Source: Candidatus Woodwardiibium gallinarum
GTDB taxonomy: Bacteria; Bacillota; Clostridia; Oscillospirales; CAG-382
DNA: 64,000 nucleotides
Assembly (NCBI GenBank): GCA_904419545.1
Contig: CAJFRY010000017.1
Span: 1-64,000 of the forward strand
Direction: 5' to 3'
A program made the translations under genes and the position numbers. Below the pieces are notes generated by a model that saw only the letters and a list, made by a program, of their open reading frames with translations, ran no database searches and was not told the DNA's origin. This document shows, one piece after another, positions 1 to 64,000 of this stretch. The first letter of the stretch is position 1. Each line of letters begins with the position of its first letter.

Positions 1-25
1 TTTCGCAGAGTTCAGCACTCTGCGA
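1..25. repeat. Left recombination site (inverted copy)
   Basis: A near-perfect palindrome with 8-bp arms (CGCAGAGT / ACTCTGCG) around a 5-bp centre TCAGC. Bases 1-22 are the exact reverse complement of 1459-1480 and of 1503-1524. The centre is asymmetric, so this copy is oriented opposite to the two right-hand copies. Short palindromic arms around an asymmetric centre are what a tyrosine-recombinase core site looks like. Sequence left of base 1 is not visible, so further copies could exist upstream. Confidence 0.8.
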
Positions 26-39
26 TCACTTATATAAAT

Positions 40-68
40 AAAATATCACAAAAATTACGAAAAAGCAA
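40..68 (-). promoter_or_regulatory. Leftward promoter inside the cassette
   Basis: On the minus strand there is a -35 TTGCTT (63-68) and a -10 TATTTT (40-45) with a 17-bp spacer. It reads leftward out of the cassette through the left recombination site. If the segment inverted, it would read rightward into the sipW operon. A second leftward -35 TTGACA lies at 233-238, but its -10 spacing is less clear. Confidence 0.45.
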
Positions 69-170
69 TACCTTTTAGAGAAAAAATTAAAATAATTTAT
101 ATTTTTCTTCCCCAAAAGAGAGTCCTGCCGTCCGACGATACAAATTTCAGACCTGTTTTTTTCAACAATA

Positions 171-190
171 GCCGTCAGAATTTCCGTCCC
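171..190 (+). repeat. Imperfect direct repeat flanking the recombinase gene (copy 1)
   Basis: GCCGTCAGAA at 171-180 recurs exactly at 1390-1399 just after the recombinase stop codon. The following ten bases are also similar (tttccgtccc versus atcccgtcac). Direct repeats on both sides of an integrase gene could be arm-type sites bound by its N-terminal domain. That role is inferred. Confidence 0.4.
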
Positions 191-261
191 TTTGTATTTT
201 ACCATAGAACAATTATCCCCGCGATACACAAATGTCAAATAATATATAGGAGGAAATCGAA

Positions 262-1383
262 ATGCCAAGAAAAGGCGAAAACATTTACAAGCGCAAAGAC
301 AAACGTTGGGAGGCCCGGTATGTCAGGGAATATCGTCCGGACGGCACACCGAAATACGGTTACTGCTACGGCAAAACCTATCGTGAGGCCAAACAAAAGG
401 TAATGCAGGCCAAGGCCGATATACTCGCCTGCAGACCCGTACCGCCGGCTCCGCACAAACGCCGTTTTGCATTCTACTGCGACGAATGGCTGCAGCTCAA
501 CCGCAGCCGCATCAAAGAATCCACTTATGTAAAATATCGCGGGATGCTCGACAAGCATGTCAAGCCCAGGCTCGGCGGTTATCTGGTACAGTCGCTTTCT
601 TCGGCCGTCATTGAACAATTCGGACATGCCCTTTTGTATGAACAGTCGCTTGCTCCCAAAACGGTAAAAGACATCCTGACCATGCTGCATGCAATCGTCC
701 GATACACCTGCAAATGCTTTTCGGAGCCGCTGCCGATGGTCGAAATTGTATACCCCAAGGTTCCCAAACAGGAAATGCGCGTACTGACAAGAGAGGAACA
801 GGTTCGTTTTGTCCAGTATCTGCTGGAGGATATGGATGCCTGCAAATTCGGAACGCTGCTGGCCCTGCTCACCGGCATGCGGATCGGTGAAATCTGCGCC
901 CTGCGCTGGGAAAATGTTTCGCTCACGGAGCAGACGATCAAAGTCAACGCGACGATGCAGCGCCTTCGAAATTTTGACGGGGAAGCAGCCGGAAAAACAA
1001 AGGTCGTGATCAGCGAGCCGAAAAGCGACTCCTCGACAAGAATCATTCCGCTGACCGATTATACCGTAAAGCTCTGCAATCGTGTGTGGTGCGGCAACCC
1101 CGACGCTTTCGTCCTGACAGGAGAAACCGGCAGCTATATCGAGCCCCGCGTGATGCAGCAGCATCTGAAAAAGTATACGGCGGCCTGCAGTCTTGCCGGC
1201 GTCCGCTTCCACACGCTGCGGCATACTTTTGCGACCCGCTGTGTGGAAGTCGATTTTGAGATCAAATCTTTGAGTGAAATCCTCGGACACTCCAGCCCCC
1301 GCATCACGCTGGAGCGTTATGTGCATTCTTCATTCGAACTCAAACGCAGCAATATGAACAAGCTCGCCGCTATCGGATACTAA
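262..1383 (+). CDS. Tyrosine recombinase / integrase
   Basis: A 373-residue site-specific recombinase. The basic N-terminus (about residues 1-50, KRKDKRWEARYVREY region) resembles the AP2-like or arm-binding domain of Tn916-type integrases. It is followed by a SAM-like core-binding domain and a C-terminal catalytic domain. Catalytic residues can be seen: R207 in GMRIGEIC, the H-x-L-R-H box near 317-321, H343 in LGHSS and the nucleophile Y353 in ERYVH. The ATG at 262 follows a strong AGGAGG. The gene sits between inverted copies of a palindromic 22-bp site with no other mobile-element gene visible, which suits an invertase that flips its own segment better than an integrative element. The neighbouring operon encodes surface proteins, a usual target of phase variation. 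An integrase remnant of a lost element is the alternative. Confidence 0.9.
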   Translation: MPRKGENIYKRKDKRWEARYVREYRPDGTPKYGYCYGKTYREAKQKVMQAKADILACRPVPPAPHKRRFAFYCDEWLQLNRSRIKESTYVKYRGMLDKHVKPRLGGYLVQSLSSAVIEQFGHALLYEQSLAPKTVKDILTMLHAIVRYTCKCFSEPLPMVEIVYPKVPKQEMRVLTREEQVRFVQYLLEDMDACKFGTLLALLTGMRIGEICALRWENVSLTEQTIKVNATMQRLRNFDGEAAGKTKVVISEPKSDSSTRIIPLTDYTVKLCNRVWCGNPDAFVLTGETGSYIEPRVMQQHLKKYTAACSLAGVRFHTLRHTFATRCVEVDFEIKSLSEILGHSSPRITLERYVHSSFELKRSNMNKLAAIGY

Positions 1384-1417
1384 AGTATCGCCGTCAGAAA
1401 TCCCGTCACCGATGAGC

Positions 1418-1446
1418 AAAGCCCCCTTGTTTTTCGGGCGTTTTTC
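1418..1446 (+). terminator. Weak terminator after the recombinase gene
   Basis: A short GC stem (GCCC / GGGC) with a loop and the run GTTTTT lies 35 bp after the recombinase stop. The stem is short, so termination may be inefficient and readthrough into the sipW operon is possible. Confidence 0.35.
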
Positions 1447-1458
1447 CCTCTGAATTGA

Positions 1459-1480
1459 CAGAGTGCTGAACTCTGCGAAA
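1459..1480. repeat. Right recombination site 1
   Basis: An exact inverted copy of bases 1-22. The site TATATAAA lies about 9 bp beyond it (1489-1496). In mirror image the left site is likewise followed by TTATATAAA (30-38), so the conserved unit extends past the palindrome. Confidence 0.8.
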
Positions 1481-1502
1481 TTGTTCTTTATATAAATTCC
1501 TG

Positions 1503-1524
1503 CAGAGTGCTGAACTCTGCGAAA
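1503..1524. repeat. Right recombination site 2
   Basis: A second copy of the 22-bp site, identical to 1459-1480 and in the same orientation, 44 bp downstream. Recombination between the two right copies would delete 44 bp. Recombination of either with the left copy would invert the recombinase segment. Confidence 0.8.
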
Positions 1525-1637
1525 TACGGCGGGCAAAGACAGGACTTCCGCAATTGAAAATGCGCCTCGGAGACGCAAAAGAAGGCTCCGGCAATGCCGC
1601 TTTCCCGCTTATACTGTCGTTCCGCTGCAGTTGGTAT

Positions 1638-1666
1638 TTAGTATATGCCGTAATGATTGCTACAAT
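1638..1666 (+). promoter_or_regulatory. Possible promoter of the sipW/TasA-like operon
   Basis: A good -10 TACAAT (1661-1666) has a poor -35 TTAGTA (1638-1643) at 17 bp. It lies outside the invertible segment and would give a roughly 45-nt leader to the signal peptidase gene. The poor -35 suggests low basal expression or dependence on another promoter. Confidence 0.4.
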
Positions 1667-1717
1667 TCATTTTCATACGGCCGATGCTCTGCCCGAGCTT
1701 ATGGAGGAAAAAGGAAA

Positions 1718-2263
1718 ATGCACATGCCAAAAGCGGCAAAACATGTCTGGAACATCATCAGCACCGCACTTGTCGTTCTGGTCGTGCTGTTTGCCGTTGT
1801 ACTGCTCGGCGTGCGGCTGTTCGGCATACGGGTTTATTCGATTCTGTCCGGCTCGATGGAGCCGGAATATCCGGTCGGCGCATTGATTTATGTGAAGGAA
1901 ATCGATCCGTCCGAGGTCGAAGTCGGCGACGTCATCACCTATGTGCTGCCGAACGAAACGCCGGCAACCCACCGTGTCGTGCGCATCGATGCGGAAAACC
2001 GGCACTTTTATACCAAAGGCGATGCAAACGAAGCCGAGGACGGCGCGCCCGTCTATTTCGAGAACCTGATCGGCACGCCGGTATTCAAGCTGCCGTACCT
2101 CGGATATGCCGCGCATTATATCCAGCATCCGCCCGGTATGTATATCGCCCTCGCGGCCGGCGCCGTTTTGCTCATCGCCGTTTTTCTGCCCGATCTGTTC
2201 AAAAAACGCAAAAGGAAAAGCGGAACTCTCCCCGCCGAAGACGGGGACACGAAGCAGGGGTAA
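1718..2263 (+). CDS. sipW: SipW-type signal peptidase I
   Basis: A 181-residue ER-type signal peptidase. It cleaves signal peptides of TasA-like fibre proteins at the outer face of the membrane. It has an N-terminal membrane helix (about residues 14-35), the nucleophile Ser46 in SGSMEP and His85 in ATHRVV, which form the Ser-His dyad of the SipW/archaeal class in place of the Ser-Lys of ordinary bacterial enzymes. A GDAN motif follows, and a second membrane helix near the C-terminus ends in a basic tail. ATG 1718 is chosen because GGAGG lies about 10 bp upstream; ATG 1724 is an alternative. It is the first gene of an operon whose next products carry SipW-dependent signal peptides, so its substrates are very probably encoded beside it. 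Confidence 0.93.
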   Translation: MHMPKAAKHVWNIISTALVVLVVLFAVVLLGVRLFGIRVYSILSGSMEPEYPVGALIYVKEIDPSEVEVGDVITYVLPNETPATHRVVRIDAENRHFYTKGDANEAEDGAPVYFENLIGTPVFKLPYLGYAAHYIQHPPGMYIALAAGAVLLIAVFLPDLFKKRKRKSGTLPAEDGDTKQG

Positions 2264-2313
2264 CGCCGAAAGGCTCCCAAATACATTTCATATTCAATAA
2301 GGAGGTTTTTGTC

Positions 2314-2940
2314 ATGCGGACAAAAACGAAAGCACTGACTTTAAGTCTCTGCGCGGTGCTGCTCGTCGTTACCACCGTTTTCGCGACGATGGCATATCTC
2401 ACCTCGCAGGACTCGGTCAACAACACCTTCACCGTCGGTAAGGTCGAAATCACGCTGGACGAAGCGCAGGTCAACGACTACGGCGTCCCGACGGACCCCG
2501 CAGCACGCGTAAAGGCCAACACGTACAAGCTCATCCCGGGCCGCACCTATACCAAGGACCCGACCGTCCATGTGGCTGCGGACAGCGAGAACTGCTGGCT
2601 GTTCGTCAAGGTTGAGAACGGTCTGGGGAATGCGGAAGCGACGGGAAACACGACCATCGCCGCGCAGATGGCAGCAAAAGGCTGGTCTCTTCTCGACGGA
2701 ACGGGTAACATCTATGCTTACCGGACGACCGTAACCGCCGGAGCCGACATCAAGGTCTTTGAAAGCTTCAAAATCGCCGATAACGCCGACGTTGCCGCTT
2801 ACGAGGGCGCCAAAATCAACGTAACCGCCTATGCGGTTCAGGCAGACGGCTTCGAAACTGCGGCCGCCGCCTGGGCAGCTGCCGGACCGGACGACAGCAG
2901 CAGCGACAACAGCAGCACCGCATCGAACGTTTCGCAGTGA
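2314..2940 (+). CDS. TasA/camelysin-like fibre protein 1
   Basis: A 208-residue secreted protein. The N-terminus (RTKTK, then a hydrophobic stretch and the FATMAYLTS region) followed by NNTFTVGKVEI is the SipW-dependent signal and start of the mature TasA/camelysin fold: A-[YW]-[LF]-T, then N-x-F-T-x-G about 10 residues later. The mature part is predicted beta-rich with a Ser/Asp tail (DDSSSDNSS). The family forms extracellular fibres or surface-bound proteases such as camelysin; no protease motif is visible here, so a structural role is more likely. ATG 2314 follows AAGGAGG. It is the second gene of the operon and is cleaved most likely by the adjacent SipW. Confidence 0.82.
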   Translation: MRTKTKALTLSLCAVLLVVTTVFATMAYLTSQDSVNNTFTVGKVEITLDEAQVNDYGVPTDPAARVKANTYKLIPGRTYTKDPTVHVAADSENCWLFVKVENGLGNAEATGNTTIAAQMAAKGWSLLDGTGNIYAYRTTVTAGADIKVFESFKIADNADVAAYEGAKINVTAYAVQADGFETAAAAWAAAGPDDSSSDNSSTASNVSQ

Positions 2941-2993
2941 GCCGCACTTAAACGCGATGCCGGCACACAAATCACAGGAAAGGAGATGATCCG

Positions 2994-3566
2994 ATGCGCA
3001 CAAGGAATACGGTCACAGCAATCCTGATGTTCGTTCTCGTGCTCAGCTTTACAATCGGCGGCACTCTGGCCTGGCTGACCGATACGACCGAGCCCGTCAC
3101 GAATACCTTTACCTACGGCGATATCAACATCACTCTTGCCGAGACGACAGAGGTATATAAAATGGTTCCCGGGAACAGCATCTCCAAGGACCCGTCCGTA
3201 ACCGTCGAGAGCGGCAGCGAGGCCTGCTGGCTGTTCGTCAAGGTCGAGGAATCGGCAAATTTCAAAGACTTTATGACATATACGATTGCAAGCGACTGGA
3301 CTCAGTTGGCCGGCGTGAACGGCGTGTATTACCGTGAAGTAAACGCCGTAACGGAAGACACGAAATTCGATGTCCTTGCAAACAATCAGGTACAGGTATC
3401 GGACACGGTCACCAAGGAAGCGCTGACCGCGCTGACCGAGGCCACGTACCCCACCCTCACCTTCACCGCCTACGCGGTGCAGAGGGACAACATCGAAACC
3501 GCTGAGCAGGCCTGGGAGATTGCGAATCCGCAGCCTGCCGACCCGTCTCAGAACCCGGGCGCATAA
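2994..3566 (+). CDS. TasA/camelysin-like fibre protein 2
   Basis: A 190-residue secreted protein closely similar in design to the preceding gene. A basic start (MRTRN) and a hydrophobic core are followed by GGTLAWLTD and NTFTYGDINI. It shares with fibre protein 1 the segment SISKDPSVTVESGSEACWLF (compare the related stretch ending in CWLFVKVE there) and TLTFTAYAVQ near the C-terminus, so the two are probably tandem duplicates. The start follows AAAGGAG with 8-bp spacing, 53 bp after the previous gene. It is predicted to be a secreted beta-sandwich subunit and has no sorting signal of its own. Confidence 0.82.
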   Translation: MRTRNTVTAILMFVLVLSFTIGGTLAWLTDTTEPVTNTFTYGDINITLAETTEVYKMVPGNSISKDPSVTVESGSEACWLFVKVEESANFKDFMTYTIASDWTQLAGVNGVYYREVNAVTEDTKFDVLANNQVQVSDTVTKEALTALTEATYPTLTFTAYAVQRDNIETAEQAWEIANPQPADPSQNPGA

Positions 3567-3629
3567 CGCAAAGGACAAAAGACCCGAAGCCAAAAATACA
3601 AATATTATGAAAGAAAGAGGTTGTAAAGC

Positions 3630-4439
3630 ATGAAAAAGAAGCTCCTGAGCATCGGCCTCGTCGCGGTCATCGCGATTGCGGCCATCGCCGGCGCGTCGCT
3701 TGCGTATCTGACCGATACGGACGAAGCCGACAATGTGTTCACCATCGGCAATATCCAAATCCAGCAGAACGAGCAGCAGCGCAATGCAGACGGCACGGCG
3801 CTTGAAGCCTTTACGGACGACAAGTTGCTTATGCCCATCGTCGGCTCCGCGCAGGGCGAGAAGGACGAATGGGGCATGCCGGTCGCCGCGAACTATGTGG
3901 ACAAGATCGTCACCGTGAAAAACACCGGCGAACAGCCCGCTTACATCCGCACCTTCGTTGCGGTTCCCGCGGCCACGCAGACGGGCGAGGACGGCAACCC
4001 GACCTTCAATGCGCTGCACTGGAACTACGGCAACCGCGTCGATCTTACGGGCAACGGATTATACAATGACGGCGGACAGGAGAACTGGAACCGGGACTTC
4101 CTGAAGTGGGATTGGGAAAGCGCCCAAACCGTCGGCGAATTTGTAGAAGGCGGCGTCAAATACGCCCTTGTGCTCTTCAACTATACGGAAGCGCTGGCGG
4201 CCGGCGCCGAGACCGCCCCGATCATCAGCGGCCTCTATCTGGACAAGGCCGTGAACTTTGACGGCACCGATTATATCGACCCATACGGAAACAAGATAGA
4301 TAATTTCATTGAGGACGACGGCAAAGTCCACATCTACTGCTACACGCAGGCCGTGCAGGCCGCCGGCTTTGATACCGCCGCGGAAGCGTTTGACGCCGCA
4401 CAGCTTCCCTATCCCTACTTAGAGACCCCTGCCAATTAA
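3630..4439 (+). CDS. TasA/camelysin-like fibre protein 3
   Basis: A 269-residue secreted protein. MKKKLL and a hydrophobic core lead to GASLAYLTDTDEADNVFTIG, the SipW-type processing and mature-start signature. The middle has KNTGEQPAYIRTFVAVP, a motif shared in form with fibre proteins 4, 5 and 6 (x-N-T-G-x-x-x-A-[YW]-[IV]-R), probably a conserved beta-strand pair. The length and C-terminus (YCYTQAVQAAGFDTAAEAFD) match the following gene, so 3 and 4 form a second paralogue subgroup. AAAGAGG precedes the start. It is an operon member with a 63-bp gap to the gene before it. Confidence 0.82.
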   Translation: MKKKLLSIGLVAVIAIAAIAGASLAYLTDTDEADNVFTIGNIQIQQNEQQRNADGTALEAFTDDKLLMPIVGSAQGEKDEWGMPVAANYVDKIVTVKNTGEQPAYIRTFVAVPAATQTGEDGNPTFNALHWNYGNRVDLTGNGLYNDGGQENWNRDFLKWDWESAQTVGEFVEGGVKYALVLFNYTEALAAGAETAPIISGLYLDKAVNFDGTDYIDPYGNKIDNFIEDDGKVHIYCYTQAVQAAGFDTAAEAFDAAQLPYPYLETPAN

Positions 4440-4485
4440 AGCGGGAAACCGTTGAACCGAAATACGAAGAAAAGGAAAGTCAATC

Positions 4486-5244
4486 ATGAAGAAAAAAATC
4501 ATCGTGCTCTGCCTGGTCGCCTGCCTTGCGGTCACGGCGGTTGCCGGCGCAACTCTGGCGTATTTCACCGCCGAGGATTCCGCCGATAACGTGTTCACCA
4601 TGAAGGGCATTCAGGTTGAAATCAACGAAGACTTCGACCCCGAAAACGCCGAGCTTCTTCCCGGCCTGGACATCAACAAGGACGTTTGGGTCACCAATAC
4701 CGGCACCACCGACGCATATGTCCGGGTACACATTGCCATCCCCGCCGCGCTGGACGACGGAGACCCCTCCTTCAACGCCAGCAACAACTTCCTGCACTTC
4801 AACTTCACCGAGGACTCCGTTCAGCCCGGCCAGTGGAGCTGGACGCCCGAGATGAACGAGGACGTCGGCTACCGCGGGAACGGTGAGGGCAACTGGAACT
4901 ATTACACCGCCACGATAGACGGCATCGACTACGGCGTTTACGTCGTCACCTACCGCACTGCGCTCGCCGCCGGTGAGCAGACCGCCACGACTGCGCTGGA
5001 TAAGGTGTATGTCGACAAATCGGTCGAGTGCGTATGGAACGCGGAAAAGGAATGCTACGAATACACCGACACCAAGGGCAACATCATCACGCCCGACAGA
5101 TTCGCCGACGCCAACGGCAATATCAAGATCAAGGTCTTTGCCGAAGCCGCACAGACCGCGACCTTTACCGACGCCTATGATGCGCTCAACACCGCCTTCG
5201 GCACCCCCGGCTCCGACGGCTATGTGGCGCCGTGGAATCGGTAA
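4486..5244 (+). CDS. TasA/camelysin-like fibre protein 4
   Basis: A 252-residue secreted protein with an N-terminus like the other fibre subunits (AGATLAYFTAEDSADNVFTM) and the internal VTNTGTTDAYVRVHIAIP motif. It has the same late signature as fibre protein 3 (KVFAEAAQTATFTDAYDAL). It is predicted to be exported by Sec and cleaved by the SipW encoded upstream. It is the last of the first block of four subunits. A 241-bp gap with strong RNA secondary structure follows before the next subunit, which may set its expression apart. Confidence 0.82.
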   Translation: MKKKIIVLCLVACLAVTAVAGATLAYFTAEDSADNVFTMKGIQVEINEDFDPENAELLPGLDINKDVWVTNTGTTDAYVRVHIAIPAALDDGDPSFNASNNFLHFNFTEDSVQPGQWSWTPEMNEDVGYRGNGEGNWNYYTATIDGIDYGVYVVTYRTALAAGEQTATTALDKVYVDKSVECVWNAEKECYEYTDTKGNIITPDRFADANGNIKIKVFAEAAQTATFTDAYDALNTAFGTPGSDGYVAPWNR

Positions 5245-5364
5245 ACCATATCCTCCCGGGCAAAACGGCAGCGGCCGTCCGGCGCCGCCGGGCATACCCC
5301 GTCCCTGCCGCTTTTGCCTTTTATGAAATGGATTGCTTCTCATTTATCGCATTACTTCTTTCCC

Positions 5365-5445
5365 TATACTCTGCTTCCCTTTATGGGGAGCAGGGTATAT
5401 ACGGGCGCCTCAGGCACGCTTTGAGACGCCCGTATATGCCCTGCT
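5365..5445 (+). promoter_or_regulatory. Two mutually exclusive hairpins inside the fibre operon
   Basis: Hairpin A pairs 5365-5379 with 5385-5399 (15 of 15 pairs including two G-U, 5-nt loop). Hairpin B pairs 5389-5412 with 5422-5445 (22 Watson-Crick pairs, one G-U and one mismatch, 9-nt loop). They share 5389-5399 and cannot form together, as in attenuators. No U-tract directly follows hairpin B, so an effect on RNA stability, processing or ribosome access is as likely as termination. The region lies between fibre genes 4 and 5. Confidence 0.6.
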
Positions 5446-5485
5446 TGGATCAGAGCAGCATCATTTTTGCGAAAGGAAACCGTCT

Positions 5486-6058
5486 ATGAATATGAAAAAG
5501 AAGCTGTTTGTATGTGCGTTCATCGTCATATGCCTGTCCATAGTCGCATACGGAACCGCCGCTTACTTCTCGTATGAGGATACGGCGACCAACGTCATCA
5601 CAGCCGGAGACGTGAAAATCGACCTCGAGGAATGGGCCGTTTCCGAGGACGGCAGCGGACTCGTGCCGTTCACGGAGGCAGTAGACGTCCTTCCCGGAAC
5701 AGACGTTTCAAAGATCGTTCAGGTCAGGAACACCGGCGGACAGACCGCGTGGATTCGCATTTCGCTCGACGAATCCATCCGTCTGGCCGGGGGAGTCGAG
5801 GGCGAAGCGGACACGTCACTGATTTCCTATGATCTGAACACTGACGCCTGGACGGAAAAGGACGGGTACTATTATTACAACACCGCTCTGGAGCCGGATG
5901 AAACCACCGAGCCGCTGTTCACGAAGGTGACGTTTTCGGCGGCGATGAGCAACCTGTACCAGCACAGCAAGGCCATCATCAACGTCGGCGCGCAGGCCAC
6001 ACAGAAGGCAAACAACGGGCAGACCGTGTTTGAGGCCGCCGGCTGGCCGCAGGAATAA
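5486..6058 (+). CDS. TasA/camelysin-like fibre protein 5
   Basis: A 190-residue secreted protein. MNMKKK, a hydrophobic segment and YGTAAYFSYEDTATNVITAG give a slightly diverged SipW-type signal (S for T after the aromatic pair, I for F later). It contains VRNTGGQTAWIRISLDE, matching the NTG-x-x-A-[YW]-[IV]-R motif of its paralogues. The chosen ATG at 5486 has GAAAGGAAA upstream; earlier in-frame starts would prefix sequence lying in the hairpin region. The stop is 14 bp before the GH20 gene, whose ribosome site overlaps it (TAAGGAGG), so the two are probably translationally linked. Confidence 0.8.
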   Translation: MNMKKKLFVCAFIVICLSIVAYGTAAYFSYEDTATNVITAGDVKIDLEEWAVSEDGSGLVPFTEAVDVLPGTDVSKIVQVRNTGGQTAWIRISLDESIRLAGGVEGEADTSLISYDLNTDAWTEKDGYYYYNTALEPDETTEPLFTKVTFSAAMSNLYQHSKAIINVGAQATQKANNGQTVFEAAGWPQE

Positions 6059-6072
6059 GGAGGTAAGGGACA

Positions 6073-9000
6073 ATGAAACAAACCTTAGCAGTACTTCTGT
6101 CCGTGGTAATGCTGTTCGGCTGTCTGCCCGTAACGGGATTCCCTGTCTCCGCCGGCAGCGACAGTGCGTTTATGCGCATTGTTCATCTTGACTGCGGCAG
6201 AAAGTATTTTTCTGCGGATGAAATCAAAGGCGTCATCGATATGGCGGCCGATAACTCTTATACGCATGTCGAACTGGCGGTCGGCAACGACGGCCTGCGC
6301 TTCCTGCCCGACGATATGTCCGTCTCGGTCAGCGGGTATGCGTATGAAAGTGACGCCGTGGCAGACGCCGTGCGGCAGGGGAACACAAACTACTACGACG
6401 ACCCGAACGGCAACGCGCTGACCGAAAGCGAGATGGACGAAATCCTTGCCTTCGCAGCCGAAAAAGACGTCGGGATCATCCCTCTGCTCAATACGCCGGG
6501 CCATATGAACGCGCTGATGGATGCCGGTGAATCTCTAATCGGAGAAAAGCTGTCCTACTCCACTTCCGAGCGCACCATCGACGTGACGAACGAAACCGCC
6601 ACTGCGTTTACGCTCGCGGTGCTGGAGAAGTACATCCGATACTTTGCAGGAAAAGGCTGCACCCATTTCAACCTCGGCGCCGACGAGTACGCGAACGATA
6701 TTTCTTCCTCCGGCTTTAGCGCGATTCAGTCCGCCGGTTTGTATGACGACTACATCGAGTATGTGAACAGCGCGGCGGCCATTGTCAAGGAAGCCGGAAT
6801 GACGCCGATGGCCTTCAACGACGGTATTTATTACAACAGCCAAGCCTCCTACGGTACGTTTGATCCCGACATTGAAGTCTGCTTCTGGACCTCTGGCTGG
6901 AGCGGCTACAGCGTAGCTCCGGCAAGCCTGCTTGCCGGAAAAGGACACAAGATCATCAACACCAACGACGCCTGGTACTACGTCCTCGGACGTTCATCCG
7001 GCGGATATTCGCTGAACAGCGCGCAGAGCGGCGTCCGAAACACCACCTGCACTGCTGTTCCGGGCAACGACAGCAGCGACGTAGCGCCCGTCGGCTGTAT
7101 GCTCTGCGTCTGGTGCGACGACCCGAGCGTTTCATATACCGACGCCGAGTGCAGCAATATCGGCGGTCTGCTGGCCGGCCTTGCCGAAAACAACGCGGAC
7201 TACTTCACCGCCCCCGAAACCGACAGCGAGATTACCCTTACGGATGATATGACAGGTGTCTCCGTCATCGCGGCGAACCTGCAGTCACTGACGGTGCAGC
7301 CCGTAGCCCCGCCCGAGATGACGGGCATACGGCACAGCATCGCCTATGACATCACCCTTACCGACGCGTCCGGCGCGTATACGGGCGCAGCGAAAGTCGC
7401 CATCCCCGTTCCCGACGCGTGGAACGCCGCGCCGCAACACCTCCGCGCGTATGTGCAGGAGTCCGATGGCAGCTATTCCCGCATCCCCGGCGCGTATGCC
7501 GACGGCATTTATACCGCCTCCGTCCCCCATTTCTCTGTCGTCGTTCTGGCGGAGGCCGACCCGAATGCACACGTGGAGGAAACGATCGCCCTTACGGTAG
7601 GCGAAAGCCTCACGCTCACTGATTCAAGCGGCAATTATAAAGGCACCTATACCGGAGACGGTTTGGATACGGGCATTGCGGACGTCACTGTTGAAGGTCA
7701 GGATGCAATCGAAGGCACTACGATCTATTCAGAAGCAAACAATGTCACATGCTCTGAACTTCTGAACCAGAACAGCAGCAATTGGATTGAAACAGACTAT
7801 TATTACAAAGTGGATAATGATTACTACCCTGTCTATGTAAAACGTTACGGTGTGTTTTGGACCACTTACACTTACACTTACGCTTACTTTAACAGTAGCG
7901 ACTATGAAACCATATCAACTCAAAGCACTAATTCACCAGGAAATACGAACGTAGATATAACTCTTTACAATCAGACCGAACATACTGATCCGCAGCCGGC
8001 TTTTACCGAAATCACTTTTACCGGCAAGTCGATAGGCGAGACCTCGGTCACCGTCGGCAATACAAGGTATACCATCCTTGTCACCGCAAAGAAGGTGACG
8101 CTGGAAATGTATGTCGGCGAAACGGCAAGCTTTGCAGACAGCTCTACGGCGTATGAAATCAACGGTTCCGGCGTAAGTGTCAGACTGGACGGCGGGAAAA
8201 TCATATTCACCGCATCAGCAGCCGGTACGGCAGCCGTCGCCACCACCTCCGCCGTTTACAGCATCACGGTAAAGGAACCCGGTTTTACTGCGCCTTCGGA
8301 AATTATCGCAGACCACGCCACGACAACGGTGCTGCATGGAACGGACCCGATCACTTCCACGCAATTGGAGAACGGGGCATTCGTCTCCACGCTGGCACGA
8401 AATGATTTTACAGCGAACAATCAGACGTATATCTTCTGGAAAGCGCGCGTCATCGACCGCGCGCAGACCGGCGGCGGCCAGATGTTTGACAATTATAACG
8501 GTTCAAGCGGAACAGACGCCGGAAGCGACAATGAGTGCATGACCTACGAAGGCAAAGCCTACGACGTCGACGCGCTGAAATATGAAAACGGTCATTACTA
8601 TTTCCGCGTTGCCGATACCGGCGACTGGAAGCTGCTGCGCTGGACAGCATATACAGGCCACGGAGCTTATCCGACAACCGGGCATCAGCTTATCTTTTAT
8701 TATATGATTCAATATGTAAAGGACGATAAAGCCTCCATCAATACCTCCGACTGGGGCGACTGGGGTTCTGATCTTTATACCATTCGCTTCGAATTGTATG
8801 AAGTTATCGGTAATGATTTCAGCGACGCTGAGCGGCTTGCCAGCAATTCCCATGGATTTTCAAACGGCATACAGGTAATTACATCACTCCACGACCCCGC
8901 ATATGAAGTCGTGCGGTCCGAAGTCGATTACAATTCTTCCCGTTATGACGACAAAGTCTATAACGGACAAATCACAGACGTGCCCGCCGTAGAAGCAGGG

Positions 9001-10212
9001 AGAGCCTGCACCGTCCGCGTCTATATCCGCAGGAAGGCGCTCTTTTCGGTAGAATATGACTGGCTGAACGCGCCAGCCTCAGCCACGCTGCCGTCAGGCG
9101 CTTCCGATCTTGCGGAAAATACGGTTTACAGCGTCGATTCAAACTACACAAACCAAACCGTTGTATACGAAGGCGCTTACACCTACACTTTCTCCGGCTG
9201 GTATCTGAACGAGGAATTAACAAGACCGGCCGGAAAAACGCTGACAGTCACAAGCGACGTTATTCTGTACGGCCGATGGACGCGGAAATTAAGCAATACT
9301 ATCACCATTACCGCAGAGGACGCCGAAAAGGTCTATGACGGCAGCGAGCTGACCGCCCCCGGCTTCACCGTTACCTATCAGGGCCAAGTCGTTCCTCTCA
9401 TCGACGGAAAATACACCATTGCCGGCGAGGAACTGACAATCACCGCGGACATCGCAGGTTCGCAAACGAATGTGGGGACAGCGGTGAATGCGGTCAGCAA
9501 TGTACAGATACGCAGCGATAACACCACGGAATATAAGTATACCACCCGCAACGGTACGCTGACGGTATACCCCAAAATCACAGTGGAATACTACAAGGAT
9601 ACCCTTGACGCCGACAACAAGCTGGAATCAGAGAACTATCAGACAACCCTTTCACCGGAGCACAACGGCGAACTTCTCCGGGAAGGCGATTCCGTCACCC
9701 TGTCCGTCGAATGGCTGAACATGCATCATCCCGACGGATACCGAGCCGGCGTTCAGCAGGGCACGACGCCTTACACCGTCACAAGCGCGAACGAGCAGGT
9801 CATTCGGGTACTCTATCTGCCCGCATCCACAAGCCTTACGATCTACAAGGAAGGAGCAGACACCCGTGACTGGAATCAGACGTTCCTGTTCCGGGTGACA
9901 GGCGAGGACGGCGTGGACGTGACAGTCACCGTCCACGGCAATTCCGCTGTCACCATCGACGGGCTGACCATTGGCAAGGCGTACACCGTGACCGAGCTTA
10001 CCGAATGGTCGTGGCGGTACGGTCAGCAAAAGTTCACCGCCGCTACGGGGCTGTCCTGCACTGCACCTGAAACCGGCGGCATCACCGTAACGCTGACCGC
10101 AGACGAAAACACAAACAGCGTGACGTGTGCGAACACCCGCACGGTACCGTACTGGCTAGACGGCGACAGCTTCAGGATCAACGTCTTTACCAAACCACAG
10201 GCACAGAGTTAA
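6073..10212 (+). CDS. Secreted multidomain GH20 beta-N-acetylhexosaminidase-like protein
   Basis: A 1379-residue secreted protein with a signal peptide (about residues 1-27, ending near PVSA). Residues about 30-430 form a GH20 TIM-barrel: LNTPGHMNA and the catalytic Asp204-Glu205 pair in NLGADEYAND are visible. GH20 enzymes release N-acetylhexosamine, or lacto-N-biose in some lines, from glycans. Later parts look like beta-sandwich surface modules. An InlB-type repeat ends in FSGWYLNEEL and ILYGRW (about 1040-1075). A YDG/MBG-like module (EKVYDGSELTAPGF) follows, then a Cna-B-like module near the end (SLTIYKEGAD to NSVTCANTRT). No LPxTG motif or C-terminal helix is present, so retention at the surface would need another protein. 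The region about 7640-7980 is poorer in GC and rich in Tyr/Asn. Being embedded among fibre subunits suggests a fibre-borne enzyme. Confidence 0.85.
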   Translation: MKQTLAVLLSVVMLFGCLPVTGFPVSAGSDSAFMRIVHLDCGRKYFSADEIKGVIDMAADNSYTHVELAVGNDGLRFLPDDMSVSVSGYAYESDAVADAVRQGNTNYYDDPNGNALTESEMDEILAFAAEKDVGIIPLLNTPGHMNALMDAGESLIGEKLSYSTSERTIDVTNETATAFTLAVLEKYIRYFAGKGCTHFNLGADEYANDISSSGFSAIQSAGLYDDYIEYVNSAAAIVKEAGMTPMAFNDGIYYNSQASYGTFDPDIEVCFWTSGWSGYSVAPASLLAGKGHKIINTNDAWYYVLGRSSGGYSLNSAQSGVRNTTCTAVPGNDSSDVAPVGCMLCVWCDDPSVSYTDAECSNIGGLLAGLAENNADYFTAPETDSEITLTDDMTGVSVIAANLQSLTVQPVAPPEMTGIRHSIAYDITLTDASGAYTGAAKVAIPVPDAWNAAPQHLRAYVQESDGSYSRIPGAYADGIYTASVPHFSVVVLAEADPNAHVEETIALTVGESLTLTDSSGNYKGTYTGDGLDTGIADVTVEGQDAIEGTTIYSEANNVTCSELLNQNSSNWIETDYYYKVDNDYYPVYVKRYGVFWTTYTYTYAYFNSSDYETISTQSTNSPGNTNVDITLYNQTEHTDPQPAFTEITFTGKSIGETSVTVGNTRYTILVTAKKVTLEMYVGETASFADSSTAYEINGSGVSVRLDGGKIIFTASAAGTAAVATTSAVYSITVKEPGFTAPSEIIADHATTTVLHGTDPITSTQLENGAFVSTLARNDFTANNQTYIFWKARVIDRAQTGGGQMFDNYNGSSGTDAGSDNECMTYEGKAYDVDALKYENGHYYFRVADTGDWKLLRWTAYTGHGAYPTTGHQLIFYYMIQYVKDDKASINTSDWGDWGSDLYTIRFELYEVIGNDFSDAERLASNSHGFSNGIQVITSLHDPAYEVVRSEVDYNSSRYDDKVYNGQITDVPAVEAGRACTVRVYIRRKALFSVEYDWLNAPASATLPSGASDLAENTVYSVDSNYTNQTVVYEGAYTYTFSGWYLNEELTRPAGKTLTVTSDVILYGRWTRKLSNTITITAEDAEKVYDGSELTAPGFTVTYQGQVVPLIDGKYTIAGEELTITADIAGSQTNVGTAVNAVSNVQIRSDNTTEYKYTTRNGTLTVYPKITVEYYKDTLDADNKLESENYQTTLSPEHNGELLREGDSVTLSVEWLNMHHPDGYRAGVQQGTTPYTVTSANEQVIRVLYLPASTSLTIYKEGADTRDWNQTFLFRVTGEDGVDVTVTVHGNSAVTIDGLTIGKAYTVTELTEWSWRYGQQKFTAATGLSCTAPETGGITVTLTADENTNSVTCANTRTVPYWLDGDSFRINVFTKPQAQS

Positions 10213-10230
10213 AGAAGGGAGACAGGCAGT

Positions 10231-10863
10231 ATGTACAACCCCAAAAACAGTACGCAGCACAGACCTGGCAGGCAACCGAGCAGCCGAAAAGCGTTGTTTG
10301 CACTTGTCTCGATCCTTGTTCTCGTCTTTGCCGCAGCCGGCGTGACAGTCGCCTACCTGCAAACGCAGACCCCGCCGCTGAAGAACGAATTTACACCGGC
10401 CCAGGTGTCCTGCGAAGTAGAGGAAACGTTTGACGGTTCCGTCAAACGCAGCGTCGCCATTCGGAACACAGGAGACACCGACGCATTCATCCGCGTGACC
10501 GTCGTCGCGAACTGGGTGAAGGCTGACGATGAGGGCAATGTTACATCGGTCCACGCGCAGCAGCCTCAACCCGGCACGGATTACACGATTCAATGGGCTG
10601 ACGATTTCGGCGCCAACTGGCTTCAGGGTGGCAGCGACTTCTACTATTACAAAATCGCCGTCGATCCGGAAGAATCCACAGCGGTTCTGATTGCAGAATG
10701 CACGCCGAAAGCGAACCGTGCGCCCGAAGGGTACACGCTCGCAGTGGAAATCGTCGCCTCCGCCATTCAGGCATCGCCCGAAGCGGTTGCAGAGGAATAC
10801 TGGCACATAAGCGTTGAAAACGGCGTAATTACCGCCGTTCAAGGGGGAGGGGGCAACGAATGA
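10231..10863 (+). CDS. TasA/camelysin-like fibre protein 6 (divergent)
   Basis: A 210-residue secreted protein with a longer basic N-terminus (about 24 residues, RPGRQPSSRK) before the hydrophobic core and a changed processing region (GVTVAYLQTQTPPLKNEFTP). It keeps IRNTGDTDAFIRVTVVANW, the shared internal motif of the fibre subunits. The distinct head suggests a special position, for example a tip, base or assembly factor such as TapA, but this is inference. It starts 18 bp after the GH20 gene with GAAGGGAG upstream, and overlaps the next gene by four bases (ATGA), a sign of translational coupling. Confidence 0.75.
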   Translation: MYNPKNSTQHRPGRQPSSRKALFALVSILVLVFAAAGVTVAYLQTQTPPLKNEFTPAQVSCEVEETFDGSVKRSVAIRNTGDTDAFIRVTVVANWVKADDEGNVTSVHAQQPQPGTDYTIQWADDFGANWLQGGSDFYYYKIAVDPEESTAVLIAECTPKANRAPEGYTLAVEIVASAIQASPEAVAEEYWHISVENGVITAVQGGGGNE

Positions 10864-11519
10864 AACGCAAAATTTTCCGGCTGATCTGTTCCGCTGTACT
10901 CCTTGTGGCGCTGGCGCTCAATGGCCTTACGGCCGGAGCGGCGAGCAACGTCACCTATGACGGCAGCGCGCAGTCATTCATTTTTGCTCCCGGAAGCACG
11001 TATTCCCCGACCGACCTGTTTACCGATTTCAAGGATGTTATGCCCGGTGACAGCATCACGCAGCAGATCGTCATTGACAACGACGTAGAAAAGCACGTGA
11101 AGATTAAGCTCTATATCCGTTCCGACGGCGCGCAGGAGGGGTCTGAGGCGTTCTTGTCGCAGCTCCGGCTGAACGTGCGGCAGGACGGCGATTCCGAGCT
11201 GTTCGACGCACCCGCCGACGAAACGGCGCAGCTTTCCGACTGGGTGTATCTGGGCACGGTCTACTCGGGCGGCGAAATCACGCTGGACGTGACGCTGGAC
11301 GTGCCGCTCACGCTGGACAATACGTTCCAGCAGGCCATCGGGTATCTGGACTGGTGCTTCAAGGTCGAGGAACTGCCGGTGGAGCCTGATGACCCGAAGC
11401 CGCCGCAGACCGGCGACAGGTTCAATCTGCCCTTTTTCGTCATATTGGCAGGCATGAGCGGACTCGCGCTGCTCCTGCTGCTGGTTGTCAAACGCCGCAG
11501 CGGAACACAGGAGCACTGA
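10860..11519 (+). CDS. Wall-anchored protein with PPQTG-D sorting signal
   Basis: A 219-residue protein with a signal peptide (cleavage near AGAASNVT), a beta-rich mature domain of about 150 residues and a C-terminal sorting signal: PPQTGDRFNLP, a hydrophobic helix and the basic tail KRRSG. PxTG-D is a sortase motif variant common in Clostridia. DFKDVMPGDSITQQIVIDND resembles the opening strand of the fibre subunits, so it may be a wall-linked anchor or adaptor that tethers the fibre. It is the last gene of the operon and starts inside the stop of fibre protein 6. No sortase gene is in the window. Confidence 0.78.
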   Translation: MKRKIFRLICSAVLLVALALNGLTAGAASNVTYDGSAQSFIFAPGSTYSPTDLFTDFKDVMPGDSITQQIVIDNDVEKHVKIKLYIRSDGAQEGSEAFLSQLRLNVRQDGDSELFDAPADETAQLSDWVYLGTVYSGGEITLDVTLDVPLTLDNTFQQAIGYLDWCFKVEELPVEPDDPKPPQTGDRFNLPFFVILAGMSGLALLLLLVVKRRSGTQEH

Positions 11520-11561
11520 CAACAAAGCCGATTTGATCCGGCAGACAAGCGGACAGCAAAG

Positions 11562-11600
11562 CAAAAAAGAAGTCAACCGCAAAGCGGATGACTTCTTTTT
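11562..11600. terminator. Bidirectional terminator between the fibre operon and the ECF operon
   Basis: AAAAAAGAAGTCA (11562-11574) pairs with its complement TGACTTCTTTTTT (11588-11600). T-runs lie on both strands, so it can end transcription of the convergent operons on either side. Confidence 0.85.
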
Positions 11601-11658
11601 TTCGAAATCCGGCGCATTCGGTTTCGTTGTCCCGAAATTCGGAACGGAAGGCATACGT

Positions 11659-12351
11659 TTATCGGCGTCCCTGCAACCCGTATTTGGTTTTAATCCGTTC
11701 TAAAACCTTGCCGACGAGCGGTGTAAACAGAAGAAGGAAAATGACGTTGGAAAGCGCGTACACAGCCATCCAGGGAAGGCTCGACAGCACGTACCCCCAA
11801 TAACGGGAAAGGTTGAAATAGCCGTCCTGCCAGAGCACGGTCCAGGTGTCCATCAGCAGCGAAAACAGCGCGCCGGAAAACAACCCGTAAACTGCCAGCA
11901 GGATGCTGCTGCGCCTGAGCGGGCTTGCCAGCAAACCGGCAATAAAGCCGATCAGTCCCCAGCTTACCATCTGAAACGGCGTCCAAGGCCCTTGGCCGAA
12001 CCAGAAGTTGGAAATGACCGCCGACAGCGCGCCGGTCATAAATCCGGCTTCGCCGCCGAAATACATTCCTGTGATAACGACCAGCGCCGTTACAGGCTTA
12101 AAACCGGGCAGCGGTGTAAACAGGATGCGTCCGACGACCGACAGCGCAACCATCGCCGCGACGAGGATGAGGGTCTGGGTGCTGCCGGTTTTCCGCTCAA
12201 AATGCAAAAAGAAAGGGACGCAGGCCAGAACCGCCGCGCAAAGCGACACCCACGCATACTGCTTTTCCTCGAACAGCAGCGCGCCGCCGGCCACAACCGC
12301 CGGAATCAGCAGACAAAAAATGCCGTAGGATACCCACTTTTTCGCTTTCAT
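11659..12351 (-). CDS. ECF transporter S component, probably for cobalamin or a corrinoid precursor
   Basis: A 230-residue integral membrane protein with about six helices (for example 8-26, 32-48, 59-75, 81-110, 120-160, 200-220), the size and topology of substrate-binding S components of energy-coupling-factor importers. FKPVTALVVITGMYFGGEAGFMTGAL is the kind of loop-helix segment seen in S components. Its ATG overlaps the stop of the ATPase gene by four bases, so T, AA and S are one operon. The upstream B12 riboswitch suggests the ligand is cobalamin or a precursor (a CbrT-like role), but substrate identity cannot be read from the protein itself. Confidence 0.8.
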   Translation of the reverse strand: MKAKKWVSYGIFCLLIPAVVAGGALLFEEKQYAWVSLCAAVLACVPFFLHFERKTGSTQTLILVAAMVALSVVGRILFTPLPGFKPVTALVVITGMYFGGEAGFMTGALSAVISNFWFGQGPWTPFQMVSWGLIGFIAGLLASPLRRSSILLAVYGLFSGALFSLLMDTWTVLWQDGYFNLSRYWGYVLSSLPWMAVYALSNVIFLLLFTPLVGKVLERIKTKYGLQGRR

Positions 12352-14042
12352 TCGGTTTCCCCTCCCTCTCCGGTCGGGCGGCGCAGCGCCGCACGGGCAT
12401 ACTCGACGACCTGCTTACAGGTGACGGCATTTTTCCAAAACGAACGCGCCAAACGATTGGCTGCGGTGGTATAGAAATTGTTTTCGGCGAAGAACCGCTC
12501 CGGCACGTCGGCAGAAAGGACCTCCCCGTCAAAAAACAACGCGCAGCGGTCGGCATTTTCTGCGGCAAATTCCACGTCGTGCGTGACCATCAGGATCGTG
12601 ATGCCGTCGGCCTTGAGCGCTTGCAGGACGCCGCGCAGCACTTGTTTGGCGTGCGCGTCCAGTCCCTTGGTCGGCTCGTCCAGCAGCAGAATCTTCGGCT
12701 CGAGCAGCAGCATTTTCGCGATGGCGCACTTCTGCTGCTCGCCGCCGCTGAGGTCGTAGGGGTGTTTGTCAAGCAGCGGCACGATGCCGAGCTTTTCGGC
12801 AACCGCCGCAATGCGCTTTTCCCGCTCGTCTTTGGCCACGCCCTGCGCCTCGAGCAGCTCGACGAGGTCGTCACGTAGGCAGTCTCTGACAAAGACGGTC
12901 TGCGGGTTCTGCGGCAGCAGCGCGAGGTTGCCGCGGTAGAGGGCGCCGTTTTTATAGTCGCCGATCGGGCGGCCCGCGATGCGGACCTTCCCGCGGTAGG
13001 CACGATTGAGTCCGGCAAGGACATTGAGGGTGGTGGTCTTGCCGGTACCGTTGCCGCCGAGGAGACAGTAAAATTCCCCCTTATATACGCACAGTGAAGC
13101 GCCGCGCAGGACGTCGGGCAGGCTGCGCTCGTAGCGGAAGAAGACGTTTTTCATTTCCAGCGCGACCTCGTCATTGTGCGCATAGGACGCATCCGCATCG
13201 TCGGTGGGTTCGGCGGGCGGGAAATGCCGTTCCAGAAAATCTCTGCCCTCGCGGACGGTCAGCGGACAGACGTCGTCGATCCCGAGTGCGTTGTAAATGC
13301 GGACGGCGCTGGGCAGGCTGAGCTGCATCGGATGCTCGGCACCGAGCTTTTGGCCGACGGCGCGCGGGGTGTCGTACAACAGAACGTGTCCTCCGTCCAT
13401 CAGCAGCACCTTATCGGCGATGGGGAACACCTCCTCCAGCCGGTGCTCGACCAGCAGGATGGTCAGCCCCAGCTCGCTGTTGAGCTTCCGAAGCGTTGCG
13501 ATGAAGTCGGAAGCGGCGATGGGGTCAAGCTGGCCGGTCGGCTCGTCAAGAAGGAGCAGCCTCGGCTGCATCACCATCACGGAAGCGAGGTTCAAAAGCT
13601 GCTTCTGCCCGCCGGAAAGTGCGTCCGTATCGCTGCGAAACAGCTCCTGGATGCCGAAATAGCTGGCCATCTCGCCCACCCGACGACGGATGACTTCGGT
13701 CGGCAGCCCCAGGTTTTCCAGTCCGAAGGCCAGCTCGTGCCACACCTTGTCGGTCACGATCTGGCTGTCGGGGTTTTGCAGCACATACCCGATCTCGCCC
13801 GCCTCGGTGCGCTCGGGAAGCGCAGACTGCGCGGTGCCCCGGTAACAGATTTCGCCGCTCCGCTCACCGGCAGGCGCGAGTGCACGCTTGAGCAGCCGCA
13901 GCAGCGTGGTCTTCCCGCAGCCCGACGCGCCGCAGACGACGACGAACTCGCCGCTCTGCACGCTGAAGCTTACGCCGTCGAGCGCATTTACCGCCGCCTT
14001 CGGATAGCGGAAGCTCACATTTTCGAGATGTAGTATTTCCAT
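12348..14042 (-). CDS. ECF transporter fused double ATPase
   Basis: A 564-residue fusion of two ABC ATPase domains that powers the ECF importer. Domain 1 has Walker A GASGCGKTTLL, the signature LSGGQKQ and Walker B LLLLDEPTGQ. Domain 2 (from about residue 295) has GGNGTGKTTTL, LSGGEQQK and ILLLDEPTKG. The H-loop histidines (VEHR, VTHD) are present. In most Firmicutes EcfA1 and EcfA2 are separate. Fused forms accompany dedicated, single-substrate ECF operons such as the YkoEDC type, which fits the linked T and S genes here. The start overlaps the T component by 28 bp. Confidence 0.92.
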   Translation of the reverse strand: MEILHLENVSFRYPKAAVNALDGVSFSVQSGEFVVVCGASGCGKTTLLRLLKRALAPAGERSGEICYRGTAQSALPERTEAGEIGYVLQNPDSQIVTDKVWHELAFGLENLGLPTEVIRRRVGEMASYFGIQELFRSDTDALSGGQKQLLNLASVMVMQPRLLLLDEPTGQLDPIAASDFIATLRKLNSELGLTILLVEHRLEEVFPIADKVLLMDGGHVLLYDTPRAVGQKLGAEHPMQLSLPSAVRIYNALGIDDVCPLTVREGRDFLERHFPPAEPTDDADASYAHNDEVALEMKNVFFRYERSLPDVLRGASLCVYKGEFYCLLGGNGTGKTTTLNVLAGLNRAYRGKVRIAGRPIGDYKNGALYRGNLALLPQNPQTVFVRDCLRDDLVELLEAQGVAKDEREKRIAAVAEKLGIVPLLDKHPYDLSGGEQQKCAIAKMLLLEPKILLLDEPTKGLDAHAKQVLRGVLQALKADGITILMVTHDVEFAAENADRCALFFDGEVLSADVPERFFAENNFYTTAANRLARSFWKNAVTCKQVVEYARAALRRPTGEGGETE

Positions 14043-14896
14043 ACGAACGCCTCCCGGATTTCGATGATGAACGGCAGGAACGACAGCACGCCGAACGCTG
14101 CGTAGACCGCGACCGCAAAGGGAGTCAGCGGCAGCTCGCTGATGCGGGGATAGTAATCAAACGCCGTCGCCCCCGCGGCCGTCCCAACCAGTGTCAGGCC
14201 CAGCAGCAGCACGCTGACCGCCGCGAGGACGCCGTCCGCCGCACGGAAGCGAAACAGGGAGAATCGGGTGCGGCCGGGCAGTCCGTAGCCGCGCGCCTTC
14301 ATCGACGCAGAAGTATCGATGGCGTTTTCCAACGACCACGAAATCATCGCCAGGAACACCCGCAGCGCACTCCTGAATTTGTCCACAAGGCTTTTGGAGC
14401 TGTACAGCCCCATCGCCTTCTGCGCTCGGCTGACCTTGTGAAGCTGCCGCTTGAACATCGGAATGAAACGCAGCGCCATGGACAGCACCAGCGCCAGCTT
14501 GGGGATGGCGCGGCCGAACAGGTATAAAAATTTGTCGCTCGTCATCACCGCGCTGTAGCATCTGCACCAGAGCATCACGCCGACGACCATTACGGCAATA
14601 GCCGCGCCGTAGACGAACGCTTCGAGCGTAACGGGATTGCCGTTGAGATAGAACAGCGGCGTCACGCCGTTGTGCGAAAACAGCGGGTTCGTGACGGCGA
14701 CGAGAAGGAACATCGACACGTAAAACGCGATGCCCCCCGCAGAACGGCCGGACGGCGTGCACATGATGCAGAACAGGACAGCACCCAACAGCATCGTGAG
14801 CTGAATGACCGGATTGGTGATGAACATCCCCACCAGCAGCACCGACAGGAAGTACAGCAGCAGCACGGCCGGATGGTAGTTAGCAAACGCTTTCAT
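14015..14896 (-). CDS. ecfT: ECF transporter T component
   Basis: A 293-residue transmembrane coupling protein of the ECF importer. Hydrophobic segments occupy about residues 10-60 and 85-120, with more near the C-terminus. The two short charged motifs expected in coupling helices can be recognised: SMALRFIPMF with the following basic KRQLHKVSRAQ stretch, and SASMKARGYGLPGRTRF, which matches the conserved A-R-G motif that contacts the ATPases. It is the first gene of the operon, about 530 bp downstream of the riboswitch core. Its ATG overlaps the stop of a possible 22-residue upstream ORF. Confidence 0.9.
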   Translation of the reverse strand: MKAFANYHPAVLLLYFLSVLLVGMFITNPVIQLTMLLGAVLFCIMCTPSGRSAGGIAFYVSMFLLVAVTNPLFSHNGVTPLFYLNGNPVTLEAFVYGAAIAVMVVGVMLWCRCYSAVMTSDKFLYLFGRAIPKLALVLSMALRFIPMFKRQLHKVSRAQKAMGLYSSKSLVDKFRSALRVFLAMISWSLENAIDTSASMKARGYGLPGRTRFSLFRFRAADGVLAAVSVLLLGLTLVGTAAGATAFDYYPRISELPLTPFAVAVYAAFGVLSFLPFIIEIREAFVWKYYISKM

Positions 14897-14961
14897 AGCA
14901 GCCTGTTTTCGCCCCGTTCACAACCGGCACCGCTCCCGATACCCTTGCTGTCCGTTTTCAT
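14893..14961 (-). CDS. Possible 22-residue upstream ORF overlapping ecfT
   Basis: ATG at 14961 preceded by CGAAAGG opens a 22-codon frame (MKTDSKGIGSGAGC...) whose TGA overlaps the ecfT ATG as ATGA. Such overlap can couple translation. The peptide resembles nothing I recognise and its composition is not compelling, so it may be chance. Confidence 0.25.
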   Translation of the reverse strand: MKTDSKGIGSGAGCERGENRLL

Positions 14962-15429
14962 ACCTTTCGTTCGATCATCTCCATCTGATCCACGCCATGA
15001 AAAAGCGCTGTAAAGCAGCAGGTCAGCCGAAATTACGGCAACTTGCCGTCGAATCCTTTTATGCAGCACCATTTTTCTACCACCATTATTGAAAATTCAG
15101 CATCTTTCCGCAGTTTTTCGGCCACAGCAGCACTGCAGCTCCATCCGTTCGTCTCCGACACCCCGGTTATGCGATGAAAACTGTTTTGTTATTTGGATCT
15201 TTTGATGCAAAAGTTCTGCATTCCAAGTCCTGTCTCGCGCAATTTTTCGTTTCATCCTTACATAACAAAAACTCTTTCAACCAAAAAGGTCAAAAGAGTA
15301 CAACAGATTGATCCGCAAGGACGCATAAAGGAAAACCGCAGTTCTTAACGCAGAAAAGAACGCAAAACCGTCATGCTTCGATAAATCGGCTGCACTCTTC
15401 TCACCAAAGTTGTGTTTCACCTCAAAAGA
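14962..15429 (-). other. Long leader between the B12 riboswitch and ecfT, no gene seen
   Basis: About 470 bp without a convincing ORF on either strand. On the minus strand it is the presumed expression platform and leader of the ECF operon. A clear terminator with a U-tract was not found by eye. A lost gene between riboswitch and transporter is possible. Confidence 0.5.
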
Positions 15430-15695
15430 CACGGCAGGTATCCTGACTTATGATGCAGCGGCACATGCCGCAGAGAGCAGGCCTTCTCAGGGCACACGTA
15501 CCCCAATGGCGCAGTCTGCTCCCCTCTCGTCAAATACAGTAATGGCGGTTGTTCCGGATTCGAACCGGATTCCCTTTTACATCTACTCAGCAAACAACTT
15601 TTCAAACCGTATCTTCTATATCGGGTTATTTGATTTTCCGCGGCGCCGCCGCCCGCAAAAGGTTCAAAGCCTTTCCGCGCCCCGACAGGAGCCGC
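15430..15695 (-). ncRNA. Cobalamin (B12) riboswitch
   Basis: Read on the minus strand the region shows the conserved parts in order: AAAAGGGAATCCGG, then AATCCGGAACAACCGCCATT and ACTGT, then GCGCCATTGG, CCTGAGAAGGC, and the closing AAGTCAGGATACCTGCC ending at 15431. These match the cobalamin riboswitch consensus well. It lies between a good promoter and the ECF operon and should reduce expression when adenosylcobalamin or a related corrinoid is plentiful. Confidence 0.93.
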
Positions 15696-15701
15696 ATCTT
15701 T

Positions 15702-15730
15702 ATTATAGCATCCGCGAACGCAAATTGCAA
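15702..15730 (-). promoter_or_regulatory. Promoter of the riboswitch / ECF operon
   Basis: On the minus strand: -35 TTGCAA (15725-15730), 17-bp spacer, -10 TATAAT (15702-15707). The predicted start near 15695 is just ahead of the riboswitch aptamer. Confidence 0.8.
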
Positions 15731-16380
15731 GGGCGAATGCATTTTTTGCCTTATGAAATTTCAAAACCCTTCCGCACGCAAAAAAGTCTGTATTGCCGGC
15801 CATAACGCCTGCCGGCGGTTTTGAAAACCGAGCCTTTCCGAGCCGACCTGCGGCCAACGGTCCGGCCGCGCCGTCCGCCCGGCGCTTTTTGCCCGCCCGC
15901 GCATCCGGAAAAACAGGCGGCTGCGGCACTGCGTTGGGTTTTGCGCAAAGGCTGCACAAAAACGGAAGCGCCCGCAGGCGCAGCCTTGCAACAGAAGGCC
16001 GCATTCATAAGGCTTCTTTCAGCGGCCGTGTCCCCTTGTTCCCTTGCGAACGCACATAGGCTGTCCGGCAATACGGCCCCTTCCTTTCATAAGCTGTGAA
16101 TCAACGCACCCCTTTCGAGAAGCTTTTTGCTCAAATCCGCCGACCATATGCGCAGAACGACTCCCTGCATGACGTTTGCCCGTCCATAAAAGAAACGGGC
16201 AAACGTCATTGCCGGCGAATATCAAGCGCGGCATTTACAGTGGTATCTCACGCCCTGTCTTTGTTCTCTGTATCCCTGAAAAGACTTTTTGGTAAGTCCC
16301 ATAAGTCCCACTCTAAGCTTGACTTTTATTCTGCCGTCTTCGTTTTCAATATCAAGATAAAAATGTCTTACTGCTATTTG
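15731..16380. other. Intergenic region with a perfect 15-bp hairpin
   Basis: No convincing gene. Several overlapping open frames exist in all directions, which is usual for GC-rich non-coding DNA. A perfect hairpin pairs 16169-16183 with 16195-16209 (ATGACGTTTGCCCGT and its complement, 11-nt loop). No T-run follows on either strand, so it is not a standard terminator. Confidence 0.5.
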
Positions 16381-17247
16381 TTAAGAATAGGAATAATAAT
16401 ATGTTGTAGACTTAGCCACGGAATCGCTTGTCAGCGGCACACTTGCCGAAACACCGAATCCGTTATAGCTGAAACTTACTGAAAAAATTCCCGGATTTTT
16501 AACGTGCAGATATTCTACATTTATAGCTGTCGAATATGTATCTGTCGTATAGGCCGTTTTTAAATACATAGGAGATTGTTTCGGAAGCAATGTAAACGAC
16601 GCGCTCCCTTTATGCTGCAATGCGCTGACAGTCGTTCCAAGAACGGTTTCACTAAATGTCAGTTTGGCGTAATACCCCAATCCGCCCTGTGCTAAGGCAA
16701 ATGGATTGCTTAAAGAAGTTGTATTTTCCCAATTCTGCGTGCTCACCAAAAGTTTATAATCGTTCGCACGAAATGAACCGCTCTTAAATGTAAACACGCT
16801 TGCATCCCAATTTACTGTAATGCCATCACTCCACTGCCAAAAAGGTTTTCCTGATGTCCATATATAATCCACATATACATAAATCTCTTTTATTCTGTAC
16901 ATGTCTTTATTTGAATCATATACGACCTCCGAAACCTTTGATATAATCAGTTTCATATCGCTTTCAGGAATAACGCCTGCAGGAGAAACGCCCGAAAAGT
17001 CTACTGTTTCTGACATAGAAACCGTTTCCGATCCCATATATCGAATATCTTTTCCATATAAAGAAGCAAAAATATTGTCTATCTCAGCATCTTCTTTGTT
17101 TTCGAAAAATGCAAGCGGTATACCCGAAGAAACTAAATAGTCAAGTTTTTCTTCTCTTGTAAATTCACCTGCGTCTGCAAGCGTTGGAACTGAAAACAAC
17201 ATAGCAATTGCCAATACAACTGAAAATGTTTTTCGAAAAAGCTTCAT
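16381..17247 (-). CDS. Secreted protein of unknown function, AT-rich gene
   Basis: A 288-residue protein with a clear signal peptide (MKLFRKTF, hydrophobic core, cleavage near TLADAGEF). The mature part starts with a helical segment (EFTREEKLDYLVSSGIPLAF) followed by a long, beta-rich, Ser/Thr/Tyr-rich region ending in TTYYYSYS. I recognise no family and see no sorting signal. AAAGGAGA precedes the ATG. The gene is much richer in A+T than its neighbours, suggesting horizontal origin. It lies 15 bp downstream of a 39-residue membrane peptide and shares its promoter. The opening helix followed by a beta domain could suit a secreted effector or bacteriocin-like protein with a small membrane partner, but nothing proves that. 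Confidence 0.75.
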   Translation of the reverse strand: MKLFRKTFSVVLAIAMLFSVPTLADAGEFTREEKLDYLVSSGIPLAFFENKEDAEIDNIFASLYGKDIRYMGSETVSMSETVDFSGVSPAGVIPESDMKLIISKVSEVVYDSNKDMYRIKEIYVYVDYIWTSGKPFWQWSDGITVNWDASVFTFKSGSFRANDYKLLVSTQNWENTTSLSNPFALAQGGLGYYAKLTFSETVLGTTVSALQHKGSASFTLLPKQSPMYLKTAYTTDTYSTAINVEYLHVKNPGIFSVSFSYNGFGVSASVPLTSDSVAKSTTYYYSYS

Positions 17248-17262
17248 CGATGTGTCTCCTTT

Positions 17263-17382
17263 CTATTTTATCAATACAATAAACAGTCCTATGATTCCAA
17301 AAATAAGCCCAACATACCAAAAATTTCCCTTTGCAATCAATATGCCAAACAGCAATAACGCAAAACCTTTTTCTTTTTTCAT
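17263..17382 (-). CDS. 39-residue hydrophobic membrane peptide
   Basis: ATG 17382 (after GGGGGTG) to TAG 17263 encodes 39 residues. MKKEKG is followed by a hydrophobic segment (FALLLFGILIA), a short polar turn (KGNFWYVG) and a second hydrophobic segment (LIFGIIGLFIVLIK). It should form a two-helix hairpin in the membrane with both ends inside. It is the first gene of a two-gene unit with the unknown secreted protein, under a strong promoter. A small immunity-like, toxin-like or secretion-partner protein are options; the order beside a secreted product favours immunity or helper, as inference only. Confidence 0.65.
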   Translation of the reverse strand: MKKEKGFALLLFGILIAKGNFWYVGLIFGIIGLFIVLIK

Positions 17383-17551
17383 CAGAAAACACCCCCATGA
17401 AAAAAAGCGTGAATCGTACCAAATAAACATTGAGATTCGCGTTCAGGCTTCCAATAGGATATTGCAATTTTGCGAACAATCAAGAACGGCAAATCCAATG
17501 CATTGTCAAGGTCTGCATCGGTAACACCCCCTTCTGATTTTATTCATGATT

Positions 17552-17580
17552 ACAATAGCATGATTTGCCAAAAATGTCAA
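17552..17580 (-). promoter_or_regulatory. Promoter of the small membrane peptide / secreted protein pair
   Basis: On the minus strand: consensus -35 TTGACA (17575-17580), 17-bp spacer, -10 TATTGT (17552-17557). It gives a leader of about 160 nt. Confidence 0.7.
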
Positions 17581-17773
17581 CTGTTAAATTGAATTTCTGT
17601 GAACATTTCACCCGGCGGCTTGCAGCCCTATGCTTTCGGCACATACGCAAGGCATCCGCCGGCTTCCGTATTCCTATATGCTTTTATATGCTTTCTTTTG
17701 CATCCCTGCGACCCATATTCTGATAAAATGAACCGAATGCATAGTAAAAACATAAACCCTTTCGAGGCGAATT

Positions 17774-19114
17774 TCAATCGACCACCCTGCAATGCCGCAC
17801 GCCGTAATAGCGGAACGCGCGCAGCGCGTCCTCGTCCAGCCGTTCGCCGCAGACGGCGATGGAGACGGCGGGCGGGCAGGACACGGCTTCGGCGGCGAGC
17901 ACGCGGCCGAGACAGTCCTCAACCGGCAGAAGGCGCGCGGGCGCGAGCATCGCCTGCCGCACCGTCAGCACGCGTTCCAGCGGTCCGACTGCCGGGGGCT
18001 GTTCCGCGACCGGCGGGCGGCGTTCCACCGACGCCAGCGCGCTTTCGAGCCGCCCGCACGCGTCGTCCGGCAGCTCGGGCGTAAACATAAAAACGATATA
18101 GTCGGGGTCGGCGAACTCGCAGACAATCCCCTGTTCCTCCAAAAGCGCCGCGAGCACGGTCCCCGTATAGCCGTAAGCCTTGGGCGCGACCGTAAGTTTA
18201 AGCGGCTCGTCCCCGACGAGCGGGAAACCCCGTTTGCGCAGCGCGTCCTTACAGGCGTCCAGACGTTCGGCGCAGCGCGCCAGAGCTTCGGGATAGCCGT
18301 CCGCAAGGTAGGCGTTAGCGCGGTCGAGCGACTGCAAAATCAGATACGACGGGCTGGTCGAGGCGAACAGCGCCATCGCGCGCGCGGCATTTTCCGCGAA
18401 GGCTGCCGGCGCATGCGGCGCAATGTGCAGATACGCGCCGCCCGTCAGGACCGGCAGCGTTTTATGCGCCGAATCGCAGCACATGTCTGCCCCGAGCGTC
18501 ATCGGGTGCGCCGAAACCGGCAGAAAGCGCAGGTACGCGCCGTGCGCGTTGTCCACCAGCAGCGGGACGCCGAAGCGGCGGCAGACAGCGGAAAGCGCGG
18601 CGATATCGACGGTATGGCCGAGGTAATCGGGGCCGGTGACGTACACTGCGGCGGGGCGGCGCGGGAGGGCGGAAAGCCGTGCCTCCAGCAGCGCCGGCGT
18701 GACGTGGCAGGCGAGGCGGCTTTCTCCCTCCTGCGGCAGCAGCCAATCGACGTCGAAGTCCAGCAGCGCGGCCGCGCTCAGGAACGAGCGGTGCGCGTTC
18801 CGGCCCGCCAGCACGAGCGGACGCGCGCCCGCGTCCTCCCCGGCCAGCAGTGCCAGATACAGCATCGCGCGGACGACGAGCGACGCCCCTTCGCAGGAAT
18901 ACAGCGTTGCCGCGCTGCCGAACAATCCCGCCGCCAGGCGCTGGCTCTCGGCGATCACGCCCTGCGCGGCGTACAGCACGTCCGCGCCGGAGACCTCGGT
19001 GATATCCAGCGGTTCCGCGCCCAGAAAACGGGCGCCCTTATGGCCGGGCATATGCAGGCGCAGCGGGGCGGACGCAGCGTAGTTGCGGACGAAATCGCAG
19101 ATCGGCGTTTTCAT
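17774..19114 (-). CDS. Orn/Lys/Arg decarboxylase-family PLP enzyme
   Basis: A 446-residue fold-type I PLP enzyme of the arginine/lysine/ornithine decarboxylase family (SpeA/YaaO-like, short form without the N-terminal wing domain). LRLHMPGHKGARF at the start is the family hallmark. DNAHGAYLRF supplies the PLP-contacting Asp/His, and DSAHKTLPVLTGGA contains the Schiff-base lysine. It should decarboxylate a basic amino acid for polyamine or acid-stress metabolism; the substrate is not clear. ATG 19114 is chosen because it lies one base after the stop of the SCIFF maturase; an upstream in-frame start would add a Pro/Ala-rich stretch that is the maturase gene in another frame. Translational coupling to the maturase is likely. 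Confidence 0.88.
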   Translation of the reverse strand: MKTPICDFVRNYAASAPLRLHMPGHKGARFLGAEPLDITEVSGADVLYAAQGVIAESQRLAAGLFGSAATLYSCEGASLVVRAMLYLALLAGEDAGARPLVLAGRNAHRSFLSAAALLDFDVDWLLPQEGESRLACHVTPALLEARLSALPRRPAAVYVTGPDYLGHTVDIAALSAVCRRFGVPLLVDNAHGAYLRFLPVSAHPMTLGADMCCDSAHKTLPVLTGGAYLHIAPHAPAAFAENAARAMALFASTSPSYLILQSLDRANAYLADGYPEALARCAERLDACKDALRKRGFPLVGDEPLKLTVAPKAYGYTGTVLAALLEEQGIVCEFADPDYIVFMFTPELPDDACGRLESALASVERRPPVAEQPPAVGPLERVLTVRQAMLAPARLLPVEDCLGRVLAAEAVSCPPAVSIAVCGERLDEDALRAFRYYGVRHCRVVD

Positions 19115-19115
19115 C

Positions 19116-20498
19116 TCACGCCTCTTCCAGCGCCTTGGCGGCTTCGAGCATGATGGCGCATTCCATCCGCTTGCGGAACAGCTCGCAGCCGTATTTGTAT
19201 ATGCCGTTAACCGAGCCGGTCGCGTGGTAGGCGTTGGCCGCGCAGCCGCCCGCACAGTAGAGCTTGGCCCAGCAGGAGGCGCAGTCGGGGCGCGTATAGA
19301 CGTTGCAGGCGGCAAATTCGTCCCGCAGCGCGGTGTTGGTCACGCCCGACCAGACGTCACCGAGCTTAAACTTTTCATCGCCGACGAACTGGTGACAGGG
19401 ATAAAAATCCCCCCACGGCGTGACGGCCATATATTCGGTGCCCGAGCCGCAGCCCGAGATACGCTTATAGATGCAGGGACCGCCTTTCAGGTCGAGCATA
19501 TAGTGGTAAAAGGTAAACGGCCTGCCCTCGCGGCGGCGCTCGAGCATCAGAAAGGCAAGCTTTTCATACTGCTCAAGCACAACCGGCAGGTCGTCCTCGG
19601 TCAGCGAGGACGGCTCGTCCGGCGCACCGACGACGGGCTCCATGCTCAGCTCGGTGAAGCCGAGGTCGAGCATCGCCTCGATGTCCCTGAGAAAATCGGG
19701 GTTGGCGTGTGTAAAGGTGCCGCGCATATAATAATTCCTTCCGCCGCGCGCCTCGACCAGCTTTTGGAACTTGGGGACGATCCGTTCCCAGCTCCCATTA
19801 CCTGTGTAATCGACGCGGTAGCGGTCGTGGACCGCCTTCCGGCCGTCCAGGCTCAGGACCACGTTACTGCATTCGCGGTTGGCAAATTCGATCACGTCGT
19901 CGTCGATGAGCAGGCCGTTGGTGGTCAGCGTGAAGCGGAAATTTTTTCCCGCGTCCTTCTCGATGCTGCGCGCGTAGGCGACGAGGTCCTTGACGACCTG
20001 AAAGTTCATCAGCGGCTCGCCGCCGAAGAAATCCACCTCCAGGTTCCGGCGGCCCCCGGAATGGGCAACGAGATAGTCCAGCGCGCGCCTGCCGACCTCA
20101 AAGGACATCAGCGCGCGGTCGCCGTGGTACTTTCCCTGGCTGGCAAAGCAATAGGCGCAGTTGAGGTTGCAGGTGTGGGCGACATGCAGGCAGAGCGCCT
20201 TGACCACCCCGGCGCTGCGCGTTTTCAGCTCGCCGGCCATGTCCGCGAATGTATCGGGCGCGAACAGCTTGCCCGCTGCGCGGAGCGCCTCGAGCTGCTC
20301 GAAGCACGCCTCGATCTCCGGTGCGGTAACTTCGCCGTCAGACGCGTATTTATGCAGGATGAAGTCGGAAATCTCCGCGCGGGACTCCGTCTCGTATCTT
20401 TCGATGATGTCGAAGGTCGGGTCGTCCACCACATGGACGGCGCCCGAGCAGACGTCCAGCACGATGTTCAGCCCGCCGAGCTTATAACAGTGTGTCAT
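19116..20498 (-). CDS. scfB: Radical SAM maturase of the SCIFF peptide (SPASM domain)
   Basis: A 460-residue radical-SAM enzyme. An N-terminal RiPP-recognition-like domain (residues 1-95) is followed by the C-x3-C-x2-C cluster motif CNLNCAYC, FFGGEPLMNF (the GGE motif) and TLTTNGLLID. The C-terminal SPASM domain has ordered cysteines (SGCGSG, GDFYPCHQF, RPDCASCWAKLYCAGGCAAN) that bind two auxiliary Fe-S clusters. Enzymes of this type form Cys-to-Thr thioether cross-links in the SCIFF peptide. The peptide gene lies 72 bp upstream and a terminator-like hairpin lies between them, which would give more peptide than enzyme. The family is nearly universal in Clostridia, while the peptide's biological role is unknown. 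Confidence 0.95.
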   Translation of the reverse strand: MTHCYKLGGLNIVLDVCSGAVHVVDDPTFDIIERYETESRAEISDFILHKYASDGEVTAPEIEACFEQLEALRAAGKLFAPDTFADMAGELKTRSAGVVKALCLHVAHTCNLNCAYCFASQGKYHGDRALMSFEVGRRALDYLVAHSGGRRNLEVDFFGGEPLMNFQVVKDLVAYARSIEKDAGKNFRFTLTTNGLLIDDDVIEFANRECSNVVLSLDGRKAVHDRYRVDYTGNGSWERIVPKFQKLVEARGGRNYYMRGTFTHANPDFLRDIEAMLDLGFTELSMEPVVGAPDEPSSLTEDDLPVVLEQYEKLAFLMLERRREGRPFTFYHYMLDLKGGPCIYKRISGCGSGTEYMAVTPWGDFYPCHQFVGDEKFKLGDVWSGVTNTALRDEFAACNVYTRPDCASCWAKLYCAGGCAANAYHATGSVNGIYKYGCELFRKRMECAIMLEAAKALEEA

Positions 20499-20535
20499 TT
20501 GAAATTCCTCCGGAATCCAGAATCCGTTCTATGTA

Positions 20536-20564
20536 AAAATGCCGCCCGATTCCGGCGGCATTTT
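20536..20564. terminator. Attenuating hairpin between SCIFF peptide and maturase genes
   Basis: AAAATGCCGCC (20536-20546) pairs with GGCGGCATTTT (20554-20564), with a 7-nt loop and T-runs on both strands. On the minus strand it lies just after the peptide stop, so it probably terminates part of the transcripts and sets the peptide:enzyme ratio. Confidence 0.75.
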
Positions 20565-20570
20565 CGGTTG

Positions 20571-20723
20571 TTATTTGCTGTCCTTCTTGTTTTCGCACTG
20601 CTGGTTTGCGATGCCGCAGCTCGTTTTGCAGGCGGACTGGCAGGAAGTCTGGCATTCGCCGCAGCCGCCCTTCTTGGCGCTTTCGCAAAGGTTCTTGGTT
20701 TCCAGTGTCTTAATGGGCTTCAT
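20571..20723 (-). CDS. scfA: SCIFF ribosomal peptide precursor
   Basis: A 50-residue peptide starting MKPIKTLETKNLCESAKKGG, with seven cysteines at positions 13, 21, 24, 28, 32, 36 and 43. This is the SCIFF (six cysteines in forty-five residues) signature: the conserved leader KTL-x-TKNLCESAKKGGCGEC, then the C-x3-C-x3-C-x3-C core with intervening Thr/Ser residues that the radical-SAM partner cross-links to cysteine. The C-terminal tail (QCENKKDSK) adds a seventh cysteine. ATG 20723 follows GGAGG. It is the first gene of an operon with its maturase and a PLP decarboxylase. It is too short for most ORF callers. Confidence 0.96.
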   Translation of the reverse strand: MKPIKTLETKNLCESAKKGGCGECQTSCQSACKTSCGIANQQCENKKDSK

Positions 20724-20804
20724 AAACTCTATCCTCCAAATTTACGTACTTTCGTTCTGTCGGCCTGCCGTCTTTGCGATGCGGGCACAGCAAGAGACAT
20801 ATAT

Positions 20805-20833
20805 ATTTTAGCACAACCGGAAGCGGATGTCAA
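20805..20833 (-). promoter_or_regulatory. Promoter of the SCIFF operon
   Basis: On the minus strand: consensus -35 TTGACA (20828-20833), 17-bp spacer, -10 TAAAAT (20805-20810). The leader to the SCIFF start codon is about 75 nt. Confidence 0.85.
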
Positions 20834-21761
20834 TGCCTGTCCAAAAGATTTTGACGCAGCGCAAGGGCTCATAATATGAATGAAGGGTTCAGCAGCCTAT
20901 TGCGGCTATTTTTCCGGAATTTTTCAATCGGGAAAGGAGTAAAAATGATTTACAGACACCTTTTGATAGAAAAACCTTTGAGGCGCCATACGCGGCGGGC
21001 GTAAAATTATCGGCTCATGACCGGCGCGCGGCTGGACGTTCTCATCGAGCCGGACGCCGCGGACAGCCCGGCGGACTGTTTAACGGCTGCCCGAACTTCG
21101 CGAGGGAAACTTACAGCCTATACCCGCCGACGGAAAAACACGGCGTTTTTACAGCAAACGCACCGTGGCGCTGCTTCTGATGCTGCTTATCGCAAAGAAT
21201 TCGGCTTCCGGCTGTATTTCCATAGCCAGCCATTCAAGAGCGGGAAACAATAATGTATGTCATCGTACGGTCGAAGGCCAATCCAATCACAAACAATCGG
21301 ATAAAATCCACGGGAAGACTTCTCGGACTGTCAATGCCCGCCGGCCTTGTGCTGCTGACCAGCTCGGCGGGAACGCTCGGCTGCGGCGCCCTCCCAACCG
21401 GCGGAAGCCTTTGCGCAGGCTTCCGCCGGACTGACGCTGTTCAAAGGCCGCGGACTGGTGTTGCGCCGCCTGGAAAACCGTGGCCGGCAGGCGTTCGGCC
21501 GTTGGCCGAATCCCCCACCTTGTACAGCAACGCCGAAAACAAATCAACGCAATCCACGATGCGAACGCTGCGTTTTTTTCTGCGAAGGGCGGCAGGCACG
21601 TTTCAAGACAATCGTTGTATTTCTCTTTTCTAAACCATTCTCCGGCCTAATAATCCGTCCTCTCATGTCAGATATGCTTCGCAGGTCGGAGATGAAAAGC
21701 CGCAGTTTTTCTGCTCTTTGTCTGGAAAAGAAAAATTGCATCTGCAAACCATATTGCTCAA
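20834..21761. other. Gene-poor stretch, probable relic DNA
   Basis: No confident gene. A good ribosome site (GGAAAGGAGT) at about 20931-20940 opens only a 19-codon frame from 20945. Open frames further on shift repeatedly between frames and have no recognisable domain. It looks like decayed coding DNA. Confidence 0.45.
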
Positions 21762-22322
21762 TCATGCAAAACATAAAAAGATGGTTAATGCAGCAATCGA
21801 ATAGCTGATTACAGTGGTTAAGTTTTGATCCTTTATGATCTCCGTAAGAGTCGAAAGGATTACGGGAATCAGTACAAGACGCAGCATATCATCCATTCGT
21901 TTTTGGCTTTTTTCTTCCTTCTGTTTTTCATCCTCCGCCAAACGCTCGAGCCTTGGAATAAGACGTTCGAGCAGATTATTATCCAGCTCAATTTCACAGT
22001 TTTCGAGCATCCAGTCAACAAGTGCGCGACAATTTGCTTTGTATATGCTAAGCCTTGCAACGCTTTTGTCCATTCTGATGTAATCGGTATATCGTGATAG
22101 CAAAAAGAGACATAGGAACGATGTTAAGGCAAAATAGATTGTATAATCGGAACGTAAAAATGACAATAACACAAAAATGAAAACAAAGCAAAGTCCAAGT
22201 ACCAGCAAAACGATATATGATGATGACATTTTGAAAAGGCCAAAACGACCAAACAAATTAGACTTGTCCTTTTTCATCTCTTTTAAGTATTTCAAATAAC
22301 ACTGAAACAAGAATTCCTCCAA
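21762..22322 (-). CDS. Membrane protein of unknown function
   Basis: About 186 residues from a TTG start at 22322 (GGGGGG upstream). A second TTG at 22310 after GGAGG and an ATG at 22277 are alternatives. Two adjacent hydrophobic segments (IVLLVLGLCFVFIFVLLSFL and IYFALTSFLCLFLL) are followed by a charged, helical cytosolic stretch (LLERLIPRLERLAEDEKQ, probable coiled coil) and a last hydrophobic segment at the C-terminus (VISYSIAALTIFLCFA). The open frame runs far upstream, but that part is Arg/Ala-rich and not convincing. I do not recognise a family. Confidence 0.6.
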   Translation of the reverse strand: MEEFLFQCYLKYLKEMKKDKSNLFGRFGLFKMSSSYIVLLVLGLCFVFIFVLLSFLRSDYTIYFALTSFLCLFLLSRYTDYIRMDKSVARLSIYKANCRALVDWMLENCEIELDNNLLERLIPRLERLAEDEKQKEEKSQKRMDDMLRLVLIPVILSTLTEIIKDQNLTTVISYSIAALTIFLCFA

Positions 22323-22531
22323 TACGATTCCCCCCCTTTTGGTAATGTACCGCGCGGCAAACTCAAGGCCGCCGGCAACGGCCGCATACCAAGATAAACA
22401 AGAAATCCGTACCTGCAAACGTCCGTGTTCGGGAAAACTGCCGCCGGCATCGCGTGGTCGGGAAGCGGCGTACGCCGCCCCCTCGGAGACGTCCGCTGCG
22501 CGGTGTTTTTTTCGAACAGCTTGCGCTATTC

Positions 22532-22812
22532 TTATGAAAAGAGATACAGGATGTTCCAAACAGCCACCACAATACAAAAAAGCACCCACCCTGCCAGACC
22601 GGCATACAGGCCCCGTTTGGCGGACCTCGCCCGGAGCGGCAGCACGCCGTCCAGCGCGCAATACAGCGCTAATCCAACAAGCGGGAAAAGAAGCAGAGCA
22701 GTGCAACCGCCGCAGAGGGCGCGTCGGCCGATTCCTTTGTCCGTGCGCCGCAATGGATGCAGGCCATCGCTTCGTCAACGAGTTCTCCTTTGCACTTTCG
22801 ACAACGTTTCAT
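22532..22812 (-). pseudogene. Zinc-ribbon membrane protein with a one-base frameshift
   Basis: From ATG 22812 the frame reads a zinc ribbon (MKRCRKCKGELVDEAMACIHCG: CxxC...CxxC) and the start of a hydrophobic segment (AALLCFFSR), then stops at 22669. Adding one base in the TTTT run near 22690-22700 continues it as CFFFPLVGLALYCALDG to a second helix (GLAGWVLFCIVVAVWNIL) and the stop at 22532. The joined product of about 93 residues has the usual layout of small Clostridia zinc-ribbon/two-helix proteins. It could be a true pseudogene, a phase-variable homopolymer or an assembly error. Confidence 0.65.
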
Positions 22813-22858
22813 ATGCTTTTACCCTTCTTTCCGTGTTTTTTCAATCTTCGTCATTTTT

Positions 22859-22886
22859 ATTATATCTTTTTATCGATAAAAGTCAA
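22859..22886 (-). promoter_or_regulatory. Promoter of the zinc-ribbon gene
   Basis: On the minus strand: -35 TTGACT (22881-22886), 16-bp spacer, -10 TATAAT (22859-22864), about 45 bp before the ATG at 22812. Confidence 0.65.
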
Positions 22887-23174
22887 TCCTTTTATGGCTG
22901 CATTTGAATCACGCAGCCCGCACAGAACGCGCGACGGGTGGTGCAGCGCATACAAACAGCCGGCTTCCGGCTTCTTTACAGCGCACGCCGGACGCGGCTT
23001 TGCCGACGCATGCATTCCGCTGACGGAAAGCGGCGCTCCGGCAGACTGATTCTGCACCGACAGCGGCAAAGGCGTCCGGACTGCCTTCCGCTGCCGAACA
23101 CGCAAGAGAGACACGGACAAGCGTATGAAAAGCGATAGTATCCCCGTTGCGCGCACCGTCCGGCGTTCAAAAAA
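22887..23174. other. No gene seen
   Basis: This stretch has only short, unconvincing open frames. It separates the promoter of the zinc-ribbon gene from the terminator of the methyltransferase unit. Confidence 0.4.
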
Positions 23175-23218
23175 GCTCCCGCATAGAGCGCGGACTTTAC
23201 CGCGCTCTATGCGGGAGC
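23168..23218 (-). terminator. Strong terminator, minus strand
   Basis: A perfect 19-bp stem (23175-23193 with 23200-23218, 6-nt loop) is followed on the minus strand by TTTTTT. It lies about 180 bp beyond the methyltransferase stop and probably ends that transcript. Confidence 0.85.
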
Positions 23219-23395
23219 CGATTGCATCGGAATCAAAAAGGCCGGTCGACGGCAGACCCGCGATGGACTTCCGCCCGCCGGGATTTGCCGGTTCAAGGCG
23301 GCGGGCCGGCCAAGCCGCGCAGAATAGGCATAGCACCCGCAGCCGTCATGTCATGGCCAACGGACAACGCGCCGCAGCCTGTGCAAAGCTGTCCT

Positions 23396-24217
23396 TCAGC
23401 CGTCTTTTTCGCCGAGCTGCTTGCGGTACAGACGCACTTCCTTGCCGAAGCTTCCGATATAGCGGAGCTCTTCCCAGCCGCGTCGCAGAAGCTCGGCATT
23501 CGGTTTTATATCCCATTCGCTGTCGCCGGGGCAGTCGAGCAGCCAACCGCCCGGCTTGCAGACCCTGCTCAATTCCGCAATTTCCCTCTCATAGTCGTCG
23601 CCGACGACATGACCGGACATGACGACGTCGAACGTATCGTCCGGGAAAGCGAGCGCGTCGGCAAAGCCGTCCAGCACCCGGACGTTTCGTATTCCCTCGC
23701 GCTCGGACTTCTCGCGCATAAACGCACGAAGCGTTTCGACCGGCTCGCTCGCGTAAACCCACGCCGCCTTCTCGGCAGCCGCGAAGGTCAGACGGCCGGA
23801 ACCGGCGCCGACGTCGAGAACGGTTTTCCCCGTCAAATCAACGGCTTCAAACAGCCGTTCCTTCTGCCAGCCGCGGATGAAATCGCAGTTTGTTTCCATT
23901 TTCTCCGGCGTCGTATACATCACGAAGTCCTCCACGCTGCCCAGAACGTATTCCTCGGCGGCGCGGATCCGCGCGCTGTCGGTCACAGCAGGCGCCTGCG
24001 CGGTCAGTGCGTCGACAACAGACGCGCATTCCGGGCAGCGATGCGCCAAGTACCACCTGACGGCAGGATTCGCGTTCAGCGCGATGCCCATATTCTCCTT
24101 CCACTGGGCATCCGAGCGGTACCCCACCAACATCAAACGGATTTGGAACCGTTCAAAAAGCAGCAGGCTGTTCAGCGAATACGCCTTCGGGTCGATCCAA
24201 TTCAATTGCAAAGCCAT
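23396..24217 (-). CDS. SAM-dependent methyltransferase, class I
   Basis: A 273-residue protein. The first 120 residues are a helical family-specific region (YRSDAQWKENMG, with the pair HRCPEC). The Rossmann methyltransferase core follows: motif I VLDVGAGSGRLTF, the acidic loop YASEPVE, LAFPDDTFDVVMSGHVVG (motif IV region) and SRVCKPGGWLLDCPGD. It should transfer a methyl group from SAM; the substrate is unknown, and small molecules are typical of the Methyltransf_11 type. ATG 24217 follows AGGAGG; upstream in-frame sequence is not convincing. It stands apart from the downstream sugar-acid genes by about 200 bp. Confidence 0.85.
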   Translation of the reverse strand: MALQLNWIDPKAYSLNSLLLFERFQIRLMLVGYRSDAQWKENMGIALNANPAVRWYLAHRCPECASVVDALTAQAPAVTDSARIRAAEEYVLGSVEDFVMYTTPEKMETNCDFIRGWQKERLFEAVDLTGKTVLDVGAGSGRLTFAAAEKAAWVYASEPVETLRAFMREKSEREGIRNVRVLDGFADALAFPDDTFDVVMSGHVVGDDYEREIAELSRVCKPGGWLLDCPGDSEWDIKPNAELLRRGWEELRYIGSFGKEVRLYRKQLGEKDG

Positions 24218-24423
24218 AAAATCCTCCTGTTTGTCCGAATGATGAGAATACTGTGCCTGTGAAAAATGCGCATAAAAATGCCCAAACACCATAAATCGTT
24301 CTTCCAAATCGATTTTACAGGATTTCGCTGCGATGAACACAAATGCCTTCGACACAGGCCAAAACGGCCTTACCGTCCGCGAACAGCCGATCCATACCGA
24401 CTCAACAGATGTTCCGCAGCGGT

Positions 24424-25377
24424 TTATTCCCGTATTTCCAAACAACGCTCATAGATTCGTACTGCGCCGTACGCGGCGGCATGCTCGGTCACGGCGTCCG
24501 GAACGACTTCGATGTTTTTCTCCGAATGCATACGCAGGAGCGCCGCCATCGGCAATTTAAGCTGCGCCTTGCCGCCGAGAACAATCGTTCCGACCGGCAA
24601 AGCAAGCATATGCTCGATTTCAGGCGCAAGCGCTGCGCCGACAAAGAAGCTGAAAAGCCGGTCATCGCGGATACCGAAGCTGTTTTTCAGCACCCGTACC
24701 TTAAAGAACGCCGCGCTGACACCGTTCCGGCAAGCATACGCATAGCCGTTTTCCAGATATTCCGCATCGGCTGCTTGCCGCGACAGGGAAACCGCTTCCT
24801 TCAGGATTGTATCGCTCGCAACGGCATGAATCAGCTCGCCGGTGAGCTGGGTGGAAAAATCCGCAATCCGGCCGGCCTCGTCGGTATGAATCCATTTGGA
24901 ATGCGAGCCGGGGAGCACATAGAGCGCATTCGGCAGCGGCCGTTCGCAAAGCCCGAAAAGCTCGGTTTCCTCCCCGCGCATCATATCCGCCGTCTGCCAC
25001 GAATCGCCGCCCGTCTTTACGCCCCGAAGGAACGCAAAGGGGACGGACGAAATGTCCTCCAGCCGCGTCGGATACAGGCCTGCGGCCAGCTCATCAAGAC
25101 CGCAGGGGGTATTCAGATGTTCAAGCGGGCAGAGTCCGTATTCCGATGTGATCATACCGGAAGCCAAAATACACCGAAGCGCAGTCTCGGAGACGCCGGT
25201 CTGCCGCAGCAGCTCGCGGATTCCGTCGCGGACCGCGCCGGCCAAAACGGCTCTGTCCCGAACCGCGTCGGAAACGCCGACGGCATATTTCGCCGTTCCC
25301 TGCACGGTATGGCCGCTGACAAGCGTCAGCCGCGTATTGGTCGTTCCGCCGTCAATGGCGATATAGCTATTCTGCAT
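24424..25377 (-). CDS. dgoK: 2-dehydro-3-deoxygalactonokinase (DgoK family)
   Basis: A 317-residue sugar-acid kinase that phosphorylates 2-keto-3-deoxygalactonate (or a close analogue) with ATP. The N-terminal phosphate-binding loop AIDGGTTNTRLTL is typical of the ASKHA fold. ASGMITSEYGLCPLEHL and VLPGSHSKWIHTD are strongly conserved in DgoK, and VGAALAPEI and TIVLGGKAQL form the C-terminal nucleotide site. It overlaps the aldolase gene by 11 bp, so the pair makes the kinase/aldolase steps that split the sugar acid into pyruvate and glyceraldehyde-3-phosphate. No transporter or dehydratase is adjacent, so the upstream steps must be elsewhere. Confidence 0.93.
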   Translation of the reverse strand: MQNSYIAIDGGTTNTRLTLVSGHTVQGTAKYAVGVSDAVRDRAVLAGAVRDGIRELLRQTGVSETALRCILASGMITSEYGLCPLEHLNTPCGLDELAAGLYPTRLEDISSVPFAFLRGVKTGGDSWQTADMMRGEETELFGLCERPLPNALYVLPGSHSKWIHTDEAGRIADFSTQLTGELIHAVASDTILKEAVSLSRQAADAEYLENGYAYACRNGVSAAFFKVRVLKNSFGIRDDRLFSFFVGAALAPEIEHMLALPVGTIVLGGKAQLKLPMAALLRMHSEKNIEVVPDAVTEHAAAYGAVRIYERCLEIRE

Positions 25378-26029
25378 TCCCGATCACCGCCGTATATTCC
25401 GAAGCAAGTCTGGTAATGCCGGCATAATCGCCCCGCTCGATACAGGCGCGGTCGATGATGTTTGTTCCGATGCCGAAGCCGCAGACACCAGCGCGCAGAT
25501 AGTCGCGCAGATTGCCCAGATGGACGCCGCCGACCGCCAGAAGCCGGATATGGGAAAGCGGCGCGCAGACAGCCCGTACATAATCAACGCCCATAGAAAC
25601 GACAGGGAACAGCTTCACAAAATCGGCGCCGGCTTGATGCGCCCTCTGGATTTCGGTCGGCGTAAGCGCGCCGGGGATCGAAACCAGCCCGAGCTCGACG
25701 CTCCGGCGGATCACGGCTTCATTCGTATCCGGCGATATGATAAATTCGCCGCCGGCTTCTCGGGTCAAACGCACCTGCTCCTCGGTGAGAACCGTCCCTG
25801 CACCGATGTGCATACTTGTGCCGAAAGCATCGGTAAGCATAGCGATGCTTTCGGCAGTCTGCCCGTCCGTGACGGCGCCGGACGCGCTGTATGTAATTTC
25901 AAGGAACCGAATCCCGCCGTCATACAAAGCCTGCGCCGTTTTCCGAAGCTGCTGCCGGGGCAGCCCCCGCACGATCACAATGAGCTTTTTTTGCAAAATC
26001 TCCGCAATCCGCTCGTTTTTGGATTCCAT
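25367..26029 (-). CDS. 2-dehydro-3-deoxy-phosphogluconate/galactonate aldolase
   Basis: A 220-residue class I KHG/KDPG aldolase. Visible catalytic parts are the R of VIVRGLP, the E of FLEITYS and the Schiff-base lysine in DFVKLFPVVSMG. The phosphate-binding segments are VGGVHLGNL and GFGIGTNII. It cleaves the phosphorylated 2-keto-3-deoxy acid to pyruvate and glyceraldehyde-3-phosphate. ATG 26029 follows AAAGGAGAGGG; an ATG six codons upstream is less well placed. It is co-transcribed with the kinase gene that overlaps its end. Product specificity (gluconate versus galactonate type) cannot be fixed, but DgoK as partner favours galactonate. Confidence 0.92.
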   Translation of the reverse strand: MESKNERIAEILQKKLIVIVRGLPRQQLRKTAQALYDGGIRFLEITYSASGAVTDGQTAESIAMLTDAFGTSMHIGAGTVLTEEQVRLTREAGGEFIISPDTNEAVIRRSVELGLVSIPGALTPTEIQRAHQAGADFVKLFPVVSMGVDYVRAVCAPLSHIRLLAVGGVHLGNLRDYLRAGVCGFGIGTNIIDRACIERGDYAGITRLASEYTAVIGNAE

Positions 26030-26150
26030 AAAACCCTCTCCTTTCAAAATCCGGCCGGGGAAAGACTGACGCTTCTTTGACCATCCGGGCCATAACGTCC
26101 GGTATTGCGCAAAACAAAACGCAGCGTTCAGACTCCGCCCCCTGTTTTAT

Positions 26151-26178
26151 ATTATACAGTAAAATATGCAGAATGCAA
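26151..26178 (-). promoter_or_regulatory. Promoter of the aldolase/kinase operon
   Basis: On the minus strand: -35 TTGCAT (26173-26178), 16-bp spacer, -10 TATAAT (26151-26156), about 120 bp upstream of the aldolase start. Confidence 0.6.
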
Positions 26179-26211
26179 TGCGTTTTTCAAGCTCCTCGCT
26201 CCCCTTCGGAT

Positions 26212-26706
26212 TCAAGGCAGACAAAGCAGAATAGCCAGAAGCACAAGCGCCGCTGCGCCGAGCAAGACAAACGGCCATACCGGCTTCCGGTTAGGCGTCT
26301 CGCTCTGCGGCGCCTCGCTCCAATGATAAGGAACAGTGGTATGCAAAGGATGCTTTTCCCGCTCGGAAGGACGATGCGCCTCTTCCGCGCTCCGCAGCAG
26401 ATGAAGTACGGCCAGCGGATCCTGCCGGTTCAGAATTCGGGCGTGGAACGTCTGAAGTTTTCGGACGTCCTCGTCGGTACAGCCGGGCGCAGACGGATTG
26501 TGCACAAGCTGGTTCCGAAGCCACCGCAGGTGCTTCAAGGTGTAAAAGTCGTCCTTCCACCCGGGTACCTTGCGCTGCCAAATATCCGGCGTGCGCTCCA
26601 TTTCCACTATGTACGCGCTTACGCCGTGCCGGCATGAAAACAGGTCGTCGCACAGAGCCTCGAAGCGCTTGTAAGTCTCCAAAAGTATACTCTCTGTCAA
26701 CTGCAA
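26212..26706 (-). CDS. HEPN-like, C-terminally membrane-anchored protein (DUF6548-like)
   Basis: About 164 residues. TTG 26706 is chosen for its GGGGAG ribosome site; TTG 26730 is possible. The helical N-terminal domain has CDDLFSCRHGVSAYIVEME and LKHLRWLRNQLVHNP, a typical HEPN motif (R-N-x4-H). A Pro/Ser/Glu linker and one C-terminal membrane helix (VWPFVLLGAAALVLLAILLC) follow. HEPN proteins are often RNases, but this subtype in Clostridia is of unknown role. It is the last gene of a three-gene minus-strand unit with a zinc-ribbon membrane protein and a multispan membrane protein. Confidence 0.65.
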   Translation of the reverse strand: MQLTESILLETYKRFEALCDDLFSCRHGVSAYIVEMERTPDIWQRKVPGWKDDFYTLKHLRWLRNQLVHNPSAPGCTDEDVRKLQTFHARILNRQDPLAVLHLLRSAEEAHRPSEREKHPLHTTVPYHWSEAPQSETPNRKPVWPFVLLGAAALVLLAILLCLP

Positions 26707-26739
26707 AACCGTCACTCCCCTTGTTTGCAACAGCAGATT

Positions 26740-27285
26740 TTATTTTTCTCCCTCCGTGTCCAACGCGCATCCGCAGTACCTGCACTTTGCGGGATACCCC
26801 GTCATCACCTCCGCTGCGGCACCGCAGCTCGGACAGTGAACGGTCCGCAGCGCGCCGAAAGCAGAGTCGTTCGGGAACAGCAGAAGCCCGTTTGCCTCAT
26901 CGATATAAGCGTCCGGGAACAGACCGTGGCTCATCGCTTCGCGTATATTCTTGACGGCTTTTTCTCTGGTGCAATCCATTTCCTGCGCAAGCCACTCGAG
27001 GGATATGCGCTTTTGATTGCCGATCAGGGCCGCGTATCGGCCGAACCTTTTATCGCGCCGATTCAAAAGAAAAAGCTTCGTAAAGCAAAGGATTCCCACA
27101 GCGGTGCAAACAGAGCCGAAAATGACGAGCGGCCAGCGGCTTGCGCCTTCCGTCATCTCGCCGAATAAAGAAAGCGGCAGCATCAGGCCGCCGATAAACA
27201 GGGCCATACCGCCGCCCATTCCAAGCGCAATCTTTGCACCCATTCCAAGCGCGAGCTTCACAACGTGATTTTTACCGAACTGCAT
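26740..27285 (-). CDS. Membrane protein with winged-helix-like domain and C-terminal zinc ribbon
   Basis: A 181-residue protein. Two membrane helices near the N-terminus (LGMGGGMALFIGGLMLPL and LVIFGSVCTAVGILCF) are followed by a cytosolic helical domain (ISLEWLAQEMDC, VKNIREAMSHGLFPDAYIDE) similar in form to the XpaC-type or winged-helix segment found in Clostridia membrane proteins. A zinc ribbon (HCPSCGA and CRYCGC) ends the chain. The Gly/Met-rich start (ALGMGAKIALGMGGG) is a short duplication. GAAGGGAG precedes ATG 27285. It is the middle gene of the unit, with gaps of 14 and 33 bp. Confidence 0.65.
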   Translation of the reverse strand: MQFGKNHVVKLALGMGAKIALGMGGGMALFIGGLMLPLSLFGEMTEGASRWPLVIFGSVCTAVGILCFTKLFLLNRRDKRFGRYAALIGNQKRISLEWLAQEMDCTREKAVKNIREAMSHGLFPDAYIDEANGLLLFPNDSAFGALRTVHCPSCGAAAEVMTGYPAKCRYCGCALDTEGEK

Positions 27286-27299
27286 AAAATACTCCCTTC

Positions 27300-27974
27300 T
27301 TACCGTCCGCCGCTCCCATTCTGCGCCTTTCCCTCTGCTGCGCCCGTTCTCTCCCGCAAGCGGGCAGACAGAAGCAGGCCGCAGACGATACACCAGCCGA
27401 ATACGGCAATTATTTCCAGCGCGTCTCCGCCTCGTCCTTCGGAAGGAAGCGGACCGCCGCGCGCAAAACTGCAAAGCCGCACGAAGCCTGCCGCCGCACC
27501 CAACACCGAAAGCGCCATTGGAACGGCTGCCCGCCGCTTTTCCGGCTGCATCAGAGCTGCCGCAAACAGCAGAAGAAAACCGACCGCAGCGCAGAGATAG
27601 AACTGCGCCGCCCAGCCGTTATAGGCACCGGCCGTCTCCGGCCATACACGCCCGAACAGAGCCGCCGCACAGAAGGAAATTCCGCCCGCCATCAGTGCCA
27701 GCCAAAGGCGGTATGCCGTCGTATCCTTCACGGAAAAAGCGGCAAGCAGCAGTCCGGCTCCAAGCGCACCCGCCGCAAAACAGGCCAAGGCGCGCACAGA
27801 GGGGGGCGAAACAAAGGTATACAGGAACAGCACAAAAAGCGGTGTGAACAGCGCCGCACCAACGGCAAAGACCGACTTCGCGATATGCCGCGCGGCGTAA
27901 AAAACAAACAGCGCAAACAACGCCGCGCAATACGGCAGCGCCGCCTGAAACGCAAAACCTGGCCACCAAAGCAT
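27300..27974 (-). CDS. Multispan membrane protein of unknown function
   Basis: A 224-residue, Ala/Leu-rich protein with about six membrane helices, for example ALPYCAALFALFVFYAAR, VFAVGAALFTPLFVLFLY, ALACFAAGALGAGLLLAA and LYLCAAVGFLLLFAAAL, with a polar tail (RLRERTGAAEGKAQNGSGGR). ATG 27974 with GGAGAGGAAG upstream is chosen; the frame continues upstream without a good start. It is the first gene of the three-gene unit. I recognise no family. Confidence 0.6.
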   Translation of the reverse strand: MLWWPGFAFQAALPYCAALFALFVFYAARHIAKSVFAVGAALFTPLFVLFLYTFVSPPSVRALACFAAGALGAGLLLAAFSVKDTTAYRLWLALMAGGISFCAAALFGRVWPETAGAYNGWAAQFYLCAAVGFLLLFAAALMQPEKRRAAVPMALSVLGAAAGFVRLCSFARGGPLPSEGRGGDALEIIAVFGWCIVCGLLLSARLRERTGAAEGKAQNGSGGR

Positions 27975-28220
27975 GTCTTCCTCTCCCTCCCCACAGCTTG
28001 AAGCGGACAGCAGGAATCCACTCCAAACAAATACCGTTATATTTCCCTTTGTACCCATTATAAAACAACGTTTCAGCTTGTCGGTAAAGCCCGATTGGAG
28101 CCTTGCCCCCGAACCTGATTTATACCCTCTGAAAAACTTCCCTAAAAAAGGATTTTAAGTGCGATAGCCTTTAAGATGATTTCCCGCAAATCGCTTTCCC
28201 GACAGCAAAACAGAAAGCCG

Positions 28221-28875
28221 TCATCTCGTGCCGGCGATGGTGTTGAGCAGGACGGGATCCATATCCGACTTCAGGATGATTTTGACTACGGTGTTTTCCT
28301 CGGTCAGAATCGGATAACCGAAAGCCGTTTCCATTGTCCGAAGAGAATCTGCCCCGCATTAAGGTTGTCCCGCCGCGCCAAAGGAAATAACAATTCTCAT
28401 TAAGCTTTTCGTTCTCCTGCTTCAATGAACTTCTGCGGTAGCTTAAAAAGCTCTCCAAAGCATCTTCATCTTCGGTCAACCAAAAAACAAATGCATAGCC
28501 GTCTGTTTGATCTTCATTTATAAATGTTATCTCAAAATATTGGCGTGTGCAGTGGTAGTTTAGCATATACGGTTGGAATGCAAAAAAATCATTGATAACA
28601 GTACGTTCCTCCTCATTGAACCATCGCAACTTTGATTTGTCATAAGGCGACATTAAAAACACATCGTCATATTCCGAATCACGGTCGTTGCAAAAATTCT
28701 CGTTATGAATGATGACATCGACTACTTCTCTAAACAGCGTCTCGTTTTTTTCATAAACGGTAAGCAGTTCTTCTTTTTCATACAATTTACGAGTATAGCC
28801 GTCGGATATTATACAACTATGCAAAACAATGACCGATACTAAGATAAAGCAGAGTAGATAAATTGGTTTTCTCAT
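28221..28875 (-). pseudogene. Lipoprotein-like gene with a one-base frameshift
   Basis: The frame from 28875 encodes a signal-like N-terminus (MRKPIYLLCFILVSVIVLHS, then Cys at about residue 21, lipobox-like LHSC) and a domain with DGYAFVFWLTEDEDALESF and NCYFLWRGGTTLMR. Around the G4 run at 28352-28355 the reading should shift by one base. In the +1 frame it continues sensibly as ADSLRTMETAFGYPILTEEN and a hydrophobic-patterned end VVKIILKSDMDPVLLNTIAG to a TGA at 28221. In the unshifted frame the tail is basic and disordered-looking. It is either a recent pseudogene or an assembly indel. Function unknown. Confidence 0.6.
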
Positions 28876-28896
28876 TTTCTCCCTCTCCTTCGCAAA

Positions 28897-29709
28897 TCAT
28901 TTCCGAATGGTTTTGTCAAATCCGCACGAATCCGCCATGCGGTCAAGTGAAGCAGCAATCTCCGCCGAAACCGTCCTGAGCGCGTTCCGTTCGCCCGGCG
29001 AACGCGCGCTTCTCGAAGCGGGCGGCGCCGTGATTTCGTTTCGGATCTGCACGCACGTCTGTCTGATCTCAGCCGTAATCCAGCCCCGTTCGCAAAACAG
29101 GGCCAAAGCGCGGTCATTCAGAAAAGATAAGGCGTCGATATCCAAATCGCCCGGCTCAACTGCATCCGCTTTCATAAACTGCATGCCGAAAGCCCGCAGG
29201 GTCTGACGGTAAAAGAAAAACATCGTTTCGGGAGAATCGCCGTCACCTTCATTTACGTAGCAAATAAAAACAGAAGCGGACACTTCCCCGAAGGCGAACT
29301 GCCTTGGCTTTCCCCGAAGCTGAACCTCACAAATCTGCATCCGCTGCGGCTGACCGTAATACGGGTCTTCCAGAACGACGCCCGTATGCGCGCCCCGCAG
29401 CGCAGACAGAGGCACGGCTTCCCCTTCCACGTAAAATACATCCCGCACGGCTGTCGTCACATAGCGCCACTCGGACGGATACGGCCGGCCGCAGACATAG
29501 CGATGCACATACCCCCGCACCCGGTCATACAAATCCGCGCAGGCGTGCTCCTCGTCCGCGTAGAATTTTCGGTTGTGCTGCCTTCCGTAAAAGCAATAGG
29601 AGACCTCCCATCCGTCTGCGGACTGTCCAAGGACAAACCTTCCTTCGTGATAGCCGCCCTCCAGCGAATAGGGATTCGGAAAAATGCCGGACCGGTCCGG
29701 CTCCGCCAC
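28897..29709 (-). CDS. Conserved hypothetical protein
   Basis: About 270 residues from GTG 29709 (GAGAGGA upstream). It opens with YSLEGGYHEGRFVLGQSADGWEVSYCFYGRQHN, predicted as beta strands. Further along are MQICEVQLRGKPRQFAFGEVS and a long helical C-terminal half. It has no signal peptide, no membrane helix and no motif I recognise. The following gene ends only 21 bp away and its expression may be linked with the frameshifted lipoprotein gene. The C-terminus ends in FDKTIRK. Confidence 0.55.
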   Translation of the reverse strand: MAEPDRSGIFPNPYSLEGGYHEGRFVLGQSADGWEVSYCFYGRQHNRKFYADEEHACADLYDRVRGYVHRYVCGRPYPSEWRYVTTAVRDVFYVEGEAVPLSALRGAHTGVVLEDPYYGQPQRMQICEVQLRGKPRQFAFGEVSASVFICYVNEGDGDSPETMFFFYRQTLRAFGMQFMKADAVEPGDLDIDALSFLNDRALALFCERGWITAEIRQTCVQIRNEITAPPASRSARSPGERNALRTVSAEIAASLDRMADSCGFDKTIRK

Positions 29710-29810
29710 AGGTCCTCTCTCCGCATCTGTTCACCGCCCTTCCTTCCGCATTTCGCGCAGCGTGTCTGCATACCCTCCCGCTGCACGGAAGGCATCCGTC
29801 AGCAAAACAC

Positions 29811-30434
29811 TCAGCGAATAAAATTCATCGGTGCAAACGGTTCTTTTTCCGGGATGCCGTACCGGTCTTTTCCGAGCGCAATGCTTTTCATCAGGAACGC
29901 CATATTCCTTGCCAGCGTCCGCATCCCCTGCAAGCCCTCCGTATCCCGTTCGGCCTCTCCGGCTTCCCTGCCGTGGATGCTGTTCCAATACTGTCCGGAA
30001 GCAACGGGCATACCGGAAATGGTAAAAAACTTATTTAATTCATCAAAGGTGGAGGACAGTCCGCCCCTGCGCGCCGCGACGACGGCCGCCCCAACCTTCA
30101 TCGTTTTATCAAAATGCGTACTGTAAAACAACCGGGTCAGGAAGGCGACCAGCGTTGCGTTTGCGGACGCATAATAGACGGGGCTCCCCACGACAAGACC
30201 GTCGCAGGCTTCAAACTTCGGTGCAACCGCATTGACCGCGTCATCGAATACGCACTTCCCGTTTTTTGCGCAAAGCCGACAGGCGATGCAGCCCCGAATG
30301 TCCTTATTGCCGATATGCACGATTTCGGTGTCTATCTTTTCCGCAGCAAAAATCTTATCCATTTCCTGCAGTGCGATATACGTGTTCCCCTTCTCGTGCG
30401 GGCTCCCGTTTATAAATAATACTTTCATCATCAT
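29811..30434 (-). CDS. NADPH-dependent FMN reductase / flavodoxin-like protein
   Basis: A 207-residue flavodoxin-fold protein. FINGSPHEKGNTYIAL is the FMN phosphate-binding loop. CIACRLCAKNGKCVFDD is the cysteine-rich segment common in iron-sulfur flavoproteins of anaerobes (NADPH-dependent FMN reductase / IsfB-like), and VVGSPVYYASANATL binds the isoalloxazine ring. It probably reduces flavins or quinone-like compounds. The start may be the second or third Met of MMMKV; GGGG lies upstream. It is located just downstream of a flavin reductase gene on the same strand, which supports a flavin-redox role. Confidence 0.88.
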   Translation of the reverse strand: MMMKVLFINGSPHEKGNTYIALQEMDKIFAAEKIDTEIVHIGNKDIRGCIACRLCAKNGKCVFDDAVNAVAPKFEACDGLVVGSPVYYASANATLVAFLTRLFYSTHFDKTMKVGAAVVAARRGGLSSTFDELNKFFTISGMPVASGQYWNSIHGREAGEAERDTEGLQGMRTLARNMAFLMKSIALGKDRYGIPEKEPFAPMNFIR

Positions 30435-30542
30435 TCCCCTTTTCCCATATGCGATTTCTGTTTCAAACGGACGATATGCACAATGTCCTGCGCCTACGCG
30501 GCGCGCGATCGGTCGGTGCGGTTTACGGGATTCGGTGCATCA

Positions 30543-31100
30543 TTACTTCAGAGCGGCGCCGTCCGAAAATGCCTTGCCCGCCGTTTCTCCCATTTTTACA
30601 TAAACGTTACGGATGGGGTCAAAGGAGAGCGGGCTGAGCTTCTCGGGGTCGATCATACCGTCTCCGTTCAGTATACTTTCATCGGCACTGATATTGACGA
30701 TCTCACCGATGATATTACCGTCTTCATTCTGTTTGACAAGCCTGCATTCGAGCGTCATAGGCAGTTCCTTGATGAGAGGCGCGTCTACAAACTCGCTCTG
30801 CATTGCATGGAACCCGGCCTTCGTTACCTTGTCCGGCTCTTTGTTGCCGGACACGATTCCCACATAGTCCGCCTCCGTTACATGTGCGACATCCGCAAAG
30901 CTGACGGTGAACGCCTTCTTTTTCAAAATATTTTTCGTTGTTTTATGTCCTGCGGACAGGCACAGAATCACTTGGTTTTCGTCATACAAGCCGCCCCAGG
31001 CCGCATTCATCAAATCCGCGCTTCCATTCTCGTCATAGGTCCCGACAAGCAGCACGGGCAGTGGATAAACCCACGGTTTTGCTCCAAAATTTTTTCTCAT
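30543..31100 (-). CDS. Flavin reductase family protein (FMN-binding split barrel)
   Basis: A 185-residue protein of the flavin-reductase-like / FMN-binding split-barrel family: PLPVLLVGTYDENGSADLMNAAWGG, then VILCLSAGHKTTKNI and FTVSFADVAHV are the typical strand motifs of flavoredoxin-like proteins from anaerobes. LECRLVKQNEDGNIIGEIV and ESILNGDGMIDPEKLSPLSF are conserved late parts. It binds FMN and passes electrons to partner proteins or reduces flavins. ATG 31100 is used; upstream codons belong to an SDR remnant read in another frame. It pairs with the downstream FMN reductase gene. Confidence 0.9.
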   Translation of the reverse strand: MRKNFGAKPWVYPLPVLLVGTYDENGSADLMNAAWGGLYDENQVILCLSAGHKTTKNILKKKAFTVSFADVAHVTEADYVGIVSGNKEPDKVTKAGFHAMQSEFVDAPLIKELPMTLECRLVKQNEDGNIIGEIVNISADESILNGDGMIDPEKLSPLSFDPIRNVYVKMGETAGKAFSDGAALK

Positions 31101-31129
31101 TCCAATCCATCCTTTCATCCTTTTGTTCG

Positions 31130-31290
31130 GGGCGAAGCGGACCATAGAAATGGGACGCCGCCGCACCGCCGTCAATCAAAAAATCCGCTCCGGTGATAAA
31201 CTGTGCGCGTTCGCTCATCAAAAGCTGCACGCCGTCCGCCACCTCATCCGCCGTTCCGGGTCTTCCGGCAGGACATTTTGCAAAATACTC
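31130..31290 (-). pseudogene. 3-prime remnant of a short-chain dehydrogenase gene
   Basis: The minus strand encodes PAGRPGTADEVADGVQLLMS followed by ERAQFITGADFLIDGGAAAS, the C-terminal substrate/tetramer segment of a short-chain dehydrogenase/reductase. There is no Rossmann start (TGxxxGxG) or YxxxK motif upstream, so about 80% of the gene is missing. It lies directly ahead of the flavin reductase gene and was probably its operon partner before truncation. Confidence 0.75.
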
Positions 31291-31481
31291 TTATAAAACG
31301 CTCCGCGCGGCCGTTGAATTCATCCATAGCCAATGGCGTTAATGACAGAAAGCGCTATGGAGCCGTCAGCGCAGGACCTGCTTTAAAAAAACACATTCGG
31401 GAAAAGGATAAAGCCTTTTTGCGCCCGAAATGCAACCTCCGACAGTCTCTTTGCCCTCTCCCCCCTCAAACCGTTACGGCC
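31291..31481. other. Gene-free junction between two gene remnants
   Basis: No gene. This is probably a deletion junction between the SDR remnant and the frameshifted membrane-protein gene. Confidence 0.4.
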
Positions 31482-32070
31482 TCACCATCGTGCGCTTCTT
31501 TCCCCTGCGGACAGGCTGTAAAATACGGCCGTCATCAAAATACGCCCGTTCCTTGCCGCCGCCGGCAGCCCGCTTCCGGCAAACAGAATGGCGGTCGCCA
31601 CGTCGTGCAGATACGTTGTTTTTTCCGTTGCGTTCTCCCCGTATATCCCTGCCGCAGCAATCGCACGTCAAAGCAAACGGAAACAATGCTTTCAGTATGG
31701 ATATGCCTTCGGCAATTTCCGGATATGTTCTCACACCATAGGCCGAGAGGGTGTCCGGATACGGACTGCAAATATCCATCAGCTCTGATTCCCGAAGCGG
31801 CGGCTGTATTTGATCCGAAAGAGGGCCGAAAAGCTTGTAAAGGATGGCGGCAAGGAATGTCATATTGCTCAGGTGACGCAAAATAATAAAATTGCCTTTT
31901 GGATTAAGCAGAGACCGATTTGACGAAAAAACCTTGCCTTCAAAGCATAAAGCTATAAACTGCGAAAGCAAAATGCTAAGAATCCAAAAAATCACAAATA
32001 ACGTCCGCTCAGACCAGGCCGCAAGGATAAAACATACGCCGAACCCGAAACAAATCGGCTCCGGCGTCAC
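31482..32070 (-). pseudogene. Frameshifted membrane-protein gene
   Basis: The frame from 32070 reads a membrane protein (FGFGVCFILAAW, LFVIFWILSILLSQFIALCF, FLAAILYKLFGPL), then YPEIAEGISILKALFPFALT and CDCCGRDIRGE. After the GAGAACGC at about 31605-31615 the sensible reading moves to another frame: ATEKTTYLHDVATAILFAGS, then GLPAAARNGRILMTAVFYSL to a TGA at 31482. In-frame sequence also extends upstream of 32070 without a start codon. It therefore looks like a decayed gene lacking both a clear start and an intact frame. The family is not recognised. Confidence 0.5.
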
Positions 32071-32369
32071 TTTGAAAAGCAGAATATAAATAAAATTCCG
32101 TTCGAAATGCGAGCGGTAAGATCGGAGTAAAACGCTTGCTCCGCGCGCAAGGGCTCCCCGATTGTTTTCTGCCGCCCGGAGCCAAATATGCTTTCACCCT
32201 GTGCTTAAGAGCATATATTTTCCGACTGCTTACAGAAATGGAGCCGGCATCACGCTGTCAAGAGGCAGCAAAAAAAGATGCCGACGCAAAATTCTGATGT
32301 GGAGTTGAACCGACAAGAAAATATATGCAATGAAATATCGCTGACACGATATGATATACGGTTATGCCG
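32071..32369. other. No intact gene seen
   Basis: On the minus strand this contains a possible upstream extension of the decayed membrane-protein gene (up to about 32150). No promoter or start could be assigned. Confidence 0.4.
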
Positions 32370-32400
32370 TATGGTATACTTGCAAAGCAAGTATACCATA
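32370..32400. repeat. Perfect 14-bp palindrome with a 3-nt loop
   Basis: TATGGTATACTTGC (32370-32383), AAA, then its exact complement (32387-32400). It has no T-run, so it is not a standard terminator. It could be an operator, a cruciform or the end of a lost mobile element. Confidence 0.6.
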
Positions 32401-32585
32401 CCCGCAGGGTAAATAACCCATTCCGACAGGAACGGATATCGTTGTAAAAAACCACTCTTACCTTGGTAGACAAAAGAGGTTCCTTTCGTGTCTAGGAGGC
32501 CTAAAAGTGCACCAGCTTGATACCTTTTCACACAAACACCCAACTATCATTTGAGGCGCCCAACTAAAAAACAACTATACGGTTA

Positions 32586-32614
32586 TTGTTTTTCCTTTTC
32601 GCGCATTTTATAAT
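32586..32614 (+). promoter_or_regulatory. Promoter of the XRE/TPR-like regulator
   Basis: -35 TTGTTT (32586-32591), 17-bp spacer, -10 TATAAT (32609-32614). The start codon follows about 38 bp later. Confidence 0.75.
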
Positions 32615-32652
32615 ATAATTGTGGCCACGAAAACAACAAGAGAGGTTTTATT

Positions 32653-33732
32653 ATGAATATCTATTTTGCGGAAAAGCTGAAAAAGCTTCGAGCAGAGAAA
32701 AAAGTATCACAGGAAAAACTGGCACAGTATCTGGATGTTTCATCTCAGGCGGTAAGTAAATGGGAGACAGGAAACGCATACCCTGACATCACACTGCTTC
32801 CAGACCTGGCGCGCTTTTTCGGAGTTACGGTTGACGAGCTACTTTGCGTTGAGAAAATTGATGAAAAACGACTGTTCGACGAGTATTCTGAAAAGGCGGC
32901 GGACTTGTTCAGATCCGGTAACACCGCAGGCGCGCTCGCGCTATGGCAACAGGCGTACCGAAGTATGCCCAATAATATCGACGTTAAGGAAATGCTGATG
33001 TCTTCATACTTTGATACGGATCGTAAAAAGTATTTTAATGAGTTTTACGATCTTGCAATAGATATCTGCAACGAAAACGCTGAGGGAAAAGCATGGGCAA
33101 TGTATTACAAAGGTCAGGCGATTTCACAACTCGCTCGTGTTTTTGCGGAACGTGGAGAAACGGAGGAGGCGCAAAAATGGGCAAGAGAGTCGATCTCGAT
33201 TTTCAATTCTACGGAAATCATCGCTTCGATGATCGACATAGGCGAAGATTTGATCAACGATGTTGCATTCTGTACCTATTGGTTTTTGGAAGAACTATTT
33301 TATTTGGCATGTCGCATAGACGGAGATGACAGCATTGACCTTGGCATTGAATATAAGCAAAACTGCTTTAAGACCGTGGCAAAGATATTTGAAACAGTCT
33401 ATGAAAATGATGATACAGGTTTTGAACAGCTGCAGCATTTGTTTAATCTTCATCAAGGAATTGCTGAATACGAAGCAACAAAACAAGGCAACGAGTGTGT
33501 TATTAAGCATCACCTTGAACGTGCATTTGAGTGTTGCAAAAAGTCTATGGCAGTAAAAAAGCACAAACTGATTCATCCAATGCTGTACGGTTGGCAGACT
33601 TCTGATACTCCGAGCGATAACAAAAGTAATATTCGGTATTTGTCAGAACGCTTAAAACAGGATGTATATGATCCATATCGTCAGATAGATTGGTTTAAGA
33701 CTATTGAAGTTGATACAGCAAAACTTCTTTGA
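32653..33732 (+). CDS. XRE-family regulator with helical repeat sensor domain
   Basis: A 359-residue protein. Residues 1-70 are an XRE helix-turn-helix (KLKKLRAEKKVSQEKLAQYL, SSQAVSKWETGNAYPDI, FFGVTVDELL). The remaining 290 residues are alpha-helical and look like TPR-type repeats (AADLFRSGNTAGALALWQQA, then KAWAMYYKGQAISQLARVFA). The layout resembles Rgg/PlcR-like regulators that sense peptides or other ligands through a repeat domain. RBS AGAGAGG. The gene is less GC-rich than average and followed by a clear terminator, so it is a monocistronic unit. Its target is unknown. Confidence 0.85.
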   Translation: MNIYFAEKLKKLRAEKKVSQEKLAQYLDVSSQAVSKWETGNAYPDITLLPDLARFFGVTVDELLCVEKIDEKRLFDEYSEKAADLFRSGNTAGALALWQQAYRSMPNNIDVKEMLMSSYFDTDRKKYFNEFYDLAIDICNENAEGKAWAMYYKGQAISQLARVFAERGETEEAQKWARESISIFNSTEIIASMIDIGEDLINDVAFCTYWFLEELFYLACRIDGDDSIDLGIEYKQNCFKTVAKIFETVYENDDTGFEQLQHLFNLHQGIAEYEATKQGNECVIKHHLERAFECCKKSMAVKKHKLIHPMLYGWQTSDTPSDNKSNIRYLSERLKQDVYDPYRQIDWFKTIEVDTAKLL

Positions 33733-33768
33733 CCTTATCAAGGTCTGAATACGACAAACCCCTCTACG

Positions 33769-33806
33769 AAAACCTCTTTTGCCTTAGTAGACAAAAGAGG
33801 TTTTTT
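33769..33806 (+). terminator. Terminator after the XRE regulator
   Basis: AAAACCTCTTTTG (33769-33781) pairs with CAAAAGAGGTTTT (from 33792), ending in six T. The right arm and loop (tagacaaaagaggtt) also occur at about 32467-32482 before the same gene, without the left arm. Confidence 0.85.
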
Positions 33807-33809
33807 ACA

Positions 33810-33892
33810 TGGTGCGGGCGGCGGGACTTGAACCCGCACGCGTAAAGCACTGGTTTCTAAGACCAGCTTGTCTGCCATTCCAACACGCCCGC
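33810..33892 (-). tRNA. tRNA-Leu (anticodon TAG)
   Basis: Acceptor GCGGGCG/CGCCCGC, discriminator A and encoded CCA. The anticodon stem CTGGT/ACCAG holds the loop CTTAGAA, giving anticodon TAG for CUA codons. GGTTCAAGTCC forms the T-loop region, and an extended variable arm is present as expected for class II tRNA. Confidence 0.93.
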
Positions 33893-33975
33893 ACAGGATG
33901 CTTTTATTGTAACACCCAAAGCCCCGTTTGTCAATACGGATGACATTTTGACCGCTATTTTTCCTTCTTTGTTGC

Positions 33976-34004
33976 TTGCAATTTAACGTAATTTGTGCTA
34001 TAAT
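33976..34004 (+). promoter_or_regulatory. Promoter of nrdR
   Basis: -35 TTGCAA (33976-33981), 17-bp spacer, consensus -10 TATAAT (33999-34004), about 55 bp before the nrdR start codon. Confidence 0.8.
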
Positions 34005-34059
34005 GTAAATATAAGATTTCGCAATTTCTCCATATGGTTTCCGAAAGGACGGTTGTTCT

Positions 34060-34518
34060 ATGAAGTGTCCCGCCTGCGCGCATCCTGAAAGCAAGGTAAT
34101 CGATTCGCGCCCGTCTGCGGACGGCTCCTCCATCCGCCGGCGCCGCGAATGCCTGCACTGTCAAAAGCGCTTCACCACTTACGAAACGATCGAGACTGTG
34201 CCGATTACTGTTGTAAAAAAAGACAAATCACGCGAGAGCTTTGACCGCAACAAGGTGCTCAACAGCATCATCCGCGCCTGTGACAAGCGTCTGGTGACCC
34301 GCGGTGAAATGGATTCGGTGGTTTCTTCCATCGAGATGCAGCTTCAGAATTCCCTGCAGACCGAGATCCCCTCCTCCCGCATCGGTGAGATGGTGATGGA
34401 ACGGCTCAAGGATGTCGACGAAGTGGCCTACGTTCGATTCGCGTCGGTATACAGGCAGTTCAAGGATATCGACGCGTTTATGGATGAGTTGAACAGGCTG
34501 TTGGCCGAGAAGAAATAA
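34060..34518 (+). CDS. nrdR: Transcriptional repressor NrdR
   Basis: A 152-residue repressor of ribonucleotide reductase genes. The N-terminal zinc ribbon has [15 protein letters not shown] and [13 protein letters not shown] (two CxxC pairs). The ATP-cone follows ([20 protein letters not shown], then [12 protein letters not shown]) and senses ATP/dATP. The length is the family standard. No NrdR target gene is nearby, as is common. A CarD-like regulator follows after 51 bp and may share the transcript. Confidence 0.97.
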
Positions 34519-34569
34519 CGCACTTTAACGGTACCATTGCGAGACGGTAAGAAAGAGAGGTCGACGGTG

Positions 34570-35076
34570 ATGTTTTTCAAGGGCGATACGATCGTATACG
34601 CCACCACGGGTGTCTGCGTGATTGACGACATCCGCGAACAGGCCTGCACCGGTGAGGTGCACACCTATTATGTGCTGCAGCCGGTATTCGACAGCAGCTC
34701 GAAGGTCTTTGCGCCGGTCGGCTCCTCCGAGCAAAAGATGCGCGCCGTGCTTACGGCCGGCGAAGCAGACGAGCTTGTCCGTACGCTTCCCGACGCTCCC
34801 GCCGAATGGATTGACAACGACAGCCGCCGCAAGGAGACGTTTTCTGCCATGCTGCGCTCGGGTGACCGCAGCGAGCTGGTGCGGCTGGTCAAAACGCTGC
34901 ATACGCACCGTTTGGAGCTGCAGCAGTGCGGCAGAAAGTTCCATCTGGCCGACGAACGTATGCTGCGTGACGCGGAACGCGTTTTGTTCGAGGAATTGGC
35001 CTATGCGCTGTCTATCCCGCCGGAAAGCGTGGGCGATTACCTGCGCGAGCACGCGAAAACGGCTGCGGTCGGCTGA
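34570..35076 (+). CDS. CarD-family transcriptional regulator
   Basis: A 168-residue protein. The N-terminal RNA-polymerase-interacting domain (Tudor-like) has FFKGDTIVYATTGVCVIDDI and TYYVLQPVFDSSSKVFAPVG, the CarD/TRCF-RID pattern. The C-terminal half is helical (DERMLRDAERVLFEELAYAL) and would contact DNA. CarD proteins stabilise open promoter complexes. ATG 34570 with AGAGAGG upstream is chosen over an earlier in-frame start. It follows nrdR on the same strand. Confidence 0.92.
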   Translation: MFFKGDTIVYATTGVCVIDDIREQACTGEVHTYYVLQPVFDSSSKVFAPVGSSEQKMRAVLTAGEADELVRTLPDAPAEWIDNDSRRKETFSAMLRSGDRSELVRLVKTLHTHRLELQQCGRKFHLADERMLRDAERVLFEELAYALSIPPESVGDYLREHAKTAAVG

Positions 35077-35138
35077 TATTGCCGAATCGCCGGCCAAAGC
35101 CGACCAATGGCACACGCAGAAAAAATTTCAAAAAGGGC

Positions 35139-35167
35139 TTGATTTTATCACGCGGCTGGTGTATAAT
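35139..35167 (+). promoter_or_regulatory. Promoter of tRNA-Val
   Basis: -35 TTGATT (35139-35144), 17-bp spacer, consensus -10 TATAAT (35162-35167). The mature tRNA begins 49 bp later. Confidence 0.8.
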
Positions 35168-35215
35168 AACGCCAGTCGCCCGCTATGGCGATAAAACGGA
35201 AAAACCAAGATAAGC

Positions 35216-35292
35216 GGAGGCATAGCTCAGTTGGTCAGAGCGCACGGTTCACATCCGTGAGGTCGCAGGTTCGAGCCCTGCTGTCTCCACCA
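35216..35292 (+). tRNA. tRNA-Val (anticodon CAC)
   Basis: Acceptor GGAGGCA/TGTCTCC (one G-U), with encoded ACCA end. D-arm TAGCTCAGTTGGTCAGAGC, anticodon stem CACGG/CCGTG with loop TTCACAT (anticodon CAC), and T-arm GCAGGTTCGAGCCCTGC. A cloverleaf of 77 nt including CCA. Confidence 0.94.
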
Positions 35293-35517
35293 TAGGAAAA
35301 CACCATCGCAATCCGAACCCATAAAGTTTGGTTTGGGCGGTGTTTTTGTTATAACCTCCGCATTCAAGCGGTTGGATAGACTTTGAAATCATAAAGTTTG
35401 TTCGGATGCAAAATCTTAAAAGGTTGAAAAACAAATGATCCGAACTGCCTGATTTGATTGATGATACGATACATCAAATGCGATTGATATTCGATATCAT
35501 AAGAGGTAGGTACCGCT

Positions 35518-36072
35518 ATGACTATTGAAACAGAAAGACTGTACCTGCGTCCTTTTCTTGAAAGCGATGCGGCGGATGTATTTGAATATTTAAGCAAACC
35601 GGCGGCAAACTGTTTTTCCGATATGAAATTGCACTCGATTGAGGAAGCCAAAGAAGAAATGAAGCGGAGAGCCGGCGAAACCGAATATTATTTTGCCATC
35701 GTTTTGAAAGATTCAAATAAAGTTATCGGTGAAATAGTTGCTTATCCGGAACATAGTGAAGCTCACGATAAACGCTCACCCTCAGACACTTTCAGTCCTT
35801 GCTGGATGCTGAATGCTGCCTATCGGGGAAAAGGTTATGCGTATGAAGCGGCTCGCGCTTTTTTCGATTACCTGTTTGAGGTGAAAGAAGCAAGACGCAT
35901 ATATGCTTATACCGAGGATTATAATCTATCGAGCCAACGTCTTTGTGAAAAGCTGGGTATGCGTCGGGAAGGACTGTTTAAGGAGTTTGTATCCTTTGTA
36001 AAGAACCCGAACGGCACGCCTCACTATGAAAATACCATCCAGTATGCCATTCTGAAAAAGGAATGGTCTTGA
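35518..36072 (+). CDS. GNAT-family N-acetyltransferase (RimJ/RimL type)
   Basis: A 184-residue acetyltransferase. MTIETERLYLRPFLESDAAD is the standard opening of RimJ/RimL-like GNAT proteins. The acetyl-CoA site is seen in LNAAYRGKGYAYEAARAFFD (R-G-K-G-Y), and TEDYNLSSQRLCEKLGMRRE is the conserved C-terminal motif. Substrates in the family are protein N-termini, small amines or antibiotics; nothing here selects one. The start follows AAGAGGTAGG. It is a single-gene unit between tRNA-Val and an LD-carboxypeptidase. Confidence 0.92.
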   Translation: MTIETERLYLRPFLESDAADVFEYLSKPAANCFSDMKLHSIEEAKEEMKRRAGETEYYFAIVLKDSNKVIGEIVAYPEHSEAHDKRSPSDTFSPCWMLNAAYRGKGYAYEAARAFFDYLFEVKEARRIYAYTEDYNLSSQRLCEKLGMRREGLFKEFVSFVKNPNGTPHYENTIQYAILKKEWS

Positions 36073-36395
36073 CGGATTTCAGTTTTTGAACCATATACAA
36101 TTCAAATCTTCCTTGGTCCCCAAAAGTATTTTCGTTATCCCCGCTTTTGCTCTGATTTGAATACACGAGACATCTCGCATAATCCCGTGATTAACCGTTG
36201 CAGGATGCATAAAAATCTTGTTCGATGCAGGGGCGTTACGACGGAGGTATTATACTGTTTTTTCCCCCGAAGCTCTTAAAAGAGAAGACGTATATCGCCA
36301 CAGCGACCATTTTCGGACAGATTGTCCGGTGCAATCCGGATAGCTGCACATCCGCCTTTCAAACGGTAATTCCCTGAAATTGGAGGCAGAATATA
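36073..36395. other. Intergenic, no gene
   Basis: No ORF or recognisable structured RNA. It contains the leader of the LD-carboxypeptidase gene (TTGGAGG just before 36396). Confidence 0.5.
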
Positions 36396-37301
36396 ATGAT
36401 TAAACCGAAGAAGTTGAAATACGGCGACACAATCGGTATCCTCGCGCCCTGTTTGTCGTGCAGTCCGGAGCAGATACAGGCGCCGGCCGAAACACTGCGC
36501 GGACTGGGCTTTCAGGTCCGGCTGTCCGAGCACCTGTTTTCCAACACCTGCGGATTCGCCGGCAGCATCGAGGAACGCGCGGCGGATTTCAACGCCATGA
36601 TTGCGGACGACAGCGTTCAAATGCTGCTGTTCGGCGGCGGCGAGGTCAGCAACGAGCTTTTGCCGTACATTGACTATGCCCTTATACGGGAGCACCCGAA
36701 GCTCATTTGCAGCTACAGCGACAGCACGACGCTGCTCAACGCAATCCATTTTATGTGCGGACTGCCCGTGTTTTACGGTGCATCGGTCCGCACGTTCGGA
36801 AATCTTACCGACTACAACCGGCAGGCATTTGAAAGCATCCTGATGGATACCGGACATACATATCGAAAATCCGCCCCGTGGAAAACCATCTGCGCCGGAA
36901 AATGCGAGGGCGTGTTGGCCGGCGGCTATTTGGCGAATTACGCGGCACTGTATGGTCTGGATTATTACCGTGAGACGCCGGAGGATGCCTGTCTCCTGTT
37001 CATCGAAGACCACGAAATGTTCAGCTCGCCCGCAATTGTAGCCAAATGGTTTGCCAATCTGGAGCATCGGGGTGTATTTCGCAAAGCGGTCGGATTGCTG
37101 TTCGGGCATTATTCGGAAAGCGTTCCGGACGCAGTTGATGAAATCCTGTACAGAACCGGCAGGAAATACGGCATTCCCGTCGTCCGGTGCGAAGATTTCG
37201 GACACGGGCTGAACAACGCCATTCTGCCCATCGGCATCCCTGCAAGGCTGGACACGGAGCAGGACACTTTTGAATTGCTGGAAAGCGGCGTCAGCGAATA
37301 A
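36396..37301 (+). CDS. LD-carboxypeptidase (peptidase S66, MccF-like)
   Basis: A 301-residue S66 serine peptidase. Typical parts are GDTIGILAPC at the start, LLFGGGEVSNELLPYID, ICSYSDSTTLLNAIHF with the nucleophile Ser (YSD), GVLAGGYLANYAALYG, LLFIEDHEM with the catalytic Glu, and LLFGHYSE with the catalytic His. The family trims L,D-peptide bonds in recycled murein peptides or inactivates microcin C-like compounds (MccF); the MccF branch fits the motif forms. RBS TTGGAGG. It is cytosolic, with no signal peptide. Confidence 0.9.
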   Translation: MIKPKKLKYGDTIGILAPCLSCSPEQIQAPAETLRGLGFQVRLSEHLFSNTCGFAGSIEERAADFNAMIADDSVQMLLFGGGEVSNELLPYIDYALIREHPKLICSYSDSTTLLNAIHFMCGLPVFYGASVRTFGNLTDYNRQAFESILMDTGHTYRKSAPWKTICAGKCEGVLAGGYLANYAALYGLDYYRETPEDACLLFIEDHEMFSSPAIVAKWFANLEHRGVFRKAVGLLFGHYSESVPDAVDEILYRTGRKYGIPVVRCEDFGHGLNNAILPIGIPARLDTEQDTFELLESGVSE

Positions 37302-37349
37302 AGCGGCAGCCGTTCCCGACAGCTTTGCAAACGAAGCTGCATAAATATT

Positions 37350-37642
37350 GTGCAGACGGCAATCCGAGCTTGGCTTTTCGCCGGAAGCCTGTTTCAGCAG
37401 GAGCCGGACGACACGCATGAGCGGCTCGGCGTGAAACGGTACGAGCTGCTGCATACCATTTTGAACGTGCCGAACCGTGCGGCAAAAGCCGCGGAAAAGG
37501 ATATCAGGGAATCCATTAAAAGCGGTGCAGAATCAAAACTTTCGATGCTTTCGGAGAATTCGCAAAGCAAATATGAATCGCTGACCGCCCTGCCGCGTTT
37601 GACGCGTTTTTGAATGGAGCCGTTCAAGCAGAAATGGAATGA
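37350..37642 (+). pseudogene. Frameshifted small gene of unknown function
   Basis: The frame from 37350 encodes LFQQEPDDTHERLGVKRYEL, then LLHTILNVPNRAAKAAEKDI and SKYESLTALP, a helical, well-coded stretch. It should continue after about 37600 in the next frame as FDAFLNGAVQAEME to the TGA at 37642, but the present frame gives LTRF and a stop. A one-base indel near CCGCGTTTGAC is likely. There is no known family. Confidence 0.45.
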
Positions 37643-37734
37643 AAAACGTCTTTGATTCAACGACCGCTTGCTGTTCCGGCAGACGATTTTACGGTATACT
37701 ATTCGCACAAACGGAAACGAAAGGCGGATATGAA

Positions 37735-38592
37735 ATGTTTGATATGCAGCAGGTAGGAAGCCGTATTTCCAAGCTGAGAAAATCGATCGGTATCACGCAG
37801 ACCGGGCTGGCGGACCGGCTGGGGATCAGCTTTCAAGCGGTCTCCAACTGGGAAAGAGGCGTCAGTATGCCGGACATTTCCAAGCTGAAGGAGCTCTCGG
37901 AAATCTTCGGTGTCACCGTCGACGAAATCCTCGGAGGCGGAACGCACAGCGAGCTCGTGCGGGAACTGATTGAAAAGCAGCCTGTAAGGAAAGCCACCCG
38001 CGAGGAGATTGAGGAAATTGCCCCGATCCTGCACGAAGCTCAAGTGGAAACGCTTTTGAACGGCTCGGACAGATGCGAAGCGGACATAGACATGGTCGCT
38101 TCGCTCGCTCCGTATTTAAGTCAGGCATATATCGACCGATACGCCCTGTCACTACTGAACAAATACAACACATTCCGGGCAATCGGAAGAATCGCCCCCT
38201 TTGTCAGCACCTCCGTATTGGAGGAAAAGGCGGCAGAGCTCGTAAAACGGTCCGGCAGCCTGGATGTCTTAGAGCCTGTTATGCCATTTCTCAGCAGCGA
38301 GCTGCTTGACCGGCTTGCAGATGCCTTCTATGAAAAAAACGGCAGCCTGTCTTCTCTGTCGCCGATTCTCCCCTTTATCAGCACCGCAAAATGCAACGCG
38401 TTCACAGAACTGGCTTATCGGGAGCACGGGCCGGCTGGCGCCGCACAACTTGCGCCGTTCGCCGGCACGGAGACACTGAACCGCATCGCCGCAGAAACGC
38501 TGGAAAAAGAAGGAATTGCCGCTCTGACGCCCCTCCTGCCCTTTATCGACAGCCGGATACTCGAGGATTTCCTGAACAACCGCACCCATTAA
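37735..38592 (+). CDS. XRE-family transcriptional regulator
   Basis: A 285-residue protein. The N-terminal XRE helix-turn-helix (SRISKLRKSIGITQTGLADR, SFQAVSNWERGVSMPDI, IFGVTVDEILGGG) is followed by a C-terminal region of repeated short helices built on SL-x-P-[FI]-[LVI] units (ASLAPYLSQAYIDRY, IAPFVSTSVLEEKA, VMPFLSSELLDRLA, ILPFISTAKCNA, LAPFAGTETLNRIA, LLPFIDSRILEDFL). These form six to seven copies of a roughly 30-residue helical repeat. Such C-terminal repeats are found in Clostridia regulators of unknown signal. ATG 37735 has AAAGGCGG upstream, and a good terminator follows. Confidence 0.85.
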   Translation: MFDMQQVGSRISKLRKSIGITQTGLADRLGISFQAVSNWERGVSMPDISKLKELSEIFGVTVDEILGGGTHSELVRELIEKQPVRKATREEIEEIAPILHEAQVETLLNGSDRCEADIDMVASLAPYLSQAYIDRYALSLLNKYNTFRAIGRIAPFVSTSVLEEKAAELVKRSGSLDVLEPVMPFLSSELLDRLADAFYEKNGSLSSLSPILPFISTAKCNAFTELAYREHGPAGAAQLAPFAGTETLNRIAAETLEKEGIAALTPLLPFIDSRILEDFLNNRTH

Positions 38593-38623
38593 AGAATTGT
38601 TTATCGGCAAAAAAACAAAAAAC

Positions 38624-38668
38624 GCCTGTGGGCGGGAAGCGCTGAGCTGCCCGACCACAGGCATTTTT
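38624..38668 (+). terminator. Terminator after the XRE regulator
   Basis: GCCTGTGG (38624-38631) pairs with CCACAGGC (38655-38662), followed by ATTTTT. A run of A before the stem makes it bidirectional in principle. Confidence 0.75.
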
Positions 38669-38700
38669 AAGCTCCAAAGCGGCGCGCAACAATCCATTGC

Positions 38701-38729
38701 TTGCTTTTTCATTCCTTTTGTGTTACACT
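38701..38729 (+). promoter_or_regulatory. Promoter of the 74-residue membrane protein, with leader hairpin
   Basis: -35 TTGCTT (38701-38706), 17-bp spacer, -10 TACACT (38724-38729). The leader of about 165 nt contains a perfect 12-bp stem, GTCGGGAATACG (38744-38755) with its complement (38780-38791). Confidence 0.6.
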
Positions 38730-38900
38730 CACGCACAGGAAAGGTCGGGAATACGTCTGATGGACAGCCGTTTTGCCGTCGTATTCCCGACCATCGAAAT
38801 CAACCGCAGCCCCGCATCTCCAAACATCCATCGCGGAAGGCGGGGATCGTCTCCTCAGCAAAAAGAACCAGCTAAGAAAATATTGAAAGGTGTGAATGAA

Positions 38901-39125
38901 ATGATAGGTAAGCTGTTCAAACTGCTGCTCGGCATTCTTCTTTTGCCGTTCCTGTTCGCAGCCGGCGTCGTGCTGTCGCTTATGGTTCTGTTTTCCGTTA
39001 TGGGATTCACAGGAATCGTATTCGGCCTTCTGCTGACAATCGCCTGTATTGCATTGGCAGGCGCCCTTTTTGTCGCGCCGGTCGCCGTTTTTTTCAAAGC
39101 TTTCAGGAACAAAAAGAAAGCCTGA
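38901..39125 (+). CDS. Small two-helix membrane protein
   Basis: A 74-residue protein with two long hydrophobic segments (LLLGILLLPFLFAAGVVLSL and FGLLLTIACIALAGALFVAP) and a basic C-terminal end (FKAFRNKKKA). ATG 38901 is chosen with GAAAGGTG upstream; an earlier in-frame start exists but the extra part is polar and unlike a gene. The function is unknown; such proteins are common in Clostridia. It has its own promoter and a structured leader. Confidence 0.6.
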   Translation: MIGKLFKLLLGILLLPFLFAAGVVLSLMVLFSVMGFTGIVFGLLLTIACIALAGALFVAPVAVFFKAFRNKKKA

Positions 39126-39281
39126 ACACAGCCGCGCCCTCTGTACAACGGCTCGCAGCGCCCAGCAAGCGTGGCGTTGCACGTTGTGCGAAAGCCGTCT
39201 GCACTTAAAAAGCAGCGCCTGCTTTTCACTCCTCTCTACGATATAATAAAAACAAACCCACATAGAAACGGCGTAAAACTT

Positions 39282-40811
39282 ATGCTTGAAAAGAAGCTGC
39301 TCGCCGGCGTTCCTCCGCTGCGTTACGGCGACCCGTCGGCTGTCTGTTATATCGGCGCGGCGCAGCGGCTATTGGAAGCGCTCGGCGAGACGGTCGGACA
39401 GGACGAGCTGTTCGCCCTATGCGGCGCCGGCTTATGTTTTCCGTGGGGCTTCGGCACCTGCTGCGACGAAGTTGGTATCATCCCGGAAATTCCCACGCGC
39501 ACGTTCGCGGCTTTTGGCTATGAGAGCGAATATCTGACCGGCGGGACGCTGGCGGACAAATCGGCGGTCCTTGCTAAAATCCGTGCTTCCATCGACGCGG
39601 GACGGCCGGTGATCGGCTTCGGCATCACGGTCAAAACGCCGATGGCCTGTCTGATCGTCGGCTGCGACGGCAACGGCCTGTATACGCGCGCCTTCCGGCC
39701 GCCGGCAAGACAGACCGAAAGCGGCGAGATGCCGTTTTATTCCGCTGACTGGTATGAAAACTGCGCGGGACTGCTGTTCGCCGGCGCGAAAACCGGGGAC
39801 CGGCTGACCGGCGGCGCGGCCTATGCATGCGTCACCGACTGGGCACGGATATTCCGCAGTTACAGCCTGCCGGTCATGGCGGCGGGGAAGCCCGTCTACG
39901 TCGGGCAGCGCGCATTCGGCCGAATGACCGAATGGCTCCTGGACGACACGCAGTGGCAGACCCCGCAGCAGGACGGCAAAGAGATGTTCCTCAAGCAATG
40001 CGGTCTGCTGCTGTTCGCGCATTACCGTTGGCAGCTCGGCCTTTACCTGCGCCGGCTGGAGGATGGATGTCCCGGGACAGTGCCTGCCGCGGTATTCGAA
40101 ACGCTCGAGCGCATCGGAGCCGCCGTTCCGGGCGCGCACGTATCCGATTTGTGGCTGCACGAGGCGGTCGACCCTGCGCTGGTAGATTTTTCGGCAATGC
40201 GCAGCCGTCCTTTGCGCGAAAAGACGGCTGAATATGTCCAGCGTCTCAAGGCGCTGGACGACGAGCTGCTCTGGTCGTTTGTCCCGCCCGCCACGGCGCA
40301 GGACAGGCCGCCGGATGCACTTGTATGCGAATCCTTTGCATACCGCCGCATCGGAAAAGTACGTTTTATCGGCATTGACGCCTGGCGCACCAACGAGGAA
40401 TGGGACGCACTTTGGGCACGCAGCGACGCATTTTTTACAACGCTGGACGCGATGACGCCGAGATACGGCGCCGGTATCTCCGAGCCGTGCGCGATGATGC
40501 ACCACAACGGACGCGAGGTGGACAGCGAAAATCACTACCTTGTCGGCCGCTTTTTCCGTGCGGATACGCCCGTACCCGAGGGATTCGATTTCTACGACGT
40601 GCCGACCGAGCGGGCAGCCTATGCGATTTTCACCTGCGAGGGCTTCGACGGTGACCGCTGGGCGGCCTACTACCGGACACGCGACCGGGTCCTCCGCGAC
40701 GGGGTGCCCATCCCCTACCCGCAGCGCTACTGGCACGCGGAAGTCTGCACCGACGGCATACCGCGCAAGGGACGTTTTCGAATGGGATATCTATTTTCCG
40801 TAAGCGAATAG
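39282..40811 (+). CDS. BtrH N-terminal domain / GyrI-like domain fusion protein
   Basis: A 509-residue cytosolic protein. Residues 1-330 resemble the butirosin-biosynthesis BtrH N-terminal domain (papain-like fold that moves acyl groups), with SAVCYIGAAQRLLEALGE (candidate Cys), LCGAGLCFPWGFG and IDAGRPVIGFGI. DUF4872-like helices follow. Residues about 350-509 resemble a GyrI-like / AraC effector-binding domain (YRRIGKVRFIGIDAW, FDFYDVPTERAAYAIFTCEG, YWHAEVC). The combination suggests binding of a small ligand by the C-terminal domain with an acyl-transfer or peptidase-like N-terminal domain. -10 TATAAT at about 39242. No antibiotic-synthesis genes are nearby. Confidence 0.7.
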   Translation: MLEKKLLAGVPPLRYGDPSAVCYIGAAQRLLEALGETVGQDELFALCGAGLCFPWGFGTCCDEVGIIPEIPTRTFAAFGYESEYLTGGTLADKSAVLAKIRASIDAGRPVIGFGITVKTPMACLIVGCDGNGLYTRAFRPPARQTESGEMPFYSADWYENCAGLLFAGAKTGDRLTGGAAYACVTDWARIFRSYSLPVMAAGKPVYVGQRAFGRMTEWLLDDTQWQTPQQDGKEMFLKQCGLLLFAHYRWQLGLYLRRLEDGCPGTVPAAVFETLERIGAAVPGAHVSDLWLHEAVDPALVDFSAMRSRPLREKTAEYVQRLKALDDELLWSFVPPATAQDRPPDALVCESFAYRRIGKVRFIGIDAWRTNEEWDALWARSDAFFTTLDAMTPRYGAGISEPCAMMHHNGREVDSENHYLVGRFFRADTPVPEGFDFYDVPTERAAYAIFTCEGFDGDRWAAYYRTRDRVLRDGVPIPYPQRYWHAEVCTDGIPRKGRFRMGYLFSVSE

Positions 40812-40989
40812 CAATCGACGGTGACGCAAAGGAAAATTCGATTTTCAAAGCAAGATTGCATTTACTTATACGCAATTCCAATCTGTACAAAAACCTTCGC
40901 ATAATCAGATTTTGAAAACTTTTGCCGATAAGGGTTTTTTCGCTTACGTGTTTATGCGTTTTCGCAATAAACGTCGGAGCTCGGAAAAA

Positions 40990-41020
40990 CAGGCTCCGCT
41001 TGATTTTGAAGCGGAGTCTG
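40990..41020 (+). terminator. Hairpin after the BtrH/GyrI-like gene
   Basis: CAGGCTCCGCTT pairs with AAGCGGAGTCTG (one G-U) around a 7-nt loop, followed by the weak T-stretch CTTGATTT. It is a probable terminator of the plus-strand gene. Confidence 0.55.
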
Positions 41021-41111
41021 CTTGATTTACGCTCTGCATATCAGCCCACAGGCCCGGAAACGGAACAACCAGCCGTCTTTTGCCACAGCGCCGGGCCGGC
41101 AGAGCCTGATA

Positions 41112-41145
41112 AAAAAACCGATGCGAAGGATCGCATCGGTTTTTT
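41112..41145. terminator. Bidirectional terminator
   Basis: AAAAAACCGATGCGA (41112-41126) pairs perfectly with its complement (41131-41145), loop AGGA, with T-runs on both strands. It terminates the minus-strand LamG protein gene that ends 14 bp away. Confidence 0.9.
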
Positions 41146-41158
41146 ACTTATGAAAAGC

Positions 41159-42100
41159 TCAGCGTGCTTTCTTCACCACGACAGCACCTGCCAGCGCAAG
41201 CAGCGCAAGGACGGCAAACGCGGCAATGCCGGCGTCGCCCGTCGAAGGCGTAGAGGAAGCGGCGGAAGAAACGGAAGAAGATGCGGGCGCCTCAGCCGAG
41301 GAATCGACAGGCGCTTCGGAGGAAGCCGGCGCTTCACTGGACGCATCGTCGGACGTATCGTCCGAGTCGCCGTCGCCGAATACGACCTCTGCCTGATCCG
41401 CAGCGTAGTTCTGCGCGACCTCATCGGCCGTCAGCGCACGGTCATAGAAGCGGAATTTGATATACTCAGTGGTATGAGATTTCGACGAGTCTTCGTGGCC
41501 GAAAAAGAAATCCGCCACATTCAGCACGCCGGTCGCAGCTTCGGGCGCCGTTGCGGCCAGTTCGCCGTTGATATAGATCTTGGAAGGCTCGCCGACCTTG
41601 AACACGACGGTGACCGTCGAATCGGAAAGCGCGTCCTTGCCGCCGATGGCCGATTTGGTCGGTCTTTTGTTGGGGTCATTCTTGAACTCGACGGCGTCGT
41701 CAGAAAGTCTGTAGAACAGCGAGTACGCGTCGGTCGTAGCGTTCAGATAGGTTCCCCACCTGTCACCGGTGACTTCGGTGGCGCCGAGCTGCATTTCGGT
41801 CGTGAACTCCTGCCCCTTGATCAGATCCACGATGCCCTGCGGGAAGTTGACCTGCGTAGCGGTGTTGAGATACGCGCCGTCCTTGAACTCGTTCTGCCCG
41901 GCTGTGTTGGGAACGTCAGCAATATCATTGTCGCCGGCCAAATCCGTCCATGTCGTGTCGCCGGCCTTCTGCTGCCCGGCGTCGTAGAACGCGACCAGCC
42001 CGTTGGTGACATACGACTCATCCGCAGCAAAAGCGCCGACAGCCGCAAAGCAGCCGACCAGCAGCAGCGCCGCGAGAAAGAGCGCAACTGTCTTTTTCAT
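41159..42100 (-). CDS. Secreted LamG-like protein with PSTG-D wall-sorting signal
   Basis: A 313-residue surface protein. The signal peptide is cleaved near AFAADES. A concanavalin/LamG-like beta-sandwich follows (about 30-235: GLVAFYDAGQQ near the start, PSKIYINGELAAT, and IKFRFYDRALTADEVAQNY, the characteristic last strand-helix of LamG_3 domains). A Ser/Ala/Glu/Asp-rich linker comes next, then TPSTGDAGIAAFAV, a hydrophobic helix and the tail VKKAR. This is a sortase-type signal of PxTG-D form, like the one ending the fibre operon. It probably binds sugars at the wall. It stands alone, with its own promoter and terminator. Confidence 0.85.
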   Translation of the reverse strand: MKKTVALFLAALLLVGCFAAVGAFAADESYVTNGLVAFYDAGQQKAGDTTWTDLAGDNDIADVPNTAGQNEFKDGAYLNTATQVNFPQGIVDLIKGQEFTTEMQLGATEVTGDRWGTYLNATTDAYSLFYRLSDDAVEFKNDPNKRPTKSAIGGKDALSDSTVTVVFKVGEPSKIYINGELAATAPEAATGVLNVADFFFGHEDSSKSHTTEYIKFRFYDRALTADEVAQNYAADQAEVVFGDGDSDDTSDDASSEAPASSEAPVDSSAEAPASSSVSSAASSTPSTGDAGIAAFAVLALLALAGAVVVKKAR

Positions 42101-42150
42101 AACAAAATCTCCTTTTTATACAAATTTTGAATTTTCTGCATGATGTTTTA

Positions 42151-42179
42151 ATCATACCATCATAAATCGGATTTGTCAA
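42151..42179 (-). promoter_or_regulatory. Promoter of the LamG-like protein gene
   Basis: On the minus strand: consensus -35 TTGACA (42174-42179), 17-bp spacer, -10 TATGAT (42151-42156). Confidence 0.8.
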
Positions 42180-42243
42180 TAGGTTTTACACAATTTAATC
42201 CAATTTGAACGAAGCGGGAAGGTATGCAATTCCGAAAAAAACG

Positions 42244-42272
42244 TTGCAAAGCGCTCGACGAAGTGGTATACT
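42244..42272 (+). promoter_or_regulatory. Promoter of the serine hydrolase gene
   Basis: -35 TTGCAA (42244-42249), 17-bp spacer, -10 TATACT (42267-42272), about 50 bp before the start codon. Confidence 0.7.
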
Positions 42273-42324
42273 GGTGCAGGACAACATCTGTATCCGAACG
42301 AATCTGAAAGGAACGGTTTGACAA

Positions 42325-43716
42325 ATGGCATTCACGTATACAATCGGCTGCGGCGTAACCAAATCGGCGCTGGCGGCCTTTATCCGGCGCGCGCACGCGG
42401 GCGGCGTGGATATCCACGCACTCTCCTACCGCAAGAACGGAAAGCCGGCCGCAGAGCTGGCGCTGCCGCCCTATTCGTTCGACCAGCGCGCACAGCTCTA
42501 CTCTCTGTCAAAGTCCTTCACCTCGATTGCCGTCGGCATCGCCGCCGACGAGGGACTGCTGCGCGAGGACGAAAAGATTGCCGATATCTTTCCCGACAAG
42601 CTGCCGGCAGACGCGCCCGAAGCGGTGCGCGAAGCGCGGCTGTGCGACCTGCTCTCGATGCAGAGCGGACACGGCGTCTGCGCGCTGGCGGACATGCTGG
42701 AGGGAGACCCGATCGTCAAGTTCCTGCAGGCGCCGATGCCGCACAAGCCGGGCACGACCTTTCTGTACAGCACCGGTGCAACCTGTATCTGCGCGGCGGC
42801 AGTGGAACGCCGTGCGGGCGTATCGCTGACCGATTATTTGGAGGAACGCCTTTTCCGCCCGCTTGGGATTGCGAAGCCGTTCTGGAAAACCTTGAACGGC
42901 GTCACGCTCGGCGGCGTGGGGCTGTACCTTTCGGCGGCCGACCTCGTGCCCTTCGCCGAAATGCTGCGCTGCGGCGGCGTCTACGGCGGCAAACGCATCG
43001 TGAGCGAGCAATGGATCAAGAAAGCCACCTCGCGCCACTCGCTTGATGTCAACAACGGTTCGCACGACTGGACGGCGGGATACGGCTATCAGTTCTGGCT
43101 CAACGACAACGGCAAGGGCTACCGCGGCGACGGCGCGTTCGGACAGCTCTGCATCGTCATCCCCGATCGGGAAATCACCTTTATTATGCTTGCCGAAGCG
43201 ACGAACATGCAAACCGAAATGGATATCATTATGGACTTTATTGAGCACGACAGCACACCGGACGGTCCCGACGAGCTGCCGGAGGATCTTTACGCGCCTG
43301 CGCCGACGGCCAAGACGGCTTTCTCGTACGCTTGGCATTGCGAGGAGAACGCTGCCGGCATCCGCGCGCTTCGGCTCGACTGCGACGGCGAGGTCCTGCG
43401 CATCACCAGAACCGACGCACGCGGCGAGGAAACAATCCGTGCCGGCAACGGACGTTATGCGGTGTCGGATTACACGATGACCAAGCTCTACCCCTGCATC
43501 TCGCAGCTCGAAGCCTACGCGCCGTTTGAAAAGCTGAAAGCGGCGGCGTTCTACACGCTGGAGGACGGTGCGGTCACTGTTACGCTGCGGCATCTCGAGT
43601 CGCCGCACACCGAGTACTGGCACTTCTCGCTCGGGGAGGAGCCGGAGTGGAGTCTCGCCGCGCGGACGGGGACCTTCACGCCTGCTTTGCGGCAGCCCAT
43701 CCGCGGACGGGCGTGA
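42325..43716 (+). CDS. Serine hydrolase, beta-lactamase (class C/esterase) family
   Basis: A 463-residue protein. LYSLSKSFTSIAVGIAADEG holds the S-x-x-K nucleophile motif (SKSF region) of the penicillin-binding/beta-lactamase family. LLSMQSGH and PGTTFLYST (the usual FxYS after PG), DYLEERLFRPLGI and YGYQFWLND match class C beta-lactamase-related esterases and peptidases. The last 130 residues form an extra beta-rich domain. There is no signal peptide, so it is probably cytosolic and a peptidase or esterase rather than a resistance enzyme. Start ATG 42325; GAAAGGAAC lies upstream. Confidence 0.9.
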   Translation: MAFTYTIGCGVTKSALAAFIRRAHAGGVDIHALSYRKNGKPAAELALPPYSFDQRAQLYSLSKSFTSIAVGIAADEGLLREDEKIADIFPDKLPADAPEAVREARLCDLLSMQSGHGVCALADMLEGDPIVKFLQAPMPHKPGTTFLYSTGATCICAAAVERRAGVSLTDYLEERLFRPLGIAKPFWKTLNGVTLGGVGLYLSAADLVPFAEMLRCGGVYGGKRIVSEQWIKKATSRHSLDVNNGSHDWTAGYGYQFWLNDNGKGYRGDGAFGQLCIVIPDREITFIMLAEATNMQTEMDIIMDFIEHDSTPDGPDELPEDLYAPAPTAKTAFSYAWHCEENAAGIRALRLDCDGEVLRITRTDARGEETIRAGNGRYAVSDYTMTKLYPCISQLEAYAPFEKLKAAAFYTLEDGAVTVTLRHLESPHTEYWHFSLGEEPEWSLAARTGTFTPALRQPIRGRA

Positions 43717-44059
43717 TCGGGGCGCACTGCCGCAAGCCCTACATAGGAAGCAGAGAGGCCGTCAATGACGGCCTCCCGTTTAAGAAACAGCCTGCTTTCG
43801 GCCGGTCAAAACGTGTTATGATTTTTTCCGCGCACCGCGCTTTTTACGGCAGGCAGGCTGCATCGCGGCCTGCCTATCTGTAAGCCCCATTTTCATAGCG
43901 GGAAGGACAAGCAGCCAACTAAGCAGAAGCATACAAATTGTTTCCGTTTATCCTTTTGCAGCACAAAAGTCGTTTTCCATTCCGACCCGCCGCCAAGCAT
44001 GGCATCCGAAGGTTCCGTCGCCGCTCCACAGCCATTGCGTAAGCCGCCGCGCGGCGCAC
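43717..44059. other. Intergenic, no gene; hairpin after the hydrolase
   Basis: GAGGCCGTC/GACGGCCTC at about 43757-43777 forms a 9-bp stem with a 3-nt loop and CCCGTTT after it, a weak terminator. The rest carries no convincing ORF. Confidence 0.5.
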
Positions 44060-44091
44060 AAAAAAGCCCGTCCCACTTGGGACGGGCTTTT
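44060..44091. terminator. Bidirectional terminator
   Basis: AAAAAAGCCCGTCCC (44060-44074), loop ACTT, then GGGACGGGCTTTT. It lies 16 bp beyond the stop of the minus-strand Ig-repeat lipoprotein gene. Confidence 0.88.
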
Positions 44092-44106
44092 ACCACACAC
44101 ATTTCC

Positions 44107-45867
44107 CTATGAAATCACTTGAAAGCCGTTATAGGCACTGATATCCGCCTGACGTCGGAAGTAGATGAGCTTACTGCCCATCTGTGCGTCGGTCTTACAG
44201 AACCGCGTATAGGTATTGACACCGCCGGCGCGGTCGGTGATATTCGCCTCGACCTGCACGTCGAAGGTATACAGCGTGCCGTTGATGCGGACGTTGTTCC
44301 AGATATGGCCGGAATAACCGCCGGAGATGTTGTTCGTTTTCCCCTCGACATAGAAGCATTCCAGACCGATCGCACGGGTCATAACCATGAACGCGGCGGA
44401 ATAGTCATTGCAGACGCCGACATCGGAGATGAGGATATCATACGCGCGGAGGATGACCTCGCGGTCCTGCGACGCATAGGTTTTGCCGCCGAGAAGGCTG
44501 ATGTAATCGGTCCAGTATTTGCTGCCGCGGCCGTAGGTGATGTTCTCCACCAGATAATCGTAGACGGCGCGGGTCTTATCATACGTCGTCATACCGGGCG
44601 TGAAAATCTCATCGAAAATCCGGTCGACCAGCTCGTCCACCGCGGCCACACCGGTACGCGTGGGATTGAGCGGGGCGCTGTTGAGGATGGCCCGCACATC
44701 GCCGGACGCACTGGAGCCTGCGGAAACGAATACGGTGCAGGCCGCTGTGCTGCCGTCGGCGGCACGCGCGGTGATGGTGGCGGTGCCGGGCTTTTTGGCC
44801 TCAACGCGGCCGCTGTCCGAAACGCCCGCGACACTGCTGTCGGACGACGACCAGCTCACGGCGGCATTCGCCGTAAGCTTGGCGGAATTCCCCTCCGTCA
44901 GCGACAGTTCCCTGCTGCTGAGCCTGAGCGTACCGCTCGACGTGCTGCCGCGGACCTCGAGCCGACAGGACGCCTGTTTGCCGTTCGCGGTCGATGCGGT
45001 GATCGTGGCCTTACCCGCGCTTACGGCGGTGACCAGCCCGTCGCGGACGGTGACGACAGCTTCGTCCGAGCTTGTCCACGTGACGGCGGCGTCGGCTGCG
45101 TCCGCAGGCGTGACGGTGGCCGAGAGCTTGAAGGTCTTGCCTGCGTCGAGCAGGACGGTGCGATAGTTGAGCGCAACACTCTCCACGCCGGCGGCGGAAA
45201 CTTCTATTTTGCAGACGGCTGTTTTGCCGTTGGGAGACGCGGCGGTGACGGTCGCACTGCCGGCGCGCAGCGCGGTAACGACGCCGTCCTCTACGCGGAC
45301 GACCGACTCATCCGAGCTTGCCCACTGCAGGGTCATATCCGCAGCGGAAGCGGGCAGGACGGCGGGCGTCAGCGTAAGCGATTCGCCGGCCTTCAACGCG
45401 GCTTCGGTACGGTCAAGCGTAACGCTCTCAACCTCCGCAGGTTTGATTTCAAACGCGCAGGAGGCGCTTTTTCCGTTGACGTCGATGGCATAGACGCGCG
45501 CCAGCCCGGGGCCGACGGCGGTGACGACACCATCCTCCACACGGACGACCGACTCGTCGGTGCTTGTCCACGTAACGGCGTCCGCGTCGGCCACGCCGGT
45601 GGCGGAAAGCGTGAATTTCTTCTCGGGCGCGAGGATGACGGTGCGGTAATTGAGCTTGATGTCCGCAAGCGCACCCGTTTCGGGCACGGCGGCGGGCAGG
45701 TCGTCCGTCAAAACGGAATGGATGCCCGCGCCCGGCACCAGCGGTGCGGACGCGTTGCTTTCGGTTATGGAATATGTATCTTCAGACGCGCCGTCCGCAC
45801 TGCAAGAAGCGAGCGCGGCGGCTGCAAAAAACGCGGAAAACGCCAGCACGGCGAGCTTTTTCATCAA
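44107..45867 (-). CDS. Lipoprotein with four Ig-like (BIG_2) repeats and a transglutaminase-like domain
   Basis: A 586-residue surface lipoprotein. The lipobox ALASC ends a typical signal. Four bacterial Ig-like repeats (about 65-140, 145-225, 228-305, 310-385) share W-x-S-x-[DE]-x-V-V-x-V-x-[DN]-G-x-V-T-A; repeats 1 and 2 are identical over ESVVRVEDGVVTA. The C-terminal part is transglutaminase-like: DVGVCNDYSAAF (Cys), GGYSGHIWNNV (His) and LYTFDVQVE (Asp) form the triad. It may cross-link or cleave peptides at the cell surface. It ends YNGFQVIS. It is a monocistronic gene with its own promoter. Confidence 0.92.
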   Translation of the reverse strand: MMKKLAVLAFSAFFAAAALASCSADGASEDTYSITESNASAPLVPGAGIHSVLTDDLPAAVPETGALADIKLNYRTVILAPEKKFTLSATGVADADAVTWTSTDESVVRVEDGVVTAVGPGLARVYAIDVNGKSASCAFEIKPAEVESVTLDRTEAALKAGESLTLTPAVLPASAADMTLQWASSDESVVRVEDGVVTALRAGSATVTAASPNGKTAVCKIEVSAAGVESVALNYRTVLLDAGKTFKLSATVTPADAADAAVTWTSSDEAVVTVRDGLVTAVSAGKATITASTANGKQASCRLEVRGSTSSGTLRLSSRELSLTEGNSAKLTANAAVSWSSSDSSVAGVSDSGRVEAKKPGTATITARAADGSTAACTVFVSAGSSASGDVRAILNSAPLNPTRTGVAAVDELVDRIFDEIFTPGMTTYDKTRAVYDYLVENITYGRGSKYWTDYISLLGGKTYASQDREVILRAYDILISDVGVCNDYSAAFMVMTRAIGLECFYVEGKTNNISGGYSGHIWNNVRINGTLYTFDVQVEANITDRAGGVNTYTRFCKTDAQMGSKLIYFRRQADISAYNGFQVIS

Positions 45868-45923
45868 ACGGAGGACCTCACTTTCGGGATTCCGACGGCA
45901 TGACAGAGGATTCGGCTTTTATA

Positions 45924-45952
45924 AGAATACCATAATTCCGCCGATTTGTAAA
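45924..45952 (-). promoter_or_regulatory. Promoter of the Ig-repeat lipoprotein gene
   Basis: On the minus strand: -35 TTTACA (45947-45952), 17-bp spacer, -10 TATTCT (45924-45929), about 57 bp upstream of the start codon. Confidence 0.65.
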
Positions 45953-45975
45953 CCCCTTTTCGGCAATTTTAACAA

Positions 45976-47661
45976 TTACGGCCGAAAGGACACATACAGC
46001 ACGACCGAGCTGACACAGAACAACACCACCGCCGCCTGCAAAACAGCGTCGATAGCGCGCGAAACCGTCGAATGCCCGTCATGCGGCTCCGACAGGCGCA
46101 TCCCGAGGAAAACAGCGCCGACAACGGCCAGCGGGACGACATAGCGGAAATCCTGCGTACAATTATAAGGATAATCAAAGCAGAACTTGAAGTACATCCC
46201 CAGCATCGAGGCAATCAGCACACCGAAGAAGGCGCGCAGCCCGCCGCAGAGGAAACGGCTTTTGGCAAACACATAACGCAGCAGAAGCACAAACGCCGAA
46301 ACCGCCAGAAGAAGGTTGGAAACCGAGAGCGTATATGCAAAGACCGAGAGCAGCGGCTCGTTCTTGCCGATATAATATTCGCCGAACATCGAGCTTTTCA
46401 GCATCGCCAGCGGGATGTTGTATTCAAAATACGTATACCCATAGTTTTTACCGCGTGCGACCCACACGTCGGTCGTGCGGAGATCGAAGAAGCGGCGCCA
46501 GACCGGGTAGTCGCCCAGATACTGAACATTATTCCTGCCGATGTCGGGAACATAGGTCAGCGGCGTTTTGGTGAGGATATAGTTGCGCACGCCCCACCAC
46601 AGGCCGAGCGGGAAGCAGACGGCGGCAAACGCGGCAAACTGCCCGATAAGCCGCTTATAAGCCTTCGACCGGAAAAACCGGACCGCGAAGAGCACGGCAA
46701 TAGCGGGCGCGACCATCGCAACCGAGAGCTTGGTCATCATCCCCAGTCCCACGCATAGGGCGACCGTCAAAATACCCTTGAGCGACGGTGCGCGGTACCA
46801 GCGGCCAGCGGTCAGGATAGACAGCAGCGAAAAAAGCACGCTGAGCATATCGTTGTTGACGCTGCCCGCAAGGATAAAGAACGTCGGGTGGAAAGCGACA
46901 ATCGCTACTGCCGCGACAAGCCCGCGGCCCTTCAGGCCGAGCAGGCGGAACAGACTGCGCGAGACGAGCATTGCCGCCGAGGAATAGAACAGCGTGAGGA
47001 TCTGTATGTTTTCAACCGCACAGGCGTAGAACCCCTCACCGCCGAGAAGGGTCTGCAGCTTCAGCCACGCCGCGCAGAGGATGTAGTGCAGCGGCGGATG
47101 GTAGTTCTGGTTCACGCCGGTCATTGTGACCTTGGGCAGCGAAAGGTTGTTGTAGATGTATTCCATATACGGGATGTGCCCGTTGGTACCGCCGGCGTCG
47201 TGCTGGCGTACAAGGTGGCCGGTAAGCAGGACATAAGCCGCACGCACGGCGAAGCCCGCAATGATCAGCAGCAGGACGATACGCTCGGCATCGAGCTTGT
47301 CCAGTGTGCGCCAATAACTGCAAAGCGCCAAAGCGACGCACAAACCCGTCGCGGCGACGCACAGGCCGGGGTTTTTATAAACAAACCAAAGCATCCACGG
47401 AAGCGCGGCGTAAACGATGCACAGCGGTACAAAGAGGACGGCAAACGAACGGCCGCAGTCGGCATACCCGCGGTAGGCCAGACAAACATAGAAAGCCGTG
47501 ACCGCCAGCAGCAGCACCAGCGAAACAAACATACTCGGATCAATGCCGGAGGGTCGGTTGAGCGCGGCGAAGGGCAGACAGGCCGCGGCGAGCAAAAGGT
47601 AGGGGTGACGGCGCAGCGCGGCAAGCGTGCCTTCCGGCTGCGCGGGCTGAGATTGCGTCAT
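45976..47661 (-). CDS. GT-C-type membrane glycosyltransferase (ArnT/PMT family)
   Basis: A 561-residue protein with about 11-12 membrane helices. The first large loop has GHIPYMEYIYNN and VNQNYHPPLHYILCAA; the HPPLHY element is the usual PMT_2/ArnT loop motif, where an Asp/Glu or His near the first loop takes part in catalysis. It should move a sugar from polyprenyl phosphate to a surface acceptor. ATG 47661 (AAAGGAGG upstream) is chosen; the open frame continues upstream without a better start. It is separated by a terminator from the GtrA/flavoprotein pair but probably works in the same envelope glycan pathway. Confidence 0.83.
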   Translation of the reverse strand: MTQSQPAQPEGTLAALRRHPYLLLAAACLPFAALNRPSGIDPSMFVSLVLLLAVTAFYVCLAYRGYADCGRSFAVLFVPLCIVYAALPWMLWFVYKNPGLCVAATGLCVALALCSYWRTLDKLDAERIVLLLIIAGFAVRAAYVLLTGHLVRQHDAGGTNGHIPYMEYIYNNLSLPKVTMTGVNQNYHPPLHYILCAAWLKLQTLLGGEGFYACAVENIQILTLFYSSAAMLVSRSLFRLLGLKGRGLVAAVAIVAFHPTFFILAGSVNNDMLSVLFSLLSILTAGRWYRAPSLKGILTVALCVGLGMMTKLSVAMVAPAIAVLFAVRFFRSKAYKRLIGQFAAFAAVCFPLGLWWGVRNYILTKTPLTYVPDIGRNNVQYLGDYPVWRRFFDLRTTDVWVARGKNYGYTYFEYNIPLAMLKSSMFGEYYIGKNEPLLSVFAYTLSVSNLLLAVSAFVLLLRYVFAKSRFLCGGLRAFFGVLIASMLGMYFKFCFDYPYNCTQDFRYVVPLAVVGAVFLGMRLSEPHDGHSTVSRAIDAVLQAAVVLFCVSSVVLYVSFRP

Positions 47662-47854
47662 TGGAAAAGCGCCTCCTTTTTTCCGGGGAAACTCTGAGGA
47701 TGTCCGCACGAACCGTGAGCGAGAGATTTTGTCCCGGACGGAAGTTGAAAAACAACGGATTTTTCGGTGCATTTCCTATTTTTCAACCGAACAGCCGGAG
47801 CGAAAGCGCCGCGCACGGTCAACGGCGACGGATGCAGAGGTTCCCTTATATCCG

Positions 47855-47891
47855 TCAAAGACAAAAGCCGCCCGCAAAGACGGCGGGCGGC
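47855..47891 (-). terminator. Terminator after the flavoprotein gene
   Basis: On the minus strand GCCGCCCGC (47891-47883) pairs with GCGGGCGGC (47875-47867), followed by TTTTGTCTTT. It is located 8 bp beyond the flavoprotein stop. Confidence 0.75.
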
Positions 47892-47898
47892 AAGCGGC

Positions 47899-49464
47899 TT
47901 ACGACTCTTTTTTCTCGTGATATTCCTTTTCCGCGTTCACGTTCCAAACCGCATCCTTGCTGCCGTCGCCGATGATGGCGCGCACCGCCTCCATGGCCGT
48001 GAGCATCGAATGATCCATATTGTTGTACTTATGCTGGCCGTTCCGGCCGATACAGTAAAGGTTGTCGAACGTGTCGAGATATGCGCGCACCTTGTCAAAT
48101 TCCGCGTAGGTGCCGAAGTAAGCCGGATACGCTTTTTTCACGCGGACACGCACCGCATCGCGGACGTCGGAAGCGCTGATGATGCCGATGTGCTCCAGCT
48201 CCTTCTTGGCGAAATCGATAAAGGCCTCGTCGCTCATCTCCCACATCGCGTCGCCCTCGTTGCAGAAATATTCCAGCCCGATCCAGACCGTATGCTCGGG
48301 ATCCTCCACCATATAGGGCGACCAGTTGTTGAAAATCTGGAGCCGGCCGATGCGGACGTCGCGCTCCTGCACATAAATCCAGCAGTCGGGCACGATATTG
48401 GCCAGCGTTTTCATCTTCGTCTTATTCCGGATCAGCAGCTTGTCCACCAGCAGGCCGACGGTGATGAAGTCGCGGTAGGGCAGCGCCGAAGCGATGTCCG
48501 AAACCTCCTGCGGGACGCCGCCGTCGAACGCAGCGACGAGATCCTTGATCGGCATTGAGGACAGGTAATACTCGCCCTTATATGTCTTCTCGCCGTCCTT
48601 CTCCTCGGCAACGACGCCGGTCACGCGGCCGTTCTCGGTCAGGACCTGCTTGACGCGCGCGTTCTTCACGATCACGCCGCCGCGGGCAACGACCTCGTCC
48701 GCGAGCGTCTCCCAGAGCTGCCCGGGGCCCTTCTTCGGATAGATGAACTGCTCGATGAGCGAAGTCTCGACTTTTTTACCGTCTGTATTGCGGACAAAGG
48801 GCTTCTTGACCATCGTCCAGAGCGCCTTGAAAAGCGACAGCCCCTTCACGCGCTGCGCGCCCCAGTCCGCCGAAATCGAATCGGGATTGACGCCCCAGAC
48901 CTTTTCCGTGTAATCTTCAAAGAACATTTTATACAGCGGCGCGCCGAAGCGGTTGATATAAAAGTTTTTGAGATTGGTCTCCTTTTTCTTGAAAACGGCC
49001 GACCAGACATAGCCGAAGCCCGCCTTGAGCGTGTTGGCCACGCCCATATTGCGGATGGTTTCACCACTTAAGGAGATGGGATACGCAAAGAATTTGCGGC
49101 GGAAGAAAATGCGCGACACGCGTGTGCGCACAAGCATCACGCGGTCGGTCTTTTCGGGGTCGGGACCGCCGGGAGCAAGAGGCTTTTCACGGCCGAGCAG
49201 CGCATCGTCCTTTGAGGGTGCGCCCTGAATGGGCATCAGGGTTCGCCAGAAATCCATTACCTCATCGTTTTTTGAGAAAAAGCGATGGCCGCCGATGTCC
49301 ATACGGTTGCCGTTATAGCGCACGGTGCGCGATATGCCGCCGATAAAGTCCTCCTCCTCGAGGATAATCGGACGGATGTCCGTTTTCGTCAGCAGCTCAT
49401 AGGCGGCGGTCAGTCCCGCGGGACCGGCGCCGATGATGACGGCCGTCTTCTGCGCTTCGCTCAT
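47899..49464 (-). CDS. FAD-dependent oxidoreductase of the amine-oxidase/UDP-galactopyranose-mutase-like group
   Basis: A 521-residue flavoprotein. [17 protein letters not shown] is the dinucleotide-binding GxGxxG motif. [33 protein letters not shown] and [17 protein letters not shown] are typical of the FAD amine-oxidoreductases that neighbour GtrA and polyprenyl-linked glycan genes. The C-terminal part ends [20 protein letters not shown], the second FAD-contact motif. It may modify a lipid-linked sugar. It overlaps the GtrA gene by four bases, so the two are translationally coupled. Confidence 0.87.
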
Positions 49465-49964
49465 TGTATATCTTCCCCTTTTCCGGTATTTTTACTGTCC
49501 TTTCCGCCATAGACGAAAATTTTGCGGCCCAGATAATTCCAGACCATCACAAGCCCTGCGACTACAATCTTGATCGGCAGAAGAAACGCATCACCCAGCA
49601 GCGCCACGCCCAGCATCATCCCCAGCTCGGTCAAAGCCAGCCCGATGAGGCCGACGACAGCGAAAATGAGGAACGCACCCAGACTTTTTCCCTTTTCCTG
49701 CTGGCCGGGACGATTGAACACGAACAGAACCGACAAAACATAGTTTGCAACCAGACCGAAGAGAAAGCCGACCGCCGTCGCCGCAGCGGTGCGCCCGTCC
49801 GCGATATGAAGGAAAAGGAAATCAAAGCTGAAATCACCGAACACAAAATGGTAAAACAACATCAGCGAAGCCGTGTCCACCACGAAGGCGATGCCGCCGA
49901 CGATGCAATATTTCAAAAACTCGATCACCTGCTCGGAGCGAAGAAGCCTTTTGAGCTTATGCAA
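49461..49964 (-). CDS. GtrA family membrane protein
   Basis: A 167-residue protein with four membrane helices ([80 protein letters not shown]). The RKIFVYGG end and [15 protein letters not shown] start are hallmark GtrA features. GtrA-like proteins are thought to flip polyprenyl-phosphate-linked sugars across the membrane. It is the first gene of a two-gene operon with the flavoprotein, and a GT-C enzyme lies further downstream. Confidence 0.93.
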
Positions 49965-50043
49965 TGGAATCCCTTCCCTTTTCCGTAGTTATCGGAGCCT
50001 GTCCCCCTTCGGAGGCCGAAAAGCCTTGATAGGGGTTTTGACT

Positions 50044-50072
50044 ATGATAGCATTTTTCAGTCCACATGTCAA
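50044..50072 (-). promoter_or_regulatory. Promoter of the gtrA-like operon
   Basis: On the minus strand: consensus -35 TTGACA (50067-50072), 17-bp spacer, -10 TATCAT (50044-50049). Confidence 0.8.
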
Positions 50073-50482
50073 CCGTTAAGTGGTCATCTTGTCGAAAAAG
50101 ATATTTTTGACAGGTCTTCGGACACACAAATCCACCAAATGACGGGCAATTCATGCCTATATTGAATAGATTTCATATCCGTTTGCCGGTGCGGTGCGGC
50201 CAAAAGCAAAAAAACAAGCCGCCGCAGAATCCGCAAGGCACTCAAAGTTTCACCCGTTCTTTCATCCGCCGTCCGGACCGATGCCGTCCAAACGAACCTG
50301 CGCAGGCCTCGGTTTTTGCAAACAAGTCCGCAGCGCACGGACAGGCAATTCGGCATATTCAGGGCTCCGCCGCTGCAATTTTTGTTCTCCCTGTGCCGCG
50401 CGCCGTGCTTTTTCCCGGCTGAAAATCATTTCTTTCGCCCTTTCGGCATATGGTTTACAAAGCGAGAGGAAGGGAAATCGTT
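50073..50482. other. Intergenic, no gene
   Basis: No convincing ORF. The last 30 bp hold the ribosome site (GAGAGGAAGGG) of the next gene. Confidence 0.5.
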
Positions 50483-51115
50483 ATGAACAAAGCGATCACG
50501 ATGAAAAAGACCATTCGGGACGACGACGGGCGCGACCTGCTGCGGATCGCCTCCGATACGCTGCCCGACGCCGGTCATAAGGCGATTGAAGCGTTTTACG
50601 CCAAAAACGACCGCGATTTCCAGCAGTCCTGCGAAAAGCTGCTGCTGCCGCGCGCCAAACGCGACGTTTCCGACGAGCGCTTCAAGACCTACGGCGCGGT
50701 GCGGCGGCTGACCGTCGCCTGCGATACGCCGGAGCTGCTTTCAATCGTCTGCGATGTATCGGTCTACGACGGACGGCGGCGCAGCGCTTCGCGCCACAGC
50801 GAAAACTGGGACCGGGAGAACGGAATTCTGCTGTCTTTTACCGACGTTTTTGTCAAGGGTGCAGAAAAGACGCTGCTGGCGCTGCTTCGCGAGCAGGCGG
50901 TCGAAATGCAGGAAAACGGCAAGCGGAGTCATTATTCCAACTACGGGACGCTGCTGCGGCGCCATTTCTCCAAAAACGCGTTTTTTTTCACGCCCGAGGC
51001 CATAGGCTTCTTCTATCAGCCGAACACACTGGGCATCTCCGACAAGCCGTTCGTCTACCTTCTGCCGCGCAAGACGCTTCGCGAACGCGAATTGTTGAAA
51101 AGTACAACCTTTTGA
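50483..51115 (+). CDS. RsiV-like / DUF3298-domain protein
   Basis: A 210-residue protein without signal peptide. The central part (ICDVSVYDGRRRSASRHSEN, ILLSFTDVFVKGAEKTLLAL) and AFFFTPEAIGFFYQPN match the DUF3298 (RsiV-like C-terminal) fold, here free of the membrane-anchored anti-sigma part. In RsiV the domain binds lysozyme; as a cytosolic protein a different ligand is probable. ATG 50483 is chosen with GAGGAAGGG upstream. It is located by itself ahead of the oxidoreductase gene. Confidence 0.65.
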   Translation: MNKAITMKKTIRDDDGRDLLRIASDTLPDAGHKAIEAFYAKNDRDFQQSCEKLLLPRAKRDVSDERFKTYGAVRRLTVACDTPELLSIVCDVSVYDGRRRSASRHSENWDRENGILLSFTDVFVKGAEKTLLALLREQAVEMQENGKRSHYSNYGTLLRRHFSKNAFFFTPEAIGFFYQPNTLGISDKPFVYLLPRKTLRERELLKSTTF

Positions 51116-51127
51116 GCGAAAAACACC

Positions 51128-51155
51128 TTGACAGCGGCGGCGGAACGCGTATAAT
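51128..51155 (+). promoter_or_regulatory. Promoter of the Gfo/Idh/MocA gene
   Basis: Consensus -35 TTGACA (51128-51133), 16-bp spacer, consensus -10 TATAAT (51150-51155). It lies 12 bp after the stop of the preceding gene. Confidence 0.85.
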
Positions 51156-51218
51156 GAAAGGCAAAGGAAGCGCGCCGCAGAGGCTTCGCTTTTGCGGCGG
51201 GAAAGGATGAACACAAAA

Positions 51219-52286
51219 ATGAAACAGATTAGAGTTGCAATCCTCGGGCAGGGACGCTCCGGACGTGACATCCACGGCCTGCATCTGAAAAAGGACACCG
51301 AGCGCTTCAAGGTCGCCGCCGTTGTCGAGCCGTTCGACATCCGCCGCGAGCGCGCCGCAAAGGAATACCCGGGCTGTGACACGTACTCGGATTACAGGGC
51401 GCTATTGGAGCGCAGGGACATCGACCTGATCATCAACGCCACGCCGAGCTATCTCCATTTCCCGATCACGAAGGAATTTCTCTCTGCGGGCTTCAACGTG
51501 CTGACCGAAAAGCCGTTCGTGCCCACCGTCGCGGAATGCGACGAGCTGACCGCGCTGGCCAGGGAAAAGGGCGTGCATATGCTGGTGTTCCAGCAGAGCC
51601 GGTTCGCCAACTATTTCCAGAAAGTCAAGGAGGTCATTGCCAGCGGCGTCCTCGGGCGCATCGCGCACATTTCCATCCAGTTCAACGGCTTCGCCCGCCG
51701 CTGGGACTGGCAGTGCTGCCTGGACTTCAACGGCGGCAACCTCGCCAACACCGGCCCGCACCCGCTGGATCAGGCGCTGAATCTGATGGACAACTACGGC
51801 GAGATGCCCAACGTGTTCTGCCATATGGACCGGCTGAACACCTTCGGCAACGCGGAGGACTATTGCAAGCTGATCCTGACGGCGAAGGACCGTCCGCTCG
51901 TCGACCTCGAAATTTCGTCGGCGGACGCGTATCCGCTTTACACCTACAAAATCCACGGCACCAACGGCACGCTTAAGGGCACGATGGCGCACATCGACTG
52001 GAAGTACTTCAAGAGCGAGGAAGCGCCCAAGCAGGTGCTCATCCGCGAGACACTGACCGCAGGCGAGGAAAAGCTGCCCGCCTACTGCTCTGAGACGCTC
52101 AAATGGTATGAGGAGAGCTGGGACGGCGACCCGCAGGCCCCGTTCATCGCTGCGGTAGAGGAATACTACACACAGATTTACCGCCTGTTCACCGAGAACC
52201 GGCCGCACGACATCCGTATCGAGCAGGTGCGGCAGCAGCTTGCCGTTATCGAAGAGGCGCACAGACAAAATCCGCAGATTTGCTGA
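51219..52286 (+). CDS. Gfo/Idh/MocA-family oxidoreductase
   Basis: A 355-residue NAD(P)-dependent sugar oxidoreductase. The Rossmann start is VAILGQGRSGRDIHGLHLKK. The classic family motif is in NVLTEKPFVPTVAECDELTA (E-K-P catalytic Lys). GGNLANTGPHPLDQALNLMD contains the D-x3-H equivalent (GPHPLDQ), and the C-terminal beta-sheet domain has the sugar site. ATG 51219 is chosen for spacing to GGGAAAGGA; ATG 51207 is possible. The substrate cannot be named; the family acts on inositols, hexoses and amino sugars. It is monocistronic with its own promoter and terminator. Confidence 0.9.
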   Translation: MKQIRVAILGQGRSGRDIHGLHLKKDTERFKVAAVVEPFDIRRERAAKEYPGCDTYSDYRALLERRDIDLIINATPSYLHFPITKEFLSAGFNVLTEKPFVPTVAECDELTALAREKGVHMLVFQQSRFANYFQKVKEVIASGVLGRIAHISIQFNGFARRWDWQCCLDFNGGNLANTGPHPLDQALNLMDNYGEMPNVFCHMDRLNTFGNAEDYCKLILTAKDRPLVDLEISSADAYPLYTYKIHGTNGTLKGTMAHIDWKYFKSEEAPKQVLIRETLTAGEEKLPAYCSETLKWYEESWDGDPQAPFIAAVEEYYTQIYRLFTENRPHDIRIEQVRQQLAVIEEAHRQNPQIC

Positions 52287-52295
52287 ACACACACA

Positions 52296-52329
52296 ACGCC
52301 GGCGCCGTTTTTCGAGCGCCGGTGTTTTT
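52296..52329 (+). terminator. Terminator after the Gfo/Idh/MocA gene
   Basis: GCCGGCGC (52297-52304) pairs with GCGCCGG (52315-52321), followed by TGTTTTT. Confidence 0.8.
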
Positions 52330-52489
52330 CTATGGACAGAGCCTTCTTGAATCCCTCCGAGAAACTTTGAAGATGCTTTGAAGGCTCCGTCAAAAGCGCT
52401 TGCCGCCCGCTGCCTTTGCGGGCAAGCCGAAAGTCGTGTTTGATTTCGGCTACCGATATCAAAAGAGGCGTTTTTTTACAATTTGATGG

Positions 52490-52519
52490 TTGCAAGCATT
52501 CAAAGGGTTATACTATAAT
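52490..52519 (+). promoter_or_regulatory. Promoter of the Rnf-like operon leader
   Basis: -35 TTGCAA (52490-52495), 18-bp spacer, consensus -10 TATAAT (52514-52519). The predicted start near 52526 lies about 345 bp ahead of the first coding gene. Confidence 0.75.
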
Positions 52520-52525
52520 TATGTT

Positions 52526-52833
52526 TATACGGCATAGTGCGCGATTGTGAAAAAATTCGGCGATTGTCGCACTGCGTCCACCGCAGGAAGTGCGAACTTT
52601 TCTGCGGTTACGGCCAAAAGCCTTGCGCCTGAATATGGCTCGACACGCATTGTAAAAATTCAGACTTTACGGGCACCGGCGCTTTCACGGCAGAGGTGCA
52701 AAATCTCCCATTTTGCCGCGCCCTTGTTTTTTGTGCCGGTCGGGAAGCCGACCCGAACCGCCTGTACGCACGCTTTTGCATGCGCGCACACTTGCGGGCA
52801 TCGCTTAAACAACGCCCCGTTTTTCGGGGCTTT
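52526..52833 (+). ncRNA. Candidate structured leader RNA or small RNA ending in a terminator hairpin
   Basis: A transcribed leader of about 300 nt without coding sense. Local stems include ACCGCAG/CTGCGGT (about 52578-52607), GCACC/GGTGC (about 52673-52700) and GGTCGGG/CCGACC (about 52738-52754). It ends with GCCCCG/CGGGGC plus TTT (52814-52833). The ends AGTGCGCG (about 52535) and GCGCGCAC (about 52783) are also complementary. This could be a stand-alone sRNA or an attenuator for rnfC. I could not match it to a known RNA family. Confidence 0.35.
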
Positions 52834-52870
52834 CCGTTCAGATAACCATCCGGGAAAGGAATTGATCTGC

Positions 52871-54415
52871 TTGGCACTGACCTTCGTCGGCGGACTGACG
52901 CTCGAATCAAGAAGGAAAAACATCGTGCTGCCGATAGAGGATGCATCTCTGCCCGCCGTGGTCCGGCTGAAGCTGCAAGATAACTGCATACCGGTCGTGT
53001 GCGCAGGCGAAAAAGTTGCCGAAGGCGAAAAAGTCGCCGCAAACGCCGACGGGTTCTGCCTCCTGTCATCGGTCTGCGGAACCGTTATGTCGGCCGGCGA
53101 CGGCTTTGTGACGGTACGCAGCGAACGCAGCGGCGAACCGGTCGGCCTTCCGCCGGTCGAATCGCCGGTGGTTTCGCTCAGCTACGAGGATGTGTCCGAG
53201 CGTCTCAAACAGGCGGGAATCGTCGGCGCAATGAGCGGTATACCGATCTATCAGAAGCTCGCGCGCGCCAAAGGAAAAGCCAAGCGCATCGTCATCAACT
53301 GTCTGGAGAGCGATCCCTATTCCGCGCACATCTCGCGGCTGGTCACCGACCACGCGGAGGAGATCGTCAACGGCGCAAAAATTCTGATGCACGCCGTCTG
53401 TGTCAAACGCTCGGTCATCGCCATCGAAGAAAACCGCACCGAAGCCATCCGCGCGCTGCGGAACGCCGTATATGACAAAACGCTTGTCAGCACCGCGCTG
53501 TTCAAGCCGAAATATCCCGCCGGCAACGAGCTGCTGGCCATCAACGCCATATACGGGCGCGAGGTGCGGAGCGGACGCACGGCCGAGGAATCGGGCTATC
53601 TGGTACTGTCGGCCGAAACGCTGCTGAACGTGTTCCATGCCTTCGCCTACGGAACGCCGCAAACACGCAAGGTCATAACCGTTTCGGGCAACGCTGTGAA
53701 CCGAAAAAAGATCCTGCGCGTGCGCAACGGCACGACGGCCGACGAGATTTTCGCCAACTGCGACGGATTTGCCGTTCAGCCGGGCGCGGTAATCGAGGGC
53801 GGGATTATGCGCGGGAAGGCCATCACGCTGGACGAATGCGCCACCCTTTCGACCAACGTGCTCGTCGCGCTGCCAAAGCGGCCGCTCGATGTGGACGGAG
53901 ACTGCATACGCTGCGGACGCTGCGTGCGCGTCTGTCCGATGCACTTGGCACCGCTCAAGCTGGCTTCACAATCCAAGGATGGGCAGATCGAGGATTGTCT
54001 GGCCATCGGGCTGGACGCCTGCATCGAATGCGGCTGTTGTGCGTATGTCTGTCTGGGCAAAGTGAACCTGCTGCGCCATATCCGTGCCGCGAAAGCGCAG
54101 GCGCACCCGCCTGCCGGCGAACAGCCGCAAGCATCCCCAAGCACCAAGGAAGGCGCGGAGAACACCAAGGCACGCCGGCTTGAAACAGCAGAACCGTCAA
54201 GCGCCGCAACGGGTGAACCGCCTGCTCCGCAGCAGCCCGCCGTCAGGACGGAACTCCCCGCCGACGAAAGGTCCGGCACGGAAGCAGAAGCCGCGTCTGC
54301 AGCACCGGCGGAGGCACCGGAAGCTGCCGATCCCGTCAAAGCATTCTACGACGCATTCGGTCCCGCTGCCGAAGCGCACAGACAGTCGGCGCCAGACAGG
54401 GAGACGAAGGATTAA
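52871..54415 (+). CDS. rnfC: Divergent RnfC-like electron-transport subunit
   Basis: About 514 residues from TTG 52871 (AAAGGAA upstream; the open frame extends upstream only through the leader). The overall layout is RnfC: an N-terminal barrel (GGLTLESRRKNIVLPIEDA), a middle domain, and two 4Fe-4S motifs, CIRCGRCVRVCP near residue 345 and CIECGCCAYVC near 384. The glycine-rich NADH/FMN loop of normal RnfC (GGxxFPTH) reads instead AGIVGAMSGIPIYQKL, and the usual E-C-E-P-Y region reads CLESDPYSAH, so NADH binding may be altered. The last 100 residues form a Pro/Ala/Glu-rich tail. It heads an operon with RnfD and an RnfA/E-like gene only. Confidence 0.85.
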   Translation: MALTFVGGLTLESRRKNIVLPIEDASLPAVVRLKLQDNCIPVVCAGEKVAEGEKVAANADGFCLLSSVCGTVMSAGDGFVTVRSERSGEPVGLPPVESPVVSLSYEDVSERLKQAGIVGAMSGIPIYQKLARAKGKAKRIVINCLESDPYSAHISRLVTDHAEEIVNGAKILMHAVCVKRSVIAIEENRTEAIRALRNAVYDKTLVSTALFKPKYPAGNELLAINAIYGREVRSGRTAEESGYLVLSAETLLNVFHAFAYGTPQTRKVITVSGNAVNRKKILRVRNGTTADEIFANCDGFAVQPGAVIEGGIMRGKAITLDECATLSTNVLVALPKRPLDVDGDCIRCGRCVRVCPMHLAPLKLASQSKDGQIEDCLAIGLDACIECGCCAYVCLGKVNLLRHIRAAKAQAHPPAGEQPQASPSTKEGAENTKARRLETAEPSSAATGEPPAPQQPAVRTELPADERSGTEAEAASAAPAEAPEAADPVKAFYDAFGPAAEAHRQSAPDRETKD

Positions 54416-54565
54416 AGGCCTTACCTGCGGTTTTGCTTTTACGAAAAGCAGAGCCCTGTCGGAGCGGCTCGCCGCGCTCAACCGGTTTTCTGCCCGCGAA
54501 CGGCATACTTCCGACGCCGGCCGCGGAAGAGCCGGTCCGAATTCAAGTTTAAGGAGCCTGAACGT

Positions 54566-55591
54566 ATGCCAGAGGAGAAAATGATCTGTCCGCCGTTCAT
54601 CCGGCATGGCGAAAAATCCCGCACGGTGATGCTGGACGTGCTGCTCGCTCTCGTGCCTGCGCTGATCTGGTCTATTTACATCTTCGGGGCGCGCGCGGCG
54701 GTGCTTTGCGCCATAGGGATCGCGTTTGCCGTTGCGGCGGAATTCTGCTGTGATCTGGCCGCGAGGAGGAGGCGCAGTGTTGTTGACTTTTCCGCTGCGG
54801 TGACAGGACTGCTGATTGCATTCGGCCTGCCGGTGTCAGCGCCGCTTTGGATGCCGGCGCTTTTGTCGGTATTTGCCGTCGTCGTCGTCAAAAAGCTGTG
54901 CGGCGGCATCGGCAGGAATTTGTTCAACCCGGCTGCGGCCGCACTTTGTCTGGCACATGTCGTTTTTCCCGAAACAATGGAAAAATTCACCCGGCCGTTC
55001 GCCTATTTCAGCTCCTATGTCATCCGACTGACCGAGGCCTCGATTGCAACGGCGCGTGTGAACACCTCGCTGGATAAGCTGGCCGTCGGGAGCGTGGACA
55101 TCCCGAACATCTGGAACGAATTCTACGGCCTGACCGCAGGCAACCTTGGCGAAATCAGCGTACTGATGCTGCTTTTGGGATTCCTGTACCTTGCATTCCG
55201 AAAAAACATCAAGCCGCTGCCCCCGCTGCTGTACGTCGCGACGGTGTTCATCGTCACCTTTTTCTTTGCCAACGGCGACAGCGAGCCAATCTACTTTGCA
55301 CTGATGCACACTTTTTCCGGCAGCGTATTTCTGGCGGCCGTTTTTATGTGCTCGGACTATACGACTACGCCCTACACCAAGCTCGGCGGGGCGGTATTTG
55401 CCGTCGGCAGCGCGTTGCTGACGGTTCTGCTCCGCTACTTTGGAGACTACGGCGCAAGTTCTTACTTCGCTGTTCTGCTGATGAACGCGCTGACACCAGT
55501 AATCGAAAAATACACGCTGACAATGCCATTCGGCCGCGCCGGTATGACGGCGAAGTCTAAAAAAGCCAAGAAAGGCGGTGCTCGCGGATGA
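54566..55591 (+). CDS. rnfD: RnfD-like membrane subunit
   Basis: A 341-residue NqrB/RnfD-family membrane protein with about nine helices. ICPPFIRHGEKSRTVMLDVL is the usual RnfD start (family form S-P-H-x-R-x5-M). CGGIGRNLFNPAAAALCL is the strongly conserved NPA helix. The covalent-FMN region reads EASIATARVN where S-G-A-T is usual, so a Thr that could carry FMN remains but the Gly is replaced. GNLGEISVLMLLLGFLYL follows the family. RBS AAGGAG. The gap of 150 bp to rnfC has no other gene. The flavin transferase target and RnfG partner are not encoded here. Confidence 0.88.
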   Translation: MPEEKMICPPFIRHGEKSRTVMLDVLLALVPALIWSIYIFGARAAVLCAIGIAFAVAAEFCCDLAARRRRSVVDFSAAVTGLLIAFGLPVSAPLWMPALLSVFAVVVVKKLCGGIGRNLFNPAAAALCLAHVVFPETMEKFTRPFAYFSSYVIRLTEASIATARVNTSLDKLAVGSVDIPNIWNEFYGLTAGNLGEISVLMLLLGFLYLAFRKNIKPLPPLLYVATVFIVTFFFANGDSEPIYFALMHTFSGSVFLAAVFMCSDYTTTPYTKLGGAVFAVGSALLTVLLRYFGDYGASSYFAVLLMNALTPVIEKYTLTMPFGRAGMTAKSKKAKKGGARG

Positions 55592-56127
55592 CGCTGCTGC
55601 TCATCGTACTGACGTTGGCACTGGCCGCCGAAGACCTGCTTTTCCATTTTGTCATCAGGCCCAAGCGCGGTGCATTTCTCAGAGGCGGCAAACAAAACGA
55701 TAACACCGCGGCCGTAGCGCTCCTTTCAGGACTGTCGGTCCTTGCCGGTTATCTGCTTGCCTTTCTGCTGACCGGCGGCTGCGCACTCCTGCCGAGCGCA
55801 GGGTTCGCCCTGCTGCTTTCGGGAGGCGGGTTCGCAATCGCAAAATTTGTTTTGAAATCCGAATCGGGTATCTTTCTCGCCGCCGCACCGGTCAATGCGC
55901 TGCTGACCATGCTGATGAACGCCTCCCGCATCACGGCGGAGACACTGGAGGACGCTGCCATCGGCGGAGCGGCCGCCGCTCTCGCCTGCGCGCTGACGGT
56001 AATGGTCTACGCTTCCCTGCTGAGCAAGCTGTCCTACCTGCGCGCACAAGGGGTCAAAAAAGCGGCCGCACCGATTGCCGTAACCGCTCTTCTGCTGTTA
56101 TTGGCCTATTCCGGATTCTCGCTGTAA
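55588..56127 (+). CDS. Degenerate RnfA/RnfE-like membrane protein
   Basis: A 179-residue membrane protein with about six helices, whose start overlaps the rnfD stop by four bases (ATGA). Position, size, topology and the ending (LSKLSYLRAQGVKKAAAPIA, then a last helix and GFSL) suit the RnfA/RnfE/NqrD/NqrE family. However the two cysteines that bind the 2Fe-2S cluster in that family are absent: the first-helix region reads FHFVIRPKRGAFL where a Cys-Pro pair is usual, and the second half-site reads APVNALLTMLMN where N-C-A is usual. Identity as an Rnf relative is therefore inferred from context. Confidence 0.6.
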   Translation: MTLLLIVLTLALAAEDLLFHFVIRPKRGAFLRGGKQNDNTAAVALLSGLSVLAGYLLAFLLTGGCALLPSAGFALLLSGGGFAIAKFVLKSESGIFLAAAPVNALLTMLMNASRITAETLEDAAIGGAAAALACALTVMVYASLLSKLSYLRAQGVKKAAAPIAVTALLLLLAYSGFSL

Positions 56128-56181
56128 TGCCTTTGCCGACGCGCACGGCGCATAGAGAACGGACAAGCTCCGGAGCATGCT

Positions 56182-57180
56182 TCAATTTGTTAACGCAGCC
56201 ATTGACGCAGCATCAAAATCAAATGATGCAGAGTCCGTCTTGCGGGAAACATCCATTGCAATGGTTTCGCCGTCGCAGACGACACGGATCGTGCCGTTTC
56301 GGTCGGTGCGGTAGATTTCCGCGCCGACGGCTTCCAGCCGGTCAAGCACAGCCTGTTCGGGATGGCCGTAGCTGTTATCCTCGCCGCAGGAAATGAGCGC
56401 ATACGCCGGCCGGACTGCCGAAAGGAAGTCCTCGCTCGAAGAAGTGGACGAACCGTGGTGCCCGACCTTGAGCAAATCAGCCCGCAGCGCGCACCCGGAT
56501 TCAAGCAGCGCTTGTTCGTTCGGCTGTTCGGCGTCGCCCATCAGCAGAAAACGCTTTTCCCCGTATGTCGCACGCAGGACGACGCTGTACAGGTTCAAAT
56601 CCGAATACTTTTCCTCGATCGGGGACAGGATGTCAAACGTCACCTCGCCGATCGAAAAGGATTCACCCGCTATTGCGCGCCGAACCGCGACCGACTCGTC
56701 GGCTTCGAGTGCATCGAGCAGGTCGAGATAGGTCTTGGAGGTGTGCGTGACATCGGGCATATACACGTTTTTCACGCGGAAGTTGCGCACCACGTCCGCC
56801 GCTGCACCGATGTGGTCGGCATGCGGATGGGTGAATATGGCATATTCGATCTCCTCTACGCCTTTTTCGTGCAGGAAATCGGTAACGGCGTTCTTGTTGG
56901 TGTTAACGCCGCTGTCAACAAGCACAAACTCGCCCGTCGGCATCCGGAGCAGCAGTCCGTCGCCCTGTCCGACGTCAATCATCCACAGGATCAATACGCC
57001 TTCCGGATCCTCCGACGGAGCAGCGGCCGCCGAAACCGCGCTTTCGTTTGAAACAGCCGGCGCATCGGCCGGCGGTGTGCCGAACAGGCCCGAAAGCGAC
57101 GCGGCCAGCAGCGCCGCCAACAGCAACAGCAGCGACGGGAGACCGATTTTCACAAGCCTTTTGGCTCTCTTCGTTTTCAT
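56182..57180 (-). CDS. ComEC/Rec2-like metallo-beta-lactamase-fold hydrolase, membrane-anchored or secreted
   Basis: A 332-residue protein. One N-terminal membrane helix (IGLPSLLLLLAALLAASLSG) and a short Ala/Pro/Ser linker precede the hydrolase domain: MIDVGQGDGLLLRM, VLVDSGVN, FTHPHADHIGAA (HxHxDH), LMGDAE, VGHHGSSTSSS and LISCGEDNSYGHP. This matches the C-terminal DNA-processing domain of ComEC without the channel domain, a frequent free-standing form in Clostridia. It probably cleaves nucleic acids or phosphodiesters outside the membrane. ATG 57180 has GGAGG upstream. It is convergent with the Rnf-like operon and divergent from the rRNA methyltransferase. Confidence 0.92.
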   Translation of the reverse strand: MKTKRAKRLVKIGLPSLLLLLAALLAASLSGLFGTPPADAPAVSNESAVSAAAAPSEDPEGVLILWMIDVGQGDGLLLRMPTGEFVLVDSGVNTNKNAVTDFLHEKGVEEIEYAIFTHPHADHIGAAADVVRNFRVKNVYMPDVTHTSKTYLDLLDALEADESVAVRRAIAGESFSIGEVTFDILSPIEEKYSDLNLYSVVLRATYGEKRFLLMGDAEQPNEQALLESGCALRADLLKVGHHGSSTSSSEDFLSAVRPAYALISCGEDNSYGHPEQAVLDRLEAVGAEIYRTDRNGTIRVVCDGETIAMDVSRKTDSASFDFDAASMAALTN

Positions 57181-57216
57181 AGATATCCCTCCTTCGGGTC
57201 GCAGCTTATGGCTTTC

Positions 57217-57245
57217 AGTATAACACAAACCGCGTCGGAAAGCAA
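57217..57245 (-). promoter_or_regulatory. Promoter of the ComEC-like hydrolase gene
   Basis: On the minus strand: -35 TTGCTT (57240-57245), 17-bp spacer, -10 TATACT (57217-57222). Confidence 0.65.
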
Positions 57246-57254
57246 AGGAAAAAG

Positions 57255-58640
57255 ATGAAGAAAAACAAAAAAAGCGAAAACCTGAAAAATACATATGTCG
57301 AACTGGACGTCACCGATATGACGCCCGACGGCAACGGCGTCGGCCGCACGGCGGCGGGCGTCGTGGTTTTCGTGCCCGGCGCGCTGACCGGCGACCGCGT
57401 GCGCGCCAAGCTCATCAAATCCACCGTCGGCTACTGCGTCGGACGTTTGGAAGCGCTGCTTTCGCCGTCGCCCGAACGGGTAGAATCCGACTGTCCGCAC
57501 AGCGTAAAATGCGGCGGCTGCGTTTTCTCCGAGCTGCGCCCGGAGGCGGAGGCGCGCTTTAAGCAAAAGCTCGTCAACGACGCACTGCGCCGCATCGGCG
57601 GGCTGGCCCTCGAATGCGAGGACATAGAAACCGGCGCACGGACGCATTACCGCAACAAGGCGGTCTACCCGGTAGCCGAGGACGAAGCCGGCGCGCTCTG
57701 CACCGGCTTTTTCGCGCGGCGCTCGCACCGCATTGTCAGACAGGATAGCTGTCTGCTGGAGGACCCCGCCTTCCCCGCCGTCCGTGAGGCGATCACCGAG
57801 CTGCTGACGGCGCGCCGCATGCGCGCCTACGATGAGACGAGCGGCAGGGGACTGTTGCGCCATATCTTCCTGCGCAGCGCACAGAACGGCGATATCTGCG
57901 CCGTTCTGGTCGTGACGTCGGGCGACAAATCCGCCTTCGACGGGTTCGCGGACGAGCTGACGGCACGCTGTCCGGCCGTCAAAAGCGTGTGGCTGAACAT
58001 CAACGCTGCGCGGACAAACGTCATCCTCGGTAAAACCTGCATTTTGCTCAAGGGCGAAGAACGGCTGACCGACACGCTCTGCGGCAGGGTTTTCGGCATC
58101 AGCCCGCTGTCCTTCTATCAGGTCAACCCGAAAATGGCTGAACGTCTCTACGCGCAGGCAGCCGCATATGCGTCCCCCGCGCCCGGCGACGTACTGCTCG
58201 ACCTCTACTGCGGCGCAGGCACCATCGGTCTGTGCGCGGCCGGCGCCGGCGTGCGCCTGTTCGGTACGGAGATCGTACCCGAGGCGGTGGAAAACGCCCG
58301 GGAGAACGCGCTGCTGAACGGCCGCACCGAAGACGACACCCGCTTTTTCTGCGGCGACGCTGCCGAAGGCATTGAAGCCTGTAAAGCGGCGTTCGGACGG
58401 GTAGATACGATTTTCGTCGACCCGCCGCGCAAGGGTCTTTCCCCCGGGGTGATCGCGGCGCTGACCGGAAGCGGCGCCGAACGGGTCGTGTACATCTCCT
58501 GCAACCCCGCCACGCTCGCGCGCGACCTCGCGCTGCTCGAAAAGGAGGGCTACCGCGCCGTCCGCTGCCGCGCGTTCGACCTCTTCCCGCGCACCGGACA
58601 CGTGGAGACGGTAGTATTGATGTCACGGGTGAAAGACTAA
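57255..58640 (+). CDS. rlmD: 23S rRNA (uracil-C5)-methyltransferase, RlmD/RumA type
   Basis: A 461-residue enzyme that makes m5U in 23S rRNA. The TRAM domain is at 10-70 (LDVTDMTPDGNGVGR). The iron-sulfur cysteines are CPHSVKCGGC plus a fourth in RQDSCLLEDP. The SAM site is VLLDLYCGAGTIGL. IFVDPPRKGLSPGV and VVYISCNPATLARDL hold the catalytic Cys. SFYQVNP (the nucleic-acid contact) is typical of the family. The exact site (U1939 or U747) cannot be told, and many Firmicutes have two copies. The start follows AAAGGAAAAAG. Confidence 0.95.
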   Translation: MKKNKKSENLKNTYVELDVTDMTPDGNGVGRTAAGVVVFVPGALTGDRVRAKLIKSTVGYCVGRLEALLSPSPERVESDCPHSVKCGGCVFSELRPEAEARFKQKLVNDALRRIGGLALECEDIETGARTHYRNKAVYPVAEDEAGALCTGFFARRSHRIVRQDSCLLEDPAFPAVREAITELLTARRMRAYDETSGRGLLRHIFLRSAQNGDICAVLVVTSGDKSAFDGFADELTARCPAVKSVWLNINAARTNVILGKTCILLKGEERLTDTLCGRVFGISPLSFYQVNPKMAERLYAQAAAYASPAPGDVLLDLYCGAGTIGLCAAGAGVRLFGTEIVPEAVENARENALLNGRTEDDTRFFCGDAAEGIEACKAAFGRVDTIFVDPPRKGLSPGVIAALTGSGAERVVYISCNPATLARDLALLEKEGYRAVRCRAFDLFPRTGHVETVVLMSRVKD

Positions 58641-58754
58641 CCGCTGAAAAAGTGCCGTATTTCTGGGCTTTTCGGGCATCTGACCATCAGCGGCGGGGAA
58701 CGAAAATGGCCGCAAAAATCGCTCCTTGGGAACATATCAAAGGAAATGTTCGGA
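58641..58754. other. Intergenic, no gene
   Basis: GC-rich spacer between the rRNA methyltransferase and the repeat tract. No feature recognised. Confidence 0.4.
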
Positions 58755-58842
58755 GGGTTGAGTAGGCGGTTTAGATGTCATGGGGTTGAGTTAGTGGTTT
58801 AGATGTTTTTGCAGTAGGGTTGAAGCTGTGGTTTGGATGTTG
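58755..58842. repeat. Three degenerate tandem repeats
   Basis: Units starting at 58755, 58783 and 58817 share GGGTTGA and G-[CT]-GGTTT-[AG]-GATGT. Spacings are 28 and 34 bp. They lie exactly at the change from GC-rich to AT-rich DNA, so they may mark the edge of an inserted block. Confidence 0.6.
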
Positions 58843-58863
58843 ATTCAGAAGTGAGGACTGAGT

Positions 58864-58959
58864 ATGATCCTTGAAACAGAAAGACTTATCGCAACCGACG
58901 AAAATTATGTTGCAAGGATACATTGTCTGGGTACGATCAAGGCAACGACATCAAAATAG
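58864..58959 (+). pseudogene. N-terminal fragment of a GNAT acetyltransferase gene
   Basis: ATG 58864 opens MILETERLIATDENYV..., the standard GNAT beginning (compare MTIETERLYLRP of the gene at 35518), but the frame ends after 31 codons without any acetyl-CoA motif. It is a relic of an inserted or deleted gene. Confidence 0.6.
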
Positions 58960-59102
58960 TCATTAGACAGACCAAGGCTCCCACACTGCCAGCAGCGGCA
59001 GTATGCAGATGCCAAAACATCAATAGTACAGGAGATTATGGAACGAGCAAATGCAATTAAGTAGTACGACAAACATACTTTTTATATTACTGAGGAGAAG
59101 AT

Positions 59103-60047
59103 ATGATTAGGTTTAATAATATATTAGAAAAACAATATAGTATAAATTGCATCAATATTACAGCTCAAGCAGGTGGCTGGTCGGCTCTTGCATATAAAGT
59201 ATTCGATGGTGAGAAGGACTATTTTCTAAAAGTCTACGAAAAAAGTAGAGCTTCAACACCAAAACTGACAGCCCTTATTGATACCTATGTACCAATTACC
59301 ATGTGGCTGAATGAGAATACGGATATGAAAGGAAAACTCTCTGTTCCATTGCTAACCAAAGATGGCAAGTCTAAGTGCGAAGATGATAATGGAATTTATT
59401 TGCTTTACGAATATATTGATGGCACAACCGTAGGTAGCAGCGAATTGACGGAGAAGCAGGTGCAGCAACTTGCAAAAATAATCGCAACTCTTCATTCATA
59501 TAATGATAAAATACCTGTCAATACGAAGACTATCAGGGAAGATTTTAGCTTGCCATTTCTGAACCAGCTAAAACAAGTATTGCTTAAAGAATGCGCCAGT
59601 CTTCCCATGGACATAAAAGGTTTGCTTGGGGCACACATAAAACCCCTTGAACAATCTATTGACAGAGTTGAAGGACTGTCGGAGATTCTAAGACAAAGTA
59701 ATCCTAAAATGGTCCTATGCCATACAGATATTCATAATTGGAACTTGATGCAGCGGGATGAGCAGTTAGTTCTAATTGACTGGGAAGGCTTGAAATTGGC
59801 TCCAGTAGAAGCTGATCTCATGTTTTTTGTAGATAAGTCATATTATGATGTATTTATGAACATATACCTGAAATTACACAAAGACTTTGTAATCAATACG
59901 GATGCTTTATTATTCTATCATATTAGACGTAAACTAGAAGATATATGGGAATTTATTGAACAACTTTTATATGACAATCAAGAGGATAAAGAAAGAAATC
60001 AAACTATAAAAGTTCTTGATGGTGAACTGAATAACTTAGTGTTTTGA
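59103..60047 (+). CDS. Aminoglycoside phosphotransferase-family protein, AT-rich
   Basis: A 314-residue kinase-fold protein. ITAQAGGWSALAYKVFDGEK and YFLKVYEKS form the ATP-binding N-lobe with the lysine. YLLYEYIDGTTVGS is the hinge. CHTDIHNWNLM (Brenner motif H-x-D-x4-N) and LIDWEGLKLAP (metal-binding Asp) are in the C-lobe. It resembles the spectinomycin/APH(9)-like and homoserine-kinase-like groups, so an antibiotic-modifying role is possible but unproven. RBS GAGGAGAA. The A+T content is far above that of the surrounding genes and relics lie on both sides, which points to recent horizontal transfer. Confidence 0.87.
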   Translation: MIRFNNILEKQYSINCINITAQAGGWSALAYKVFDGEKDYFLKVYEKSRASTPKLTALIDTYVPITMWLNENTDMKGKLSVPLLTKDGKSKCEDDNGIYLLYEYIDGTTVGSSELTEKQVQQLAKIIATLHSYNDKIPVNTKTIREDFSLPFLNQLKQVLLKECASLPMDIKGLLGAHIKPLEQSIDRVEGLSEILRQSNPKMVLCHTDIHNWNLMQRDEQLVLIDWEGLKLAPVEADLMFFVDKSYYDVFMNIYLKLHKDFVINTDALLFYHIRRKLEDIWEFIEQLLYDNQEDKERNQTIKVLDGELNNLVF

Positions 60048-60091
60048 AAAAAGAATAACGTATTATTAAGATAATAATATTGGAGAATAAA

Positions 60092-60265
60092 ATGGGAGAT
60101 TCAACAAGCGAGGATTTCTTCAATGATGGGTATATGGATAGAGAAAAATTAAGGACATTAACAAATTTAATAGAAAGTATCGACTGTAAATATTGTATTT
60201 TAAGTCATGCAGACCCTCTAACTAAATCAGATTTATTAGATTATTTAAAATCCATCCTAAAATAA
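60092..60265 (+). CDS. Small protein fragment or peptide of unknown function
   Basis: 57 residues from ATG 60092 (GGAG upstream). DREKLRTLTNLIESIDCKYC and SHADPLTKSDLLDYLKSILK look like the C-terminal end of a larger protein, with a segment (YCILSHADPL) similar in form to metallo-hydrolase C-termini. It may be a relic or a true small protein. It is AT-rich like the kinase gene before it, from which it is separated by 44 bp. Confidence 0.4.
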   Translation: MGDSTSEDFFNDGYMDREKLRTLTNLIESIDCKYCILSHADPLTKSDLLDYLKSILK

Positions 60266-60670
60266 TAATCCATGAGGTATATTGATATGTTTCCGTCTAC
60301 CGATAGCCTCAAAAAAGCAGTAGATATGTTTCCGAGAACGGGCAGATTCAAATGACATTCATTCTGTCCTCTCAAGCCATGTGGAAGCCTGCGTCCTGCT
60401 TTCCCGTGAAAGGGAGATTTTTCAATGAAAACATTGTTGCAAGATATGTCGGGAGAATTCCCACAGATTATCCGACACTTAGCTTGCCTTGCTGTACAAA
60501 CCCTAACCCCACACCATCTGTTTATATATCGATATAGGCTTTATCACTTGCGGTCAAACAAAAAACGGCTCGGCATCCAGAACGTTTTCTCGACATATAC
60601 AGCAGATACAGGGCAAATGCGTCCTATAAACATCATTGCCGCAGCAAAAGAATTCGGCTGAGCAAACGGC
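60266..60670. other. Relic region, no confident gene
   Basis: AT-rich remnants. The string GATATGTTTCCG occurs twice (about 60282 and 60323). A 78-codon frame from ATG 60425 has no recognisable domain. Confidence 0.4.
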
Positions 60671-60766
60671 AAAGGAGGTCATCGTATCGACAGCAGTGCA
60701 GCAATCATCGCCTCTCTCCTGCTCTTTTTACTTTTGTTTTGGATTCCGGAGAGGAACAGGCGCATT

Positions 60767-60994
60767 ATGGGCATTATTCGGAAAAAGAAAGGAAGAAACG
60801 GAACCATGCCTACCGAAATGCTTAAGGAGTTCATCGGCAAGACATGCTGCATCGGCATGCTCGGCGGCTTTTCCGATGTAACAGGTATGATTGTCGCAGC
60901 AGAGGAAAACTGGATCAAAGTGGAGGAAAAAAAGAATCTTCGCATCATCAATGCCGATTATATCCGCGATATTACCATCAAAAAGGAAAACTGA
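60767..60994 (+). CDS. Small DUF6897-like protein, perhaps with an N-terminal membrane helix
   Basis: 75 residues from ATG 60767 (GGAGAGGA upstream). The C-terminal part, KEFIGKTCCIGMLGGFSDVT then GMIVAAEENWIKVEEKK and NADYIRDITIKK, is a small Sm-like beta-barrel pattern as in DUF6897 proteins of Clostridia. The same frame continues upstream through a hydrophobic run (AAIIASLLLFLLLFWIPE) to an ideal AAAGGAGG at 60671-60678. At correct spacing there is only ATC (60686), or TTG at 60734 inside the helix. The true product may thus be a membrane-anchored 102-residue form with a non-standard or mutated start. Confidence 0.6.
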   Translation: MGIIRKKKGRNGTMPTEMLKEFIGKTCCIGMLGGFSDVTGMIVAAEENWIKVEEKKNLRIINADYIRDITIKKEN

Positions 60995-61189
60995 GCCCTC
61001 TTCGGCTGCGGCGCTGTCGAAGAGGGAACGATCTTTTTCCGCCCGATATTCTTCAACGTCAAATTCCCGAGACATTTATCAGAAGAAGGCATTCGTGTAC
61101 ATAACGGAATAATCCCGTATATCTGCATCGTAACCGATTGTCACCGCTCTATATTTTCCGATTCTATCTGCATACAAGAGGTTCTATCT

Positions 61190-61822
61190 ATGCACCGATT
61201 CGCTCAAGGCAGAACCACCGTCGTTTACGACCTCGGAGACGGGACGGTCTGCAAGCTGTTCCCGGCCGGCTATCCGCGCGCATACATCGAGCACGAATAC
61301 CGAAACGCCGTACGCTTCCGCCAAATCGGACTTCCCGCGCCCAAGGCATTCGGGCTGATCGAACGGGACGGCCGGACAGGCATCCTGTACGAAAAGCTCT
61401 CGGGCCGGACGCTGCGGCAATGCACGGACGAAGCGGCGGTTTCCCCGGACGACGCGCTGCGGCTGCTTGCCGGTCTGCACGCGCGTATCCTGCGCGCCGA
61501 GGGCAGGGGCGGGATGGATTACAGGGACGTCCTGCTGCTTGTGAACGGCGACGGCCTGCGCGGGGAGATTGAGGCGCTGCCGGACGGCGACAGGCTGCTG
61601 CACGGCGATCTGCACCCCGGAAACATCATCCTTGACGAGCGGGGCGAACCGCATATCATCGATTTTATGAATGTCTGCTGCGGCCCGGCCCTGTACGACA
61701 TCGCACGGACCTATTTTCTCACCGGCGCGAAAAGCTATCTGACCCATATGCACGCGACGAAAAACCAAATCGAGCCGTTCCTCGCGGTCCTCCGAAAGGC
61801 CAGGGAAAGAACGGGCTTTTAG
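61190..61822 (+). CDS. Kinase-fold phosphotransferase (APH/RIO-like)
   Basis: A 210-residue, GC-rich kinase-like protein. FAQGRTTVVYDLGDGTVCKLF is the N-lobe with the lysine (C-K-L-F). EHEYRNAVRFRQIGLPAPKA holds the helix-C Glu. LLHGDLHPGNIILDE is the Brenner motif, and IIDFMNVCCGPALYDIARTY the metal-binding Asp. It matches the TIGR02172-type (Fibrobacter paralogous) kinase-like family. The substrate is unknown; it is not clearly an antibiotic kinase. It lies 15 bp ahead of trmO on the same strand, and they may be co-transcribed. Confidence 0.87.
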   Translation: MHRFAQGRTTVVYDLGDGTVCKLFPAGYPRAYIEHEYRNAVRFRQIGLPAPKAFGLIERDGRTGILYEKLSGRTLRQCTDEAAVSPDDALRLLAGLHARILRAEGRGGMDYRDVLLLVNGDGLRGEIEALPDGDRLLHGDLHPGNIILDERGEPHIIDFMNVCCGPALYDIARTYFLTGAKSYLTHMHATKNQIEPFLAVLRKARERTGF

Positions 61823-61837
61823 AAAGGCTGCAACGAT

Positions 61838-62539
61838 ATGAGCGACGCCATCCCCTTCCGCCCGATTGGGCGCATCCATACCGACTTCCCCGCCAAGTTC
61901 GGCGTGCCGCGCCAGAGCGCGCCCGACTCGGCGCTGACGGGCCGGATCGTTTTCGAGCCGGAATACCGGGTGCCCGAGGCGTTCCGCGGACTGGAGGACT
62001 TCTCGCACATCTGGGTGCTCTGGCTGTTTTCCGAATCCCTGCGGGAAGGCTGGTCGCCGACGGTACGGCCGCCGCGCCTGGGCGGAAACCGGCGGTTCGG
62101 CGTGTTCGCCACACGATCGCCTTACCGACCGAACCCGATCGCGCTGTCCTGCCTGAAGCTGGAAGCGGTCGATACAAACGCGCGCGATGGGCCGGTGCTG
62201 TGCGTCTCGGGCATCGATATGCAGAACGGCACGCCGGTGCTGGACATCAAGCCCTACCTGCCGTACGCCGATTCGCGGCCGGACGCATGCGGCGGCTTTA
62301 GCGAGCAGGTGAAGGAAAAGCGGCTGACGGTAGACTTCCCTTCCGCACTGCTGAACGGCCTTGCACCCGACAAGCGGGACGGCGCGCTGGAGTTTCTCGC
62401 GCAGGATCCGCGGCCGGGCTACCACGACGACCCTGCGCGGGTCTACCGCATCGCCTATGCAGGAAAAGACATCCATTTTACGGTCGCCGGCAACGTCCTG
62501 ACGGTGACCGGCATAACGGAAATCCACAACGACAGATAA
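61838..62539 (+). CDS. trmO: tRNA (N6-threonylcarbamoyladenosine-37) methyltransferase TrmO
   Basis: A 233-residue protein of the TrmO/YaeB family, which methylates t6A37 of certain tRNAs. The N-terminal single-sheet beta-barrel domain is clear: PIGRIHTDFPAKFGVPRQS, FRGLEDFSHIWVLWLFSES, RPPRLGG, VFATRSPYRPNPIALSCLKL and LDIKPYLPYAD. The C-terminal extension has DPRPGYHDDPARVYRIAYAG. The start follows GAAAGG. It is adjacent to a kinase-like gene and a PurF paralogue. Confidence 0.94.
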   Translation: MSDAIPFRPIGRIHTDFPAKFGVPRQSAPDSALTGRIVFEPEYRVPEAFRGLEDFSHIWVLWLFSESLREGWSPTVRPPRLGGNRRFGVFATRSPYRPNPIALSCLKLEAVDTNARDGPVLCVSGIDMQNGTPVLDIKPYLPYADSRPDACGGFSEQVKEKRLTVDFPSALLNGLAPDKRDGALEFLAQDPRPGYHDDPARVYRIAYAGKDIHFTVAGNVLTVTGITEIHNDR

Positions 62540-62560
62540 AGAAAGAGGAGTACAACACAT

Positions 62561-63967
62561 ATGGGCGGATTTTTCGGGGTCGCCTCCAAGAGCGACTGTG
62601 TATTTGATCTGTTTTTCGGTACCGACTACCATTCCCACCTCGGCACCAAGCGCGGCGGGATGGCCGTCTACGGCAAGGACGGGTTTGAGCGCGCGATCCA
62701 CAACATCGAGAACGCGCCGTTCCGTACCAAATTCGAGCGCGACGTCGAAGAAATGAAAGGGAACCTGGGCATCGGCTGCATTTCCGACACCGAGCCGCAG
62801 CCGCTCATCGTGCGTTCGCACCTCGGGAACTTCGCCATCAGCACGGTCGGGCGCATCAACAACGTCGACACGCTCGTCCAAGAGGCGTTCACCAACGGAA
62901 CGACGCACTTTCTGGAGATGAGCGGCGGCGACATCAATCCCACCGAGCTGACGGCCGCGCTCATCAACCGGCGCGACTCGATCCCTGAGGGCATCCGCTA
63001 CGCGCAGAGCATAATCGACGGGTCGATGTCGATGCTCATCCTCACGCCGGAAGGCATCTACGCCGCACGTGACCGGCTCGGGCGCACGCCGGTCATCATC
63101 GGCAAGAAGAAGGGCGCCTACTGCGCGTCGTTTGAATCGTTCGCCTACCTCAATCTGGGATACGACGACTGCCGCGAGCTGGGGCCGGGCGAGGTGGTGT
63201 TCATCACCCCCGAATCGGTCGAGGTCGTCGTCCCGCCGGCAGACAAAATGAAAATCTGCACCTTCCTTTGGGTGTACTTCGGCTACCCTTCCTCCACCTA
63301 TGAAAAAGTAAATGTGGAACAGATGCGCTACAACTGCGGCGACATGCTCGCCCGCCGTGACAACGTAGAAGCGGACAGTGTGGCCGGCGTGCCGGATTCG
63401 GGCACCGCGCACGCAATCGGCTACGCCAATCGGGCTGGCATCCCCTTCACGCGTCCGTTTATCAAGTACACACCGACGTGGCCGCGCTCGTTTATGCCGC
63501 AGAACCAGTCCAAGCGCAACCTCATTGCGCGGATGAAGCTGATTCCGGTCGACGCGCTCATCCGCGGCAAGCGGCTGATTTTGATCGACGATTCGATCGT
63601 GCGCGGCACGCAGCTCCGCGAGACGACTGAGTTCCTCTACCACAGCGGCGCAAAGGAGGTCCACATCCGTCCCGCCTGCCCGCCGCTGCTGTTCGGCTGT
63701 AAATACCTCAATTTCTCGCGTTCGACCTCGGATATGGATCTCATCACGCGCCGCGTGATCGCCTCGCTGGAAGGCGGCGACGGCAGCACGAACCTCGCCG
63801 CCTACACCGACCCCGACTCGCCGCAGTACGCGGAGATGGTCGAGTGCATCCGCCGTGAGCTGAAATTCACTACGCTCAAGTACCACCGACTGGACGATAT
63901 GCTCGCAGCAGCAGGCGGCGACCCCTGCCGGTTCTGCACCTACTGCTGGACAGGAAAAGAAGAATGA
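62561..63967 (+). CDS. PurF paralogue lacking the glutaminase cysteine
   Basis: A 468-residue protein of the amidophosphoribosyltransferase family. The N-terminus is MGGFFGVASKSD where true PurF starts (after processing) with the nucleophile Cys of M-C-G-[IV]. Here Gly replaces Cys, so glutamine cannot be hydrolysed in the usual way. The rest is well conserved: HLGTKRGGMAVYG, GNFAISTVGRINN, RDRLGRTPVIIG, GVPDSGTAHAIGYANRAGIP and the PRPP loop LILIDDSIVRGTQL. A C-terminal cysteine group (CRFCTYCW) follows. It may use free ammonia or act in regulation or another PRPP reaction. RBS AAAGAGGAG. It overlaps the next gene by ATGA. Confidence 0.9.
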   Translation: MGGFFGVASKSDCVFDLFFGTDYHSHLGTKRGGMAVYGKDGFERAIHNIENAPFRTKFERDVEEMKGNLGIGCISDTEPQPLIVRSHLGNFAISTVGRINNVDTLVQEAFTNGTTHFLEMSGGDINPTELTAALINRRDSIPEGIRYAQSIIDGSMSMLILTPEGIYAARDRLGRTPVIIGKKKGAYCASFESFAYLNLGYDDCRELGPGEVVFITPESVEVVVPPADKMKICTFLWVYFGYPSSTYEKVNVEQMRYNCGDMLARRDNVEADSVAGVPDSGTAHAIGYANRAGIPFTRPFIKYTPTWPRSFMPQNQSKRNLIARMKLIPVDALIRGKRLILIDDSIVRGTQLRETTEFLYHSGAKEVHIRPACPPLLFGCKYLNFSRSTSDMDLITRRVIASLEGGDGSTNLAAYTDPDSPQYAEMVECIRRELKFTTLKYHRLDDMLAAAGGDPCRFCTYCWTGKEE

Positions 63968-64000
63968 TTTGCCGCGCCGTCGCGCCGGACGAATTGGAGC
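63964..64000 (+). CDS. Start of a gene cut by the window end, possibly a GNAT acetyltransferase
   Basis: ATG 63964 overlaps the stop of the PurF paralogue (ATGA) and reads MICRAVAPDELE to the window end. This opening (R-x-A-x2-D-[ED]-[LF]) is common in GNAT acetyltransferases, but twelve residues are too few to be sure. Confidence 0.4.
   Translation, partial: MICRAVAPDELE

Follow-up and report, generated by a model that had tools for sequence, protein, structure and literature searches.

A cassette of ~1.5 kb at the start of the window (the whole 64,000-nt stretch of Candidatus Woodwardiibium gallinarum DNA that was analysed) lies upstream of an operon of the biofilm-matrix type and carries its own recombinase gene together with an outward promoter. 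We consider it probable (roughly 0.8) that this is a self-contained phase-variation cassette that controls the SipW operon by promoter inversion. The reading is built on the anatomy of the cassette, its conservation in a family of relatives, an inversion between related genomes and a fork in the assembly at one cassette end, all of which were observed. In the proposed mechanism, the recombinase, which we infer to be the acting enzyme, would bind two inverted core sites and probably also tandem CCGTC arm sites flanking its own gene, and strand exchange in the 5-6 bp spacer of the core sites would invert ~1.5 kb including the recombinase gene and the outward promoter. In the assembled orientation (recombinase gene toward sipW) the promoter would fire away from the operon and into a hairpin terminator at the left site, giving an OFF or low state; in the inverted form it would lie just upstream of sipW and drive the SipW/BsaA/M73/GH20 operon (ON).

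Core sites, recombinase and downstream operon

The left core site L (CGCAGAGT-TCAGC-ACTCTGCG at 4-24) occupies positions 1-24 of the forward strand, with contig C17 starting at the first shared base. It is matched on the reverse strand by an inner right site, R1 (1457-1480, a 22-nt exact inverted match), and by an outer right site, R2 (1501-1524, a 23-nt exact inverted match, to which the contig-fork junction described below corresponds), 1459-1480 and 1502-1524 being exact reverse complements of 1-22 and 1-23, respectively. The 41-nt arms 1-41 and 1484-1524 are 85% complementary. The palindrome pattern has six matches in the window (three sites, both strands) versus 0.11 expected in shuffles of the window, which excludes a chance origin of the sites. 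Genome-wide, with up to two mismatches allowed, the core pattern was found at the three window sites and in one copy truncated at the end of contig C21, and a search across the genome for trans targets with the same core site gave none beyond these. R2 also has a TTTATATAAA stretch resembling one inside the left site, and a third core site, in direct orientation 32-104 bp from one member of the pair, is present both in the window (1457-1524) and at L046, L047, L048, L050 and L095. An Rfam search of both flanks returned no match, and viral contigs yielded no close relative.

Between the sites lies a gene for a 373-aa tyrosine recombinase (262-1383, forward strand), preceded by a ribosome-binding site recognised by sequence (AGGAGG, 248-253, forward strand). 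The protein matches PF00589 (4e-23) and PF14659 (5e-10), which assigns it to the tyrosine recombinases and not to the serine invertase family, and the catalytic residues R207, K254, H317, R320, H343 and Y353 are present and invariant in 17 aligned sequences. The initial annotation had proposed a lone tyrosine recombinase enclosed by exact inverted palindromic sites, and both parts of that description hold, the exact matches being 22 nt for R1 and 23 nt for R2, with the domain matches and catalytic residues identifying the enzyme. Neither an excisionase gene nor a separate helper gene was seen next to the recombinase within the cassette. In the predicted structure (mean pLDDT 84) an N-terminal three-stranded sheet (strands E8-10, E16-24 and E30-37) and a helix (40-55) are followed by a SAM-like and a catalytic domain. 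The predicted sheet and helix are arranged as in arm-binding integrases; the Pfam arm domain gave no match in the window protein and matched 1 of 17 members at E 0.05. By fold and sequence, the closest solved structures are Tn1549 Int and lambda Int.

Tandem CCGTCA-N6-CCGTC motifs, read here as putative arm-type sites, flank the gene on the forward strand at 172-188 (CCGTCAGAATTTCCGTC) and, in the same direction, at 1391-1407 (CCGTCAGAAATCCCGTC). Among 61 loci, the motif was found upstream of the recombinase gene in 34 and just past its stop codon in 31, with ~0.5 expected for each, and its copies all run in one direction and are never reversed.

All genes of the downstream operon are on the forward strand. 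The first (1718-2263) encodes a SipW-like signal peptidase (TIGR02228 above cut-off), followed by SipW-dependent secreted proteins at 2314-2940 (TIGR04088 signal), 2994-3566 (M73/camelysin-like) and 3630-4439 (TIGR04088 signal, M73 only below cut-off), a BsaA-family SipW-dependent biofilm matrix protein (4486-5244, TIGR04090 above cut-off) and a BsaA-like SipW-dependent protein (5486-6058, below the TIGR04090 cut-off). A large surface protein of 1379 aa with a GH20 catalytic domain (6073-10212) and a further pair of secreted proteins, one BsaA-like (10231-10863, below cut-off) and the other an operon-end protein with a sortase-like C-terminus (PPQTGDR, a hydrophobic stretch and KRR; 10860-11519), homologous proteins to which occur in L049, L104 and L105, complete the operon. 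Five operon proteins have a TIGR04088 signal and one exceeds the TIGR04090 cut-off; with a SipW-type signal peptidase and SipW-dependent secreted substrates, the operon is of the SipW/TasA/BsaA matrix type. No paper on phase variation of SipW/TasA by inversion was found among open papers.

A family of cassettes in both orientations

Relatives of the recombinase with 35-75% identity lie in matching cassettes; one reference-genome scan gave 16 relatives (53-75% identity), and searches of the family and order added more. Inverted repeats were found at 51 of 65 loci (a set that includes a few duplicates) versus 15 of 638 (2%) mispaired upstream and downstream pieces of different loci, the repeats of these 51 loci being some 200-440 bp upstream of the start codon and 60-200 bp downstream of the stop codon. 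Repeats were present at 24 of 31 loci with tblastn scores of at least 200 bits and at 0 of 17 more distant integrases, and are thus a property of the recombinase clade. The 6-bp spacer is identical left versus right in 23/23 loci, a count somewhat favoured by the choice of these loci through repeat detection, and there are 16 different spacers among the loci. The inner half-sites differ between the two cassette ends in this set; identity of the left and right spacers is predicted by strand exchange within the spacer. The 1.5-kb spacing, promoter, arm motif and adjacency to a target are conserved across what is a wide, apparently undescribed family of switches in gut Clostridia, for which no paper was found among open papers.

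Inversion is seen between L061 and L062, which come from a pair of genomes in the same genus and where a 1.48-kb cassette of 95.2% identity lies in clean opposite orientation, with flanks that are 92.7% identical over 5.3 kb on one side and 92.6% identical over 256 bp on the other, and with the breakpoints at the repeats. The recombinase gene points toward a homologous SipW operon at nine loci (the window, L042, L044, L047, L048, L049, L051, L056 and L116) and away from it at eight (L043, L045, L046, L097, L098, L099, L104 and L105). Near-identical loci from three genomes (L118-L120) all have one orientation and are uninformative, and a distant relative on Enterococcus raffinosus megaplasmids is in one orientation in all four strains, with no intraspecies flip seen. 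The initial annotation had suggested a self-inverting cassette with an outward promoter, to be sought in both orientations in related genomes; the nine versus eight loci and the L061/L062 pair support this, as do the identical spacers and, as described below, the conserved promoter and the assembly fork.

Other cassettes precede TetR-led operons or genes for a VWA-like giant protein, BspA-type LRR, cohesin/dockerin and FHA proteins, a T2SS ATPase or a sugar transferase. Cassettes at L065, L063, L132, L130, L126 and L124 lie upstream of T2SS-type ATPase/FHA operons and of trypsin-FHA, large repeat, BspA LRR and cohesin/dockerin proteins, which widens the range of surface systems that may be phase-variable. 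A TetR-type regulator gene comes first among the targets of many cassettes (L042 7358-7942, L043 915-1577, L045 4348-4944, L057 7308-7853, L058 5498-6133), and at L047 and L048 a gene for a small HTH protein takes this place; switching may thus work via a regulator. Distant homologues (~35% identity) with 17-25-bp inverted repeats precede WxL or accessory-Sec adhesin operons on Enterococcus megaplasmids (L214, L215, L217, L218 and L216, from E. raffinosus and E. gilvus).

Cassettes and flanks can differ in their degree of identity. L043 (1638-3112) and L056 (5743-7216) are 95.6% identical from site to site and 73.9% identical in the flank, with a homologous TetR flank on the opposite side, a pattern that in sequence resembles exchange or transfer of a cassette unit. 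Between E. raffinosus L214 and L217 the cassette is 78% identical and the flanks 98.7% and 88.7%. Cassettes on two contigs of one genome (L124 and L127 of G198) are 88% identical at unrelated loci with different neighbours. Cassettes thus seem to move as units. It is conceivable, though we doubt it, that they are natural exchange modules in which the recombinase, besides flipping a cassette, would trade it as a unit between a resident locus and incoming DNA, under control of the internal arm sites; the two inverted sites at the cassette's ends, whose spacer is specific to the locus, would make such exchange possible.

Promoters, the contig break and alternative explanations

The outward promoter of the window lies on the reverse strand at 40-68 (-35 TTGCTT at 68-63, 17 nt, extended -10 TGaTATTTT with the hexamer at 45-40), where the initial annotation had placed a leftward promoter (-35 63-68, -10 40-45). 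By itself its score does not exceed chance (P = 0.3), and it is weaker than the copies in related cassettes. Its support comes from conservation in relatives: it is the positional homologue of the family promoter TTGnnn-17-TGnTATAAT. In an alignment of 23 cassettes this promoter, outward-facing and of the sigma-70 type, lies immediately inside the 5' site, with a spacing of mostly 17 nt between TTGnnn and TGn-TATAAT. An outward promoter scoring at least 11 was found in 68% of 50 cassettes, versus 4% for the opposite strand and 2% for shuffles. The left flank on contig C21 ends in a strong bidirectional hairpin abutting the left site (-22 kcal/mol, z -6.3), so that the outward promoter would, in the assembled orientation, fire into a terminator. 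Strong hairpins also lie 3' of the recombinase gene in L042 (z -5.3) and L056 (z -7.1), and would prevent transcripts of the recombinase gene from entering the operon. At the same place the window has a weak terminator-like element (1421-1446, forward strand); a terminator comparable to those of the relatives was rejected (z -0.2 versus -5.3 and -7.1).

Judged from sequence, the inferred design of the family would be OFF with the recombinase gene toward the operon and ON with the gene away from it, and the window in its sequenced orientation is likely OFF, which may mean low rather than silent. An OFF state had already been proposed for this orientation; the promoter design of the family speaks for it, and the weakness of the window's outward promoter together with a candidate promoter in front of sipW makes the assignment weaker. 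The accompanying view that the operon has only a poor promoter of its own was not confirmed: the leader has a candidate cassette-independent promoter, TTAGTA-17-TGC-TACAAT, on the forward strand at 1638-1666 (P = 0.04 by shuffles).

Window position 1 is a contig end (base 1 of C17, 80.6 kb, in a genome of 2.3 Mb and 69 contigs), which lay beyond the view of the initial annotation. Contig C21 supplies the left flank; it terminates in ...CGCCGTGGTTTGGATGACCACGGCGTTTTTCGCAGAGTTCAGCACTCTGC, and its last 23 nt are the first 23 nt of C17, an overlap that is the whole core common to L and R2. Comparison of 82 contig ends of the genome showed that three-contig junctions share exactly 99 nt, which gives an assembly graph k of 99, and a 23-bp repeat alone was rejected as the cause of the break since k = 99. 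With this k, a fork at the 23-bp site implies reads linking the left flank with both cassette ends and a cassette end with both flanks. This fork is indirect evidence that the sequenced population probably contained both orientations. Of the two sites, the assembly resolved the fork only at the right-hand one. That the fork comes after base 23 favours R2 as the recombining partner; R1 was rejected for this population, as a fork at R1 would share 22 bases. In the family, 11 of 30 cassettes have a contig end at most 600 bp away versus 1.6 expected (P ~1e-6), as expected if mixed orientations break assemblies.

The break at the site could instead be an assembly accident that is uninformative on inversion, with the locus perhaps locked in this species. 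Other contig ends in the genome do overlap by less than k (51-94 nt), and coverage gaps likewise give such overlaps, but the overlap at this site, unlike those, reproduces the core exactly at either end, a coincidence estimated at <1e-5, and the left and right spacers are still identical; we regard an accident as quite improbable. The integrase-type enzyme, the high identity of the L043 and L056 cassettes within a diverged flank and the similar cassettes at unrelated loci of G198 would also suit a small mobile element (an IS or solo integrase) whose TIRs merely resemble inversion sites and whose two orientations are independent insertions. Such an element is extremely unlikely: L061 and L062 agree in both flanks and in both breakpoints, which fall at the repeats; the family conserves the spacing, the promoter, the arm motif and the adjacency to a target; and the assembly fork joins both cassette ends to one another.

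A further alternative accepts that the cassette inverts and holds that sipW is transcribed mainly from its own promoter at 1638-1666, with inversion only modulating expression or mostly serving the recombinase. The candidate promoter has an extended -10 (TGCTACAAT, TGcTACAAT) at 17-nt spacing and scores better than the outward promoter of the window. However, no promoter better than chance was found in the site-to-sipW leaders of five relatives (L044, L049, L099, L104 and L105), the family retains the outward promoter and the cassettes adjoin surface operons. We therefore consider control from the leader unlikely, and prefer control of the SipW operon by promoter inversion.

Comparison with known systems and significance

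Promoter inversion is well known. The classic example is the H segment of Salmonella (the fljBA flagellar switch), in which an outward promoter inside the segment is turned toward or away from a surface-structure operon by Hin, a serine recombinase acting with a Fis-bound enhancer. RecV of C. difficile targets several loci (the flagellar switch and cwpV) and is encoded outside the inverted segments; the cassettes share with it tyrosine-recombinase inversion near surface genes of Clostridia, and differ in that each carries its own enzyme. One report places the Hin gene inside its own invertible segment (PMC5903667), and in the window both the recombinase gene and the outward promoter are likewise within the invertible segment. 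Unlike Hin, the window cassette has a tyrosine recombinase with a predicted integrase-like N-terminal domain and putative arm sites. The initial annotation had regarded inversion of a recombinase gene along with its promoter as unusual, a view that does not stand given Hin and the at least 51 loci of this analysis. The same report describes a recombinase ORF inside a ~0.85-kb invertible segment with 14-bp imperfect repeats near a fimbrial locus of Providencia stuartii (PMC5903667). As described there, this is one gammaproteobacterial locus, whereas the present family numbers dozens of members and its palindromic sites measure 20-30 bp. Clostridial inverton group 139 with invertase group 35 also pairs Clostridia invertons with a tyrosine recombinase family, and is set apart from the cassettes by its recombinase, which is reported as nearby, not enclosed, and as non-regulatable (PMC11892184).

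The enzyme resembles the Tn1549/Tn916 and lambda integrases in its core-binding and catalytic domains, and may also do so in a predicted three-stranded, arm-binding-like N-terminal domain. Unlike those systems, the cassette has paired inverted sites and no attP/attB arrangement, and no transfer, phage or excisionase genes were seen beside it. It mobilises no ICE or prophage, the recombinase being the only gene inside and the neighbour a surface operon. What is new is the tyrosine-recombinase version of the switch bearing putative arm sites, the breadth of the family and the SipW targets.

The median number of invertons per genome has been given as 3 in the Clostridia-like Firmicutes_A versus 8.5 in Bacteroidota (PMC11892184). 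Promoter inversion as a source of phase variation has been charted well in Bacteroides and less so in gut Clostridia. The family provides a simple signature with which self-contained switches can be searched for in assembled genomes, namely the recombinase clade, paired palindromic sites with identical spacers, the outward promoter and CCGTC repeats, and a practical lesson, that short-read assemblies break at such cassettes. It also names targets for switching: SipW/BsaA matrix operons, LRR and dockerin/cohesin surface proteins, WxL and accessory-Sec adhesin loci. The cassettes are a direct test case of an integrase-like recombinase with putative arm sites acting reversibly on paired inverted sites, and if whole cassettes are indeed exchanged between loci, this would distribute complete promoter switches to surface operons throughout Clostridia and Enterococcus.
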